Assembly (NCBI GenBank): GCA_036768485.1 | Contig: JAVLUZ010000033.1 | Location: 293,266-357,265, forward strand | Direction: 5' to 3' | Source: Mermis nigrescens | Taxonomy: Eukaryota > Nematoda > Enoplea > Mermithida > Mermithidae | DNA: 64,000 nucleotides | Part shown: positions 1 to 64,000 of the stretch, piece by piece | How positions within the stretch are numbered: the first letter of the stretch is position 1 | Layout of the letters: every line of letters starts with the position of its first letter | Notes under the pieces: model-generated | Databases searched by the model: none | Told to the model about the DNA's origin: nothing | The model's input: only the letters and a program-made list of their open reading frames with translations | Made by a program: the position numbers and the translations under genes

Positions 1-2
1 AC

Positions 3-962
3 GTGAAACAATGGTTAGAAAAACAGCCCACCTACACGTTACACAAACCCGCCCTCAAGAGGTATTCTCGAAATAAAGTGTTAGTAAGTAGCATTGATGA
101 ACAATGGCAATGTGATATTGTAGATCTGCAGTCCTTAAGCAAGTTTAATGATAATTTTAAGTATCCCATGAATTGCATAGACATATTTTCAAAGCACGCA
201 TGGTCCATCCTTTTGAAATCTAAAAGTTCAAAAGATGTTCTGACCGCTTTTCAAAGCATTTTGCATTCATCAAATCGAAAACCTTACAAGCCAGCAAACA
301 GACGCAGGGACCAAATTTACAAACAAAGAATTTCAAAAATTTCTTAAATCTGAATCTATCGAGTTTTTCACGACTAAAAGCGAAATGAAGGCTAGCATAG
401 TGGAACGGTTTAATCGCATGCTTAAAGAACGTATGTGGCGGTACTTCACCACCAAGAGCAATTCATATAAATTTATTGACGTATTGCCCGACCTGATGAA
501 AAACTATAATCACTCCAAGCATCATACGATAGAGTAAACCTTGCCAGCTAATGTCATCGTTAAAAATGAGATGAAAATTTTAAATAAAGCATTTAGGATT
601 GATAAACAGAACGTTGTTTTTAAATTTAATATTGGCGATAAAGTCCGACTGAGTAAAAGTTAAGCGCGCTTATGAAAAAGGATTTTGGCCCAACTGGACA
701 GAGGAGTTTTTCATAATTAAGGAGAGGTTTGCTCGCACACCGCCTGTTTACGTTTTAGAAGACCAAATGGGCGAAAAAGTCGAGGGTATTTTCTACGAAC
801 CTGAACTGCAAAAATTAATATATCTCTCGGATGACTTGTTTATTGTTTAAAAGATTTTGAAAACGCGTAAGAAAGGCAATAAAACTGATTATTTAGTGCG
901 CTGGCGAGGGTAATTCCAGAAAAGTTTGATTCCTGGGTCTCAAATCCTGATAAAAGATATAA
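3..962 (+). pseudogene. Polinton integrase with chromodomain, left palindrome copy (5' end outside window)
   Basis: Retroviral-type (rve) integrase of a Polinton/Maverick, which would insert the element by DDE transesterification. The copy enters the window already inside the N-terminal region. Visible blocks in order are the first catalytic Asp context (QWQCDIVDLQSL, about 108-145), the VERFN glutamate block (about 400) and the SH3-like FNIGDKV block (about 622-650). A C-terminal chromodomain with YLVRWRG follows (about 885-910). Reading is broken by frameshifts near 290 and 650 and by in-frame stops, for example near 535, 848 and 911, so it is dead. It is the inverted partner of the copy at 3019-4076, and the right copy has fewer defects. 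The stop is placed by comparison with that copy. Family assignment is by recognised motifs. Confidence 0.8.
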
Positions 963-991
963 ACGTCTAAAAAAGGGCGCCTAAAGGGCCA

Positions 992-1250
992 GATTTTTAC
1001 ACTTTGCAATATTTATTTGTAAAGTTTGGAATATTTTTTGTAAAGTTTGGAAATTTTTTTGTAAAATTTGGAATATTTTTTGTAAAGTTTGGGATTAATT
1101 TTACGTGCTTAAGGATAGTACTTTTGCAAAGTTTGGAATATTTTTTGTAAAATTTGGAATATTTTTTGTAAAGTTTGGAATATTTTTTGTAAAGTTTGGA
1201 ATATTTTTTGTAAAGTTTGAAATTTTTTGTAAAAATTTGGAATATTATGT
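992..1250. repeat. 21-bp tandem array, left Polinton copy
   Basis: About eleven degenerate copies of a unit close to TTTTTTGTAAAGTTTGGAATA. Most units are exactly 21 nt, with a non-repeat spacer (TTTTACGTGCTTAAGG) near 1101. The period equals seven codons, so the minus-strand TBP frame stays open through the array and reads as Lys/Tyr-rich heptads (KLYKKYS). The array lies between the 3' ends of integrase and TBP. Confidence 0.85.
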
Positions 1251-1251
1251 A

Positions 1252-1764
1252 TCTAAGTTGCAATTTCTCAAGCATTGTTGAAACTATTTTATATGCTATA
1301 TGCAACTCATGCTTGTGTTTTGCACCTGTGAGAATCATTTTCCCACTTGTAAAGAGTAAAAAGGTCACTGTTCTAAATTTGTATACTAATCCGGGAAATA
1401 ATTCTACTTCATACATGCATTTCCTTTTCACCAGCTCATAAAACTTACAAAGATCAATGCGGAATCCCAAGTTAGCTGAGCCAACAAACAGCACTGGCTT
1501 TATTTTCAAAATGAAATTCTCCATCTTCAGTATATCAACGAATGTCTTTATCGTATTTTCGCCTTCTCGCATAGTTTTAGCTCCAACACATACAAGTTTA
1601 CCGGACTTGAAAATCAGCAATGTTGCCTGAGGTAATCAAAATATGATGCCTGGAAATTTTGAGCTTTTGTTTTGGGCAGTATTTGGCAATTTAGAGTAGA
1701 TATCATCTAGATTCAGCGTATTTGGTAGTGCTGTAGTCAGCACAATGTTCTGTAGAGTCACCAT
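1252..1764 (-). pseudogene. TATA-binding protein (TBP), Polinton-borne, left copy
   Basis: Left palindrome copy of the TBP gene described at 2249-2755. The start is the ATG at 1764, found by alignment with the right copy. Both TBP repeats are recognisable, including the ELFPGLVYKF and LLFTSGKMILTGAK blocks. An in-frame TGA replaces an Arg codon just before the LPQATLLIF block, so the N-terminal part is cut off. At the 3' end one extra T relative to the right copy removes the stop. The frame then continues to 997 through the 21-bp array as a Lys/Tyr-rich heptad tail. Whether that tail is ancestral or a decay product cannot be told from two copies. Confidence 0.8.
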
Positions 1765-1768
1765 TTTC

Positions 1769-1776
1769 TATAAATA
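1769..1776 (+). promoter_or_regulatory. TATAAATA box before left ATPase copy
   Basis: CTATAAATA lies about 35 bp upstream of the ATPase ATG at 1810. It is also immediately 5' of the divergent TBP start at 1764. The arrangement matches the right arm. Confidence 0.5.
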
Positions 1777-1809
1777 CTTCATGATAAACTTATATTTATA
1801 CGTATAACC

Positions 1810-1948
1810 ATGATGTCCAACATCCTTTCACCTGCCTTGTTTCAGGACCAATCAAGTCTGGCAAAACAACATTTGTCACGCAATTAATTGAAAAAAGAGC
1901 ACACTAGATTGATATTAAAATCAAAAAGATTTGGTGGTGCTTTTGCAT
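1810..1948 (+). pseudogene. Polinton packaging ATPase (FtsK/HerA type), N-terminal fragment, left copy
   Basis: N-terminal fragment of the A32-like genome-packaging ATPase typical of Polintons. The Walker A/P-loop block SGPIKSGKTTF is intact (about 1845-1880) and is followed by the KKIWWCF block. A 1-nt difference after the ATG and an in-frame TAG break it. The palindrome junction then replaces the rest of the gene with its own inverted sequence. The right copy (1950-2200) has the reverse pattern: Walker B is kept and Walker A is damaged. Confidence 0.75.
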
Positions 1949-1949
1949 A

Positions 1950-2200
1950 AGATCATCGAGAATCAACAGTTGTGGCACATGACTAAATTGTTTTAAGTAA
2001 TTGAAATCAGGAAGCCCTTCTATGAATAAAACATCATTCAATTTTTTATAAAGAGGCTGATTTTCTGCAAAGCACCACCAAATCTTTTTGATTTTAATAT
2101 TAATCAAGTGTGCTGTTTTTTCAATTAATTGCATGACATATGTTGTTTTGCCAGACTTGGTTGGTCATGAAGCAAGGCAGGTGAAAGGATGTTGGAACAT
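1950..2200 (-). pseudogene. Polinton packaging ATPase (FtsK/HerA type), truncated, right copy
   Basis: Minus-strand ATPase fragment starting at the ATG at 2200, 37 bp downstream of a TATAAATA box. It shows the P-loop KSGKTTYV preceded by an in-frame stop. The KKIWWCFAENQPLYKK block follows, then the Walker B strand LLILDDLMQ near 1955-1985. It ends abruptly at the palindrome junction. The ATPase half seen at 29482-29940 (sensor and C-terminal region) is missing. In intact elements the enzyme powers DNA packaging into capsids. No capsid or protease gene is visible in this window. Confidence 0.8.
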
Positions 2201-2236
2201 AATGGTTATGGGTATGAATATAAGTTTATCATGAAG

Positions 2237-2244
2237 TATTTATA
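2237..2244 (-). promoter_or_regulatory. TATAAATA box in the divergent ATPase/TBP intergenic region
   Basis: On the minus strand TATAAATA lies 37 bp before the ATPase ATG (2200). On the plus strand a TATAAGTT at 2219-2226 lies 23 bp before the TBP ATG (2249). The 48-bp gap therefore looks like a compact bidirectional promoter. Confidence 0.55.
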
Positions 2245-2248
2245 GAAA

Positions 2249-2755
2249 ATGGTGACTATACAGACAGCACCACTACCAAATACGCTGAATCTAGATGATA
2301 TCTACCCTAAATTGCCAAATACTGCCCAATACAATCGCTCAAAATTTCCAGGCATCATATTTCGATTACCTCAGGCAACATTGCTGATTTTCAAGTCGGG
2401 TAAAATTGTATGTGTTGGAACTAAAACTATGCAAGAAGGCGAAAATACGATAAAGACATTCGTTGATATACTGAAGATGGAGAATTTCATGTTGAAAATA
2501 AAGCCAGTGCTGTTTGTTGGCTCAGCTAACTTGGGATTCCGCATTGATCTTTGTAAGTTTTATGAGCTGGTGAAAAGGAAATGCATGTATGAAGTAGAAT
2601 TATTTCCCGGATTAGTATACAAATTTAGAACAGTGACCTTTTTACTCTTTACAAGTGGGAAAATGATTCTCACAGGTGCAAAACACAAGCATGAGTTGCA
2701 TATAGCATATAAAATAGTTTCAACAATGCTTGAGAAATGCAACTTAGATACGTAA
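2249..2755 (+). CDS. TATA-binding protein (TBP) encoded by a Polinton
   Basis: A 168-residue protein consisting essentially of the TBP core. Repeat 1 spans residues about 12-88 and repeat 2 about 89-163. The diagnostic blocks are SKFPGIIFRL, LLIFKSGKIVCVG, ELFPGLVYKF and LLFTSGKMILTGAK. All four DNA-kinking phenylalanines are present (F33, F48, F119, F134). Known TBPs bind the TATA minor groove and nucleate RNA polymerase II or III initiation. The length is close to the usual core of about 180 residues and there is no long N-terminal arm. It lies head-to-head with the ATPase and tail-to-tail with integrase across the 21-bp array. The frame is uninterrupted here, unlike the left copy. Compared with the left copy, a 1-nt loss near the end creates the stop. 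The family call is strong. Function within the element is inference. Confidence 0.87.
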   Translation: MVTIQTAPLPNTLNLDDIYPKLPNTAQYNRSKFPGIIFRLPQATLLIFKSGKIVCVGTKTMQEGENTIKTFVDILKMENFMLKIKPVLFVGSANLGFRIDLCKFYELVKRKCMYEVELFPGLVYKFRTVTFLLFTSGKMILTGAKHKHELHIAYKIVSTMLEKCNLDT

Positions 2756-2990
2756 TATTCCAAATTTTACAAAAAATTTCCAAACTTTACAAAAAATATT
2801 CCAAACTTTACAAAAAATATTCCAAATTTAACAAAAAATATTCCAAACTTTGCAAAAGTACTATGCTTAAGCACGTAAAATTAATTCCAAACTTTACAAA
2901 AAATATTCCAAATTTTACAAAAAAAATATTCCAAACTTTACAAAAAATATTCCAAACTTTACAAAAATATATTACAAAGTGTAAAAATCT
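2756..2990. repeat. 21-bp tandem array, right Polinton copy
   Basis: Inverted counterpart of 992-1250: repeated TTCCAAACTTTACAAAAAATA units with a spacer (TATGCTTAAGCACG, about 2861-2875). It follows the TBP stop directly and stays open in the +1 frame as KLYKKYS-type heptads. Confidence 0.85.
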
Positions 2991-3018
2991 GGCCTTTAGG
3001 CGCCCTTTTTTAGACGTT

Positions 3019-4076
3019 TATATCTTTATCAGGTTTGAGACCCAGGAATCAAACTTTTCTGGGTACCTCGCCAGCGCACTAAATAATCAGTTTTATTGCC
3101 TTTCTTACGCGTTTTCAAAATCTTTTCAACAATAAACAAGTCATCCGAGGATATATCAATTTTTTGCAGTTCAGGTTCGTAGAAAATACCCTCGACTTTT
3201 TCGCCCATTTGGTCTTCTAAAACGTAAACAGGGCGGTGTGCGAGCAAACCTCTCCTCAATTATGAAAAACTCCTCTGTCCAGTTGGGCCAAAATCCTTTT
3301 TCAAAAGCGCGCTTAACTTTACTCAGTCGGACTTTATCACCAATATTAAATTTAAAAACAACGTTCTGTTTATCAATCCTAAATGCTTTATTTAAAATTT
3401 CCATCTCATTTTTAACTGATAACATTAGCTGGCGAGGTACCTATTGTACGATGCTTGGAGTGATTATAGTTTTTCATCAGGTCGGGTAATACGTCAATAA
3501 ATTTATATGAATTGCTCTTGGTGAAGTACCGCCACATACGTTCTTTAAGCGTGTGATTAAAACGTTCCACTATGCTAGCCTTCATTTCGCTTTTAGTCGT
3601 GAAAAAATCGATAGATTCAGATTTAAGAAATTTTTGAAATTCTTTGTTTGTAAATTCGGTCCCTGCGTCTGTTTGCAGCTTGTACGGTTTTCGATTTGAT
3701 GAATGCAAAATGCTTTGAAAAGCGGTCAGAACATCTTTTGAACTTTTAGATTTCAAAGGATGGACCATGCGTACTTTGAAAATATGTCTATGCAATTCAA
3801 GAGATACTTAAAATTATCATTAAACTTGCTTAAGGACTGCAGATCTACAATATCACATTGCCATTGCTCATCAATGCTACTTACTAACACTTTATTTCGA
3901 GAATACCTCTTGAGGGCGGGTTTGTGTAACGTGTAGGTGGGCTGCTTTTCCAACCATTGTTTCACGTAGGACCGGTCTATTTTTGGCTTTACTTTTTTAG
4001 CCCTCTCATATAGCTGTTCCACGCTACTATACCCCGTTTTAGGGTCGTAATATATGTGCTTTAACACTTTTTCCAT
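3019..4076 (-). pseudogene. Polinton integrase with chromodomain, right palindrome copy
   Basis: Nearly complete integrase starting at ATG 4076. Parts in order are an N-terminal region (YYDPKTGYSSVEQLYERAKK), first Asp (QCDIVDLQSL), second Asp (LQTDAGTEF) and Glu (SIVERFNHTL). The counted spacing between the last two is 33 residues. The SH3-like block FKFNIGDKVRLSK follows, then a C-terminal chromodomain (TDYLVRWRG). At least three frameshifts break it (near 3795-3750, 3425-3412 and 3260-3170, plus one inside the chromodomain at the YP pair), so it cannot give one protein. The chromodomain may steer insertion to modified chromatin. It diverges from the polymerase gene at 4166. Confidence 0.85.
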
Positions 4077-4125
4077 TTTTTAAACATTTTATAACAATCT
4101 ATCTATTTATTAACATCATTCTGTC

Positions 4126-4133
4126 TATAAATA
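4126..4133 (+). promoter_or_regulatory. TATAAATA box before Polinton polymerase gene
   Basis: CTATAAATA ends 32 bp before the polymerase ATG at 4166, inside the 89-bp divergent gap with integrase. A weaker minus-strand TATAAAA lies about 10 bp before the integrase ATG (4076). Confidence 0.55.
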
Positions 4134-4165
4134 ACGATTAGTATGTATGTAGTTTTAATTTGAAA

Positions 4166-4939
4166 ATGGAGCAGTACTTTGAAGTACATGAGCTCCCACA
4201 CATTTCTGTTCGTAGGTTTAGGACAACCGCTAAGGCATTTTTGTTGCGTTTTAAGAAATGCCCTAATCTCTTTGAGATTTTCGAACAGATTTTTGAAAAA
4301 GCTATTAACCTGATGTTGCATGGCTGTCCTTATGACAGTATGGTAGGCATTGAAATTAGACAGCCAAGCCTTTATACGCCTGTGTTAGTACCATTCACTC
4401 AACGTCAATACATAAATGCTGACAAGGTTTTGAGTATTATAGAAAAGGTGGCTCAGTCCCAAAAAGACTTTTGTTTAAGTGAAGACTTGACTTTCAAAGT
4501 AGTTCTGGTGGACAAAAAACCCCAAATGGGTACCGGTTATGAATTTGAAGTAGGTGACTTTTGCAAAAATGGTGGGGCATATATTAAAATCACATCAAAC
4601 GATAATTTATCATTAGCCAGAGCTGTTGTAACAGGTATAGCAAAGCTAGACAACTGCCCTAAGTGGGAATCTGTTCGGAAAGGTGACAAAGGACGGCACA
4701 CTCTGCAAAAGCAACTAGCATTAGAGCTGATGCACAAAGCTGATCTAAGCATTAATGACGAGAAATATGGACTTGAAGCTGTAGACAAAATTCAAAAGAG
4801 TCTGGTGCCAGACTACCAAATAAAAGTTTATCATGGCAATATTTTGTACTTTCAAGGGCCTGAGGCTGAGAAAGTAATTCACTTGCACGCTGCTAATAAT
4901 CATTATGATCTAATTACAAAAATGCCTGAGAAGCCCTAG
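4166..4939 (+). CDS. Polinton protein-primed DNA polymerase B, N-terminal part (truncated)
   Basis: 257 codons from ATG 4166; an upstream TTG at 4160 is unlikely to be the start. The sequence matches the conserved N-terminal region that precedes the exonuclease and polymerase domains in Polinton PolB. Diagnostic blocks are MVGIEIRQPSLYTPVLVPF, ARAVVTGIAKLDNCPKW, RHTLQKQLALELMHKA and a C-terminal LHAANNHYDLITKMP. The family normally continues with a cysteine cluster and then exonuclease and palm motifs. Here it stops after MPEKP, and no YxDTD-type motif follows, so this copy cannot replicate DNA. The frame is otherwise clean, in contrast to the neighbouring integrase. It could be a recent truncation or a split product. 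Assignment is by pattern recognition and could not be checked against a database. Confidence 0.75.
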   Translation: MEQYFEVHELPHISVRRFRTTAKAFLLRFKKCPNLFEIFEQIFEKAINLMLHGCPYDSMVGIEIRQPSLYTPVLVPFTQRQYINADKVLSIIEKVAQSQKDFCLSEDLTFKVVLVDKKPQMGTGYEFEVGDFCKNGGAYIKITSNDNLSLARAVVTGIAKLDNCPKWESVRKGDKGRHTLQKQLALELMHKADLSINDEKYGLEAVDKIQKSLVPDYQIKVYHGNILYFQGPEAEKVIHLHAANNHYDLITKMPEKP

Positions 4940-5003
4940 GCTTGGCTGGACATCATCAATGCTGTAAGCAAATTGCTTCGCCAATGCGCTAGCAGGTTAT
5001 TAG

Positions 5004-5061
5004 TGGTGGGCAACCACCATTTTTTACATACACACATAGGTACATGATGCCTCTGAGAGGC
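5004..5061. terminator. Two short hairpins between convergent Polinton genes
   Basis: TGGTGG-GCAA-CCACCA (5004-5019, a GNRA-type GCAA loop) and GCCTC-TGA-GAGGC (5049-5061) lie in the 168-bp gap between the polymerase end (4939) and the convergent gene ending at 5108. T-rich runs follow (5065-5085). They may be 3'-end or stability structures of convergent transcripts. No function is proven. Confidence 0.3.
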
Positions 5062-5107
5062 GCTAATTTTTTTTGGTTTTTTTCATTTTTCAATTCAATC
5101 AAATCGT

Positions 5108-5434
5108 TTATAATACACGACTAACTCGCTCGTTTAGGCAATTTTCATACATGCTTTCCCATGTATTTTTGCCATTTTGATCGAAATCTTGCCATAAATC
5201 TAAAATAGGCTCGATTTCACGATTTATTAGGCATCGTTTCACATAAAGCGCAAAATTCCAAAATGCTTTCCGATTATCGATGCTTTTGCGATTTTCTTTG
5301 TATTCTTCAGAAAGCAAACTCCAAAAGCAGGAGCCAATGCTTTGTACATCGTGAGAAGTGATGTACCTCGTGCAGGCTTTATCAGCCAACTTGGTCACAA
5401 AATGATTAAAACTCAATTCACCTTGAGAACTCAT
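5108..5434 (-). CDS. Unrecognised 108-aa Polinton-linked protein
   Basis: Intact frame from ATG 5434, about 32 bp downstream of a minus-strand TATAAATA (5473-5466). The product is mixed charged and aromatic, and Trp-rich (CFWSLL, AFWNF, LDLWQDF, NTWESMY), with no signal peptide, membrane span or known motif. It sits convergent to the polymerase fragment and in tandem 42 bp downstream of the zinc-ribbon-like gene at 5477. Its place between Polinton genes and the shared promoter motif suggest an element gene. It is not recognisable as a capsid, protease or ATPase protein. Confidence 0.5.
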   Translation of the reverse strand: MSSQGELSFNHFVTKLADKACTRYITSHDVQSIGSCFWSLLSEEYKENRKSIDNRKAFWNFALYVKRCLINREIEPILDLWQDFDQNGKNTWESMYENCLNERVSRVL

Positions 5435-5465
5435 TTTGTAGATAATTTTTGTCAGATATCGCTCA

Positions 5466-5473
5466 TATTTATA
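5466..5473 (-). promoter_or_regulatory. TATAAATA box before the 108-aa gene
   Basis: Minus-strand TATAAATA with its 3' edge about 32 bp from the ATG at 5434. It lies in the short gap after the upstream gene's stop, the same spacing as the other element promoters. Confidence 0.5.
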
Positions 5474-5476
5474 ACT

Positions 5477-5800
5477 TTACAAGCCATTTTTCGCTTCTTC
5501 AACCTGTTGAGCAATATATTTCTTAATCACCATGTTCCCAGCCTCCTGGGATGCCCGATTATACTCACAACATCTTGGGCACATTTGAACGTTAAAATAC
5601 CATTTTCCTGAATTTGTTTCAAAAACGTCTTTTTCAGACGAATTTTTCTGACAAAAATGACATAAATGTATCATGAGAGGGTACATGGGACGCTCCAGAT
5701 TTCTCCCACATAACTCAATAGGCGGTCGTATTGTCCGCCCATAAGGTTTCTTCTCCTCATCCGTAAAAGGACGTTTTCTCAATTCCATATTTTCCTCCAT
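5477..5800 (-). CDS. Small zinc-ribbon-like Polinton-linked protein (107 aa)
   Basis: Intact 107-codon frame from ATG 5800. Two CxxC knuckles, CHFC (residues 47-50) and CPRC (74-77, followed by another Cys), are 23 residues apart, which is a plausible zinc ribbon. The N-terminus is acidic and basic (RKRPFTDEEKKPYGR) and the C-terminus is helical and charged (KKYIAQQVEEAK). A TATAAATA box at 5842-5835 precedes the ATG. It is first in a minus-strand tandem pair. Zinc ribbons occur in transcription factors such as TFIIB and TFIIS, which is tempting next to a TBP gene. The sequence does not identify it as either. Confidence 0.5.
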   Translation of the reverse strand: MEENMELRKRPFTDEEKKPYGRTIRPPIELCGRNLERPMYPLMIHLCHFCQKNSSEKDVFETNSGKWYFNVQMCPRCCEYNRASQEAGNMVIKKYIAQQVEEAKNGL

Positions 5801-5834
5801 TTTTGAAGATTTAACTTGATGAAAGAATTATTAG

Positions 5835-5842
5835 TATTTATA
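5835..5842 (-). promoter_or_regulatory. TATAAATA box before zinc-ribbon-like gene
   Basis: Minus-strand TATAAATA about 35 bp upstream of ATG 5800, the same spacing as before the ATPase, polymerase and pX-like genes. Confidence 0.5.
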
Positions 5843-5887
5843 GATTTTGCAAGACCAAAACGGCTTGGAAATTGGGGTTGAACTTCT

Positions 5888-5947
5888 AGTCTAGAGCGGC
5901 GGTCTACCCTTGAATGATTAAGATGCAGTAGACCGTGGACCTAGACT
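5888..5947. repeat. Nested inverted repeat upstream of zinc-ribbon-like gene
   Basis: AGTCTAG...GGTCTAC on the left pairs with GTAGACC...CTAGACT on the right. This gives two 7-bp stems separated by 6-nt internal loops on each side and a 20-nt apical loop. A TATAAATAAATA follows at about 5947. It could be a regulatory palindrome or part of an element terminus. Confidence 0.6.
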
Positions 5948-6039
5948 ATAAATAAATATTTCATCACATGCACTTAAATTGGTATGTCGCGTTCAAAAAA
6001 ATTTGGGCATGGCGCGAGCATTGTCAATTTAATGCTATT

Positions 6040-6250
6040 GCTTCGCCAGTCAACAAAATGCGCTTATTATAAATTCCGCTGCCAATGCCCGATATAACTT
6101 GTCTTCGCCAGTGCGCTTATTATAAATTCCGCTGCCAATGCGCGATATTACCAGCTTGCAAAAAATGCTTCGCCAATGCGCTTATTATAAATTCACAGCC
6201 AATGCACTTATTATATTCATCATGTTTCAATCTACGTTGCTTCGCCAATA
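6040..6250. repeat. Degenerate tandem repeat, unit about 55-65 bp
   Basis: Recurring GCTTCGCCAATGCGCTTATT followed by ATAAATTC and GCCAATG, about four copies. An isolated related piece (GCTTCGCCAATGCGCTAG) lies at 4975, just past the polymerase fragment. This links the array to the Polinton non-coding sequence. Confidence 0.75.
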
Positions 6251-7860
6251 TTACGATGGCGTATATGTCTGTTCATTCCTCGGCTTGCACTTCCCTGCCC
6301 CCATGCCTCATCATTGCGCCCTGAGAGAAAAGCCAGGGCGCAAGCAGGGCGCTCCTCCGCCTATGCTATAACACAGGACAGGCTGCTTCTCTGCGATCGA
6401 GCGGGCGGGGCCTATAACACAAAACATAGCCGTATATATTTTTTGTTGCGGCCTAGGGTCACAGCTTATGCTACTCATGCCATAAGAAGCTTTCCAAGTG
6501 CTAAATCGAGCGTTTTTGCCAGACTGATTGAAGTGACGTTTTAGAAAATATATGTAGATAAACAGTTCTGCACTGATTTTTTTTCAAGGTTTTCAGAAAA
6601 TTTTTATTCCACAATCCTAGCAGCTGTTAACTGAAAATTTCTGACTTCTTAACGTTTACTTACTCTAAAAGCATGGTTGCTATTTCGCTATAACATTTTC
6701 TATTCTTGTCAGTTTACTAGATCAGACGTTGTCCTGAAAACTAAAAAAAATTTCTTGCTACTGTGAAGTTAATCATTTATTCATTCTCAATAAAATGACT
6801 TAACTGATCTAGATATTGCGCACGACGAGTTCATGCTACAAGAAAAAATCGAACGAAGCTCCAAAAATTTACTAAAGCGTTCAAATTGATTCAAAGTATA
6901 AATGAGATAAAATAGATGAAAATCGAAGTAAATCTCCGAGACATAAAATTACTTCAAATTTCTTGCCTCACTCATTTTTGTCTTCGATTCCCTTAAGTGC
7001 CAGTGTTCTGCATAATGGTTAGTACACGCGATTCAAGTGCTGATCTTTTCTGCGAAGAAAAATCGCTGCTTTCATTATTTTTACGACAAAGAACATAAGG
7101 AGCAAACTAAGATCATTAGCTAAATTAAGAAATTAAAGAAATTATGATATTAAGATCAGAAATTATGAATTAAGAAATTGATTAGAAATTAAGCATTCTA
7201 TATTTTGAACTCCATTCATTATATAGCTTATTGCTTAAGAATAAGAATTTTTCACGCGTGCGTGACTCTGGTGAAAAGAGTATTCATTTTGTGAACAATC
7301 TAACATTTTTATCCGTCATGAAAAATAGCGAGTGATTGAGCTTTTATTACTAAGGCAAAAGTATGTCGTTCAACCTAAGCTACATAAGCGTTTTGCTGAG
7401 CGCAAACTTTTGACAAGTTTAGTCTTCATGTCTCCATCACTAAGAGAGGAATCAAGAAAGCAGGTTTGAGATTATGGCTCGAACACTTTACAATGCGATC
7501 ATAATTTCATTGAAAATAATTCGTGAAACTGTAAATTCCCTTAGAACTCCTAAAAAATAATAATTTGAAACCTGGTTATGATATCATGCTGAAATAAATG
7601 GAAAATAAACGTATTATTAAGTGAGAAGCCATGAGTTTAGTGTGCACAAATAAAAATTAAGGAAATAAAATAAAATACATAGAAAAGGAATAATACAGAG
7701 AGCGAGTAATTAACAACAATATAATCTAATCTACAAATAATCGTTCGCTTGCTGCTAAGCTCATTCTAGCTTCTTTCAATTATGTATGTTTTATACATTT
7801 TTCAAATGAATAAATCTATGTCGGCAACAAAACGCGCAAAATTATTCTACAAAAAAAGCT
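6251..7860. other. Gene-free AT-rich stretch
   Basis: 6300-6540 is moderately GC-rich with short open frames in several phases but no recognisable domain. 6545-7860 is AT-rich with many stops on both strands. I see no gene or RNA. Confidence 0.5.
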
Positions 7861-7871
7861 AAATAGAATAA

Positions 7872-7960
7872 TAGATCAGGACCGGGCCCGGTTTTTAGAA
7901 GCCGGGCCCGGGCGCCTAAAGACCAGTCAAGCCCGGTCCGGGCCCGGGAACTCCGTCGAT
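7872..7960. repeat. GC-rich GGGCCCGG palindrome cluster
   Basis: Four interspersed copies of CCGGGCCCGG or CCGGTCCGGGCCCGG in both orientations within otherwise AT-rich DNA. It resembles the tip of a transposon or MITE, and a minus-strand open frame across it is a by-product. No matching second end was found nearby. Confidence 0.5.
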
Positions 7961-8609
7961 CCCAGCGTGTACCCGTAGTTTTTAGTCCAAAATAAGGCAC
8001 TTTTTGAAATTTTTTTAGCCTGACCCCCAGAAGTCTTATGTTGTAAATGTATGCAAACAAATCATAAACAAATATAATTCGACAGGCTAACACCCTGTTC
8101 AACATATTCCTCATTTTATCAAGTATTTTTACCGTCAAAAAAGTCGTCTAACTTTAAATAGTAAACGAAAATTTACATATACGATTCGAGTATGATGCGC
8201 GGTCTAACAAGAATAGGCCTACATTAAATCCGATGAAAAAAATGAATGTAGCCTAATCCAAAAATCATACAGCACGAACAACGAGTGAAATCTTAAAAAA
8301 CGAATAAGATGAACGAAATTAAGACTAAAATAAAGCATTAAAATACTAAATATGTCAACTCGCGTAATGTCGATTGTGTTGCTGAAAACTGGTAGCACGA
8401 TTCTATTACTTTCAGCTTATTTATGATTAGGAAAAAGTCAAATATCAGCACGAATGCTAGGAACGAATGACATAAAATGCTGCTTTTAATACAAAAAATG
8501 CCGGAAAATTTCTCAATTTGGGGCTGATAATCCAAAGCAACCAAAAGAGCCATAAAGTCGAAAGTAAACGGAAAAACTCTCGAGCTTAAGATAATACAGA
8601 CATCATCCC

Positions 8610-8748
8610 ACATTGACATGGGGGTTGGAGAGGGTTTGCAACTTACTGTAGACCCCGCAGAATTCTATAATTAGTAATATTTTGGCAATTTTCGGTATTT
8701 TCACCCAACCAGACCCCAGAATTTTTTAGCTGCCTGTTTATGGACACC
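8610..8748. mobile_element. MITE-like repeat, family A
   Basis: Contains the two diagnostic pieces of family A: ACCCCGCAGAATTCTATAAT and ACCCCAGAATTTTTTAGCTG. It lies directly 3' of the last LACTB-like exon. Better copies are at 34388-34542, 37919-38074 and 41025-41175. Confidence 0.55.
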
Positions 8749-8750
8749 AA

Positions 8751-8921
8751 TCATCTTAGCACACATTTGTAGACAGCTCTTTCCAGCATTTCGAAAGTCA
8801 AGCTAAACTGGCCGCTGTCCGACGTAAGCCCATTGTGCAGATACGCCATACTTAGATTATACTGCGGATCCAATCTCACATTTTGTCCTCCAAATCCAGT
8901 ATGGCCAACGACATAATTACC
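8751..8921 (-). CDS. LACTB-like serine beta-lactamase-related protein, last exon
   Basis: Terminal exon of a LACTB/class C beta-lactamase-fold gene, a family expanded in nematodes. GHTGFGGQNVRLDPQ carries the HTG motif, which replaces KTG of true beta-lactamases and lines the active site. SMAYLHNGL and RAVYKCV follow to the stop at 8751-8753. The acceptor is placed at CCTAAG (exon from 8921). This joins phase 0 to the preceding exon and gives the expected family spacing between the TKxxD and HTG regions. An alternative longer open frame to 8960 lacks an AG acceptor. Members are secreted or mitochondrial serine hydrolases and the substrate here is unknown. Confidence 0.75.
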   Translation of the reverse strand, partial: GNYVVGHTGFGGQNVRLDPQYNLSMAYLHNGLTSDSGQFSLTFEMLERAVYKCVLR

Positions 8922-9712
8922 CTTAGGATACCGATAGAACAAATTGCGCAGCAATGTCAAAAATATAAATTAATAAAACAGAGATGTGATATCATCCAGC
9001 TTAACCTTAGAGAAAGAACAGCTAAGACGTTCAGAAAAGGAGACACGTAAAAGTCCTAAACACTATCCATTGCGTGAAAATTGGTAATTTTAAGACATTA
9101 AGTGCATTTATAAGATTCATCTGGTCTGTATTCTCTGAGCTAGATAATCTGAACAGCCCTCTAAATGCTACCTTAATTTTTGAAAAAAATATTTCGGGCG
9201 AACTAAGCCAGATGAAAAACGACTGAAAGTATTCTTTATAGTACAGCATGTAGCAACATTTCTTGTGCTATTTTTACTGTTCTTTGTTTATCAGTTTTTC
9301 AGCAGAGAAATTTATAATTTATTTAAAAATTCAACTCAATACGGACAAAATGTTCTGATAAATGTAAAATGATGCGGATTTGATTTAGATGAAACAGCAT
9401 TGTTAGGTATTAAGTCATCGTTACATACATTCACATTTCCAAAACAGTCATATATTGCAATCCTTTCGCTAGATCCTAGTGTTATAAATAGAAATAATGG
9501 TACTAGTTATAAATAATTTACACTGTTAAACAGTAATTTTTGGAGCTGAAGAAGCACAGACAAAATGATACAAAATGTAGGACGAATAAAAACATAAGCA
9601 TTAAATTATTAATAATATTAAAAATCAAACTATTTTTTCGAATTAATTTCTGCACTTCACTGCTTATTCAAAATTACAATATATTTTTACAAAAATTTAT
9701 GCAATAACTTAC

Positions 9713-9952
9713 GTCTTGATTTTTAGTGTGCATAAATCCATGCCCACAGGTCATGTTAATGCCAAGAACGATATCACGCGTTTCTTCTAACAGTGGCACC
9801 CTGATCTGGTTAAATAGTTCAGGAGACAGTAACGGATCTACAGATGCATTTAGCAAAATCATCATCTTTGCTAATGCCTTGGCTGTACCAATGCCTACAG
9901 CTGAGCCAATTTCAAGGAAATGTAGTTGCGGATCATTGTAAGCGCAATCTCC
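9713..9952 (-). CDS. LACTB-like protein, internal exon
   Basis: 80 codons in phase 0, bounded by an acceptor CTTTTTAG (exon from 9952) and a donor GTAAGT after 9713. The block LEIGSAVGIGTAKALAKMM is the family's signature for the segment before the active-site loop. SPELFNQIRVPLLEETRDIV and GHGFMHTKNQD follow. The downstream intron is about 790 bp and holds an unrelated open frame (9031-9249) that I do not include. Confidence 0.8.
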
Positions 9953-10059
9953 CTAAAAAGAGCGATTTTTTAAAGCTGTAACTTTATTTTTGGATGATGC
10001 GCATCAACAAACCAATAGTTTCAGGTATACCGAAGCAAAAAAGCAAAGAGTCGTGCATG

Positions 10060-10350
10060 AGCTTAGATGCACAGCATGGCCGATCTAAGGGGGTCAGCCG
10101 GACTGGTGGGTGGGGGTCAAGAATTGGCCTTTTTTAGGTCAAAATGGCCTAAAAACTGGAAAACGGGTATTAGCGCTAAGCTAACGTTAAAGCTACATTA
10201 TTACATAGTTTCTGGTCAATTTAAAGCACTTTTGCAGAAAATTTTTAATTTTCACCCGTTTTTTGCCATCATTTTGCCTCATTTTCCCGAGAAAATTTTC
10301 GCATTTTTCCATTCCATTCTTCCCACGTGCATGTCTGGTCGTGAGCCTGC
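10060..10350. repeat. Dispersed repeat (family D) within LACTB-like intron
   Basis: Starts near GCATGGCCGATCTAAGGGGG and ends at CACGTGCATGTCTGGTC. Related copies lie at about 54235-54500 and 55690-55930, sharing the TTTTGCAGAAAATTT, CATTTTTTGC and GTGCATGTCTGGT pieces. No open frame is shared among copies. Confidence 0.6.
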
Positions 10351-10392
10351 CTGATTTCCAACGGTACTCAATTTTTTACACATTAATAATAC

Positions 10393-10592
10393 TTTTTCGT
10401 CGATTCGCATCCATTGCGGATTTCTCAAGCTTCTCTTCAACAAGCTACGGTATGGATTTGTTACCATTCTAAACACGGCACGAAGAAATTTAAGATTGGT
10501 TAGATCAACTAAGAATTGATAGAGACTCGGGGCATTTAAGCGAGCTACACGACATTCCAGTTCTTCTGGCAAACCAATATAAAACTCAAGGC
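10393..10592 (-). CDS. LACTB-like protein, upstream exon
   Basis: 66 codons starting after acceptor TTTTATTTTAG (exon from 10592). LEFYIGLPEELECRVARL is a strongly diagnostic family block, and a helical segment ending at DEK lies before a weak donor GTATTA. Phases agree with the 9713-9952 exon. The 440-bp intron contains a dispersed repeat (10060-10350). The N-terminal half, with the SxxK nucleophile and YxN, is not found between 10593 and the assembly gap. It may lie in or beyond the gap, or be lost, so intactness is undecided. Confidence 0.75.
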
Positions 10593-10647
10593 CTAAAATA
10601 AAAATATTCGTGGTAACGAATAACATACGCAGATTTTGAGTCGGATG

Positions 10648-10985
10648 GTTACCATACGTGATGGTAGAGGGGGTGACTCCCCAGAAGGGCCACTGGGCAA
10701 AAACCCCAAATCCAAACCACTGAAAAACAAATTTTCGGCGCTTCGCGCCATATACACCTTTGTTGACTATATTTTGTTCAATTTACTCGATTTTTTCCAA
10801 TTTTTTCGAAATTAAAAAAATGTTCTTATGATCTAGGAATAACGAGCATTATCCGAAACTTCAAAAAACAGCGTTTTTGACATGATACTCATCGTTTCGT
10901 AACCCGGAAAGGAACTTTTTTAAATTTTTTTGAGCCTGACCCCCCAGAATTCCTATGCAGTAACATGTATGATGGTTACCAACTA
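10648..10985. mobile_element. MITE-like repeat, family B
   Basis: Bounded by imperfect inverted ends (GGTTACCATACGTG / CATGTATGATGGTTACC). The core GGCGCTTCGCGCCATATACA also occurs at about 36010, 57520 and 60930, followed by the same T-rich tract. Non-coding. Confidence 0.65.
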
Positions 10986-11253
10986 TAAGGGGAGGAAGGT
11001 GTCAGAAATATGAAAAGAATTCTAGTCTTTTGGAACTCTTCATGTGACATCTTTGTTTTCAAATTTTAAACTCTGTGCAATTGTTTTCACCGTGTGTATA
11101 TTTAAAATGGTCTATTCGATATACGTATAATGCGATTCTTTTAAAGACTTTCATCGACAATAAGTAATTCCAGATCAACTTAATGCAGTCATCATAATTT
11201 GTTAGCTGGCTGTCATTGAATAATTAAAGTAAGTTCCCCGGAAACCTAATTGA

Positions 11254-11353
11254 NNNNNNNNNNNNNNNNNNNNNNNNNNNNNNNNNNNNNNNNNNNNNNN
11301 NNNNNNNNNNNNNNNNNNNNNNNNNNNNNNNNNNNNNNNNNNNNNNNNNNNNN
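11254..11353. other. Assembly gap (100 N)
   Basis: Run of N, probably a scaffold join. It lies exactly at a CCTCGG-rich tract, so repeat collapse is likely. Confidence 0.95.
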
Positions 11354-11440
11354 GGCCTCGGCCTCGGCAAGCCTCGGCGTTTTTGGAGCCTCGGCCTCGG
11401 CGCCGAGGGCGAAGCTGAAAAGTGCCGAGGCGCCGAGGGT
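11354..11440. repeat. CCTCGG/CCGAGG GC-rich tract, left
   Basis: Irregular repetition of CCTCGG and CGCCGAGG units directly after the gap. The counterpart is at 14706-14825 on the other side of the hAT-derived inverted structure. Confidence 0.8.
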
Positions 11441-11689
11441 TAAAATCAAATACGAATAAGTTTAATATATCCGTTAAATATTAACTATTTAGAATGCATC
11501 TGCAGTACACAGGCTGTTTCTTACCGATTGGCTTTTCTTATGATTTTAGGCGCGTACCCAGTTACACTAAGTTACATACAGCAAAGTGCCAATTGATATT
11601 CATATGATGACTAAGTTTTATTTCTCATGCTCGCTACATGGATCGGAAAGTACAGTGCAGAGAAAATAATTGTATATTAAACACTTTAT

Positions 11690-11926
11690 CTAACTAAAAT
11701 AAATGTTTATATGTTTATTGTTGTTAGCCAGAATTCTGATTTTAATCTGATGAAGCAGATCAAAATCTAGATCATCTGAATCAGAGTTAGCCTCATCCAT
11801 TTTGCCTTGTTGTGCTATCGCGTCATCGTCGTCGTCATCGTTTATCAGATTCTTTAAAGTCACACTATTCTAACCAACTGCTTTGAGATTATGCTTTACA
11901 AAAAGGAGTTTTTGAACATTTGTCTG
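11690..11926 (-). pseudogene. hAT transposase C-terminal remnant, left copy
   Basis: Minus-strand frame with VQKLLFVKHNLKAVG, typical of the hAT C-terminal dimerisation region. An in-frame TAG, an acidic run of six Asp (about 11825) and a Ser/Asp-rich tail follow, ending at a stop at 11690. Only the last part of the protein survives. The inverted counterpart is at 14387-14524. Confidence 0.65.
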
Positions 11927-12420
11927 TCATTTATTCACCACAGCTTTTCTATTCTTTCACCGCATTGTCGTGAATTATTTTTATTTTAGAGGTTTTGTGT
12001 GTCAGAATCACTGATTAAGAATCCTACCGACCTTCCTGCATAGCATATAGTTCCTATTTTAACCCTAAGGTAGAGCTCAGGCTCGTATACAGGGCGATTG
12101 GGGGAAAGTACCCCTTTCGAAATGAAATGTGAGAATAATCGCGAAAGACTTTTCGCGCTTCGCGTCGAATTTCACAATGATAATTTGTACAACCAAAAGC
12201 GTCTTTTCGCTACATGGATCGGAAAGTACAGTCGCTACATGCAGAGGCGGATTTAAGGGGGCGGCCGCTCCCCATTGGCCAAAATATTTGGCGAGATAAC
12301 GAATGGATATGCAATTTGCAATGATTTTTAGCCGTCAGTGACCATAATTTCTTAAATTTTTCCAGCGCTACGCGCCGGCTGATACCTATTAATGACATTT
12401 ATTTACTTTCTTGGCGACCT

Positions 12421-13922
12421 GGGCCCGGTTTCACCATAAGTTTACGACTCCTAAGAGTCCTACGAGTTCCGTTATACGGGAAAATCGGGTTTCACCATCT
12501 TTTTACGGGTTACGAATTACGACTACGAGTTATGAGTAACGAGCAACGGGTTAAGAGTTCGTATTACGAGGGTTTTACGAGGGTTTCACCAGGGTTTCCG
12601 TAGGACTCATAAAAACTCATTTTTTACGAGTACTTTTTGGACCTTTTTACAAGTACTCGTAATAAAATGTATATTTTTCTGTTGCGTATGTCATTCTTCG
12701 TTGATCATTGTCTCTGTTTTAAACAGCATAATTATGTAATTAATTGCAGATTTTATGCCGCTCGATAGAAAAACATAGAAAGTGTTAAGAAATGTTTAAG
12801 ATTTAGTCAACAAGAATTAATAAGCTTCTCAGAAAATTTATAACTTTAAATAAAAATGAAAATAATAATATTAGTAATAATAATAATGACGATAATAAGA
12901 ATAAAAATATTAATAATAATAATTATAATAATACTAATAATAAGAATATTATTAATACTAATAATAATAATAATTATTATTATTATACTAATACTAATAA
13001 TAATAATATTAATAATAATAATTATAATAATACTAATAATAAGAATATTATTAATACTAATAATAATAATTATTATTAGTATTATACTAATACTAATAAT
13101 AATAATATTAATAATAATAATAATTATTATTATTACTATTATAATTTATAAACGAAATCAATTAAAGCAGATTCAAAGACGTTATGAAGCTAAAAGTATA
13201 TCAAAGCGTATTATTTCAATTTTCAAATTTAAGAAATCATTCTTAGTTGTGATTAATACGTACATAAAATATGCAGTCGGCTCTTTTCCGAAAGAAGTGC
13301 GATGGAATTCTAATTTTCAGTAATCTAATCAAAAATGTCTGATTTCCGCAATTCATGAAAAAATGTCTAAGTGATTGCAATATTTTTCATAAAAAAGCTG
13401 CGAACATTACTAACAAGGGCTAAACAAATAAATTTCGAATTACTACTCAAGAATGCAGCTTAAGAATCGAATTTTATGGGATTTCTCTAAAACATTTTTT
13501 GAAAAATATATTATTTTTAATGCTAATCTTCTTACCCTTTACATGTTCTGCCAGTATATGTATTATGTAGGTGTGTGCACGAAAGTGAAACAAATTGAGA
13601 AAAAACAAATCAGAAAACTATTAAACGCACTAGTCTGTCACTTCTTTACGAGTCCTATGGACCTCTTTTTGATCCGTGATAATATTACAAAATTTACGAA
13701 TCTTTTCATTCGTAACATTCGATCGTAATATCTGGTGAAACCGCCCAGCCGTTATTCGTGAAAAAGCACTCGTAAAAAGTACTCGTAGAACTCGTAACTC
13801 GTAGCCCGTGGCTCGTGAATCTCAGTTTTTAGTGAAACGGAAATTTGTAGCACTCGTAGCCCGTACTCGTGAGACCATCACCCGTAACTCGTAACTCGTA
13901 GCTTTGTGGTGAAACCGGGCCC
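12421..13922. mobile_element. 1.5-kb element with 16-bp terminal inverted repeats GGGCCCGGTTTCACCA
   Basis: A perfect 16-bp inverted repeat (12421-12436 and 13907-13922) bounds the element. Both subterminal regions (about 12437-12660 and 13640-13906) are packed with short ACTCGTA/TACGAGT motifs, suggesting multiple transposase-binding sites. No transposase is encoded, so it is non-autonomous. An internal TCTGGTGAAACCG near 13731 looks like an additional end. I see no clear target-site duplication and do not assign a superfamily. Confidence 0.8.
12857..13150. repeat. AAT/ATT trinucleotide microsatellite
   Basis: Long imperfect AAT/ATT repeat inside the preceding element, with an internal duplication of about 120 bp. 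It generates a spurious Ile-rich open frame (12856-13323). Confidence 0.9.
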
Positions 13923-14386
13923 TGGAAGCCCTTTCCTGTTCATGTAGGTTTCAGAACAACTTTAACAGCAGAAACAGCTATTTTTGCATAGTTTTCTTCC
14001 ATATTCAATAAAAAAATTTCAATGTTTCGCATCAAATGCTATAAATACAGGAAATCAAGCTGTAAATCATGCTTCTAGACGTCTGTCCGCCTTAAGTTTG
14101 CAAATTTTTTCAGCGCTTCGCGCCAGATTTTTGTTAAAGTCTCAGAAATTTAAGGATTTTTTCGCACAAAATTGTCGAAAATTCTAAAATTTTAAGAAAA
14201 ATATGACTCAAATGTGATTTTATGTAAAAGTATACAATGTAAAACACCGAAAAATGCTATTTCGCGCGTTAAGGGCAAAATTTTGAACCTGTTTTTGACT
14301 TTTTTGGAAAAGGTTGTATACCACCCCCTCCCGCTACTGGATGTATCAGAAAGTACAGTAATTCTCGCATTTGTCTGCTACCATAA

Positions 14387-14524
14387 AATGTTCAAAAACT
14401 CTTTTTTGTAAAGCACAATCTCAAAGTAGTTGGTTATAATAGTGTGACTTTAAATAATCTGATAAAGGCTGATGACGACGATAACGCGATAGCACAACAA
14501 GGCGAAATAGATGAGGCTACTTAA
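14387..14524 (+). pseudogene. hAT transposase C-terminal remnant, right copy
   Basis: 45 open codons beginning with NVQKLFFVKHNLKVVGY and ending with DDDDNAIAQQGEIDEAT and a stop. This is the same hAT C-terminal region as at 11690-11926, in inverted orientation. A TAA lies immediately upstream, so the rest of the protein is lost. Homology between the two sides extends over about 270-300 bp. Confidence 0.65.
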
Positions 14525-14705
14525 CTTTGATTCAATGATCTAGATTTCGATGATGAATTATCTGCTTCACCAGATTGAAATAAAAATTCTGGCTAACACC
14601 AATAAACATTTGTTTTAGTTCGATAAAGTGTTAAATATTACGATTATTCTCTAGCTCATGTACATACAAAATATTCTACGAGTACTATTTATGGGTATAG
14701 GTATA

Positions 14706-14825
14706 TAAGCTTGACCCTCGGCATTACCCTCGGCCTCGGCCTCGGCCTCGGCCTCGGCCGAGGCAAGGATTTTAAGTCGCCTCGGCCTTGGCCGAGGCCG
14801 AGGGTCCAAAAAGTACCCTCGGTCC
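14706..14825. repeat. CCTCGG/CCGAGG GC-rich tract, right
   Basis: Inverted tract (ACCCTCGGCCTCGG...CCGAGGCCGAGGGT) that can fold on itself. With 11354-11440 it brackets the hAT remnants and may be the terminal region of the parent hAT element. Confidence 0.75.
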
Positions 14826-15590
14826 GATCACTACAACATCTGATAAAAAATCACCAAAAGTCCTCCAAACGTAACATATAAAAAGCACAAGATCATACAC
14901 AAAGAACGCATGAGCAACTGGCCTCGCCTATTGACCTTAGCGAATATGAGGTCGCAAAAAGTTAGAAGCATAAAGCACAAAATGCAAGTTACCGCAAAAC
15001 ACGTAAAAATGTACATAAGCATTCAAAAAGATGCAAAAGTTGGGATGAGAAGGTAAAAACAAGTGAGCGGAAAAACGACCAAAATAATTAATCAAAAAGG
15101 ACCAAAAGCGCCGGATTCCTTTAAAAGCGGCGCGACTCAAAGATCTGGCTCCTTCCTCCAGTTTTCCCTCGCGCACTATCATTTGCCCTCGATTGAACTC
15201 TTATCCTCGACCGTTTTACATCGTCGATAAAATTCGATAAACTTTCCATTCGTCATTTGTTATATTTATTCATTTATTGTTTTATCATTTTTGGACGCTT
15301 CGGCTTTTAGTAGCCTACGCAATCGGAGCCCACCCATTGCGCCTAAGTCGCCGCGATCTTTATAGTACGCTATCCGACGATTTATTGGGAATTCGTAAGT
15401 TTTCACCCTATTTTCCAATAAAATCGTAACTCCTTAAATTGTTGTTATTCTTCTATCGATACGTACAGAAGGAGAGTATCCCCAAACCTGCTCCATTATC
15501 AAGTACCACAAGCTTCAAGTAGAGAAAACCTAGCGCGAATAAGCGATTTAAAGCGTTATTTGGTAATTAATTAAGCAGGCGAATTTTAGG
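14826..15590. other. No recognised gene
   Basis: Two overlapping minus-strand open frames lie here. 14831-15022 is hydrophobic with two possible membrane segments, and 14937-15182 has a basic start. They are in different phases with no family similarity I can recognise. I do not call a gene. Confidence 0.4.
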
Positions 15591-15607
15591 CGTGACAATA
15601 TGGTTAT

Positions 15608-15668
15608 TAATTTTTTTCGTTTTGTATATATTTTTCGTTTTGTATATATTTTTCGTTTTGTAAATACT
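15608..15668. repeat. Short tandem repeat TTTTTCGTTTTGTATATA x3
   Basis: Three consecutive copies of an 18-19-bp unit (the last reads GTAAATA). Confidence 0.85.
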
Positions 15669-15894
15669 CTTTTCGAATAATTTGTGCATTTTTATCATTA
15701 CGTCTCTGGCCTATATTGTACTTTTTTTCGCCTTACATGTTTTTACGCGTTCGAAAAATTGATAATTCCAATAAAAAATTATTAAGTCCCAAAAAAAACT
15801 CGGCAGACAATCGGCAAAAAGAAATCACAGTTCAGTCCCGTAAGTTACTGCTAATTTATTTTCAGTGAGTTAATATTATTTTTATAATTTTACG

Positions 15895-16220
15895 TTTTCA
15901 GGTAAGTCTTGAGGTAAGTTTTATTCATAGCTTTAATCGCCCCAATGTTTAATAATTTTAAATTTTCAGCTGCAAGGTAAGTCTTGAGGTAAGTTTTATT
16001 CATAGTTTTAATCGCCCTAATGTTTAATAATTTTAAATTTTCAGCTGCAAGGTAAGTCTTGAGGTAAGTTTTATTTATAGTTTTAATCGCCCTAATGTTT
16101 AATAATTCTAAATTTTCAGCTGCAAGGTAAGTCTTGAGGTAAGTTTTATGCGTAGTAACCGCATTGATGTTTACTAATTTTAAATTTTCAGCTGCAAGGT
16201 AAATCTTGAGATAAGTTTTT
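15895..16220 (+). repeat. 75-bp tandem array of intron-like units
   Basis: Units start at GGTAAGTCTTGAGGTAAG at 15901, 15976, 16051, 16126 and 16198 (spacing 75, 75, 75, 72). Each unit carries two GTAAGT donor-like sites, a TTTAATAATTTTAAATTTTCAG acceptor-like tract split here only for description, and a 7-nt CTGCAAG before the next donor. The array lies just upstream of an F-box reading frame (16276) and could be a multiplied 5' intron. Confidence 0.85.
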
Positions 16221-16275
16221 TATTTTTTTCTTCGTGCTAAACGGGTCAGTTTGAATCAACTGCTAATCTACGACT

Positions 16276-16589
16276 ATGGATGCTTTACCGAACGAAATAA
16301 TTGTGCATATACTATCTTTTTTGGACCCGTTTGAGTGAAGTAAATTTGAGAGAGTTTGCAATCGATAGCAATGTTTAACGCGTACTTTAAACTGGCTCCT
16401 TGCAGTGATATTATGCTGCATATAGATGAACCGACCCACCAAGCTCTGCCGAGATGCACCGCCCACCTTGCCACCCCTGCTGAGATGAGCGCCCTCCCTA
16501 GCAAATGCCTTCGAGCCGTCGATTTCACCCCATCGGACAATTGGCCGCTCAACAAAAAACAGATTCTCGAAATTATTAACGAATTGTGA
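16276..16589 (+). pseudogene. F-box protein pseudogene
   Basis: From ATG 16276 the frame reads MDALPNEIIVHILSFLDPFE, a clear F-box start that in functional proteins binds Skp1 in SCF ubiquitin ligases. An in-frame TGA, the FERVCNR block, and a TAG follow. In the next phase the reading continues as SIAMFNAYFKLAPCSD and runs open to TGA at 16587-16589. Nonsense mutations and at least one frameshift mark it as a pseudogene of about 100 codons, much shorter than typical F-box proteins. The 3' half is visibly GC-rich compared with the surroundings. Introns cannot fully explain the stops. Confidence 0.6.
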
Positions 16590-16689
16590 CCGACGGTCTT
16601 GAAAATTAAAGCTGCATTGTTTATCATAGGTAGCGCGTTAGCGCGTACCTATAATATACTTGTATACCCCTAACACCTGTGCACCCCTA

Positions 16690-18430
16690 CAGCTATAACG
16701 GGACACTTCTGGAAGGTGCGGCTTTTTTTGAAAGAAAGATAATAAAAAAATTCGCTGCCCGTGTTTTTTTGTTTTTCTTGAAACTCAAAACTGGCTGTGT
16801 AAAGAAGGTGTAAAGTTTTTGTGTAACGTTATAACATAGGATCAATTTTGGGAGGTTTTTTAGGCGGCATGTGGACAACTCAGTATTGACTCCTCAAATA
16901 AATTTATGGCACAGATTTGTAGAGGAAGGGATGCTCCAGAATGACTTTTTTTGTTTGTTGAATATCGCATTAGTTCTCGAATGGGAGTGTAAAGAGTGCG
17001 ATAATCTGGGGGTGAAAAAGCACATTTTGGTCGAGTTTTCAACTTGTCCATGTCTCATACTAACTCCGGTTATGAGTTTTTAAAAATGTTTTCTGACAGA
17101 AATGTAGAGTGGATCAAGGGCTACAATCTGCCTACAAGCAGACTTTTCTACGCGCAATAGGGAGTTAGGTCCTGGGGTTTAAAGTTTACACTCTGGTCGA
17201 TGGTGTAAAAAACAGATTTTAACTAAGAATTCTCTGCCAGTTTTTTGCGCTTATGAGTTGGACTAAAATGAGTATAACAGTAATCAAGCAGCTTCTAGGG
17301 GCTACACGTCGCAGCAAACCGCGTTCAAAAAACGCAATATTAAGTTATTTATGGGGATGTAAAGTTCGAAATCAGACGTGAAAAATGGGCGAAAAAACAC
17401 GTTTTTTCCCCAATTTTGATTGGTAAATCATATCAAATAATTTTTGCAACAGAATTTTTGCACATAGAAACGTACTACGACTTGAAAGCTACAAACTGTA
17501 CCAAACCGAATTTCTTTACACTCAACAGGGGATACGGTACGGATTTTTAAAGTTTACAATGTTCTGAATGATGGAAAATATGTCTTTGTTTGGGTTTTGT
17601 TCGCCTATTTCTCCATTCAGAAGTCAGGATAGGTCCAATAGAATGAAAAATAAAGTGCCTTATATGGGGTGTATGTAATAGCGAATCGCGTATGTCTAAA
17701 CCAATATTAAGCGAGTGTAAAGTCAAGAATGGGGTGCTTTGAACAGGTTTCTGTCTTGTTTCTTTCTGCCAGCTTCTCCGGTTATGAGTCAGGGACATGA
17801 TTCTCAAGTCTGTAAATGAACCTGATACCAAATTCGATAAGCAATTTTGGCGCGTATGTTTACACTCAACAGTTCAGTAAAGTGGTTTAAACCAATGTTA
17901 ATTTATCCTTACATTATGGAGACTTACTATTTTCATAAAAGTTGGTCGTAATATCGAAGCAATATTAAAATTACGATTCTGACTGAAATCTTTTTTACAC
18001 TAGGTGTTAACATATCGTTTACACTACATACTAATCTTCGTTTTAGAGCCTTGCGGAAACATAATTTTTTCCTTGTGACTAGAAATTTTTAAGGAATCAA
18101 GTGTGAGAAGTCGGTTAGGCACATTTTTTTACACAACAGTATTGTAAACTGTTTTACACCTAATGTTAATTTGTCACCAGAATATTGTTGAGACGTGATG
18201 TCATTATATATAAATGTTGATTGTAATATCCGCGTAATATCAGATTTACGTATCCGACTAAAATCTTCTGTGCATTCTGTGTATGTAAGTAAACACTGCA
18301 TATGAACTTTTGACCTAGCGCCTTGCAAAACATAATATTTTTCTTAAATTCAAAAAAACAATAAATCAAGTGTGAGATGCCAGTTGGGCGCGTTTGTTTA
18401 CAATGAACTTTATCGGACTAAATAAGAGTC
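16690..18430. repeat. Degenerate GTGTAAA-rich tandem array
   Basis: GTGTAAAG or its complement (TTTACACTC) recurs roughly every 180 bp (near 16988, 17177, 17356, 17536, 17716, 17866, 18005), with blocks such as TTATGAGTT and AATATTAAG. This suggests an old 180/360-bp tandem repeat. Related sequence occurs at 38260-38960 and 57990-58140. The minus-strand open frames at 16693-16878 and 57775-58140 look alike for this reason. Confidence 0.55.
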
Positions 18431-18721
18431 AGCGAGAAGTAAAATGACAAAACGTGAGATTATTTGTTGAAGTTGCATCATGGTCGAAGTAAGCAACGAT
18501 CAGAAGCCATAAAGGAATTCCAGCTTGAGCACAGAAAATAATGCTGCTTCGAACTTCAGCTAAATAATATTGCAAACGCGCGGAGTCGGAATATAATTCA
18601 TACACAATGCAAGTATAATTTGCTAAGATGGAAGCAATACCTAATGACATTTGCTACAACACTGACAAAGATAGGAATAACTACTATTTTTTGCTAACAA
18701 AAAGTTGGGTACTAGCAAGGA

Positions 18722-18985
18722 AGAATGCTCCGATGGAACAAAAAAGGTAGAATATACTTGAAACAGAGAATTATCAAAGACGTAAAAGGAGGGACTAGAA
18801 AAAGCTCCTATCTACAAATGTCACAAAATTTGCTAAAACTCAAAAATTTCCTAAACAAAGAAAAAATGAAAGTAAGTCAATCAAAGAAAAAACCTACCTG
18901 TGCCTAAAACTGCAAGATCTGCTAAAAATCAGACTTTTTCTAAGCAACGCAAAAATCGAAGTATATTCTGCGGCCTCTGAAAGAA
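18722..18985 (+). mobile_element. MITE copy, family E (left of inverted pair)
   Basis: Begins GCTCCGATGGAACAAAAAAG and ends TATATTCTGCGGCC. Inside are self-complementary ends (AGAATATACTT / AAGTATATTCT). It is the reverse complement of 19738-20000 with few differences. A third, more diverged copy is at 37390-37570. Confidence 0.75.
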
Positions 18986-19019
18986 ATAGGTGAACCTTCT
19001 CATATTGTCCACCATACAG

Positions 19020-19270
19020 TGGGCGGTTCCAAAATTCTGAGGGGGTTTTCAAATTGGAATATTGGTCTTAAAAATAGTGCTATGGCGAAGAAAACACCAT
19101 TTTTGAACGTTTCTTGTCGAGCTCTATCTATTGGTACCTACCAAAAAAACCAAAAAGAGCAGAAAGATTTAAAAAATTGAATTCTGGAGGTATTGTTGGG
19201 TATTTGCGTTTTCTTGTTGGGTATTTTGCCTTGGGGTGCATACTCCCCAAACCCCTACGTCTAGGTATGG
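19020..19270 (-). mobile_element. MITE copy, family C (inverted)
   Basis: Shares CACCATTTTTGAACGTTTC and the AATTGAATTCTGGAGGTATT-type tract with the copies at 56515-56790 and 62720-62992, in reverse orientation. It lies in the loop between the two family E copies. Confidence 0.5.
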
Positions 19271-19737
19271 TGTCCAATGCTTATTATAAAGCTTATAAAA
19301 TAAATCTCAAATCTGCGTTTTTGCTAATCACTTGCAACGTTAATTTATTCGATATTGTGGCTAGATAAATATTACAAAAAGTTATATCCTTTGATTATTT
19401 GCGATACCGCAACGAAAGACTGTGATTTCTATATAATGCATGTGTCCATTCAGTACTCTTCTGGCCTTTAATCCCACGAGACCACCCGGATTTCATTCCA
19501 GCCCATGTAAACTGATAACCATTAGGCATGGGAGGTTAGGAGTATGCACCAGTGTTCCATCAGAAACGTCTAAAATTGCCGTTTTTCCAACATACCATAA
19601 TTACTATTTTTTGACCCAGAAAAATATTGCAACATGGCGCTGCTCAGCTATGGCGATATCTGCTTTTGCAGAGTGAGTGGTTCAGTTATCTAGCCCAATG
19701 TTTTATCTTTGTTCGACAGGAGCTGCTTTCTTCTGCA

Positions 19738-20000
19738 GGCCGCAGAATATACTTCGATTACTGCGTTGCTTAGAAAAATCTGATTTTTAGCAGATCTTGC
19801 AGTTTTAGGCACAGGTAGGTTTTTTCTTTGATTGACTTACTTTCATTTTTTCTTTGTTTAGGAAATTTTTGAGTTTTAGCAAATTTTGTGACATTTGTAG
19901 ATAGGAGCTTTTTCTAGTCCCCTCCTTTTACGTCTTTGATAATTCTCTGTTTCAAGTATATTCTACCTTTTTTTGTTCCATCGGAGCATTTTTCCTTGCT
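19738..20000 (-). mobile_element. MITE copy, family E (right of inverted pair)
   Basis: Inverted counterpart of 18722-18985, separated by about 750 bp. Ends GGCCGCAGAATATACTTCG and TTGTTCCATCGGAGC. Confidence 0.75.
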
Positions 20001-20039
20001 AGTAAATATATATACAGATTATACGGTTTTATTCTCAAA

Positions 20040-21347
20040 ATGCTTCCTGTTGCACTTTTGGTGAAAATTTTTAAATTTTTCAATCTTCAAACGCGATTAA
20101 AAATGCGAAAAGTGTGCCATAAATTTAAATTATTCATTGATACGTTTAGATGGTCAGTTTCAAATAATTCATTAAGAATTTCAAATCGGGATCATTGTAA
20201 TCTGTTATGAGCATGCAGTCCTATACATTTGAAATTAGAATGTAATATTGACATAATCGATGCATTTTTGAGTAAATACGCCGAGCATAAAAGTTTAATT
20301 GTTCGAAATTGCTCACCTTTGTTTAGAAATAGATATACAATCAATACATGGATTTTGAAATGAGTGTTTTTGGATGATAAATTTTCCGATTTAATCACAA
20401 AATTAAATCCTTCGAGATTATTTCCAAAATTAGTTAAACTAAACAACAACTTTCGACTTTCAGTGAGCTTACGTTTAGAATTCATTTCTTTGAATTTTTT
20501 ATCTGTGAACAGCATCAATGAGTGCCTATCATTTATTGTACATTTAATAATAACAATTAAAACTTAATGCCGAATTGTCTTAAGCTGCAAACAAATTAAA
20601 TTTTTTAAAAACTAAAAGTTTATATCGTTTTCTCGCTATGAACGTCGACGGTTTTAATTTTTTCGCATTAAATGGTAAGAATCAATGGGAAAACGTGTTT
20701 TATGACTCGAAAAATAAAATAATTATTTTAGATTTAGCTGGAGAAGTCGATTTTTTTCCATCCTTTATGCTTTAGCTGCCGCTGTCAGCAATATTGGATT
20801 CCATCTGATCCTACGTTCCTTTCTCAACCGGGACGCCCGAGCCAAAACCATTTTGCTCAAAGACCGCGCCATTGTATGGGCCGGCCTGTATGCGACCGAA
20901 AATTTTTCGATGAAAGACCTCATCTTCAACGGCAGCATCGCCCACCTGGCCGACACCGTCCCGTTCTTCAACGCTGAACGGTAAACCTTACTCGATTTCA
21001 ACCTTTATGGAACCTACCCCGGTGCAATTGTGCACATCTTGCAAGCAATGCCGCGTTCAAAGGAACTCTATATCGATTTTGAGTATAGTTCAAATATCAA
21101 TACGTGCTGCGTGCTTTTCCGCGAAATTATTGAAAATTTTAGAAATACGTTGCTAACGGATCACTTTGACTCTTACAATTTAGGATTCTCGCATACTTCG
21201 AATTTTCGCTTGGCTTTTGATTCGTTGCTCAAAAATATTAGTTATTCTGAATTTGCAGCGTTTCGCTCTTTTGAATTCAATGGCATAATCCATATAATAT
21301 TACCGATCGCGTTTGTATGCATTTGTTCAACTATGGACCTTAATTAG
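20040..21347 (+). pseudogene. F-box protein pseudogene, near full length
   Basis: From ATG 20040 the frame begins MLPVALLVKIFKFFNLQTRL, followed by MRKVCHKFKLFIDTFRW, an F-box. The same phase resumes downstream: HLKLECNIDIIDAFLSKYA, then ALAAAVSNIGFHLILRSF near 20769, then YGTYPGAIVHILQAMPRSKE to the TAG at 21345. In-frame stops occur at 20208 (TGA), about 20360 (TGA), 20565 (TAA) and 20994 (TAA). A segment 20638-20770 (FFALNGKNQWENVFYDSKN) is in another phase. The total of about 435 codons is normal for nematode-type F-box proteins with a substrate-binding C-terminus. 20770-21010 is strikingly GC-rich. It is most likely a decayed gene. Introns might remove some but not all stops. Confidence 0.6.
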
Positions 21348-21407
21348 CTTTTTTTTAAAATTAAAAATCAAAAAATTACAGTCGCCCTGGAAGGAATTTT
21401 GCTTTAT

Positions 21408-21660
21408 TTTTTTAATTAGACATTGATATATTAAAAATGTTGTTATTAATAGCTATGCTACCCATATTTTAATTAATTTTTATGGATATATCTATTAATT
21501 GTCCTCATATATTTTTAATTAGACATTGATATATTAAAATGTTTTCTGATTTAAACCATATTTAAATTAATTTTTATGGCTAAATTTATTGAATTACTCT
21601 AATATTTTTTTAATTATACATTGATACATTGAAAATGTTTTTATGATTGATTATTATTTT
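21408..21660. repeat. About 100-bp tandem repeat, 2.5 copies
   Basis: TTTAATTAGACATTGATATA followed by TTAAAA and later TTAATTTTTATGG recurs near 21410, 21511 and 21609. Confidence 0.7.
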
Positions 21661-21995
21661 AGATTGACGTGTTTCGGATCAGCAAGTTGCAAATCGATCA
21701 CTTCTGATAATTTGGTGGCCCTTAAAAGGGCCGTTGGGATAAGTAATACAATAAAAATCGACCGCTGGTCGATCCACCTATAGTCTGTTTCATTTATTTG
21801 AGAGCTTTTTAGTCAATTCTTTTAAGGGCTACAATAAGCGGAACAAGTCGAATTACTGTAATTCTGCAGATCAGCTCAGTGAGGGCGAGTGGCTGGAATT
21901 CTTCCATTTTAAATGCACAAATCCGCCTATATAAATTTAATTTAGGCATTTAATCAGTACTGGGATATACTACAGTAAGTGCGCTAAATAAAAAG

Positions 21996-22067
21996 CTATC
22001 GGGTGGAATCGAAGTTAGTTGCTTCGACACGACAAGCAGACGTTTTAGCACTGAGCTATGAGGGAGT
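21996..22067 (-). ncRNA. tRNA-like / tRNA-derived sequence with Pol III boxes
   Basis: On the minus strand TAGCTCAGTGCTAAAACG resembles the tRNA A box and TTCGATTCC the B box, spaced as in tRNAs. A TTTTT lies just downstream, as in a Pol III terminator. The acceptor and T stems do not pair well and the anticodon loop is odd (TGCTT stem with a 9-nt loop). It is therefore probably a tRNA pseudogene or tRNA-derived SINE head rather than a working tRNA. Confidence 0.4.
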
Positions 22068-22339
22068 TCACAGCGTTTCTTAACATTATAGTCTATTGTG
22101 TTGAAAGTGTCAACCAAGGATAAACTGAATGCACGATTTTTATCTGTAAGTTGATTAATTTGCTGGAAGACGACAATAAATTATGTCGCAAAAATGTTAT
22201 TGAAAAACCCTTCTCTGCAACGTTACTACAGTGAGATCTAGCGAACTACAGCAAATAAGAAAGAAGAGGTTACTGTAGCCTCCAAAAACATTTACTGAAA
22301 AAGCTCTCGGATTTATGAAACAGACTATACGAGTAGTTA

Positions 22340-22745
22340 TACGTGGCTCCCTGGCACCAATGGTTAAGGATACGCAATGGTTAAGGATAGGCAATGTTAT
22401 AAGATAGGCAGTGGTTAAGGATAGGAGGCCGGTTCCGGCCATAGTCTGGCCCCAGTGTTATAGCATGTACAGTGTTATGGCATAGGGGTCGGCTTATGAG
22501 TCTGGCACCAATGGTTAAGGATGGGCAATGGTTAAGGATAGGCAATGGTGAAGAATAGGCGATGGTTAAGGATAGGAGGCCGGTTCCAGCCATAGGCTGG
22601 TCCCAGTGTTATAGCATATACAGTGTTATGGCATAGGGGTCGGCTTACGAGTCTGGCACCAATGTTATAAGATAGGCAATAGTTAAGGTTAGGGGTCGGC
22701 TTATGAGTCTGGCCCCAGTGTTACAGCATATACAATGATGAAAGA
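22340..22745. repeat. Nested minisatellite (GGTTAAGGATAGGCAAT in a larger unit)
   Basis: A 17-bp motif GGTTAAGGATAGGCAAT is repeated within a higher-order unit of about 165 bp that also contains GGAGGCCGGTTCC, GGCCCCAGTGTTATAGCATA and GGGGTCGGCTTATGAGTCTG. About 2.5 higher-order copies are present. Confidence 0.85.
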
Positions 22746-22904
22746 TGGGCAGATCTGCTCCCTGGACCGAAATTGAGGTAGTGCTAGGGAGCAAATGGCT
22801 GGGTATGTGGTCGAGGTTGGGGGCCTGCCCGGGGAGGGGGGCGCGTCCAGTCCAGGGCCAGGGGCCCAGGGCCATGAAAGGGGTAAATTTCCCTGGGGGG
22901 AAAA

Positions 22905-23440
22905 TTCAAAGAGCTATAACTCAAGAGCTTACAGTCGGATTGAACTCAAATTTTTAGGGTAGGATGAACGTATGCGACACATGTTATGCATACAATATGT
23001 ACGATCAACCTACAGTATACCAGCATAAGTTTACACTTTTGCGTAACTCAATAAGAATTAGCCAGATTTTGTTCAAATTTTCAGGATATGATGTATATAG
23101 GAAAGGCTTGCTATGTACAGAATTTCAGCGCGCAGTCTACAGTATACCAATTTACTTTACACTTTCTTATATAACACTATATTTCAAGAACTATAGAGTG
23201 GATTTAGCTCAAATTTTCAGAGTAGGGTGAGCATATCTTGCATGTGTTATGTTATTGATATGAACATGTAATATACAGTATACAAATTTACTTTACACTT
23301 TCTTATATAACACTTTATTTCGAGAACCAATGATCAGATCGGGCTTAAATTTTCAGGATAAGATATATAAATTGTAGCTGCGCTATGTACAACATTTTAG
23401 CGCGCAACCTACAGTATGCCGATTACACTGGTTTTTTCAG
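22905..23440. repeat. Degenerate CTACAGTATACC/TTTACACTT tandem repeat
   Basis: CTACAGTATACC recurs at about 23012, 23138, 23272 and 23410, each with downstream TTTACACTT and AAATTTTCAGG blocks (period about 126-138 bp). The same family appears at 31540-31930. Confidence 0.65.
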
Positions 23441-23572
23441 ATGATGACGACAAAGGGATGGATGTAAAGTTCACTATGGAGATTTTATTTTTTTACAACT
23501 AATAATTAATTATAATAAACATGCCCAAACCTGTCAGTAAGCCTAGCTGGGAAGGGGTAACAACAATTTGGC

Positions 23573-23600
23573 AGTGTGTGTGTGTGTGTGTGTGTGTGTT
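23573..23600. repeat. (TG)n microsatellite
   Basis: About 13 TG repeats. It is followed at 23626-23685 by about three copies of the 18-bp CAAGCGCCACCAAGGTCC. Confidence 0.95.
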
Positions 23601-24009
23601 CCAGGGTAGCAGTCCCTGTGGGAGTCCACAAGCGCCACCAAGGTCCACAAGCACCACCAAGGTCCACAAGCGCCACCAGGGCTCCTCTACGCCGCTTTAC
23701 ACTTTACACTTGCTACCACTGCCACTCAGTCTTAAATATATCTAAAATGTGCCAAAGTAAGACAAAACTGAGCCAAGGACTGGATTTGAGTGTAAACAAA
23801 GCTTAGGAAAGCCAAGGTATAAAACAAGCCTAAGCATTGTAGAAATTTATCAAGCAGTGTATGACTTGCTGTCCCTTTATGTTCACATGGCAGATTATGC
23901 AATTAAGTCTTGAGTGTAGAGTAAGTGAATGTTGTAAAGCAAATTCGAGTAAGCCTAGCTAAGCTAGGGAGTAAATTGGGCCTTAGCACAAAAAGAGTGT
24001 GTATATATA

Positions 24010-24082
24010 GGTTCGACTTCCCGGTCCTTTGACTTCCCGGTCCTTTGACACAAACTGATCTTTTTGACTTCCTGGTCCTTGC
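24010..24082. repeat. GACTTCCCGGTCCTTT minisatellite
   Basis: Three copies of GACTTCCCGGTCCTTT, the third diverged and offset by about 20 bp. 24083-24790 contains nothing I recognise. Confidence 0.8.
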
Positions 24083-24799
24083 TCAAATGTCTTGAAACAG
24101 CGTTCCGCTCTTGCAACACATCAACACGCTTATGCATGTTGTGTGTACCCTCTGCCATTGCAAATGATGGACCGAGTGAGCCAAAATCTAGGATTTAGAT
24201 TGAAACAAGCATGTGTTGTAAAAGATGCACCTCACATGCTGTGAATTCGTGAACTAATTTAGCTGAAAATTTGTTGCTTGTGGGTCATGGTCGAGAAAAT
24301 CTAGTAATTTTACTGTTTTTAGCAATTTTACGTCAAAATACACTGTTTTTTGCTCAAATAGCTCAATGGTAGGTTCAATGGTAGGTTCTGCATGTGTCTT
24401 GCAAAGGAGATCAGCATTAACTTATATACTGTGAAAGTGAATACATGAGGAAGAATAGCTCAAATTGATTTAGAATTCAACATACAGGTCATACACCTTT
24501 AACAAAGTGTGTACTATTTGTAGAGCTGAGCACAAAGCAACTGACACTATTATGATTAGTTAGGTCTCCGAGGCTATTCTTCTCTGCTGAGGAGTTTAAC
24601 AAAACCTTTCATTTCAATACAATAAATGCCTCAGAAACATAATTAACATGTATTATCAACTTTAGTTGGTTCAATCACTTCTTCTTTATTTGTATAACTT
24701 AAAGTAAAAAGTGCACTTAATTCAATTACATGTGAGCATTGAAAATAGCTCATAGATTGTAGAACAATTAGAAGGAAAGTGTAGGCAAATTAAGCAGTT

Positions 24800-25275
24800 T
24801 AGAAAAAACTGTGCGGAGGTTGGTAAAAAGTGGGCAGCTTTTGGAAAAAAGTGTGCAGAGTTTGGAAAAAAGGGTGCAGAGTTTGGAAAAAGTGTGCAGA
24901 GTTTGGAAAAAAGTGTGCAGAGTTCGGAAAAAAGTGTGCAGAGTTTAGAAAAAAGTGTGGAGAGTTTAAAAAAAAAGTGCGCAGAGTTTAAAAAAAAGTG
25001 TGCAGAGTTTGGAAGAAAGTTTGCAGAGTTTAGAAGAAAGTGTGCAGAGTTTGGAACATTTTTCACACGCTATAACATAGGAAGTGTGCAGAGTTTCGAA
25101 AAAAGTGTGCAGAGTTTGGAAAAAGTGGACAGAGTTTCGAAAAAAGTGTGCAGAGTTTCGAAAAAAGTGTGCAGAGATTTAGAAAAAAGTGTGCAGAGTT
25201 TGGAAAAAAGCGTGCAGGGTTAGGAAAAAAGTGTGCAGAGTTTGGAAAAAAGTGTGCAGAGTTTGGAAAAATACC
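24800..25275. repeat. 21-bp tandem array, GTGTGCAGAGTTTGGAAAAAA type
   Basis: About 22 copies of a mostly 21-bp unit, interrupted near 25060-25083 by TTCACACGCTATAACATAGG. The core GAGTTTGGAA is related to the Polinton arrays. The plus strand stays open 24894-25223 as heptads (SLEKSVQ / KKCAEFK). Confidence 0.85.
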
Positions 25276-25799
25276 TAAAAATTATTAAGACATATTTTGG
25301 GGTAATTCGAATGTCATTATCATTCAGCCAACTATAAAATGATAGAGACATGTAGTGTAAGTGGTTGGGCCTAAGTTCAGCACTTTTTAGGGCTAATAGC
25401 GACAGACGAGAATTATATGGTCAAAAACTCTTTTTGCTTTGACATAGTTTATTAAATAAATTATACAGGTATATTAGACTTAACAATTTGATGACATAGG
25501 CATGTGCCTGAAATAGAAACACAAGAATAAGCATTTAGGGTGGCTTACTTGGGTAGTGTGGCTGTGAAATAATTTAATAGTCAGCTAATTTTCATATAAT
25601 AGGTATTATTTGCACACACATTTGCTACATAACTGTCCAGGATGTTTATTGGCTATAACATTCATTATTGCAACCCCTCTTACATATAGGGAGATATTCC
25701 ATTTTCAAGGACCAGAGACATAAAGATCACAATACTGTTAGGTAGTCTTAAAGAATATACTGCATACAGTACACAAAGTATGTTGAATTTATAAGAGTG

Positions 25800-26185
25800 C
25801 TTGTAAAGTTTGGAACATTTTTTGTAAAGTTAAGAACATTTTTCATAAAGTTTGGGACATTTTTGTAAAGTTTGGAACATTTTTTGTAAAGTTTCGAACA
25901 TTTTTGTAAAGTTTGGAACATTTTTTTGTAAAGTTTGGAACACATTTTACACGTTATAACATAAGAAGTTAGTGAAGTTTGGAACATTTTTTGTAAAGTT
26001 TTGAACATTTTTGTAAAGTTTGGAACATTTTTTGTAAAGTTTGGAACATTTTTGTAAAGTTTGGAACATTTCACTTAAAGTTTGGAACACTTTTTGTAAA
26101 GTTTGGAATTTTTTTGTAAAGTTTGGAACATTTTTGTAAAGTATGGGAAATTCGGAACAAAGCTTGTAAAATTTGGAACAAAGCT
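25800..26185. repeat. 21-bp tandem array, TTTTTGTAAAGTTTGGAACAT type
   Basis: About 17 copies of a 20-21-bp unit very close to the arrays at 992-1250 and 2756-2990, interrupted near 25948 by TTTTACACGTTATAACATAA. The minus-strand frame is open as NFTKNVP/KLYKKCS heptads. Confidence 0.85.
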
Positions 26186-26400
26186 CTTAAAAGTCAAAAG
26201 AAAGTTATATAAATGTTTAAATATCCAAATTCAGCCACAATTAAAGAGGTATTGCATCCAAAAATCCTTGTTTCTATTGCCTTAGTTAATAACACTGTTA
26301 GGCATCTGTACAGAAATTTATATTTGTGAGGCTGCGTTGTCTGTCTTATTGGTTAGGTATAAGCATGATAGTATTGCACTGTGCGCTTAAAATTTTGCTT

Positions 26401-26500
26401 NNNNNNNNNNNNNNNNNNNNNNNNNNNNNNNNNNNNNNNNNNNNNNNNNNNNNNNNNNNNNNNNNNNNNNNNNNNNNNNNNNNNNNNNNNNNNNNNNNNN
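26401..26500. other. Assembly gap (100 N)
   Basis: N run at the upstream edge of the 380-bp satellite. The array is probably longer in the genome. Confidence 0.95.
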
Positions 26501-29075
26501 GGGAAAGTCAGATTTTTCTAATTAAATCTGTGGTGATTTCACAATAGAAATAGTTAAAATTTCAAAAAAGAAATTCAAATAGGTCTGTTTTTTTATATAC
26601 TGTTATTGTTTCTTGATTTATAAATCTGCAAAGTCTGACTACTCATTTTTTTGTGTTTCTGCTTTTTTACAGTACACATATGAACAATTAGGACTTTTCT
26701 GATGTTGAATGTGATTGTTATGGGTGCGCTCAACAAACTAATTTTCGCTTCATTGAATTGATTTTTAAAAGGTGTAAAGTCTGACTGTCAGCTTAACTCA
26801 TAATGCATAGTCTGACTATATGTCTTACTTGATAGTTAATCATTACGTGCAATACATTGTAATTAAACTCTAAATGGGAGAGTCAGATTCCTCTAAATAA
26901 ATTAGTATATAAATCTGTAGGGATTTCACTATAAAAATTAATAAAATTTTAAAAAGAAATTAAAATAGTTTAATTTTCCGTACACTGTTATTGTTTCTTG
27001 ACTTTACAATCTGCAAAGTCTGACTACTCATTTTTTTGTGTTTCTGCTTTTTTAACAGTACACATATGACCAATTACGACTTTTCTGATGTTGAATGTGA
27101 TTGTTATGGGTGCGCTCAACAAACTAATTTTCGCTCCATTGGATTGATTTTTAAAAGGTGTAAAGTCTGACTGTCAGCTTAACTCATAATGCATAGTCTG
27201 ACTATCTGTTGCACCTTGATAGCAAATCAGGGCGTGTAATACATTGAAATTCAGCTCAAAATGGGAAAGTCAGATTTTTCTAATTAAATCTGTGGTGATT
27301 TCACAATAGAAATAGTTAAAATTTCAAAAGAAATTCAAATAGGTTTGTTTTTTTATATACTGTTATTGTTTCTTGATTTATAAATCTGCAAAGTCTGACT
27401 ACTCATTTTTTGTGTTTCTGCTTTTTTACAGTACACAAATGGCCAATTAGGACTTTTCTGATGTTTCAATGTGATTGTTATGGGTGCTCTCAATAAACTA
27501 ATTTTCGCTTTATTAAATTGATTTTAAAAAGGTGTAAAGTCTGACTGTCAGCTCAACTCAAACTGCATAGTCTGTCTATATGTCTTACTTGATAGTTAAT
27601 CATTACGTGCAATACATTGTAATTCAACTCTAAATGGGAGAGTCAGATTCCTCTAAATAAATTAGTATATAAATCTGCAGGGATTTCACTATAAAAATTA
27701 ATAAAATTTTAAAAAGAAATTCAAATAGTTTAATTTTTTCGTACACTCTTATTGTTTCTTAACTTTACAATCTGCAAAATCTGACTACTCATTTTTTTGT
27801 GTTTCTGCTTTTTTACCGTACACATATGGCCAATTATGACTTTTCTGATGTTGCAATGTGATTGTTATGGGTGCGCTCAATAAACTAACTTTCGCTCCAT
27901 TAAATTGATTTTAATAGGTGAAAAGTCTGACTGTCAGCTCAACTCAAACTGCATAGTCTGACTATATGTCTTACTTGAAAGTTAATCATAACGTGCAATA
28001 CATTGTAATTCAACTCTAAATGGGAGAGTCAGATTCCTCTAAATAAATTAGTATATAAATCTGCAGGGATTTCACTATAAAAATTAATAAAATTTTAAAA
28101 GAAATTCAAATAGTTTAATTTTTTCGTACACTGTTATTGTTTCTTGACTTTACAATCTGCAAAATCTGACTACTCATTTTTTTGTGTTTCTGTTTTTTTA
28201 CCGTACACATATGGCCAATTAGGACTTTTCTGATGTTGCAATGTGATTGTTATGGGTGCGCTCAATAAACTAATTTTCGCTCCATTAAATTGATTTTAAA
28301 AAGGTGTAAAGTCTGACTGTCAGCTCAACTCAAACTGCATAGTCTGACTATATGTCTTACTTGATAGTTAATCATTACGTGCAATACATTGTAATTCAAC
28401 TCTAAATGGGAGAGTCAGATTCCTCTAAATAAATTAGTATATAAATCTGCAGGGATTTCACTATAAAAATTAATAAAATTTTGAAAAGAAATTCAAATAG
28501 GTTAATTTTCTTATAAACTGTTATTGTTTCTTGATTTATAAATCTGCAAAGTCTGACTACTCATTTTTGTGTTTCTGCTTTTTTTACAGTACACAAATGG
28601 CCAATTAGGACTTTTCTGATGTTGCAATGTGATTGTTATGGGTGCTCTCAATAAACTAATTTGCGCTCCATTAAATTGATTTTAAAAAGGTGTAAAGTCT
28701 GACTGTCAGCTTAACTCATACTGCATAGTCTGACTATCTATTGCACCTTGATAGCAAATCAGGACGTGTAATACATTGAAATTCAGCTCAAAATGGGAAA
28801 GTCAGATTTCTCTAATTAAATCTGTGGTGATTTCACAATAGAAATAGTTAAAATCTTAAAAGAAATTCAAATAGGTTAATTTTTTATACACTGTTATTGT
28901 TTCTTGACTTTACAATCTGCAAAATCTGACTACTCATTTTTTGTGTTTCTGCTTTTTTACAGTTCACATATGACCAATTAGGACTTTTCTTATGTTGCAA
29001 TGTGTAATTTTCGCTCCATTAAATTGGTTTTAAAAGGTGTAGAGTCTGACTAAGGTCTGACTATATCAGTTGGGA
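26501..29075. repeat. Satellite of about 375-387 bp, seven copies
   Basis: The marker AAGTCTGACTACTCATTTTT (with AAATCTGACT variants) starts at 26631, 27016, 27391, 27777, 28162, 28549 and 28922. Two subtypes alternate irregularly, one with GGGAAAGTCAG plus CACCTTGATAGC and one with GGGAGAGTCAG plus CTTACTTGATAG. Each unit holds several AGTCTGACT/AGTCAGA motifs. The last copy is shortened and runs into the Polinton pX-like gene. No coding capacity. Confidence 0.92.
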
Positions 29076-29089
29076 CGAGAATCGTTTTT

Positions 29090-29449
29090 TCAGTATGCTT
29101 CATTTTTCCCAATTATTGCATTTGCTATCGAACTACCAACTAGTGAAAGAATCGGAGTAAGTAAGAAGGGTAAAAAACCACCGTTTTGAAAGATGACGTT
29201 TTTCCTTTCTTTTGTTGATGCCTTTTTATTATTACCCAGGTACCTTATTTGCTTTTGATATCGTAGTAATTTTCGAAACTCTTGATCGGAAAATGGAATA
29301 TTGCCCTTCAAAAAATTACGCACACAGTCACAAACACATAAAATTTGATCCTTACTAGCCGTATTTATGATAGCATCCCTCTGAGCTTGCTTAGCTGTAT
29401 TTAATAAATGTAAGCAGCCAATGTTGCGTTTGAGACGATTTGGAGCCAT
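29090..29449 (-). CDS. Polinton small conserved protein (pX-like, membrane-active candidate)
   Basis: 119 intact codons from ATG 29449. The N-terminus is basic, followed by a helical middle with KLLRYQKQIRYLGNN and a C-terminal Gly-Gly plus hydrophobic segment (QNGGFLPFLLTPILSLVG, residues about 88-113). This layout matches a small protein widely found in Polintons and adintovirus-like elements, compared by others with the adenovirus core peptide pX. A role in virion assembly or membrane handling is inferred. Its TATAAATA box (29486-29479) overlaps the stop of the upstream ATPase. It is the only gene of this fragment without visible damage. Confidence 0.65.
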   Translation of the reverse strand: MAPNRLKRNIGCLHLLNTAKQAQRDAIINTASKDQILCVCDCVRNFLKGNIPFSDQEFRKLLRYQKQIRYLGNNKKASTKERKNVIFQNGGFLPFLLTPILSLVGSSIANAIIGKNEAY

Positions 29450-29478
29450 TTCTCTTTAATTATCTCTTGCATTATTAT

Positions 29479-29486
29479 TATTTATA
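29479..29486 (-). promoter_or_regulatory. TATAAATA box of the pX-like gene, overlapping ATPase stop
   Basis: The minus strand reads CTATAAATCTATAAATAATA. The ATPase ends ESINL-stop within it and the ATG at 29449 lies 30 bp downstream. Confidence 0.55.
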
Positions 29487-30105
29487 GATTTATAGATTCT
29501 GGGATATAAAGAGTTGGATGGGTACTGAAAATGTCTGTTTTTAGCCTATATAGATCATTAGCATTTTGTGTCAAATCGATCAAAAGGTAACCATGGGGCT
29601 GACTAGTTGCATCAATAAAGGCTTCTAAGAAATATTTTGAATTCGAAGGATACAGCTGGCGTGCTAAAACCTGTGCTTGCAGTTTATCACTTGGATTTTT
29701 AAACAGCACTATATAATCTGAATTCACTCGCGAAGTTCGAAGACCATCAAAAAATAAATTGTGAACAACATGAATAAGGCTGACATTCCAATGATGGCAA
29801 CCACGAGTGAACAGCTGAATTAACTGTGGCTTGCCTTTGCTTTCTTGCATTAAATCATCCAACACCACTAACTGTGGTGTTGGACTATATTGCTTAATGC
29901 GATTAATATCTGGAAAACCTTCTACAGATGTGACTTTTTTAATTTTTGGTAGAGTGGTTGATTCTCTATATAACACCACCAAATTTTTGATACTCTAGTA
30001 TTTATGAGCCTTTCTCTATTTTGAATTATTTGTTGAATGAAGGATGTCTTCCCTGACTTTGTTGGTCCAGAAACTATACACGAGAAAGGATGCTCAAAAA
30101 GCATC
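29482..30105 (-). pseudogene. Polinton packaging ATPase (FtsK/HerA type), one frameshift
   Basis: The more complete ATPase of the window. The P-loop SGPTKSGKTSFIQQI lies near 30030-30060, then KIWWCYIENQPLYQKLK. A +/-1 frameshift occurs in an A-run near 29940. Then come GFPDINRIKQYSPTPQLV with Walker B VVLDDLMQ, HNLFFDGLRTSRVNSDYIVL, KNPSDKLQAQVLARQLYP and the C-terminus. Over 200 codons in total, a normal family length. The 5' side abuts integrase in head-to-head orientation at about 30110, where the start region has been joined to a truncated integrase. The orthologous fragment in the first element has WWCFAENQPLYKKL at the same place. Confidence 0.85.
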
Positions 30106-30113
30106 AAAGTACC

Positions 30114-30995
30114 CATCCACAATAAAGTTATAGTAAGTGGTATTGATAAGCAATGGCAGGCTGATCTTGTTGATTTACAGTCATTGAGCAAATTCAATGG
30201 TGGGTATAAATTTTTGCTAAATTGTATTGATTTGTTTTCAAAATACGCATGGTCTTTGCCACTCAAAGCTAAAACTTCAAAACCGATTCTAGAAGCATTC
30301 CAGGAAATTTTTAGAACCGGTCGAATGCCATATAAATTGCAGACAGATGCAGGAAAAGAATTTATCAACAGAGAAGTTTAAAAATTTTCTAAAAACTCAG
30401 GATATCCACTTTTTCAAAACATAAGGTGAACTAAAAGCCAGTGTCGTAGAACGTTTTAATCGAACTCCAAAGGAAAAAATGTGGAGATATTTTACAGCCG
30501 AAATAAATATAGGTACATTGACGTTTTGGCTGATTTGTTGGAAAATTATAATAATTCGTACCATCGAACTATAGGGACATTTCCGGCAAATGTTGATGAA
30601 GAAAATGAGCAGGAAATTCTGAATAAAGTATTTCGAACCATTAGACAATCTATGATGTTTAAATTTAATGTTGGAGATAATGTACGAATAAGTAAAGTAA
30701 AACGCGCATTTGAAAAAGGCTTTTGGCCTAATTATACAGAAGAGTGGTTCACAATTAAAAAAAATATGCAAGAACACTGCCTGTTTACACTCTGCAAGAT
30801 CAAATGGGTGAGGCATTGGAGGGTGTCTTTTATGAGCCGGAACTTCAAAAAATCCATGTAAAGAAAGGTGAGCTTTTGATTGTTGATAAAATTCTAAATA
30901 CGCGTAGGAGGAATAATAAGACCGAATATCTGGTCCACTGGTGGGGGTACCCATCAAAATTTGACTCTTGGGTTTCCACAGTGGTCAAACTGTAA
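30114..30995 (+). pseudogene. Polinton integrase with chromodomain, 5'-truncated
   Basis: Starts inside the protein at HNKVIVSGIDKQWQADLVDL (first catalytic Asp). LQTDAGKEF (second Asp), VVERFNR (Glu) and FKFNVGDNVRISK follow. The chromodomain KTEYLVHWWGYPSKFDSW ends with the stop at 30993-30995. The N-terminal part is missing through fusion to the ATPase start. Frameshifts occur near 30380, 30500 and 30780, and an in-frame stop at 30421, so it is inactive. A short open frame starting at 30037 is a chimera of antisense ATPase and integrase, not a real gene. Confidence 0.85.
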
Positions 30996-31009
30996 ATACT
31001 ATTGTTTTT

Positions 31010-31245
31010 TAATTTCCAAACTTTATATATAATTTCCAAATTTTACAAAATAAATTTCAAATTCTACAGAAAAGTTTCCAAATTTTACAAAATAATTTCC
31101 AAATTTTACAAAAAAGTTTCCAACTTCTACAAAATAATTTCCGAATTTTACATAAAAGTTTCCGAATTTTACAAAATAATTTTCAAATTTTACAAAATAA
31201 TTTCCAAATTTTATAAAATAATTTCCAAATTTAACAAAATATGTC
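31010..31245. repeat. 21-bp tandem array next to integrase 3' end
   Basis: About 11 units of TTCCAAATTTTACAAAATAA type. The plus strand is open 31002-31262 as SKFYKII/KKVS heptads. It shares its core with the other four arrays. Its orientation relative to integrase is opposite to that at 2756-2990. Confidence 0.85.
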
Positions 31246-31539
31246 TGATTTTTTTTTGCTAAACCCGTATCTTCGTGTTTTATTGTCTCATATTCTTATT
31301 AAGTATTATGCACGTTTTCAGTGTGTTCATACAAAAGATCTGCAGTCTACAGAGTGATCCTCTAGCTTTAGGTTGGGGGAGATCTGTGCGAGACTGTAGA
31401 CCCTTTGTAACCTTTTTCACAACCGCCTTTTCCTCACCATGGGTTGAAAAATGTTGCCTATAGTAGTCCTGGTGCACTGTTCTATCGTGTTTGTTAAATA
31501 TCTCAAATTTCCAGCTCAGCGAATCAAAAGATATGTGTT

Positions 31540-31930
31540 GTAGCATACCTACAGTAAGTCCATGCACTATATTTTACGTACGTTATTTTTGACTCATACG
31601 CATCTAATTTATTGAATTTCAGCTTTATTTGACTATTAGTTTGTGAGATATAGAAAATACAGAAAGCTACAGTATACCTACAGTAAGCCAATGTGTAAAG
31701 AATTTTGACTCGCGTTATGCTGTTTCTCAAATTTGAGCTCAATCCGGCCATTAGTTAAAAAATACGTGATATAACATAGCTACAGTAAGCCGGTACACGA
31801 TTTTCATTTTCAATATTTTTGGCATGTAGTCTTTATATTCTGAACATTTCAGCTCGATTAAACTATTGGTTCATGATTCATAGAGGTTTCATGATAAGGT
31901 GTAAACTAATCAAGTGTAAAGTGTAAAGTG
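31540..31930. repeat. Degenerate CTACAGTAAGCC/ATTTCAGCTCGATT repeat
   Basis: ACCTACAGTAAG recurs near 31550, 31680 and 31780 with ATTTCAGCT and a nearby TATTAGTT/TATTGGTT. Same family as 22905-23440. 31930-32280 continues with scattered TTTACAC and CAGTATACC pieces and no gene. Confidence 0.55.
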
Positions 31931-32285
31931 ATATGCTAGTTAGAATATTGTACACATTTAGTGTAGTAAGCGGTGTTCATAGTTATTCCCAAAAAAATAA
32001 AATTCTGATAGCTCCCCCTCCCCCTGCATTAAGTAGGTACTCTTGCTATAGTGTAAAGTAGATCGGTCTACAGTATACCTGGTTGACTATATCTGCAAGT
32101 TTAAACTAATAGACATTATACCTTGTGCTTTTGTTTATAATTATCTATAGTCTTAAGTATGTAGCCATAGTTATCCCCAATCATTATTAGTTACAGTAAG
32201 ACTTTTTTTGTGATTCGCAAGTTTATGAACAAATACAGTATACCCATAGTTGTGTTTTACTAAGGTGTGACGTCATCCTCTAGAT

Positions 32286-32374
32286 CGCAACACAAAGTAT
32301 ATAACCTATGCTTCAACATAGGATTATGCTTCAACATAGCCTATGCTTAAGCACGGGATATACTTTGTGTTGCG
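32286..32374. repeat. Inverted repeat CGCAACACAAAGTATAT with palindromic loop
   Basis: A perfect 17-bp stem (32286-32302 with 32358-32374) encloses a 55-nt loop that contains CCTATGCTTCAACATAGG and a second ATGCTTCAACATAG. It could form a cruciform or a complex hairpin RNA. It may be a small MITE. Confidence 0.8.
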
Positions 32375-32514
32375 CCCCAGGAGACCCGCTTAACTACTGG
32401 AGTCCGAGAGGGCTTTATCACCACATTTTCGATTCTGGAGGGGGTCTATCGATCTTGTAGGGGTCCGCCGGATTCATGGATGAGGAGGAAGTTCCAGACC
32501 ACGCCCACGTGTGA

Positions 32515-33947
32515 TCAAGCTGCTTTGTCAGTTATTAACAATATTACAAACGATTAGGACATATGAAATCGTTTTAAAATATTTGATAATAAAAAAGTTC
32601 CAGCTATTTTTTATTTTTCATTTTGTAAACTCTCTTTTAATTCATCTTGCTGAAAACGCTCGAATTTTTCCTTTTACGGAAAAACAAAATTTATATTTTT
32701 GACAGAGTGTTTCATCTCTTGACCAAAGCAAGGGACTAAACCTATAATTTATCGATGATAGATGAGATAAAACGATTAAAATTTAAAGTGACTCTGCCTT
32801 ATTTATGCCATTCGAATTAATTATTGCCATTATCGTATGTTTGTTGAAAAAGCTCAAATACCATGAGAACTAAGACAAATGCGCTCAAACTTGTGAGACG
32901 TAGTAGATACGTAATCTAAAAACACGCAATAGCCGGCAGCTTTGATTCTAAATTGACTTGAAATATTTTAGACCCGTAAAAACAGGTTTTCACAGTTTAT
33001 ACGAATAATTGAGCCCGTAACAAATATACGCTGATCAGTTATTTATATAAACGTCAGATACACAAAGCGAGTCAGATTCAAGACCCAAGAGGTATCTCGT
33101 GCAAATCCGGCGTCATAGTCAAATTGTAGTCATTTAACTTTCAAATGTTAGCTAGAAATGACGACTCTATGAATTAAATATTTAGCAATTTCAATAACTA
33201 GATTTATAGTAGGCATATGTTTATACTTACTCCTTGCTTATTGCTAATCAATTTTTACAGTAAAACTATAAGTTATGTCAAACAACATTTCGTAAATTTT
33301 TTAATTTTGACTTTGACTTTTACTTATTAGGTATTGATTTTATATAATCGATGGATTAGTATCTATTGGGAGTTTTGAGCTCAAAACTAAATAATTTAAG
33401 TTTGAAACTTATAACTGAGTAGAAATTTTCATTTAATTACTTTATATCTCGAATATTGTACATCATTCTGTAACTTGTTCAGATTTTAATTTAATTTAAT
33501 TTCAATTTGATTTTATTTTTATTTTAATTCTAATTTTATTTTAATAGTAATTCGACTCCGGTGTCAGCTATATTACTATTTTCTCAAATCTTTATCGAGT
33601 GATAAATTCCAGCATTAGAAACTTAGACATACGCTTGAATTTAAAAATGATGGTAATCAGGGCGATCGACCCGTAAATTTAAATTCTATTTGTTTTTAAC
33701 GCATATTACGCAACTTTCATTCGCTTTTATCTGCTACAGTAAAATGTATTTTTCTCATCAATGAAGAAAAATACTGACACTTGGTTTGAAATTGGCTAAG
33801 AAATAAATTTTCAAAATTTTAACGAATAAATTTGGCACTGATTACCGATTCCATCGAAATCAAGTTCACTTTGCTTAATTTATTTAACTTCAGAATGACA
33901 TTTTTTTAATTATACTTGAAAAGAATACTGTCTTTTAAAGGTAAGTT
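32515..33947. other. Gene-free AT-rich stretch
   Basis: No recognisable frame, RNA or repeat apart from short AT tracts (TTTAATTTTATTTT around 33490-33550). It may include 5' regulatory sequence of the gene at 33948. Confidence 0.5.
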
Positions 33948-34181
33948 ATGCGAAGCGGTATTATTTGCGTCATTATTGCGGTTATTTTATCGTTGGCACT
34001 TTGCCAAGGCAAGCCTGGACACAGTCACGAAAATCACCGTTACAGTCATGAGTATAACCGACACAATCATAAATCCTCGAGTTCTAGCCAATCTTCTGAG
34101 GAGCTACATCACCGAGGAGCTGCGCCCTACAACGCTGTCAATCGTGGCAGGTCAATATTCATTAAAAGTTTAAGAATTTAA
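33948..34181 (+). CDS. His-rich small secreted peptide
   Basis: 77 codons from ATG 33948. A signal peptide (about residues 1-20, VIIAVILSLALCQG) is followed by a His-rich segment (HSHENHRYSHEYNRHNHK), a Ser run (SSSSSQSS) and a basic tail. The His cluster could bind metal or heparin-like surfaces, but no family is recognised. A donor-like AAAG|GTAAGTT lies directly before the ATG, so the start might fall in an intron of a longer transcript. A decayed copy of the first part lies at 48970. Confidence 0.5.
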   Translation: MRSGIICVIIAVILSLALCQGKPGHSHENHRYSHEYNRHNHKSSSSSQSSEELHHRGAAPYNAVNRGRSIFIKSLRI

Positions 34182-34387
34182 AAACTACAAAATTTGCTTA
34201 ATTTTTCGTGCTCATGCATTTTCTGTTAATTAAGCAGAAGTTTGTTTACTTCCAAAAAGTGAGCCTTTTAATTTTTTTGTTATAATCTTTCTATTTTTAT
34301 TATTTTGCTTTGTCAAAATTTCTTGGAAGTCATATAGTAAAGCTGGATAAAATGCGAATATCAAATTTCGACTTGCATAGGTGCATA

Positions 34388-34542
34388 CGTGGGCAGCAGC
34401 CGAATTCTGTGGGTCAAAACCGTTAAAAATTCTAAAAAGTATGCTAAAAATTTTATTCTGGGAGTAATCGTTTTTTTGTGAGGTTCTCATATTCAGGGCT
34501 TTGGTTGACCCAACTCGTCCCCCTTTCCACGCCCATGTGTGC
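34388..34542. mobile_element. MITE-like repeat, family A
   Basis: Starts GTGGGCAGCAGCCGAATTCT and ends CCACGCCCATGTGTG. The ends are roughly complementary (CGTGGGC / GCCCATG). Confidence 0.7.
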
Positions 34543-34544
34543 TT

Positions 34545-37080
34545 GTACAGCTCTGTCGTTTTCTTGAAGGTATAGCTTCTTGCCTGGTGTCGTAAAAACG
34601 ATTCCTTAACCCGAATATGCTCGATGAAAAACGAATGAGAGAAATTTCAAGCAAAATGTGAAAATCTTTTTTTACGTCACGCGTTGTTACTTCAAAATTA
34701 ACTGACTATACCGTATATAGCTGATAACTAAAATAAAAGTTTAAATGCATCTGTATAATTAAATTTAAGTATTATAGATATAATTTCTTTCGAATTATAT
34801 TATGAGTACAAATACAAGTTAAAAAAAAACTTTCCTTTAATCAACGACATATCGTTATTTTCCAAATAGATCGCTCTAACGCAGATATTTTGAATGATTT
34901 TGGCTCAAAATTTTGAATATTTGCATGGTTTTTTAGCTTTAATAACCCATGCGACGAGAATTTGGGCAAAAACAAATCGTTGTCTGGTAGATCAAATCTT
35001 TTTTATTTTGAATTTCGGTCTGATGATCACAAACACCTAAAAAAATTAGAAAAAATGCATTTCTCAGTTATGATTTTTTCCTCAGACATTGGTGCTATGA
35101 AAGAGTAAAATGCTCTGATTTAAAAATTTATCTGTAGGTACTTTTTATTTGTTTGTAGTTATATCTCTCTCTTGTCATTCTTATTGCATGCGCTTTTAAT
35201 TCGTAGTTGTCCGTGCTTCCTTTTTTATATATACGAGTTTAATGTCGAACTATTCTCGTTAGTAAAATTGTTGTAGAAAAAATCGTTGGAATTGTTTTCT
35301 GTGTAACTTTACTTGTCACCATCGTTATACGTGAAGGGCAATCCAAAAAATACATGGCCCAGTGATCAGAAATTTTTAACATGTCAAAAATTGTCAGAAA
35401 AAAGTGTTGATTAAGCAAAAGACGGCCACTTTTCGATGCCTTTTACCGAGCTCAATCCATTGGCATCGAAAAGGATTTCAAATTTGAAAAATTTGAATTT
35501 GCTTTCCGCGAGTTTCTTTTTAAATTTTGGAAATTCAAGCTCTCGGCGCCGAAACATGTGTATGGTTGAGTGATGTCAAACTATGTGATTGAGCAAATAT
35601 TCTTAAAACTCATTGAACCTCAAATTTTTAATAATTGTCAAATTTTGTATGATTCTCTAAAAGTAGAAGTAAGACATGAAATCAAAATGAATAACAGGCA
35701 TTTAGTCAACAGTATAGACATATATTTTTTATTTCAGCAGAATATGGTCTGATCGCACATTAGCAATTTTCGACGTTCTGATATCAAGCGTCTACTATTG
35801 GTGCCTATGAATCATGAAAAAGGGTATTTCAAATTTTATTGAGAGGAGATTTCTCAGAACTCCCACGCTCAGCTGTAATCGCAACCTTCCGCAGCCATAC
35901 GTGATGTGAGGAGGTTAAGGGGAGTTATTACTTCTCTCCAGAAATTTTTTCACTCCCCCGGAATTTACGATTTTCAAAAGTTTCCGACTTGCTTAAAAGT
36001 GTCAAATTTTCGGCGCTTTACGCCTTATACACATTTTTATTCTATTTTATTCTGTTTATTCGAATTTGTTCTGAATTTTGTTTTTATGCTCTAGAAAACC
36101 CAAGTGGGAGTATTGTCAAAAACGTCGAAAAACACAAAGTAGGAACCCTTTTGTAATCAAATAATCGACTTTTGGTCACTGAATTTCCTACCGAGCGATT
36201 ATCGGCCGCGATAGCGGTAGTGTCAAATACGTATTATGTTTTGCTTTGTCTTAGTTTTTTATTTTTTCTACTCAGGAATTGAAAACGAGTCACGCACTTC
36301 GTCCTGGCTGTTCCTTCGTAATTTTTGCTTATAACATGCCTTAATTGACTCGCTTCATCAATCAGAGAGTATTCTATGCAAAAGCGTCGGACAAAGCTTA
36401 CATTGTGAATGAAAATCAGAAATTATTCGTGTATTTACAGGAATGAAGATAATCCAGACACTTAACCATGTTAGGATCAGTGACACAATGTTATTATCAA
36501 AATTGCAGTTATCCTTTATGACTGTGAGTGAAGGTAATTTTAATCAATCCTAAAAAAATTGAAAATGATGCTAAAAATGTACTAGAAATGTGCGGCAGTC
36601 GAAGTTAGAGCTTAAGAATCAAATATTATTTCCACGCAAGAATCTTAAATCTTCCGTAAATTATGTATTATATAAAAGAATCAACTTTTCCTATTTGTCA
36701 CTTTTCGCGAGAATAAAAGGATTTTTTTATCAGGTTTTGCCCCTGTTGTTACTCAATTTTTGTCACGAAATAGACCAAAACCCTGTCTCTGAATATCGAT
36801 TCGATAAGGAGAGGTCGTACCACAAACGATGATTATCTGAAATGAAGTGGTGCATCAAATTTGTCATTTTTTATGTTTTAGGAATCCTTCCAGATTTTGC
36901 CAAACCCAGATTTAGATTTTTTTAGATTTTACTTTCAGGAATTATTACACAGTTTTGCTCTATTCCATTGATATTTGTGCCCACTCTTCTATTTTTGGTT
37001 TTCTACAGCCTTCTGATGGACAGCTGAAAACTAATTTCGTACCCATTTGTTCTTATACCACTTATTAATTAGATATTGCC
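34545..37080. other. No recognised gene; partial family B repeat at 35930-36130
   Basis: Several short open frames (35570-35752, 36590-36832) show no domain I can name. 35930-36130 carries the GGCGCTTTACGCCTTATACA core of family B. The rest looks like unconstrained AT-rich DNA. Confidence 0.45.
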
Positions 37081-37389
37081 ATCTTAAGTGGTACAAACTT
37101 TATTTTTAATACTGAAAAATGTAAGTTTATTCTTTTGGCCAGTGCATGAATGATAAGAAAAGTAAATATGTACGCAATAAAGGTCTGCCGGAAGGCTATC
37201 GATTTTACAATGACAAATTTTTTGGCTCCCCATTCAGCGAGAAGCATTTAAAAATAGAAACAATTGTTTTTTGATAGACCTTTGTACGTTTTTCTCGCAT
37301 TATCTTCCATTTTCATGCCTTCATTCCCGGACTAAAATCATCCTCTCATATAGCGTTAAGCAATATTTATAGATACAACCCATGACTAG

Positions 37390-37570
37390 CAAAATATACT
37401 GCTCCGAGGGAACAAAAAAGGACGAATATACTTAGGATTACGGATTATCAAGGATGTAAAAGGATGAGACTAGGGAAGAAGCGACCTATGTAAACGCCTA
37501 AAATCGCAAAATCTGAAAAATTAGACTTTCTCTAAGCAACGCAAAAAATCCAGATATATTCTTTGGCCTG
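37390..37570 (+). mobile_element. MITE copy, family E
   Basis: Shares GGGAACAAAAAAGG, CTCTAAGCAACGCAAAAA and TATATTCTTTGGCC with the inverted pair at 18722-20000. Confidence 0.65.
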
Positions 37571-37918
37571 TTAATTGGAATAAACTATTGAACTAGAAAA
37601 CGATCGGAAAAGCAGCGAGCTAGCAATGCTGTAGGAAAGCAGATGGAGTAAATTAGGAGCGACATTGTGAGTCAACTGAATGAATTCGCAAATGTGGATC
37701 AATTCATGATAATCACAGGACTGTTGATTAAAATAATGGAAATCGAAGCTTATGTGAAAGAGACTACATATATGTACATAGGTACACTTGCATTGCATGC
37801 TTGCAACGATTGAGTGCACTAACCAATCGACGCCACGTTTACTTAATATAATGCTAACAATGAGACTATAAAACACTTTTTAACGCAATTGTAGTTATTT
37901 TTCTATTAGTCGCGGTCA

Positions 37919-38074
37919 AACATGGGCAGCAACCAAATTCTGGGGGGTCCGATGGGGCGTAATTGCCAAAAATAGTACCAAAACTTTAATTCTGGAGTTT
38001 GTCCATTTTTGTTTGGGGAAGGGGGTTTGCCGGATTCTGAAGGTCTAGACCTCCCAGACCTTTCACGCCCATGT
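37919..38074. mobile_element. MITE-like repeat, family A (good copy)
   Basis: ACATGGGCAGCAACCAAATT at the left and CACGCCCATGTGT at the right give a short inverted repeat ACATGGGC/GCCCATGT. The core contains AATTCTGGGGGGTC and GGTTTGCCGGATTCTG. Confidence 0.75.
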
Positions 38075-38259
38075 GTAGTCACGATACGAAGCAATTCAGC
38101 GTTACAAGTTGCAAGCAATTCGCAAAAACGTATGCATTTCAGATTATCTTTCTACACTCTCGTGTGAAACATCGAAAATTACTTAAAGAAGATTACATTT
38201 TTTCACAGCCGCAGGACAAATCTAATTTTGAAAATCTGGAAATAGTTCTTTATTGAATA

Positions 38260-38960
38260 TAAAGAAATTCGGTTTGGGCCAGTTTGTAGCTCTTGATTTG
38301 TAGTACGCTTGGGCGTGAAAAACTTTTGTTCCGCGTCCTACTGAAGATATTGACCAATCAAAAAATGGAATATGCTTTTCTATTCCATTTCGCACCCCTG
38401 ATTTTTGAACTTTACACCTCCAGTAACTCAATATTGAGTTTTTTTAAACGCAGTTTGATGCGACTTGCGTCCCATTACTTGCATTTTATTTTTACTTTAT
38501 TGAATTGGTCCCAACTTATATGCGGAGAAATCTGGGACAAAACCTGTAACATGTTCCTTACAGCGTCCACTAAATTGCAAACTTTAAACCCATAGATCTA
38601 ACTCCGTATTGAGTGCAAAAAAGTTTTCTATTGAACGAAAAGTTGATTATGAGTCGTAGTACATTTCTCTCAGAACAAAATTTCTCAGAACTCATCAACG
38701 GACTTGTTGACAGACGTATAGAAGACAAAGAGTACGATATTAAAAAAAAACAAAAAATTCGAGTTTTAGATAAATTTATCCTCTACAATTCTATGGCATT
38801 TTTTTGTATAAGGCATTTACACACGCTGACTAGATAATCCGTCAAAAGTTTGTGTATGATATTCTTTACGCCAAAACTTTACACGTTCATTTCAAACTCG
38901 GTATTGAGTGTAAAAAAAGAGAAAATAGACCACATCCAGATTTTTAAATTATCAATCTTT
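38260..38960. repeat. GTGTAAA-type degenerate repeat
   Basis: ACTCGGTATTGAGTGTAAAA, ACTCCGTATTGAGTGCAAAA and TTTACAC blocks like those at 16690-18430. The open frame 38293-38595 is in this repeat and I do not call it a gene. Confidence 0.5.
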
Positions 38961-40331
38961 TGAGAACCTCGCTTTTCAAAATCTCTCAGTCTCACTGTAG
39001 GTGGGCATGAGGGGCCTCATAAGTTGGGGGTACCTAAGTATATCATAGAAACGCGCTATTGCGCCACAACTTGCTGATTTATTTCTGCATTTGTTGTTGC
39101 AGAAACATGCTTTCGCTGAGCTCGATGGCCCTCATTGAAAATTCTCAATTTTATGCCTTCGCCATTTTCGAATTTTTCGTCTAATATATATTTTACTATT
39201 ATGTCAGCGACTTTTTATTTCAATTATCGCGTCAATCTGATTCAGATAGATCAGAAAATAAATTTTATTATTATTCGCGGCGTACAACGCGTGGGCATAA
39301 AAGTTTCTAAAAAGGTCAATAATGCGTCGAAAAAATCTAGTGAAAAAATACCATTTTTTGGTGGTTTTCATGGAGTTCTATCCATCGAATTAAAAAAAGT
39401 GCAAAGAAAATGAAAAAATAGAATATTTAGACAGTCATTCGAATTCTGGAGAGTGTTTTAAATTCAATTCTGTAAGTGAGTTCAAAGCACACGTGCGCTC
39501 GGGAAGGTTGGCGTGGGGGAGTTTAGACCTCCCTAATCCAGCAAACCCTCAGACAGCATGTTCTTCTAGGCTTTTTAAACAGTTTTACACCACATAGAAC
39601 CCCATTATTCGACTGCTATCCATTCATAGTGCAGACCACCATGGGCTTGGGGTTACAAAGAAGTCTGGCTGGGCCATATATGGGCAACAAATACATTTCT
39701 GAAGGAGTCTACAAGATTCTCGGAATGAATTCCTGCGCCACCCCCACGCCCACATGAGGTCTGGACCCGTCTAGAATCTTAAAGAGCTTCTTCGAAAATC
39801 GATAGACCCCAGAATTGAATATTAGGTGCAATGTTTGAAGATTTTGCCCCATCACACCCTTATAATGTGTTTGCTGGCTAACTATGGTCCAGATCCCCAA
39901 AACTCATCTCACTCGGGTGTGCGTTCAAATATGTGACTTATTCTTTTCTATCACAGGAATTCTACTTACTTAGTATTATTTTTGAATCATGATTGAGAAG
40001 TTGGTCTTTATGACAAGAATTGCTGGCCAATTAGAAACTGTAAGAAAATACATACATGCGTTTTATTTTTTCGGCTTTATCTCATTAACATTATTGTTTG
40101 GTTATTGTATGTCTAATAAACTTTGGTTATGCAGGTCATTTTTACGATCAATTTGCGATATTTTATGTCACATTTATCGTGCTAGCAAAACGTCAAACTT
40201 ACGCTTTTGCATCTTTTTACTCTTATTCTGATCTTTCTGCTTTATTTTTAAATTTATCTCCCTCTACAATTTTACAATAGATAGAAGATGACCCCATTCC
40301 TGAATTTCGAAGGATTTCCTTTTGAAAAGTC

Positions 40332-40513
40332 ATGCCAAATTATGTCGCTATTGTGACACTGACAATTTTATTATTAGCAGTTTGCCATAGCGTGCCTTAA
40401 TCTCACTATCGTATTCATCGAAGTGCTAACGATTCTCTCGCAACCAACCTGAATGGATCCTTGGATAATGTCGAAACTGTTCCAGTCCTGGAAGCAGAAC
40501 CTTGCTACAGAAT
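40332..40513 (+). pseudogene. Small secreted-peptide family, member 1 (broken), exon 1
   Basis: Homologue of 46516-46697. Signal-peptide-like IVTLTILLLAVCHS is followed by an in-frame TAA at a position where the sister has a codon. The conserved HYRIHRSANDSLATN, NGSLDN and EAEPCYR blocks come next. The site of the exon-1 donor is changed (AATTTAC instead of GTAAAT). The corresponding exon 2 remnant is at 41304-41373. One nonsense change plus donor loss suggests recent pseudogenisation. Confidence 0.7.
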
Positions 40514-41024
40514 TTACAACAAGAATTATGCAGAATTTTCAAAGACTAATTTTGCATTTTTCTTATATTTTAGCTTAACTTCCAGCTCATATATCGCGTA
40601 AAATTAATTTATGTGGTTTGAAAAATTTTTCTTCCTTCTTTTTCTCTTTCTTAAAATTTTTCTGGCTTTCTTTTGCTTTTTTATTTGTATTTTTGGCTTT
40701 TTATATTTCTTTCGCATGTTCAGCTTATTCGTTTTTTCTTTTTAAATTTACGAGTTAAATATTCAGAATTTCAATTTTAATCATCATCAAAACTTTTAAA
40801 AACAACGCTAAACATTTTCATTTCTATCTTTGCTTGCTTTTCTAACTCTGCCTTACTACAAATAATTGAGTCAACAAAACACAAGAGGCATGGATATTTC
40901 GGAGGTCTGTAGCTTCCCTTTTTCTCAAGAATTCTACGGACCATTCCTAGAAAAAACGATAGATTCAAAGAATTGAAATTTTATGTGCTATTCTTGGGGA
41001 TTTCGCCCCCACAAGACCACACAT

Positions 41025-41175
41025 GGACAGCGACTGAATTCTGGGGTCTGGGTGGTGTAAAACTGAGAAAAACCCCAAAAAATATGCTAAAAAATAAATT
41101 TTAAAGGTTCCATCGATATTTGGGTGGTCCACCGGATTCTAGGCGTACAAACCGCTTCGCGCTCATGAGTGCACA
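41025..41175. mobile_element. MITE-like repeat, family A
   Basis: CACATGGACAGCGACTGAAT ... CTTCGCGCTCATGAGTG. A second partial copy follows (41180-41215, AGAATTCGGCTGCTGCC). It separates exon 1 and exon 2 of the member at 40332. Confidence 0.65.
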
Positions 41176-41303
41176 TGACCCCTAGAATTCGGCTGCTGCC
41201 TATATTTGGTCTACACTACTCTTGAGGTTCATTTGAATAAATATCATTGTTTTTAATGAATTGAAATAAACGATGGCGATGTTGGAACTGACTAAGCTAA
41301 CAG

Positions 41304-41373
41304 CTATAAGGAAATCCGAAGAAACAAACAAACTCGACTAGAAGTATGTCAAATAGTGAAAGCTTATTATTGA
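41304..41373 (+). pseudogene. Secreted-peptide family member 1, candidate exon 2
   Basis: After an AACAG acceptor-like site the phase-2 frame reads KEIRRNKQTRLE and runs to a TGA. It aligns with 46736-46772 (EGIRRKKETR). The gene is already broken upstream. Confidence 0.4.
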
Positions 41374-42899
41374 TAATTAGATTTTAAAAATATTCTAGTG
41401 CTCATGATTTAAGAATAAATTTTTTGCTTCCGATGAATTTCCTTGAGTTTTCAAAAACTATGTTTTAAAAAAACTTTTATTAAGCAATTGGCTTAGGGCT
41501 CTGCCAGCTTTGATTTTATTAAAATATAGAGGTTCATTTTATAATTTGACTACGTATTTATGCACGTTAATCAATAGATAGCAAGGCCTCCTATTAAATG
41601 AAAAAATATATTAAAATAAAACATGTGAGTATTAATAGCAATACATATTGATACATACTTACAATAACATACCCCAGCATCAGGTAGACGTAATTGATCA
41701 GATTGCTCAATGGGAGAATTCCCTTCTTATCCCGCCTCCCCGAGCCATAAAATTTCTGACCTTCCCCCGGTTTTTAGAAAGAATTTGAATTTTTTAGCCG
41801 TTTTTTGGCCTTTTTTGGCCATTTTTGGCCTAAAATTGGAGGTAATTTACCCCCCCCCCTTTGAAAAAGGCCGGGACCCGAGCCGTCGCGTGTATTATTA
41901 TACCGATTATAAATTCTGTTAATTATATTTTTAACATTTGCTAGTATGACTTACATAATTTTACTTACAACTAAGTAAGTGATTTTATTTTATTATTTTT
42001 AGATTCCTTTGAGTTTAGATATGATTGCCCAATGTCATTTGAAGCAGGAATTTTCGGTACTTTGTGTCAAAATCTGAATAGTAAAATTTGCTTTCAATTG
42101 AATGCAGAATTCGAACAATCAATATGAGAACATTTACCGAATTGATTTTAAATCGCTTTAATTACACATTAGTGGATTTAAAAAATTCCAAGATAATATA
42201 TTTATTGATGTGATCTAAAAACCGACACAAATACGCCAATGCAAGGAGCATAAAGTTTCTTATCTCTCGTCGCCTTTGTACCTATAAAAGCGTGTTGAGG
42301 GTTCGTTAGAGTTAAAAATGACGAAAATGATAAGCGCTGCGGAACCTGTGATGTGGACTGCGAATAGTGCCAAATTTTAAAATTAGAACTTTAGGCTTGC
42401 TTTTCAGCATGTTTATTATTTAATAGTTTTTTATTTGAAAGTATTCTGCAGTCTATCGTTCTCGTAACATTTTTGTATTTCAATTCTATTTTTCTGTTTT
42501 GCATCAAAATTGACAAATCATTCAACACAAAGCACTTCTTGCAACAATTACACGAATTATTTGTTATTGAAATTACAAAGTTGCTTAAATCTATCATTAG
42601 AGCCCTTGGTATACATTTTTTAAATGATCAGATAATTATCCATTTCATAATTATACTATTGTCTTACTTAACACTAGTACCTACTCGAGTTACAGAAAGC
42701 CTACTTTTCCGAAATTTTGATTCGATACCTCAATAACCCTTTTCTACATGAAAAAGTTAATGGAAGCGCTTCAATAATAGTAATCAAACTTCAGTGTAAA
42801 GCACTTAAATTGTTTACACATAACTATAATCTTTATCACCAATATAATAACTTTAATCCGCTTATCTATGTAGGATCAGATCAAGAACAACTCTATTAA

Positions 42900-43070
42900 G
42901 GACCTCGGAGTATCTATCGCAGATCCTGTGCACGGATGGCGTAGGGGTCTGGACGCCTTCACCTCCTCGAAAATACGAAAGGCTCCAAAAATCAACCGAT
43001 CTCCAGAATTATCTACGCTATCTTGACGATTTCGCTTATCAGACCCTGCAGAATTTAGTCGCTGTCCCTT
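42900..43070. mobile_element. Family A-like repeat, shared by both duplication copies
   Basis: GGGGTCTGGACGCCTTCACC ... GACCCTGCAGAATTTAGTCG. The same insertion is at 47995-48180 in copy 2, so it preceded the duplication. Confidence 0.6.
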
Positions 43071-46000
43071 ATGATCCTCTGTCAGATTTGACTGAAATTT
43101 TAGTCCAAGTCTTCCAGTTGCTAGTAAAATTTTGCATTTTTATTAATTTAAAGACTAAATATTCGGAATTTTTCAAAATACACCTTTCTATAATTCTAGA
43201 TCACACGGGAATGTTGCTCTGTTTGTTTAACAGTCGACTACTTTGTAACGTACTTTCGATTATGAGTTGTAGCTGACTAAGCTAACGTGTATATTTTTTG
43301 GAATAATTGTAAATTGGTAAGTTATTTTCAGCTAATTCCTATAATTTTCATGATTTTTTATTGCTCAATAAATGTTAATTGAATTTAATTAATTTCCGTG
43401 CTTTATATTTTTAAAACAGGGTTTTGCTATTTTTCTATATATTTTTTGTAATATTTTTGTTAATTTTTATTTTTATCAAACATATTTATTTTTAAATTTG
43501 TTTTTGTATTCTAAATTATTTGCAATATCTTAAAAATTCCGGTACACACGTCGCAATTTAGATCGTCAAATTGTTTCTGTAAAGTTATAAATACATATTA
43601 TGAATTTTACGAGAAGCATTTATGCAGCCTGATTGGTCTGTAAACTTAATTTTTATCGTACACCATATCTACCTTTCGTTTCCGCTTTCATTCGTTCTGG
43701 TATCCTGACAATAAAACTTTTCAACAAAAAAAGATAATTGGAACACTCCTTTTCTAAGATAAATCTAAATTATTTCTTCACTTCCATTTCTACTTATATA
43801 TTGAATTGTTTGGCGCGTGAAGAATAACCGCATTTTCATCGTAAGTTATTGCATTCATACATAAATATTTTTTGCAAGCAGTTTCCAAAACATGCAACCT
43901 TCGGTTACAGCTCGATCATTTTTCAGCGATTAAAAATAGCGTAAAGCAAATTAGTTGAATGATAGCCAAAGGAAACGGATCAAGAATATAAAAAGGTGTA
44001 TTCAACTGCCTACAGATACTGCAAAGTTTCAAGGCAACAAAGGCAAGTAATGTTGCTGACAAAAGCTTGCAAGACTTAATAAAAGAGACATTTATAAAAT
44101 TACGTATATATTTTGGACAAAACAATAATTATAATTATTATTTTATGACCCAATTCGAAAAATAATGAGTTTTCCAGCAGAACAAACTGCATCCATTGTG
44201 CTTTTATTGTTGATAAGTCGTTTTCTGACATTTCTGACGATGCTCTATCTTTCCAGAGCATAAAAACAAAAAACGACTGGCATAAAAAAAAATAATAAAA
44301 ATAAAAAAAACAAAAAAACATGAAAACAAAAAAGCTTTTTTTGTAGAAAATTAGAATAAATTGTTTTTCTATTATTTACATGGCTGTGTTTCAAACAGTT
44401 AGTTTTCGAAGATCACGAAAAGAAAAAATAAAGGAAAATATATAATGCTAAATAGAAGGCTGTGATATTCTTTCGTAAGGTATTTTAATCGATATCTCCG
44501 CTCCTGGAATATTGACGAAACAGGTTTTTGACGTTGTGCCATCATGAGAGTAGGTCAAGCCCTTAGATTAAAAAAATTAATTTTCTACGAAAAATCAGGC
44601 GAGATAGAAGTCACTATAGATTAAAAACATCTTGAATTAAAGAAAAAAATAATAATTAAAAGTAAATTAATCTTAAAAATTAGAAAAAAACGTGAAAGTT
44701 TCAAGTCTTTTTAACTTTTTTCCGCGTCTTGAGCATCCAACATATATTTTTTTGTCCATTATTATAAAACCTAATTAACTTTCCGGTTGAGATATTCTCT
44801 GGTCGCTTTTAGTGGTAGACAAGAAATAGTTGCATCAACAATTAAAAATTTTTAATCTATCTCTTATTTGATTTATTTTACAACTGCACGTGTTGTACCA
44901 TTCTAACTGTGAATACAATGACTTTGTTATTTCTTCCTTGCAACGCTTACTTCCACTTAGTGAAACTGCTCTAGGAAACGGCATTGTTATTGCAGATTTT
45001 ATATTTTATTTAGGATTTGTTACCATAGACAGCGGCAAAAGTCCTAGATTCTAGAAGGTAGGTCACAATTTTTTCTAATTGCTAAAATGTCGTTTACAAG
45101 GCAAAAAATATTACTTTTATGTTTTTGATCAAATTTTATCCATACCATCAAACAGCCGCAAAAAAACTTTTCGAAAATTTTATTCTGAAGTGTTGAGGAG
45201 TTAGATTTTCATAATGATCCAAACATTTTATGCCCCGTGTAGGATAGCCTTTTTGTAATAAAAGACTCAATTTTGGATCTTTTCGTAGTAACATTATATA
45301 TGTTATTATATATATTATATATTTCACGATATGCCCAAACCTGTTTGTTTCATCAGTCAAATAATAGGTATTGCAAGAAATTGTCGACTACAAAAACTAT
45401 GGTAATAAATGCTGTTTTTTATATTGTTCAAATATTGTTTTTGAATTTAAAAAATGTAAGTTTATTTTTTGGCCAATGCATCCTGTTAAGAAAAGTAAAT
45501 AGATACCTGCGTAATAAGCTCATCCAAAGGCTAGCGATCTTATAATGATGATTTTTTGCTCCTTATTTAGCAACACGACGCATTTGAAAATAAAATAAAT
45601 CGACTTTTATACGTTTCCCTTGCATTATCGTTCATTTTCGTCTCTTCATATCCAAATGAATATTTCACACTTATGGCGGCAAAGGGTATTAGCGGCAATC
45701 AGTCTATTTGTGTTTTTTAATCCATTTTTTGATCAAATTCTGCAGTTGCTGTTGCAGAATCATACAATCCCTGAGCTCTTATTTATTACTTTTTCTAATG
45801 TTCTTATTTTATGCTTTATCTATTGTAAAACTGCAATAGATTCATATTTCAATACTGTTGCATCGATCACTCATTTGAATTAACGCATTACCGAGCTCCA
45901 TTCGTTAAAATCAAAAAATTACAAAATAAACATGAACAAATTTAAGAGATAATTTTTGGAGACTTTTTAATTGTGTGGAGAGTGTTTTGGATTTAATTCT

Positions 46001-46515
46001 GCAAAGGTATTCAGCAGAACCCCTAAATTCTTAAACGCAATTTACCTCTGTCACAGAAGTCCTACTTTAATATTACTTTTGAAAGCTTGATTGAAAATTT
46101 AATCATGAGATAGAAACCGCGAACCTCGTAGAAAAATTTGAAATGTCGCACTTTATCTCATTAGTAGTTTTATATTGTCATTCGATGCCTAATAAACTTT
46201 GCTATGCGCTTTATAGGTGAAATATTCGTGAGTCGCAAAGTAAAACTTGTAAAACCAAGTTCGATCTATTTAGTTTTCCCATCTCTGCAATAATCTATTC
46301 ACTGCATTTAGTGTCGTACTTATCATCCAGGCAAAACGTCAAACGCACGCTTTTAAATTTTGTTCTACTTTTGTTCTGGTTTTTCTACTCTATTTTTAAC
46401 TCATTTTTCTCTACAATTATATTTTTCGATTTATATTTCTCTAATTCCGCTTTAGGTAAAAGATTGCACTCGCCCGTTTCTGAATTTCGACGAATTTTTT
46501 TCTATTCAAAAGGTC

Positions 46516-46697
46516 ATGCTAAATTTATTTACTTACGCGACAATGATAATTTCATTATTGGCAGTTTGCCAGGGCGGGCCTCATCCTAATTATCGAATTC
46601 ATCGAAGTGCTAACGATTCACTGGCAACGAGCTTCAACAAATCTTTGGATAACGTCGAAGCTGCTGCAAATCCGAAGGAAGAGCCTTGTTTCAGAGT
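46516..46697 (+). CDS. Small secreted-peptide family, member 2, exon 1
   Basis: Begins ATG 46516; the frame is open to a TAA at 46699-46701 (61 aa) or to a donor GTAAAT after 46697. A signal peptide (residues about 1-21, TMIISLLAVCQGG) precedes NYRIHRSANDSLATS, NKSLDN and EEPCFR. Two N-x-S sequons (NDS, NKS) and one mature Cys are present. The ATG is preceded by CTGAATTTCGACGAATTT, shared with other members. A candidate exon 2 (46736-46772, EGIRRKKETR) would require a 38-bp intron, unusually short, so the simple 61-aa product is a real alternative. No known family is recognised. Confidence 0.6.
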
Positions 46698-46735
46698 GTA
46701 AATCCATGCGTCGCATATGATATTTTAAAATTCAG

Positions 46736-46772
46736 CTTTGAAGGAATCCGAAGAAAGAAAGAAACTCGATGA
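46736..46772 (+). CDS. Secreted-peptide member 2, candidate exon 2
   Basis: After acceptor AAATTCAG the phase-2 frame reads EGIRRKKETR and a TGA. Similarity to 41304-41373 in the other duplication copy supports a conserved piece. The short intron makes it doubtful. Confidence 0.3.
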
Positions 46773-48969
46773 GAATGCCAAATTGTGAAAGCGTATTGAT
46801 AAATCGATTTTAAAGTAGTTTTATTGCATATGAATGAAATTTTCGTTTTCGCTGAATGCCTTTGAATTGTCGAAAGCCATGTTTTCAAAAAATATTCTGT
46901 TAGCGCAGAATGTTGATGTGATTTCCCGAAAGTCTGATATGATATCTCAGTGAGTGTTTTCTGCATAATGCCATTTTCACACAAATTGAAGAATTTGGCA
47001 CATTTATGCTTGCAACTCTTGATATCTTGACACTTATAAAAAATTAAGAACAATAAATAATCTTCATTTATTGGGCTTCCATAAGAAGTAATGCATATTA
47101 TATAATATCATGATGCACCTATAGTATAGATGCAGACCGAAGCAATTATACCTCTTCACCCTTTAATCATGCTGTTCGTGAAATGACTATTTTTGAGATT
47201 AACACAAGAACCACTCGATGGATTTCAATAAAATAGAGTGTTTTGGGTATATAATTCTAAAATAAATATTTTGCTAAAAAATGTTATACTTGCTTTTGTC
47301 TACAGTATGTTATGCTCTAGAAACTGCTCAAACTTTCCATTTTTACTACATTATACAGGTTCTGCTTCATACTTCGGATAATAGCAAACTAGTTAGATAT
47401 TTTTTGGGCTCTGAGTTACACCCCTTTCTGTTCTTCGTCTTTCTGAATACCTAATCCTGCAAATTCAATTTAATTTTTTTCCAATATGGCTGCCCCCATA
47501 AGATATGCATTTTACTCGCGCTATTTTCCATATTATACAACCTTAAGGCAGATTTTAGAAAGCCCAAAAAGTTCTTTCGGATGATATCCTATTTGCCTCA
47601 TTTAGTAAAGAATTTAAGTTTTTTAATATGGCCGCAAGGGAGGCTATCACATTGTAACTATTGATGTTTTTAGCTTTTCTTTTGCGAATTCTTAACATAT
47701 TTCAAATTTTTTTCAATAAATTGCCAGAAAATGTAATGCCCTTTCTAATGAGCTATGTCTCATGTTCTGAACTCTTCTTGTTCGTTCAGGAAAAATCAAA
47801 AACTTCAAAAGTACTTATTGTACAGTGAAAAACGGCGGAGCATGTAAAGGACAGCTGGGGTTTTTTACTTGGCTTCAGTTACGAATTTGAATCGTTAGCA
47901 CATGATTATGTTTATCTTAATTATTATAATAATTATGATCATTATAATTATTATGTCTATCGTAATCTGATTATTTGTGTAAGCATCAGATCAAAAACTC
48001 TGATTCGGGACCCTGGATTATCTATTGCAGATCAGGTGCTAATATTGGCGAGATGGGTCTGGACGTCTCTCACCCCTTAAGAAAAGACCCCAAAAATATC
48101 AAGAGACCTGCAGAATTATATTTTGGTGCTATTTTAGCGAATGTGGCCATCAGACCCCTCGCAGAATTCAGTTGCCGCTACTGTGTGATTCTGTGTTAGA
48201 CTTGACTGCAATTTTGATTAAAGTCTTCTGGTTGCTAGTAAAATTTTGCATTTTAATTGAATTAAAAATTAAATCTTTTGCATCAGACACATGCTCTGTT
48301 TGTTTAAGTGGCGACTTTGTAATGTACTTTTAAAATGGAAGCTAACTCGCACCTGACTATAAGTAACGTTTGTTTTTTAAATAATTATTAATAAACGACT
48401 TTTTTTAATTAATTCCATTTATTTCTTAATTTTTTTACTCCTATGATGTGTAATTAAGTTTGATACTGAATACTTTTTATTAAAAAGTGTTTTGCGTTTT
48501 CTTATTACATTTTTTTGCAACATTTTTTTGCTATTTTTATACTATTTTTAAAAAATTTATGTACTACTACTTATTTCTTATCTTGTGTTCTAGTTTATTT
48601 GCAACCTGTTCAAATTTTATTCCCCGATACGCAAGTCGCAATGTAGATTGCCAAATTTTTTCTGTAAAGTTAGAAATAAAGATTATGAGTTTTATAGGAA
48701 TCATTTCGTCAGTGTGATTGGTCTGTAAGTTTAATTTCTGTCGTAGTCCATATATACCTTTCGTTGAAGCTTCCATTCGCTCGCCTCTTTCCATGTCCCT
48801 TATAAAATAATAATTGCTCACAATTTTCCTTCGAAAACTTTCTTTTTTATTTTGAATTTGATGCTGATTTCCTGATCTCAATAAATCAATTCTCATTTTT
48901 TTAATCAATTTAGTTGAGTAGTCCTTTTCTCTTTAGAAGACTTGAAGTTCTTAATTTAATAAAAATATT

Positions 48970-49040
48970 ATGCGGAACAGCGCATATAGTTCGCGTCATT
49001 ATTGCGATTCTTTTGTTCGTTTGAGCTTTGCCAAAAATTA
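48970..49040 (+). pseudogene. Decayed copy of the His-rich peptide's signal region
   Basis: ATGCGGAACAGC, then GCGTCATTATTGCG and CTTTGCCAA. These match the first about 70 bp of the gene at 33948 with indels that shift the frame. The His-rich part is absent. Confidence 0.55.
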
Positions 49041-49849
49041 AAATACCCAGTTCATTAGTTAGTTATTCCAAAACCTTAAATACTGCTGTAGAAATTTTAT
49101 GGCAGTAATTTTTGAAATTGTTGGTTAGCATTGATTTCTTATTTATTTATCTAGAAACAGCACATGTTATATTTTGTATTGTATATAAATTAATTCGTGG
49201 AAAATTATCGGAAATCGCAGATAATGTTGATGTACAGAAGGGATAAAACGATGATCGCCGTGCAAACAGTCACTCAACCTAATTGTGCTGCCTGAACGAA
49301 CATGAGAAGATATTTTTAAAGAAAAGATTATATTACTGTCTAGTTTTAAAAATTGAGTTTCTGAATGTTACGAAAAGAAAAACAAACAAAGAATATATAA
49401 TGCAGAATGGTAAGCTAGTATCTTTCGTACGGATTATAAATCGATATGGCTGCTTCCAAAATATTAACGATAAGTCCGTTATGACGTTATGTCAAGGCTC
49501 AGGCAAGCCCGTAGAAGAAAATAAATAATCTTTCTGAGGAAATCCAGGCCAAATTAAGGCTATCATAGACCAAAGTGTGAATCATAAAAATACACGCTAA
49601 TATATAACATAAAAAATAAAATTAAACAATAAAACAAAAATTAAATAGAAGCATAAAAATAGAAAAAAAGTACTTAAAGTTTGTAGCTTTTTTGACTATT
49701 TTTCCTCGCTTCACAAATTTTAGGCATCCACCATGTATTAAAAAATCGCTTTTATGACATTTGTTGGTCGATAGGTGGTTCCACGAGGCTAAAAAGGATG
49801 GCTTCAAAATGAAAACAACGTCCGGTTTTCGCCAAGTGCATTGTCTATG

Positions 49850-52800
49850 AAAGCATAATGGGAGTCGGTTAGGCCCTCAGAATCAAGAATGCCCTCACAA
49901 ACTACGTTAGACCCACCAAAATGAAAGTTTTGGCATTTTCTTGACTATTTTCGCCGCTTTTGCCTAACCCGAACCCCAACATCATTTTCACCAAAACATG
50001 TAAAATTTGCTCTTTATGGTCTACTGTGCTTGACCCAGGAAATCATATGTAATGATTGAATGCACTTTCGGATCAGTTTTCAAAGAGCTCTCAAATACAT
50101 GCAAATTGAGCACTGAGAATACAGTAATCCGCTTGCAGTGCATAATAAAAGTATATGTGATTGTTGACACCTGAAAAAAGTGGTTCATATCTTTTAGGTT
50201 TTTTGAGCAAATCTCAAGATCCATTCAACTATTTTTAAAAAGGTAAAGTTTTTCTGATAGAAAAACTTAGGGCCCAACTATTTTGGGAAAAAAATTTTAA
50301 AAATATCAAGACATTATACTTGTGTAGCATGAAAATGACGAAAAATTGCTACTGCTATCATTATGCACACATTGTAGGCAGAATGCCCGACAGTAGCAAA
50401 ATAGTTGCCTCTATGAACAAGCTTTGTTGTACAATAATTTTTTAAACAGAAGTTTCTCGTTCTTTAGATTTGCTCAATACAAATTTTTAGCATGGAGGCA
50501 GCCATATTGGAAAAATGACGTTTTAGTTTATATCTCTTGACCTACTTTATATTATTCCGTGTTTGAGAGCATTTTGGAATGTGCTCACAAAGCGCTTTGC
50601 ACTGAGTGTTCATTTGCATGGCGTACACAAGTTTTAAGAAAAAATCAATATTGCTGCCATGTAGGCCGCCATTTTGGAAAATATGCAATTTTTGCGCTTT
50701 TTGATCTCTGATCTTTGACTGATCTAATGCGGTTCAAATTTTTACACATAGACATACATAAAAATTTTATGCTCTTTGATGAAATATGTTTAACAGATCA
50801 ATTCCCGTGTGTTTTATCGAATTTTATGTTTTTTCTTCAAAAATCATTCATGTTACACTGAAAACGATGTGCCCCACAATTTCACTGCTTTATGTGTGTT
50901 TACAAGGCATCAGAAGTGAATGCTTTGCCCAAAGGCTTCCGAATGAATGAATGAAATTTATATTATTCAATTATCTTCATTTTGTGCTCCTTATCCTACT
51001 TGCACATAAGCTTCTTTTGGCACTAGGTCTAAGTTGAGCATTTTTTGGCAAAGTCCGTCTTTTTCTGGATTTGAAACTATCTGAAAAATCTTTTGTTTTG
51101 TAAATCGCGCAGTCAATCTTAGTGAGACACATATATTTGCATTTTTCCAAATGCTAATAAATCAGTCTAAGCACGTGTATGTACAAAAAAGTAGACACTT
51201 CTTATTTAGCCACTTGTTGCGAGATAATTCATCGGTAATTTCGGTTGCAAGCACCGTCCTCATACACATTTTTCATTATAAAATTATTTCTCTAAATCTT
51301 ATTTTACGGACACAATTTCGTTAGAAATAAGAGCATATCCGCCGTAATGCTGGCCATCATCTGTTTTGACAGATTTTTCTGATCTTTTCACACGTATTAT
51401 GACTATAAATGCATTTTGCATATAAGATGCTAAATTCGTACATAATTATCAAATTCAGGCACTGCACGCTTACTTCTGCTTAAGAGATAAATTTGTTTGT
51501 TTTAGCGGTTGCACATGAATTCGACAAATATGTAGGTCATTCATAGCGAACTATTTACTTTTTTTCATTTGAAAAAAGTGGTTAATTATAAATTGTTAAC
51601 ATGTGTCACAAGTATGTTATATATTTTAAGACGCAAAAAAAGATAAGAAGCACTCGGATGGAGATATCGTTTTTCGTCCATCTATACATCTCATCGTGCG
51701 TTCTTTTCATCATCACTCACCACCCGATGTGCATGTAGGAGAGGTTTGGATGTATTAAGTCCATTTGACGGCAAGAGGGGAGCATTATCCGCGGAAAAAG
51801 TCATATTAAAACTGAAAATGGATTGAAATAAAATTTTTTGCCAAAGTGCTCGAAACCTACTATTCCCTATGCGAGGGTGGGGGGATTTAGGAAAGTTTAG
51901 ACCCCGAGAATCCAATAGACCCCCAGAACCAGTAGAACCTTTAATTCAATTTGCGGCGGTCTTTTAAACATTTTTGCCAGCTTTACACCAACCAACCTCT
52001 GAATTTGATCACAACCCATGTATGCTACCTTCCCGCAGGGTTCGGAATCGGCTGACCGAGTGGAAGGGGGCATATGCACGTATTTTGGGGTAGGGCGGGG
52101 AGCTGACTCTCAGATTGGCTAACGAACCCCGCAAATGACTGTTGTCCTTCAGAACTGTCGCTTCTCCGAAAAATCATTAAAAACGTGTTTTATAAAGCAT
52201 TTGAGCTATATTTTAGCTTAAAACTATCAAATTTCAATGCTCATTCTTTGACTGCTATTTGTTCAATTTACTCCAATTTTTCGAATTTTTTCATGCACCG
52301 TCTATAACATCGAAAAATAGTGTTTAGCGTGTATCATGGCTTTTGAGCCCAAAAAGGGCAGCTTTAAAGATTTTGACATTGAACCCCTGAATTTCTCTAG
52401 TGGTACATACATGTTGGGTAGAGGGCTTAATTTTATGCTAAAATGACATTAAAAACAGCGATTTATGTTAAAATAACGTAAAAATCATACTTCTCCGGAG
52501 CTTTCGCTAAATTGCAAGTAATTCTGTTCGAAAATTTTGATTTTCATAATGTTTTGGTCTTGATTTTGCCTCAATTGTTTTCCAAAAATCTGTATTCCTC
52601 TTTCTAGTTGTTTAGATAAATCCTTAAACTCCTGTGACCATACAATGGCGCAAAGGTTTGCCTTCTCAATTTTAGTTTTAATTTGCAGTTGCTTTTAGGC
52701 TTGGCTTTTTTCTTTAAATATTTTTTTTATTTATTACGTTTATTATATGTATTTTTTCTTTAGGTTTGCAGAGCATTGCGGAAGCGACAGTTTTACTTCA

Positions 52801-53190
52801 CATATTAATACCCCCTAGAATTGTGCTTTGGTGAATTTATTTTCTGCGCTTTTTTCGTTTAAGCAAATTGCCAACGTAAATAAAAACTAAAAAGTTTAAT
52901 TGATTAATTTATTAAAATATTAAAACAACGGACATTTAAATGAATAGTAAAGTTTTGTAAATCAAAAAAGTCTGAAATTCTCGGCAATTATTACGCAATT
53001 CATTTGTGTCTCCAAATATATTTAGCAGGAAAGTTTAAATTGCGATTTATATTAATTATTTTTTAAATTGTAATAATGTGCTTTAAAAGGCTCTGGAGCC
53101 AATTTCGAAAATTTTATCATAGTAATAGGACAAAGAATGATTATAAGATAATTTAAAAAACGCATCATTTTATTTCAATCGACCGCACAT
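49850..53190. other. No recognised gene; scattered repeats
   Basis: 50480-50930 contains ATGGAGGCAGCCATATTGG and GGCCGCCATTTTGG pieces, related to AATATGGCTGCCCCC at 47486 and GGCTGCTTCC at 49450. 51700-52440 contains family A and B fragments (GACCCCCAGAACC and a TGAACCCCTGAATTTC tail). No gene is supported. Confidence 0.45.
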
Positions 53191-53377
53191 CATTGACAGT
53201 TTTGTTTGGTGTTAGAGAATTAACTTCGTCATGCAATTTATTTAGTGAAGTGTTCGAACGTACGCTTTTGCTTTTTATTTATATTCCGATTTTCCTCGCT
53301 TATTTTTTAGCTTATATTGTACGAAAAATATTTTTAAGATTTCAGAATTTTTTTATATTTTTTAGGTTGCGCCTATT

Positions 53378-53532
53378 ATGTCGAATTTTGTCATTTTCGC
53401 GACTTTGTCGATTTTATTTTTGGCAATTTGCCAAACCGTGCCTATTCACGACTCCTCGTCAACGAATAACAGAGAATCTTTGGGAAACAACGAAGCCGCT
53501 TCAACCCAAGAGGCTGAACCTTGCTACGAAGT
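53378..53532 (+). CDS. Small secreted-peptide family, member 3, exon 1
   Basis: ATG 53378. A signal peptide (IFATLSILFLAICQT) is followed by a short mature part ending EAEPCYE. The ANDSL sequon block of the other members is reduced to STNNRESLGN. The frame reaches TAA at 53534-53536 (52 aa), or a donor GTAAAT follows 53532, joining in phase 2 to an exon at 53950-54049. An acceptor-like TTTTTTAGG lies 15 bp upstream of the ATG. Novel family; secretion is predicted from the N-terminus only. Confidence 0.55.
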
Positions 53533-53949
53533 GTAAATATAATGACTATCCTACATTTCAAAGAAACATTCTTTCCATATAAGCTCGTTTTCAAGCTTCT
53601 ATATTTAGCAAAATTTTTCGACTAAATTTCTTCAATTTACTATTTTATTTTTTATGCATTTCTTTTTGTTTCTTTAGAAATGTTTGGCTTTTTCGATTCT
53701 TCCAATATTCTTTCAAAATTTTTTGTTTCGATGTTTGGATTTTTTCAAGCTTTTCGTTTTAACATTTTTCATTCTTTTCAACCCTTAACTGTTGCAAAAT
53801 TTCTATCTTAAACATTTTAAAACATGACAACGTTTTAACATTTTTGGTTTCGATTTTTCGCTTCTTTTTTATTATTTTTTTCCAACTAGCTCGCTAGATG
53901 TAATTATTGTTTATTCCCAAATAAATCTTGTTCTCTTTATTATCAAAAG

Positions 53950-54049
53950 GACAGCAACGATAACGATGCCCAAAACGACTAAGGTCGTCGTACGCAGCCT
54001 TTCTATTCAACCCGAGGGAACGAACAAGCTTGAAGAAGAAGTTAAATAA
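53950..54049 (+). CDS. Secreted-peptide member 3, candidate exon 2
   Basis: After acceptor TATTATCAAAAG the phase-2 frame reads MPKTTKVVVRSLSIQPEG and NKLEEEVK to a TAA. The intron is 417 bp. The acceptor context TATCAAAAGGA and the following GCCCAA..ACGAC match 61279-61305 beside member 4, supporting a conserved second exon. Confidence 0.45.
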
Positions 54050-54059
54050 TGTGAAACTT

Positions 54060-56510
54060 TTTCTGATGGAACGATTTTTACTTAGATTTATTATATTGAA
54101 TTATGAATTATTGAATTATATAATAATGTATTGAATTTTCGCTTTAATTGAAAAATAAACTAGATTTTAGTTGTGGTTATCTTTAAGAGGTTGTTTTAGG
54201 ATTAAAAGGAGCTCGTAATGCTGCAAAAAATTAGCGTAAGCAACCTTAGATGCGCAGCATCGCTTGTATGGAAACTAGTCAGTGAGCTTTTTGGGGCCAA
54301 AATAGCCGCAAGAAGTAGTCCAAGTAGAAAATGGCGTTAAAAAATGTATGTTTACGTTAAACCGGAATTTTGCTAAATTTTAACATTTTTGCAGAAAATT
54401 TGGGATTTTGATCCATTTTTTGCTTTCTCTCTATCATACTTTTTCCAGAAAAGTTGCAAGTATAGATCCTCTAATTTCTTTCTCTACGTGCCTGTCTGGT
54501 ATCAACTGTGACTCTCAAGTATACAAGGTAGAACATGAAAGATCGAGGAAATTTATTTCATCGATGTATTCAGAAGATATGTTCATGAAGTTAAGTCTTT
54601 AGATAATTCATACAAAATTAAATAATAAAACTTTAGTCATAATATGCATTAGACAAAAACAAAATAGGTATAACAATATCGCAGAAGCGGTAAAATACCG
54701 TAGAAGTTTCTCAATTAAGTAAACAAACAAATAAATAAACGAATATAAAATAAAATGTAATGAAATACTCAATAAATCAATCATATTTACCTATGCAGCT
54801 CAAGATAATGCAATAACGAGTATGTAAATATATATAGAATATTTTGATTATAATTGTGGCTGCGTTGGACACATTGCGAATTATAGAAAAACGTTTTTAA
54901 AAAGAGTAGAAATGGTGCTCTACAAAGTTGTGTCAAATTTTATTGCTTTATCTCTTCATTCAGATAATTTAGTTTAACAAGTCTTTTTGACAAAACAACT
55001 AATGAAGGAGTTACATAGTAGGTGCTATAGTTAATTACTTTGAATCATAATTGAATAATTAAAATAGTCTTAATTGAAATTTTCGAGACTGTTCACAGTG
55101 AAGTGGCTCGAATGAAATCAAGATTCAATCTAACATCACAGAGCAAGGTGATAATAACAAAACATTTATAGTCTGGTGAAGTAAATGCATATGAATTAAC
55201 TTGACACATAGAGCTTTATAGAACTTGAAATGTTTTTTTCTGCTACAGTGACTCTGTTTCGTGATCAGTGTATGAAGTCGGTTTTTCGAATTTTGTTCAT
55301 TTTATTATGCATGGGCTTACTTTTCTAATGTCGTGGCATAGGCAGCATCATCTTTGAAGAAAAGCCTCATTGTAATACAAAAATGAAGGACAAAATACAA
55401 TTACGCTAAGTTTTTAAGTCATGCTATCAATTGTTCAGTTTACTTACATTACCCAAACGTAGTCCTTTACGTTATTATGTTTATCAAAGCACCTCAGCCT
55501 GTACACTGCTTTGTGATTAAACTGTGTCCGCTATATTTACAATCTCTAACGTTTCTTATCAGTAAGTGCCTCTATGAAGAAAATTTGTGTAATTTAGATT
55601 TACGTTCTTTTACTAGTGTAATGTTCGGACCACTAGGGGTGACAAAACAAACCACACAATGATGCACATGGGCCGATATAGGGACCATACAGTCAGTGAG
55701 TCTCGGCAGAGACCGGCCAATATGACCTCAAAGGACTAGTTAGTGTTAGAAAAGTTAAAATTGCGTAAAAGCTGTCTTAATACAAAGTTCTTCGTCAATT
55801 TGAAACAATTTTGAAGACAAATTTCAATTTTCATCGATTTTTTGCTATCATCTTGCTTCATTTTCCACATAACGATTTTCTATTTTTCCATTCTGGGGTC
55901 CTAGACCTCACAAATCCCACACGTGCATCTGGTCAATAAAAGGTCGTTTTTTCTATATTACAAAAATTTAGTGTTATTATAATATTCCTCGATCTGATCT
56001 TCCTTTAGTGTTATTACTACATCGGATTAACGTTACTAAGCCCTTGCAGATGTGATCTGAATAACTGTTGTCATCATTAATTAGTGGCACAAAATTAAGG
56101 TTGAGGATAAGTGAAAGAAGCATCAATTTAGTAGAAGTGACGCTAAAATTTGCCCACTTAAGCAGAACAAAACTTCCTAGTTGCCAAAAAAAGTTGCTTA
56201 ATTCTCAAAAAGTGAATGATGTTTGCCTGAAATCAGCCGATAGCTGCTTAGTTTGAATAAGCTATCTCATTCGAAAAGTGATAGTCAATGTGATAGCTTG
56301 ATTACCAATATGGGCACAGTTGCACCAAAGACTTGTTGTAAGTGATAACAAATTACGAGTCCAGCTAAAAACCACTGGTGTTACAATGACTTTTTAGAGG
56401 TTCAATTTTTCAATAAGTTAAAACATTTGTTCTGCAGGTTTCGCTTTTCTAGTAGAATACTCGTAAGTCGGTTTGCAATGATTTCTTTAAAAGTTCATTT
56501 TTTCACTAGT
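54060..56510. other. No recognised gene; family D repeats at 54235-54500 and 55690-55930
   Basis: Both repeats share the TTTTGC, GATTTTTTGC and ACGTGC..TCTGGT pieces of 10060-10350. The remainder is AT-rich without supported coding. Confidence 0.5.
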
Positions 56511-56514
56511 CACA

Positions 56515-56790
56515 AGCATAGCGTGGGCGTGGGAGGGTGGTATGCACCCCCAGAAGGCCGTATACCTCCGCCGTATACCTCCTCTCCCAGAAACTAAAAT
56601 ACCCTTAGAATTAAATTTTTGAAATTTTTTTTCGTTTTTTCGCAATTTTTTGATGCCATGGGTAGTGCCTGATAAAAAACGTTGGAAATTGGTGTTTTTT
56701 AGCTATACCACCATTTCTAAGACCATTTTCTGACCTAAGAAAAATCTCACACCCCCCAGCATTTAGGTGCTGCTCACCTATGGCCACGAG
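56515..56790. mobile_element. MITE, family C
   Basis: CAAGCATAGCGTGGGCGTGG at the left and CCAGCATTTAGGTGCTGCTC followed by ACCTATGGCCACG at the right. The core TTTTTCGCAATTTTTTGATG is nearly identical to 62820-62858. The inverted ends are clearer in the 62720 copy. Confidence 0.75.
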
Positions 56791-57349
56791 TGCTCCTAAG
56801 CTAGTGCTTTTTTTATGCTAGCTTACCAGAGTCTTTTCCTACAAGCTCCTGAATACGAAATGCTTTCTTCTGCTAGTCGCTAGAAGACATTAGTCGGTAT
56901 TCTTCATAAATTATGGCGAGGATAAGATTTATAGGCGTTCATCATTATTTCTGCGTAAAACGACTTTTGATTTGGATGGTTTGGAAAGCGGTTTAGATTT
57001 TAAATAAACTACTAATTTAATAGAAGATCCACTCCTTGGCTAATGATTGAAATTTCTAATTAGACTTCATCGGGCGAAAATTTGTGATTGGCGAATTTTC
57101 AAAATAATGTATAGCATTGTGGATCACATATGTGAATGTTTTTTATCTTCTACCTGAATATCCATTTTCAGTCAATCATCAATTTCTGAATACCTATAGC
57201 ACAAATGTTTGCTTGATAAATTATGTTTTGCTCTTTACCGTATGGCTTTAATCATCGAATTTTTTCGATACTAACATTTTAAATATAGTGACATATTCAG
57301 CTTCTATGCTTGTCACGTTTTCGTTAATAGGGTAAATCATATGTGTTCT

Positions 57350-57770
57350 TGTGTGGGTGAGGGGGAATTTCGACCCCACCTCCAGAATAGCAACTGACCA
57401 CTACCCCTGTAAAACAGCTGCGACTTCCCCTCCATCAGAACTGTCGATTTTTTGTAACAATTAAAACGTATGCGTTCTTAAGCAATTTTAGCTCATTTTT
57501 GGCTCAAAAGTCTCGAACTTCCGGCGTTTCGCACCATATATACCTTTTTTGAATATATTTTGTACAGCTTACTCGATTATTTTAAATTTTCCCGAATTTT
57601 CTTCATGTTTTTATGTTCTAAAAAGAATGCGCATTGTTTGAAATGTAAAAAAACAGTGTTTCTGACGTGAATTCATCGTTTTTTAGCACAAATAAGGCAA
57701 TTTTTTAAAAATTTTTCGGGCCTTACCCTATATATTTCCTAAAATTTTCATGCTATACATGTATGGTCAA
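57350..57770. mobile_element. MITE-like repeat, family B
   Basis: CCGGCGTTTCGCACCATATA core, the TTTTTTAAAAATTTTTCGGG tail and a terminal TATACATGTATGG match the copy at 10648-10985. 57990-58140 then carries the GTGTAAA-type repeat. Confidence 0.6.
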
Positions 57771-58734
57771 AACTCTAATTTATTTCACTTTTTTTATTGT
57801 CAGCATTGATATCTTTGAATATTCGGCCTAATATTGCGGGTGTAAGAAATTTTACTAAAATGGAAAATTTAAAGTCAGTGGTTTTTATCAAACAAACCAA
57901 ATCTTTCGTTTCATGCTTTGTGTTTGTCCTGTTTTGTAAGAATATAGCCAAATTTAAAGGATAATATTTCTTCCTTCGCTTCGCGGGTTTTTTTGAATAG
58001 CAAGATAATAAAATGACTCGATGCGGCTTTCCTCCTTTTTTGTTTACACTTAATGCCGAGTCTATAATGAGCGTGTAAAGTTTTGGCTTACCGTTAAAAC
58101 AAAATGCGAAATTTGGGGTTTTTTTCCAGCATGTACACAACTCTCTGTGAATACCTCGTTTATTTTAATAGTATAGAATTGTACAGCACATAATTATCTA
58201 GATAAACATTTTTTGTTTTTTTTAATTTTGCATGAGTATTCGAGGGGAGTGTAAAGAATGTAAAAATCAAGTATTACTTTGTCATTTAGAACTGTTAAGA
58301 GTGGAATTTAGTTGTTACAAAAGTACTCTGACGTACAGTACGTAGCTATATATTTTCTGTTTGCCTCGCATTTCAGTATTTATTTCTTGTTTACTTAATT
58401 AACATTTAGATGTAAGGATCTGCTCTAAAGAATCTACAAAGTTATAAATAACAAATAATTTTAATTTTGTACGTTATCAAATCAGGTACGTATAATCGTA
58501 TTATACGTCGGGGAACCGACACCAAATAATGTTTTAATGTGATATCTAATTGCATTTTCAATTTTTTGTTTCTATTCTTGTAAGTCGTCGCGGAGTTTTG
58601 TCGTATCCGTTACATTGGTCGACTGAATAAATACCTACATCATGCATCTATGTTTTTACATAAACACATACGTGTTGTGCAGTCCAAATGCATTTCAGAA
58701 AATTTACTTATTTCTCATGATTATCAACCTTTAG

Positions 58735-59172
58735 CATGGACAGAGAATTGGGATGGTCTGAGAATAGGGACAGACGGGGAAATGAGACAGATGGAGAATC
58801 GGGAATTATGATGTCTAAAAATAACGTTTTATACAATTGGTCGGAGAATCGGGACGGTCCGATAAACGGGAATTTAGCGTGTCTAAAAATAGCGTTTTAT
58901 ACAATTGGTCGAAGAATCGGGACAGTCGGAGAATCGGAATGGTCGGAGATCAGGACAGTCGGAAAAACGGTAATTTCGGGAATGTTAAAATAACCTCATT
59001 TAAAGTTAGACGGAGAATCGAGACGGTCGGAGAAACGAAAATTTAGCGTGTCTAAAAAATAGCGTTTTATACAATTGGTCGAAGAATCGGGATGGTCGGA
59101 GAATCAAGACAGTCGGAGAAACTAGAATTTCGGGAATCTAAAATAACCTCTTTTAAATTTGGACGGAGAATC
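58735..59172. repeat. GGTCGGAGAATCGGGACAG minisatellite with higher-order units
   Basis: Short CGGAGAATCGGGA units, about 13-14 bp each, are grouped in higher-order blocks bounded by GTGTCTAAAAATAGCG and TTTTATACAATTGG (near 58825, 58890, 59060). Confidence 0.85.
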
Positions 59173-59244
59173 GGGACACACCTGATGCAGTAGTTGGAAT
59201 GAGAGTTAATGACCAGTGACCACCATAATTGCTGTTGTGGATAC

Positions 59245-59307
59245 CGCTATTTATTACTCTAAAATGATGAGAGCACGAGTTTCATCATTTTAGAATAATA
59301 AATAGCG
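59245..59307. repeat. 26-bp stem hairpin
   Basis: CGCTATTTATTACTCTAAAA plus TGATGA (59245-59270) pairs with 59282-59307 with a single mismatch around an 11-nt loop. It could be a small RNA precursor, a tiny palindromic MITE or a fold-back. Confidence 0.85.
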
Positions 59308-59724
59308 ATGAAACCCTCGTATGCTATAAAATTGAATGGCTAAGTAAGAAGCGTTCTAATATATAACAAATAAAGTGAAATTGAGAATTCCGAAACTATT
59401 TCATATATTTTCATATTATTCAAATTTTTCCCAACTCAATTTAATATTCTGCATAACATTTCTATTATTCCAGCGAACTGAACGTTATGTGTGATTACGT
59501 TTTACCATCATCTGTCCATGAAATCAGCTGACATTTTTGAAAGATTTGCGGCTAGCATATCTGCAAAAGACTAGCTTAAGCGTTTGCGGAAAATTGAAAC
59601 TTAGGCTAAACTCACACATGAAGAACTTTTGATTGTTTATCTGTCATATTAATATTCGTGCTTCCAGGCAAAATTGCCAAAATATTATCAAAAATTTAGA
59701 AATGCAGTTCTATGGGTTTAACGA

Positions 59725-59905
59725 TTTTTGGCGGGGAGGCTCTACTGGATTCTAGAGATACATCCAGACCCCCAGATACCCCATACCCATTTGTGAAAGT
59801 TGGCCGATCTGGTGGTATGTATGCCCAAGAGAGTAATCTTCTGATCCCCTCTCCCCTAATCGCTGATATCTTTCACCCTCTCTCTCTCTCTCTCTCCGAA
59901 CTTTA
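59725..59905. mobile_element. Family A-like repeat with (CT)n tail
   Basis: GGATTCTAGAGATACATCCA and GACCCCCAGATACCCC tracts as in family A, followed by a CTCTCT run at about 59878-59896. Confidence 0.45.
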
Positions 59906-60066
59906 GGGTATTTTGACCGAAAATAGAATAACATCCTTCGTCTAAAAATTACCACACCCAAAATTTCAATCCGTTGCATGTGCAGCTTCTCCGATAATTT
60001 TTCTGGTGATAAAAAGCCATGCTTACAGATTGCCGAATTTCGTAGAATTTATGTTTTTAAGAAAAA

Positions 60067-60245
60067 ATGCCAAAACTTGTTGCTCAGGCAGTGATTGTGT
60101 CATTAATTTCATTATTGGCAATTTGGCAAGGCGCGCATACTCGTACTTATCTAGCTGCTAACGACTCCTTGACAACGAATTTGAATGAGTCTTTGGCTAA
60201 TGACACAGCCGATCCACTAATAGAAGCGAAACCTTGCTATATACA
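60067..60245 (+). CDS. Small secreted-peptide family, member 4, exon 1
   Basis: ATG 60067, 60 codons to TAA at 60247-60249. A signal peptide (VIVSLISLLAIWQGA) is followed by LAANDSLTTNLNESLAND and EAKPCY. NDS and NES sequons are retained. ATG context and the upstream GAATTTCGTAGAATTT match members 1 and 2. A donor GTAAAT follows 60245 and is itself the first unit of the TAAA microsatellite, so splicing may have been affected by repeat growth. Confidence 0.6.
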
Positions 60246-60262
60246 GTAAATAAATAAATATA

Positions 60263-60317
<55 letters not shown>

Positions 60318-60330
60318 ATAGATAGATAGA

Positions 60331-60401
<71 letters not shown>

Positions 60402-60430
60402 ATATTCAAATAAATAAATAAATGAATGAA

Positions 60431-60461
<31 letters not shown>

Positions 60462-60470
60462 ATGAAATAA
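60241..60470. repeat. (TAAA)n microsatellite
   Basis: About 55 units of TAAA with a few interruptions (GATAGATAGA near 60321, ATTCAAA near 60402, AATGAATG near 60421). It starts within the last codons and donor of the gene at 60067. Confidence 0.95.
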
Positions 60471-60849
60471 TAATTGTATCTATTTATTTATTAATAAATA
60501 ACTTTATAAAAAAGTTTTTATGTATACTCGCTTGTTTTCCAGCTTCAATATTATGTAAGATTTTTTTCTTATTATAAAATTCCACAATCTTTTATCTTTC
60601 AATTTTTGCGCAATTCTTTCCGTTTTATTCTTTTTTGAATTTCCTTTTCCGTTTTCGCTCTTGCTTTTGTCTTTATTTTCTATATGTATTTATACTTTGT
60701 TACCAATTTAAAGATTTTTTTCATTTTTTTGTTACGAATTTTTTGTTTTTTAATTTTTGTATCGACATTCAACAACGCAAAATTTATGAGCTTGGCAACA
60801 TTTTCAGAGGCAGACATTTGTCATCTCAATTTTTGGCTCCCTTTCCAAA

Positions 60850-61190
60850 CACCATATATCACAAAATCCAGATACCGAAGAATCCCCGAAAATTGTGTTA
60901 TTCTGCCCTATCCACTCTATAAATTTTAAGCGCTTCGCGCTGTATACTTATTTTTTGACTATATTTTGCACAATTTATTCAGGCTTTTTATAATTTATTT
61001 ACCGAAGCTTTTTCTTATGTTTTTAAGTAAATGAAAAAATGAGCGTCAACTGAAACGTCTAAAACAATGTTTCTGACAAGTACCCATGATTTTTGAGCCC
61101 GAAAACTTTTTTTCAATTTTCGGTGCTGCCACTTCCCCCCAGAATTGCCATGCTGTACATATATGACCCAGACCCCCAGAATTGCGTTGC
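60850..61190. mobile_element. MITE-like repeat, family B
   Basis: AAGCGCTTCGCGCTGTATAC core, GTTTCTGACAAGTACCCATG and a CAGAATTGCCATGCTGTACA tail, as in 10648-10985. Confidence 0.6.
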
Positions 61191-61288
61191 TCTCCATAAA
61201 TGCGCTGCATTGTTTTGTTAACAAAAATCGATTAAATATCATTCATGTTTATACACATATAATTTTCGTTGTTTTTATTTATCAAAAG

Positions 61289-61322
61289 GAATTGCCCAAC
61301 ACGACCCAAGAGATCAAAGTAG
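61289..61322 (+). CDS. Secreted-peptide member 4, candidate exon 2
   Basis: Acceptor TTTATCAAAAG matches the one before 53950. In phase 2 it gives a short NCPTRPKRSK end. In another phase the frame is open to 61374 (EIKVARIEEARIELARHTE). Phase choice is unresolved. Confidence 0.3.
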
Positions 61323-61579
61323 CTCGGATAGAAGAAGCTCGAATAGAGCTGGCTCGACACACTGAAGCTTTTTGATAAATTGATTTCGAATTAAATTAAT
61401 TTTATACTGAATACAATTAAATTGAGCTAGAGTAAAATGAATTAGGTATTGCTAAAAATCCAAAAATGAAAGTAACACAGAGTAACAAACAACGAGATTT
61501 CTGATAAGACTATTTTTAAGCGATCAATTGAGAGATTGGTGAGCTCGTAAATACTGTAAAAAATCTCTTATGTTTACTG

Positions 61580-61745
61580 ACTTAGATTCATGCGGGAGGG
61601 GAGTTTATGGTTTAGACCTTACATGGGCTTGGGAAGTGGAATTAACGACGTGGGGGGATAAAGGCCCCGAGAATCCGATAGTCCCCCAGAATTATGTTTT
61701 TGGCGTAGGGGCTTTTGCCTCAGCCCTCCTCCCCAAAATACTGAA
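61580..61745. mobile_element. Family A-like repeat
   Basis: GGGAGTTTATGGTTTAGACC and CCGATAGTCCCCCAGAATTA tracts. The open frame 61570-61968 crosses this repeat and is not called. Confidence 0.45.
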
Positions 61746-62719
61746 CCCCCCTAAAGAAAGGAAAAAGAAAATTTTTTGGGAAATAGAGCAGAATGAAGAC
61801 CGAAATAGACGAAACTTAAAATTGCCCAGATGGGTGAAAATGGTTTTTACGTCATTTCAGCATTTTGTATTAGTTTCGCATCTGTGCAACTACCAGACCG
61901 TCCATTCTATAAGCAAATCATTTTGCCTATTTCTCAAGGAACAAACTTACTACATTTCTTTTTTATGAATCATTTTTGCGCCTAAATAAGTAAAATGTAA
62001 TAAAAATGAAAAAATATAGATTTCAACATGCATACGTGCAGATGTAAAAAACGGACCTCATAAGCTGGCAGACACCATAAAAGTGACCAAACTACTCAGT
62101 TTTCCTGAAAATTTTCGTTCCTTTGTAACTTCAGATGCCACTGATCGACGCAAGCTTAAGAAACGTACGCTTTGTTCGCCAGTTGGTATCTTAAGGCTTT
62201 TACATTTTAAAACTTTTCATGTTTCGTTATATTGCTTCCATAGAACAAGATGTTTCTAAGCGTTTTCTTAGCGAGCTATACATATCAGAGAACAAATCTA
62301 AAAATTAACGGACTAAACTCAATTTCAATTATCATATCCAGAAATATGTTATATAAAATGGTTGCGCAAACGATGTTTTAAATATGATATCCAAGCGACT
62401 CTGCAGAAACATCGCGAAATTTGTTTCAACTCAATTCAGGAAAAGCGAATAAGCTATGCCGTGAAAATAAGTCTGAAAGAAGTCCCAGAAAGTCTTGACG
62501 TGTTTTTCATGTCATCTTCAAAATTACGACGTTCGGGAGACAAAAGTTGTACAAAAACAAATTCGGCGCAAGCGCCTGATAATACGTACATTTGACTTAT
62601 TCGCCCAATAGTATTTTAAAATCTATTATGGTCGTCTTTCAACTGCTCTTAAAAAACTTTTCCTTCCTGCGATCCTCGTTAAAAAAATGCTTGAACTTCT
62701 TAAATTTTAGGCCTTTGCC

Positions 62720-62992
62720 ACCACACGTGGGCGTTGGGTGGGTGGGAGCTTTGCACTCTCCTAGAAAGCCGAAGACTCCGTCCAAAAATCAAAATACCCC
62801 CCCCCTTAATTCAATTTTTGAAAATTTTCTTCGTTTTTTTCGCAATTTTTTGATGCCAATAGTTAGTGCTCGATGAGAAACGTTCAAAAATGGTGTTTCT
62901 TCGCCATCCAACCAGTTTTAAGATCATTTTTTGAACTTTGGAAAATCTTTCACCCCCTCAGAATTTTGGTGCTACCCACCTATGCTTGCCAC
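62720..62992. mobile_element. MITE, family C
   Basis: ACACGTGGGCGTTGGGTGGG ... GGTGCTACCCACCTATGCTTGC. About 270 bp, homologous end to end with 56515-56790. Confidence 0.75.
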
Positions 62993-64000
62993 TATAACCC
63001 ACAGCTATGTGCCTGTGTAGCAACAGAATGTTTGTTACAAATTAGGCGATATCAGCGAAAAACCTAATCAAAAATTTTAGACTTTACATCTTCGGCGGAT
63101 TTTATCTCGGTAGGTACATATTGTTGCAAATTTATACCATTTAACAACTTTTTTAGGCTTGATCAGATTCCCAAATAAGTCTTTTGAAATAAATTTTCTG
63201 AAATAACATCAAGTCGGAGCTTCAGCGACTCCTTACAAGGTTGAGCTCCTAGGGAGCCAGATTACCATATTGATCAATAAAAAATTGTTTGAGCTAATGA
63301 ATCTAAGCAATCAAACAAATCTATTATGTACGAAAAAGTTCTGTGTCACATATTACATAGAGTAAGGAAGGAATAACACGCTTTTTGTATTTTACCATAA
63401 AATTCTTTATTTATTCTAAAGTTAGATTACTATTTTTAACGAGTGTTTGGTTAGCAAAGTTTTGGACATTTGCCAACGCGATGTTCATGGTTCGCCTTTT
63501 TTCGTCGCTCTATGTATGTAAACAAACGGTCGAGTTAATAATGATTTCATCATCGCAAAAACAAATTAAACCTTAATTTACTATTGGAATTGATGAGTAA
63601 TATGTACATAGTACTTACTGCCTATAAGTGAAATAAGCTGAAATCAAGATTACCTACTTATTTAAGTTTTTAGTTTTTCAGCAAAAAATGTCGTACTTCT
63701 GATAAGAAAAGTAAACAATAGGCTTAGGCACTATCTTTGTGAGTAACAACCGAAATGCATTACAGCTCGATTAAGAGCCGCTCTTTTAGTCTGTTTGATC
63801 TCTGCAATTTAGCAAGATTTTTGTTTGTCTTATCATCATGAGACACGCGTCCAGATTTTGTCAGGCCCTATAATGCATTAGTGCCGTGACGCTCACATTT
63901 CGTTTATCGAACTGGCGTCGCTATAATATTAATTCAAATTTTTAAAAAAATTATTTTCCTTAATTTTACGTTTTTTCGTACCCTTTAAATGTAGTATTCG
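62993..64000. other. No recognised gene
   Basis: AT-rich sequence without supported coding, RNA or repeat features. Confidence 0.5.

Follow-up and report, generated by a model that had tools for sequence, protein, structure and literature searches.

TBP GENES IN A POLINTON PALINDROME

The window—the whole 64-kb stretch of DNA analysed here—contains, toward its left end, a palindromic rearrangement of a Polinton, each arm of which carries a gene for TATA-binding protein (TBP) adjoining genes for a packaging ATPase and an integrase (Table 1). A preliminary description had noted two TBP core genes here, between integrase and ATPase; they are there, and such genes are more widespread than it noted. 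The Pfam search that it proposed for 2249–2755 matches the TBP profile in two stretches that correspond to the two lobes (8.7e-38). The four intercalating phenylalanines that it listed in the open copy (F33, F48, F119, F134) are all present, as are both of the glutamates at which TFIIB docks (C.L3.2 and C.L3.4), and the predicted fold is the saddle of TBP. Neither copy is undamaged. A 12-bp deletion in the first strand leaves that of the right arm with 4 residues fewer than the full-length copies of the family (171–172 aa), and that of the left arm is interrupted by a stop codon; they are decaying duplicates within the rearrangement. Six further rows in a tblastn search of the window with its own TBP are at chance level (E 2.0–9.7).

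Table 1. Features of the window, in order of position
Feature	Position	Strand	Basis and remarks
Integrase, left-arm copy, broken	1..801	+	rve 4.9e-04 (below cut-off); tblastn
21-bp tandem repeats, left arm, between TBP and integrase 3' ends	1003..1246		Tandem Repeats Finder
TBP gene, left-arm copy	1255..1764	-	N-terminus intact, one in-frame TGA; tblastn 89%, direct translation
TATA box TATAAAT before left-arm TBP	1794..1800	-	Right-arm counterpart 2213-2219 is TATGAAT
Packaging ATPase, left-arm 5' part	1815..1943	+	tblastn to P0121, 72%
Packaging ATPase, right-arm 5' part, cut at palindrome centre	1940..2200	-	tblastn to P0121, 69%; start codon from sequence
TATA box TATAAAT before ATPase, in divergent TBP/ATPase promoter	2238..2244	-	Same in 14/16 family ATPases
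TBP gene, right-arm copy	2249..2755	+	Open frame of 168 aa; Pfam PF00352 8.7e-38, comparison of arms
21-bp tandem repeats, right arm, between TBP and integrase 3' ends	2754..2978		Tandem Repeats Finder
Integrase, right-arm copy, split over several frames	3174..4076	-	Pfam rve 1.2e-05 and 0.011, two pieces, below cut-off
TATA box before putative PolB	4126..4132	+	8/8 family copies with ATG start
Putative protein-primed PolB, 5' part	4166..4939	+	33% identity to L003 ORF, E=2e-14
Element ORF (ORF5434)	5108..5434	-	TATAAAT at -39
Small zinc-ribbon-like (by eye) protein, two CxxC pairs	5477..5800	-	TATAAAT at -42; BLASTP E=1e-07 to L001
Second Polinton remnant: pX-like (-), ATPase (-), integrase (+), 21-bp repeats	29090..31241		Without TBP

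Piece by piece, the broken right-arm integrase matches that of a family copy elsewhere in the genome (L012) at 100%, 99% and 80%, and the L012 integrase scores above the Pfam cut-off as a retrovirus-type enzyme (rve 4.4e-14). Beyond the integrase lies a gene that we take to encode a protein-primed DNA polymerase B; neither it nor its relative in contig L003 (see below) matches a Pfam polymerase family. The zinc-ribbon-like protein further along aligns with relatives in L003 and in a second contig, L001, and conserved small proteins with two CxxC pairs recur across TBP-bearing elements (L001 744–1226, L003 1813–2100, L038 1044–1403).

In the second Polinton remnant the ATPase is head-to-head with an integrase that follows it directly and lacks its N-terminus; 21-bp repeats lie 3' of this integrase, as they do in the palindrome. 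An array of 6.5 tandem copies of a 386-bp unit (26523–29004) ends beside the remnant. Two more 21-bp arrays occur at 25801–26146 and 24796–25271, and the first of these is similar to the arrays lying 3' of the Polinton integrase, a possible sign of a further remnant. Elsewhere, the window contains a histone 3' UTR stem-loop (21691–21737, minus strand; Rfam E=1.8e-07).

TBP AS A RECURRENT POLINTON GENE

The TBP gene is not confined to this locus. A search of the genome (524 Mb, 860 contigs) with the window's TBP gave 150 scored matches out of 2133 first-look candidates, many of them inside elements; by our table count, 135 of the 150 have no internal stop and 15 have at least one. We call these family A. 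Besides the window's own, 19 loci were picked, because they contain a TBP, from across the identity range of this list, and were read with approximately 3 kb on either side, so that each stretch of this genome spans 3.3–7 kb. The integrase–TBP–ATPase order, which was proposed as something to look for in the host assembly, recurs in them: TBP is head-to-head with the ATPase across a gap of no more than ~80 bp in 16 of the 19, and the family's integrase flanks TBP on its opposite side, likewise in 16 stretches. In L019 and L020 an integrase-like piece separates TBP from ATPase, and in the stretch read for L027 no ATPase was found. The former belongs to a divergent integrase-like gene (33–41% identity) that occupies this place in one subfamily, at ~2283–2835 in L019 and L020, with a piece in L027.

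The ATPase was traced by matches to P0121—a protein that carries PF04665—which occur in 18 of the 19 stretches. Its A32-like profile score is 21.1 bits in L012, against a cut-off of 22.8, and 24.2 in L001. Among the 150 matches listed in a search with P0121, at least 33 have a family TBP within ~1.2 kb, as counted by eye. The other recurrent neighbors are a pX-like gene (17 stretches), part of the putative PolB (12) and a capsid gene (11). This last is ~37–52% identical to an ORF of L003 that itself reaches only 0.028 to a DJR-like profile, and the capsid piece of L012 matches no Pfam family.

Full-length TBP frames, beginning MVTIQN, are found in 18 of the 19 stretches; that of L028 is broken. 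These 18 copies are under purifying selection: in the 126 pairs with dS >0.1, dN/dS (Nei–Gojobori) has a median of 0.15 and a range of 0.09–0.31.

That TBP is a Polinton gene, as the preliminary description claimed, is true of other Polinton types, too. Scanning GTDB with an alignment of the ATPase brought up three contigs that contain genes of Polinton type; they are filed as parts of bacterial MAGs but are probably misbinned. In one of these, L003 (11.6 kb), a TBP gene (PF00352 1.9e-45, two stretches) diverges from the ATPase, and pX-like, integrase, capsid-like and protease-like genes follow; besides the capsid match already mentioned, the weaker assignments here are an adenain-type protease (7.4e-04, under the cut-off) and the pX-like core protein. 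L001 (3.4 kb) comprises a TBP, a zinc-ribbon-like gene and an ATPase; in L002 we found no TBP. A profile search also yielded TBP P0258, whose contig is 6582 bases long and bears the source tag lgn (taken as Logan); ATPase P0128 has the same size and tag, and so the two probably share one contig. Scans of IMG/VR with the TBP, the integrase, the ATPase, the ATPase and TBP alignments, and the L003 integrase detected no relative.

When the window's genome was searched with the TBP of a sawfly, 130 places were scored of 1975 candidates: the split TBP gene of the host, and at least 128 single-stretch places, 33–45% identical, with frames of 158–206 aa. Ten of the 128 were read (L034–L043). In L034–L037, which are near-identical, and in L039, L041 and L042, the end of a capsid gene, a protease-like gene, a gene that we presume to be ‘penton’-like, with no Pfam support for that label, and TBP follow one another in one direction. 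In L038 and L040, TBP lies beside a zinc-ribbon-like gene and a piece of integrase, and in L043 it accompanies pieces of ATPase and capsid. Adjoining the L043 element is an ORF of 364 aa (417–1508, minus strand) whose start looks F-box-like by eye. In the TBPs of a second family, B, synonymous change is saturated and pN is 0.19–0.30. Several distinct mobile TBP families appear to reside in this one animal genome.

TATA BOXES BEFORE ELEMENT GENES

Most of the gene starts that we examined are preceded, 32–53 bp upstream, by a TATAAATA box; the integrase mostly is not. If a box is scored as a TATAWAW that starts between −50 and −30 relative to the ATG, it precedes TBP in 17 of 18 family copies, the putative PolB in 8/8, the pX-like gene in 13/13, capsid in 7/7, ORF5434 in 9/11 and the ATPase in 14/16 (positions for the last being counted from an aligned start a few bases past the ATG), compared with 182 of 4401 background ATGs in the 19 loci; these counts, like those of the copies themselves, are not independent, because the family copies are relatives and some are near-identical. 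Two more PolB copies, which have no ATG at the aligned start, carry the box at −51, and the remaining two copies of ORF5434 have it at −52 and −53. The box is rare before the integrase (2/11) and the zinc-ribbon-like gene (1/3). A C precedes the common core, TATAAATA, at the capsid, pX-like, ATPase and putative PolB genes; TBP and ORF5434 have G or T there.

The window itself has boxes before six of eight genes, against a background of 10/231 (p=1.7e-7); two of the starts used for this count lie 2 and 1 bases off (2202 for the ATPase at 2200, 29450 for the pX-like gene at 29449), and the boxes of both remain within the range. Boxes precede five of 12 genes in L003—or five of 14 if two genes of uncertain start are included, a PolB-like one at 719 and an ORF at 10899, neither of which is boxed—against 11/377 (p=1.4e-5), and two of five in L001, against 2/119 (p=0.003). 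The TBP genes of L003, L001, L038 and L040 have no box. Among the other types in this genome (background 30/939), the box precedes TBP in family B (4/4) but not the protease and ‘penton’ genes (0/8); in L038 and L040 it precedes the zinc-ribbon-like gene (2/2) and not TBP (0/2); and in L043 it precedes TBP (1/1).

RESIDUES AT THE POSITIONS OF DNA AND TFIIB CONTACT

We compared the 18 family copies with 16 metagenome TBPs, taken as sequences alone, with 22 eukaryotic TBPs (one of them, P0256, without a name) and with 11 of archaeal type (six without names). All four phenylalanines are kept in the family copies, with the exception of a single change of F2 to Ile. Departures occupy four cells among the metagenome TBPs, and the fourth Phe is Tyr in L038 and L040. 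Threonines of TBP take part in contacting bases. That of lobe 1 is present in 21 of the 22 eukaryotic rows, in all 11 archaeal-type rows and in the host TBP, whereas every mobile TBP examined, apart from that of L043, has Val, Leu or Ile in its place (Val or Leu in 18/18 family copies). The lobe-1 Asn is present in full-length copies, but the lobe-2 Asn, retained in other TBPs, is Leu or Met in all 18 copies of family A and in P0001 and P0258. Both asparagines contact bases, according to the part of PMC12529657 available. The cellular combination of both Asn and both Thr, nearly universal in the eukaryotic and archaeal-type rows, is thus not found in the family.

The glutamates C.L3.2 and C.L3.4, to which TFIIB binding is tied in the accessible portion of PMC7221094, are present in 16/18 and 18/18 family copies, respectively, and the first of them in 9/16 metagenome TBPs. 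Judged by its sequence, then, the product is a bare two-lobe TBP in which the saddle is kept, the TFIIB glutamates are kept in most copies, and some of the base contacts are altered.

WHAT THE POLINTON TBP MIGHT DO

It seems likely to us that this is a long-standing TBP of several Polinton types, and that it serves the element's TATA boxes by way of host TFIIB and RNA polymerase II. From what is observed—the gene, its predicted fold, its synteny, the selection upon it, the boxes and the separate TBP of the host—we infer its expression, DNA binding, recruitment of TFIIB and benefit as follows. The element TBP would be expressed from its own TATA promoter and would bind to the TATAAATA boxes that precede most element genes, among them those for the ATPase, the core-type protein, the capsid and the putative polymerase. 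There it would recruit host TFIIB and RNA polymerase II, and the genes of the element could be activated jointly while relying less on host TFIID. Because the element has both its own TBP and a matching signal before most of its genes, it may supply its own start factor rather than rely on the host's alone; the earlier suggestion of a self-encoded promoter-recognition factor fits the distribution of boxes. The boxes are ordinary TATA boxes that host TBP may read as well, in which case the element TBP might serve to raise the supply, or to escape the control of host TFIID. Against our reading stand the starts that have no box (most of those of the integrase and zinc-ribbon-like genes, the TBP genes of L003, L001, L038 and L040, and the protease and ‘penton’ genes of family B), the loss of the first glutamate from 7 of the 16 metagenome TBPs, and the Polintons in which no TBP shows, namely the remnant at 29090–31241 and L002.

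A more specialized arrangement is conceivable, and we entertain it tentatively: in Polintons of several types an ancient, virus-type TBP might read, by means of its altered contacts, a dedicated and near-uniform TATAAATA core promoter, with the zinc-ribbon-like protein as a possible partner in initiation. An animal transposon would then carry a minimal, partly orthogonal system for recognizing promoters. That the protein acts instead as a competitor or decoy—occupying the TATA boxes of the host or of rival elements, or binding TFIIB, and so damping their transcription—strikes us as unlikely. The altered base-contact residues could indeed weaken or shift binding, but the TFIIB glutamates are mostly kept, and boxes precede the element's own genes at the distance expected in a promoter.

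ORIGIN OF THE POLINTON TBP

Capture from the host was regarded in the preliminary description as the obvious origin. The host has its own TBP, a separate, split gene (C73) whose two coding stretches are 86% and 78% identical to sawfly TBP. An Rfam search for SL1, which bears on whether the host is a nematode, gave no match, but gave none in any of 14 control genomes either. We built three trees, of 54, 59 and 65 sequences, the host TBP being in the last; the trees contain no TLF/TRF-type, nematode, mirusvirus or giant-virus TBPs. In all three, the cellular eukaryotic TBPs form one clade from which Polinton TBPs are absent (support 99/95, 99/96 and 99/82, respectively), and in the 65-sequence tree the host TBP takes its place within this clade, among those of animals. 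Pairing family A with the host TBP is rejected in that tree (AU p=3e-59), and two tests likewise reject a grouping of the window's clade with those of animals (p=0.0038 and 0.0087). Since the Polinton TBPs lie outside those of the host and of animals, recent capture of the host TBP, or of a host paralogue, is unsupported by these trees, and we consider it improbable. As capture would have it, the trees make the protein eukaryotic in type, not archaeal, and joining the window's clade to all cellular eukaryotic TBPs is compatible with the data (p=0.41); but relatives turn up in several types of element in the host genome and in contigs that are catalogued as bacterial MAGs.

These trees therefore point to an old TBP of eukaryotic type as the source, not a recent copy of the host gene, and because the Polinton protein is eukaryotic- rather than archaeal-type, a eukaryotic TBP is likely to be the ultimate source. 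An old capture from some early eukaryote is possible. That all mobile TBPs form a single clade is not shown, nor do three tests reject it (p=0.43, 0.064 and 0.38), family B joins the cellular TBPs in the 65-sequence tree (80/89), and the deep positions are unsure because of long branches (P0001, P0258, P0260, P0254, and L043 with L038/L040). There may have been one acquisition or several. Lastly, the idea that the TBP is a passenger, hitch-hiked debris or a gene now retained for the use of the host, draws on the damage to both window copies and the stops in a minority of matches, but is very hard to reconcile with low dN/dS across subfamilies, with the limited pN of family B despite synonymous saturation, and with many copies inside elements among conserved neighbors.

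COMPARISON WITH KNOWN SYSTEMS

We know of no general transcription factor in the established Polinton gene set. In the literature that we searched, itself covered in part only, we saw no report of a TBP in a Polinton, and term searches within the available parts of PMC11071308, PMC11071296, PMC12220804 and PMC10120064 found no TBP. The element is otherwise recognizable as a Polinton/Maverick (adintovirus-like): it shares the retrovirus-type integrase and A32-like packaging ATPase, and there are putative counterparts of the capsid, adenain-type protease and pX-like core protein, which give weaker matches in L003 and have relatives in this genome. What sets it apart is the TBP, together with the TATAAATA boxes that most of the genes examined have in front of them. 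If such an element does bring its own TBP, then an animal DNA transposon could coordinate the expression of its genes while being less tied to host TFIID.

Virus-like genomes of other kinds encode TBPs. In the parts of the sources available, TBP is present in 59% of mirusvirus genomes (PMC10132985), is conserved in Mimiviridae and their relatives (PMC3620924), and occurs in a Chrysochromulina virus (PMC12085832) and a megavirus (PMC11464507); TATA-binding proteins are described, too, from other viral elements that lack DNA polymerase, ATPase and jelly-roll capsid genes (PMC10675990, in part). Giant viruses, however, also encode RNA polymerase subunits and TFIIB (PMC11464507, same part), whereas none of the 14 ORFs of L003 that were scanned, out of 29 listed, matched TFIIB. 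In the viral TBPs the TFIIB glutamates have mostly diverged, as far as the accessible text of PMC7221094 goes, whereas in family A they are mostly kept. With mirusviruses and giant viruses, Polintons now join the TBP-carrying DNA viruses of eukaryotes, and their addition makes the existence of one old viral TBP lineage a testable question.

ORF24 of KSHV offers another parallel, again from the available part of PMC12529657. It is a virus-specific promoter reader that needs four TBP-like phenylalanines, but it reads TATTWAA, has additional domains that bind DNA and polymerase, and does not have the TFIIB glutamates; the Polinton protein, by comparison, is a bare two-lobe TBP. With cellular TBP the Polinton protein shares the two-lobe saddle, the four phenylalanines and, in full-length copies, the lobe-1 Asn; it differs in having no N-terminal tail and in its substitutions of the lobe-1 Thr and, in family A, P0001 and P0258, of the lobe-2 Asn. 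What the Polintons appear to offer is a compact, natural TBP with altered base contacts, paired with TATA boxes of its own.
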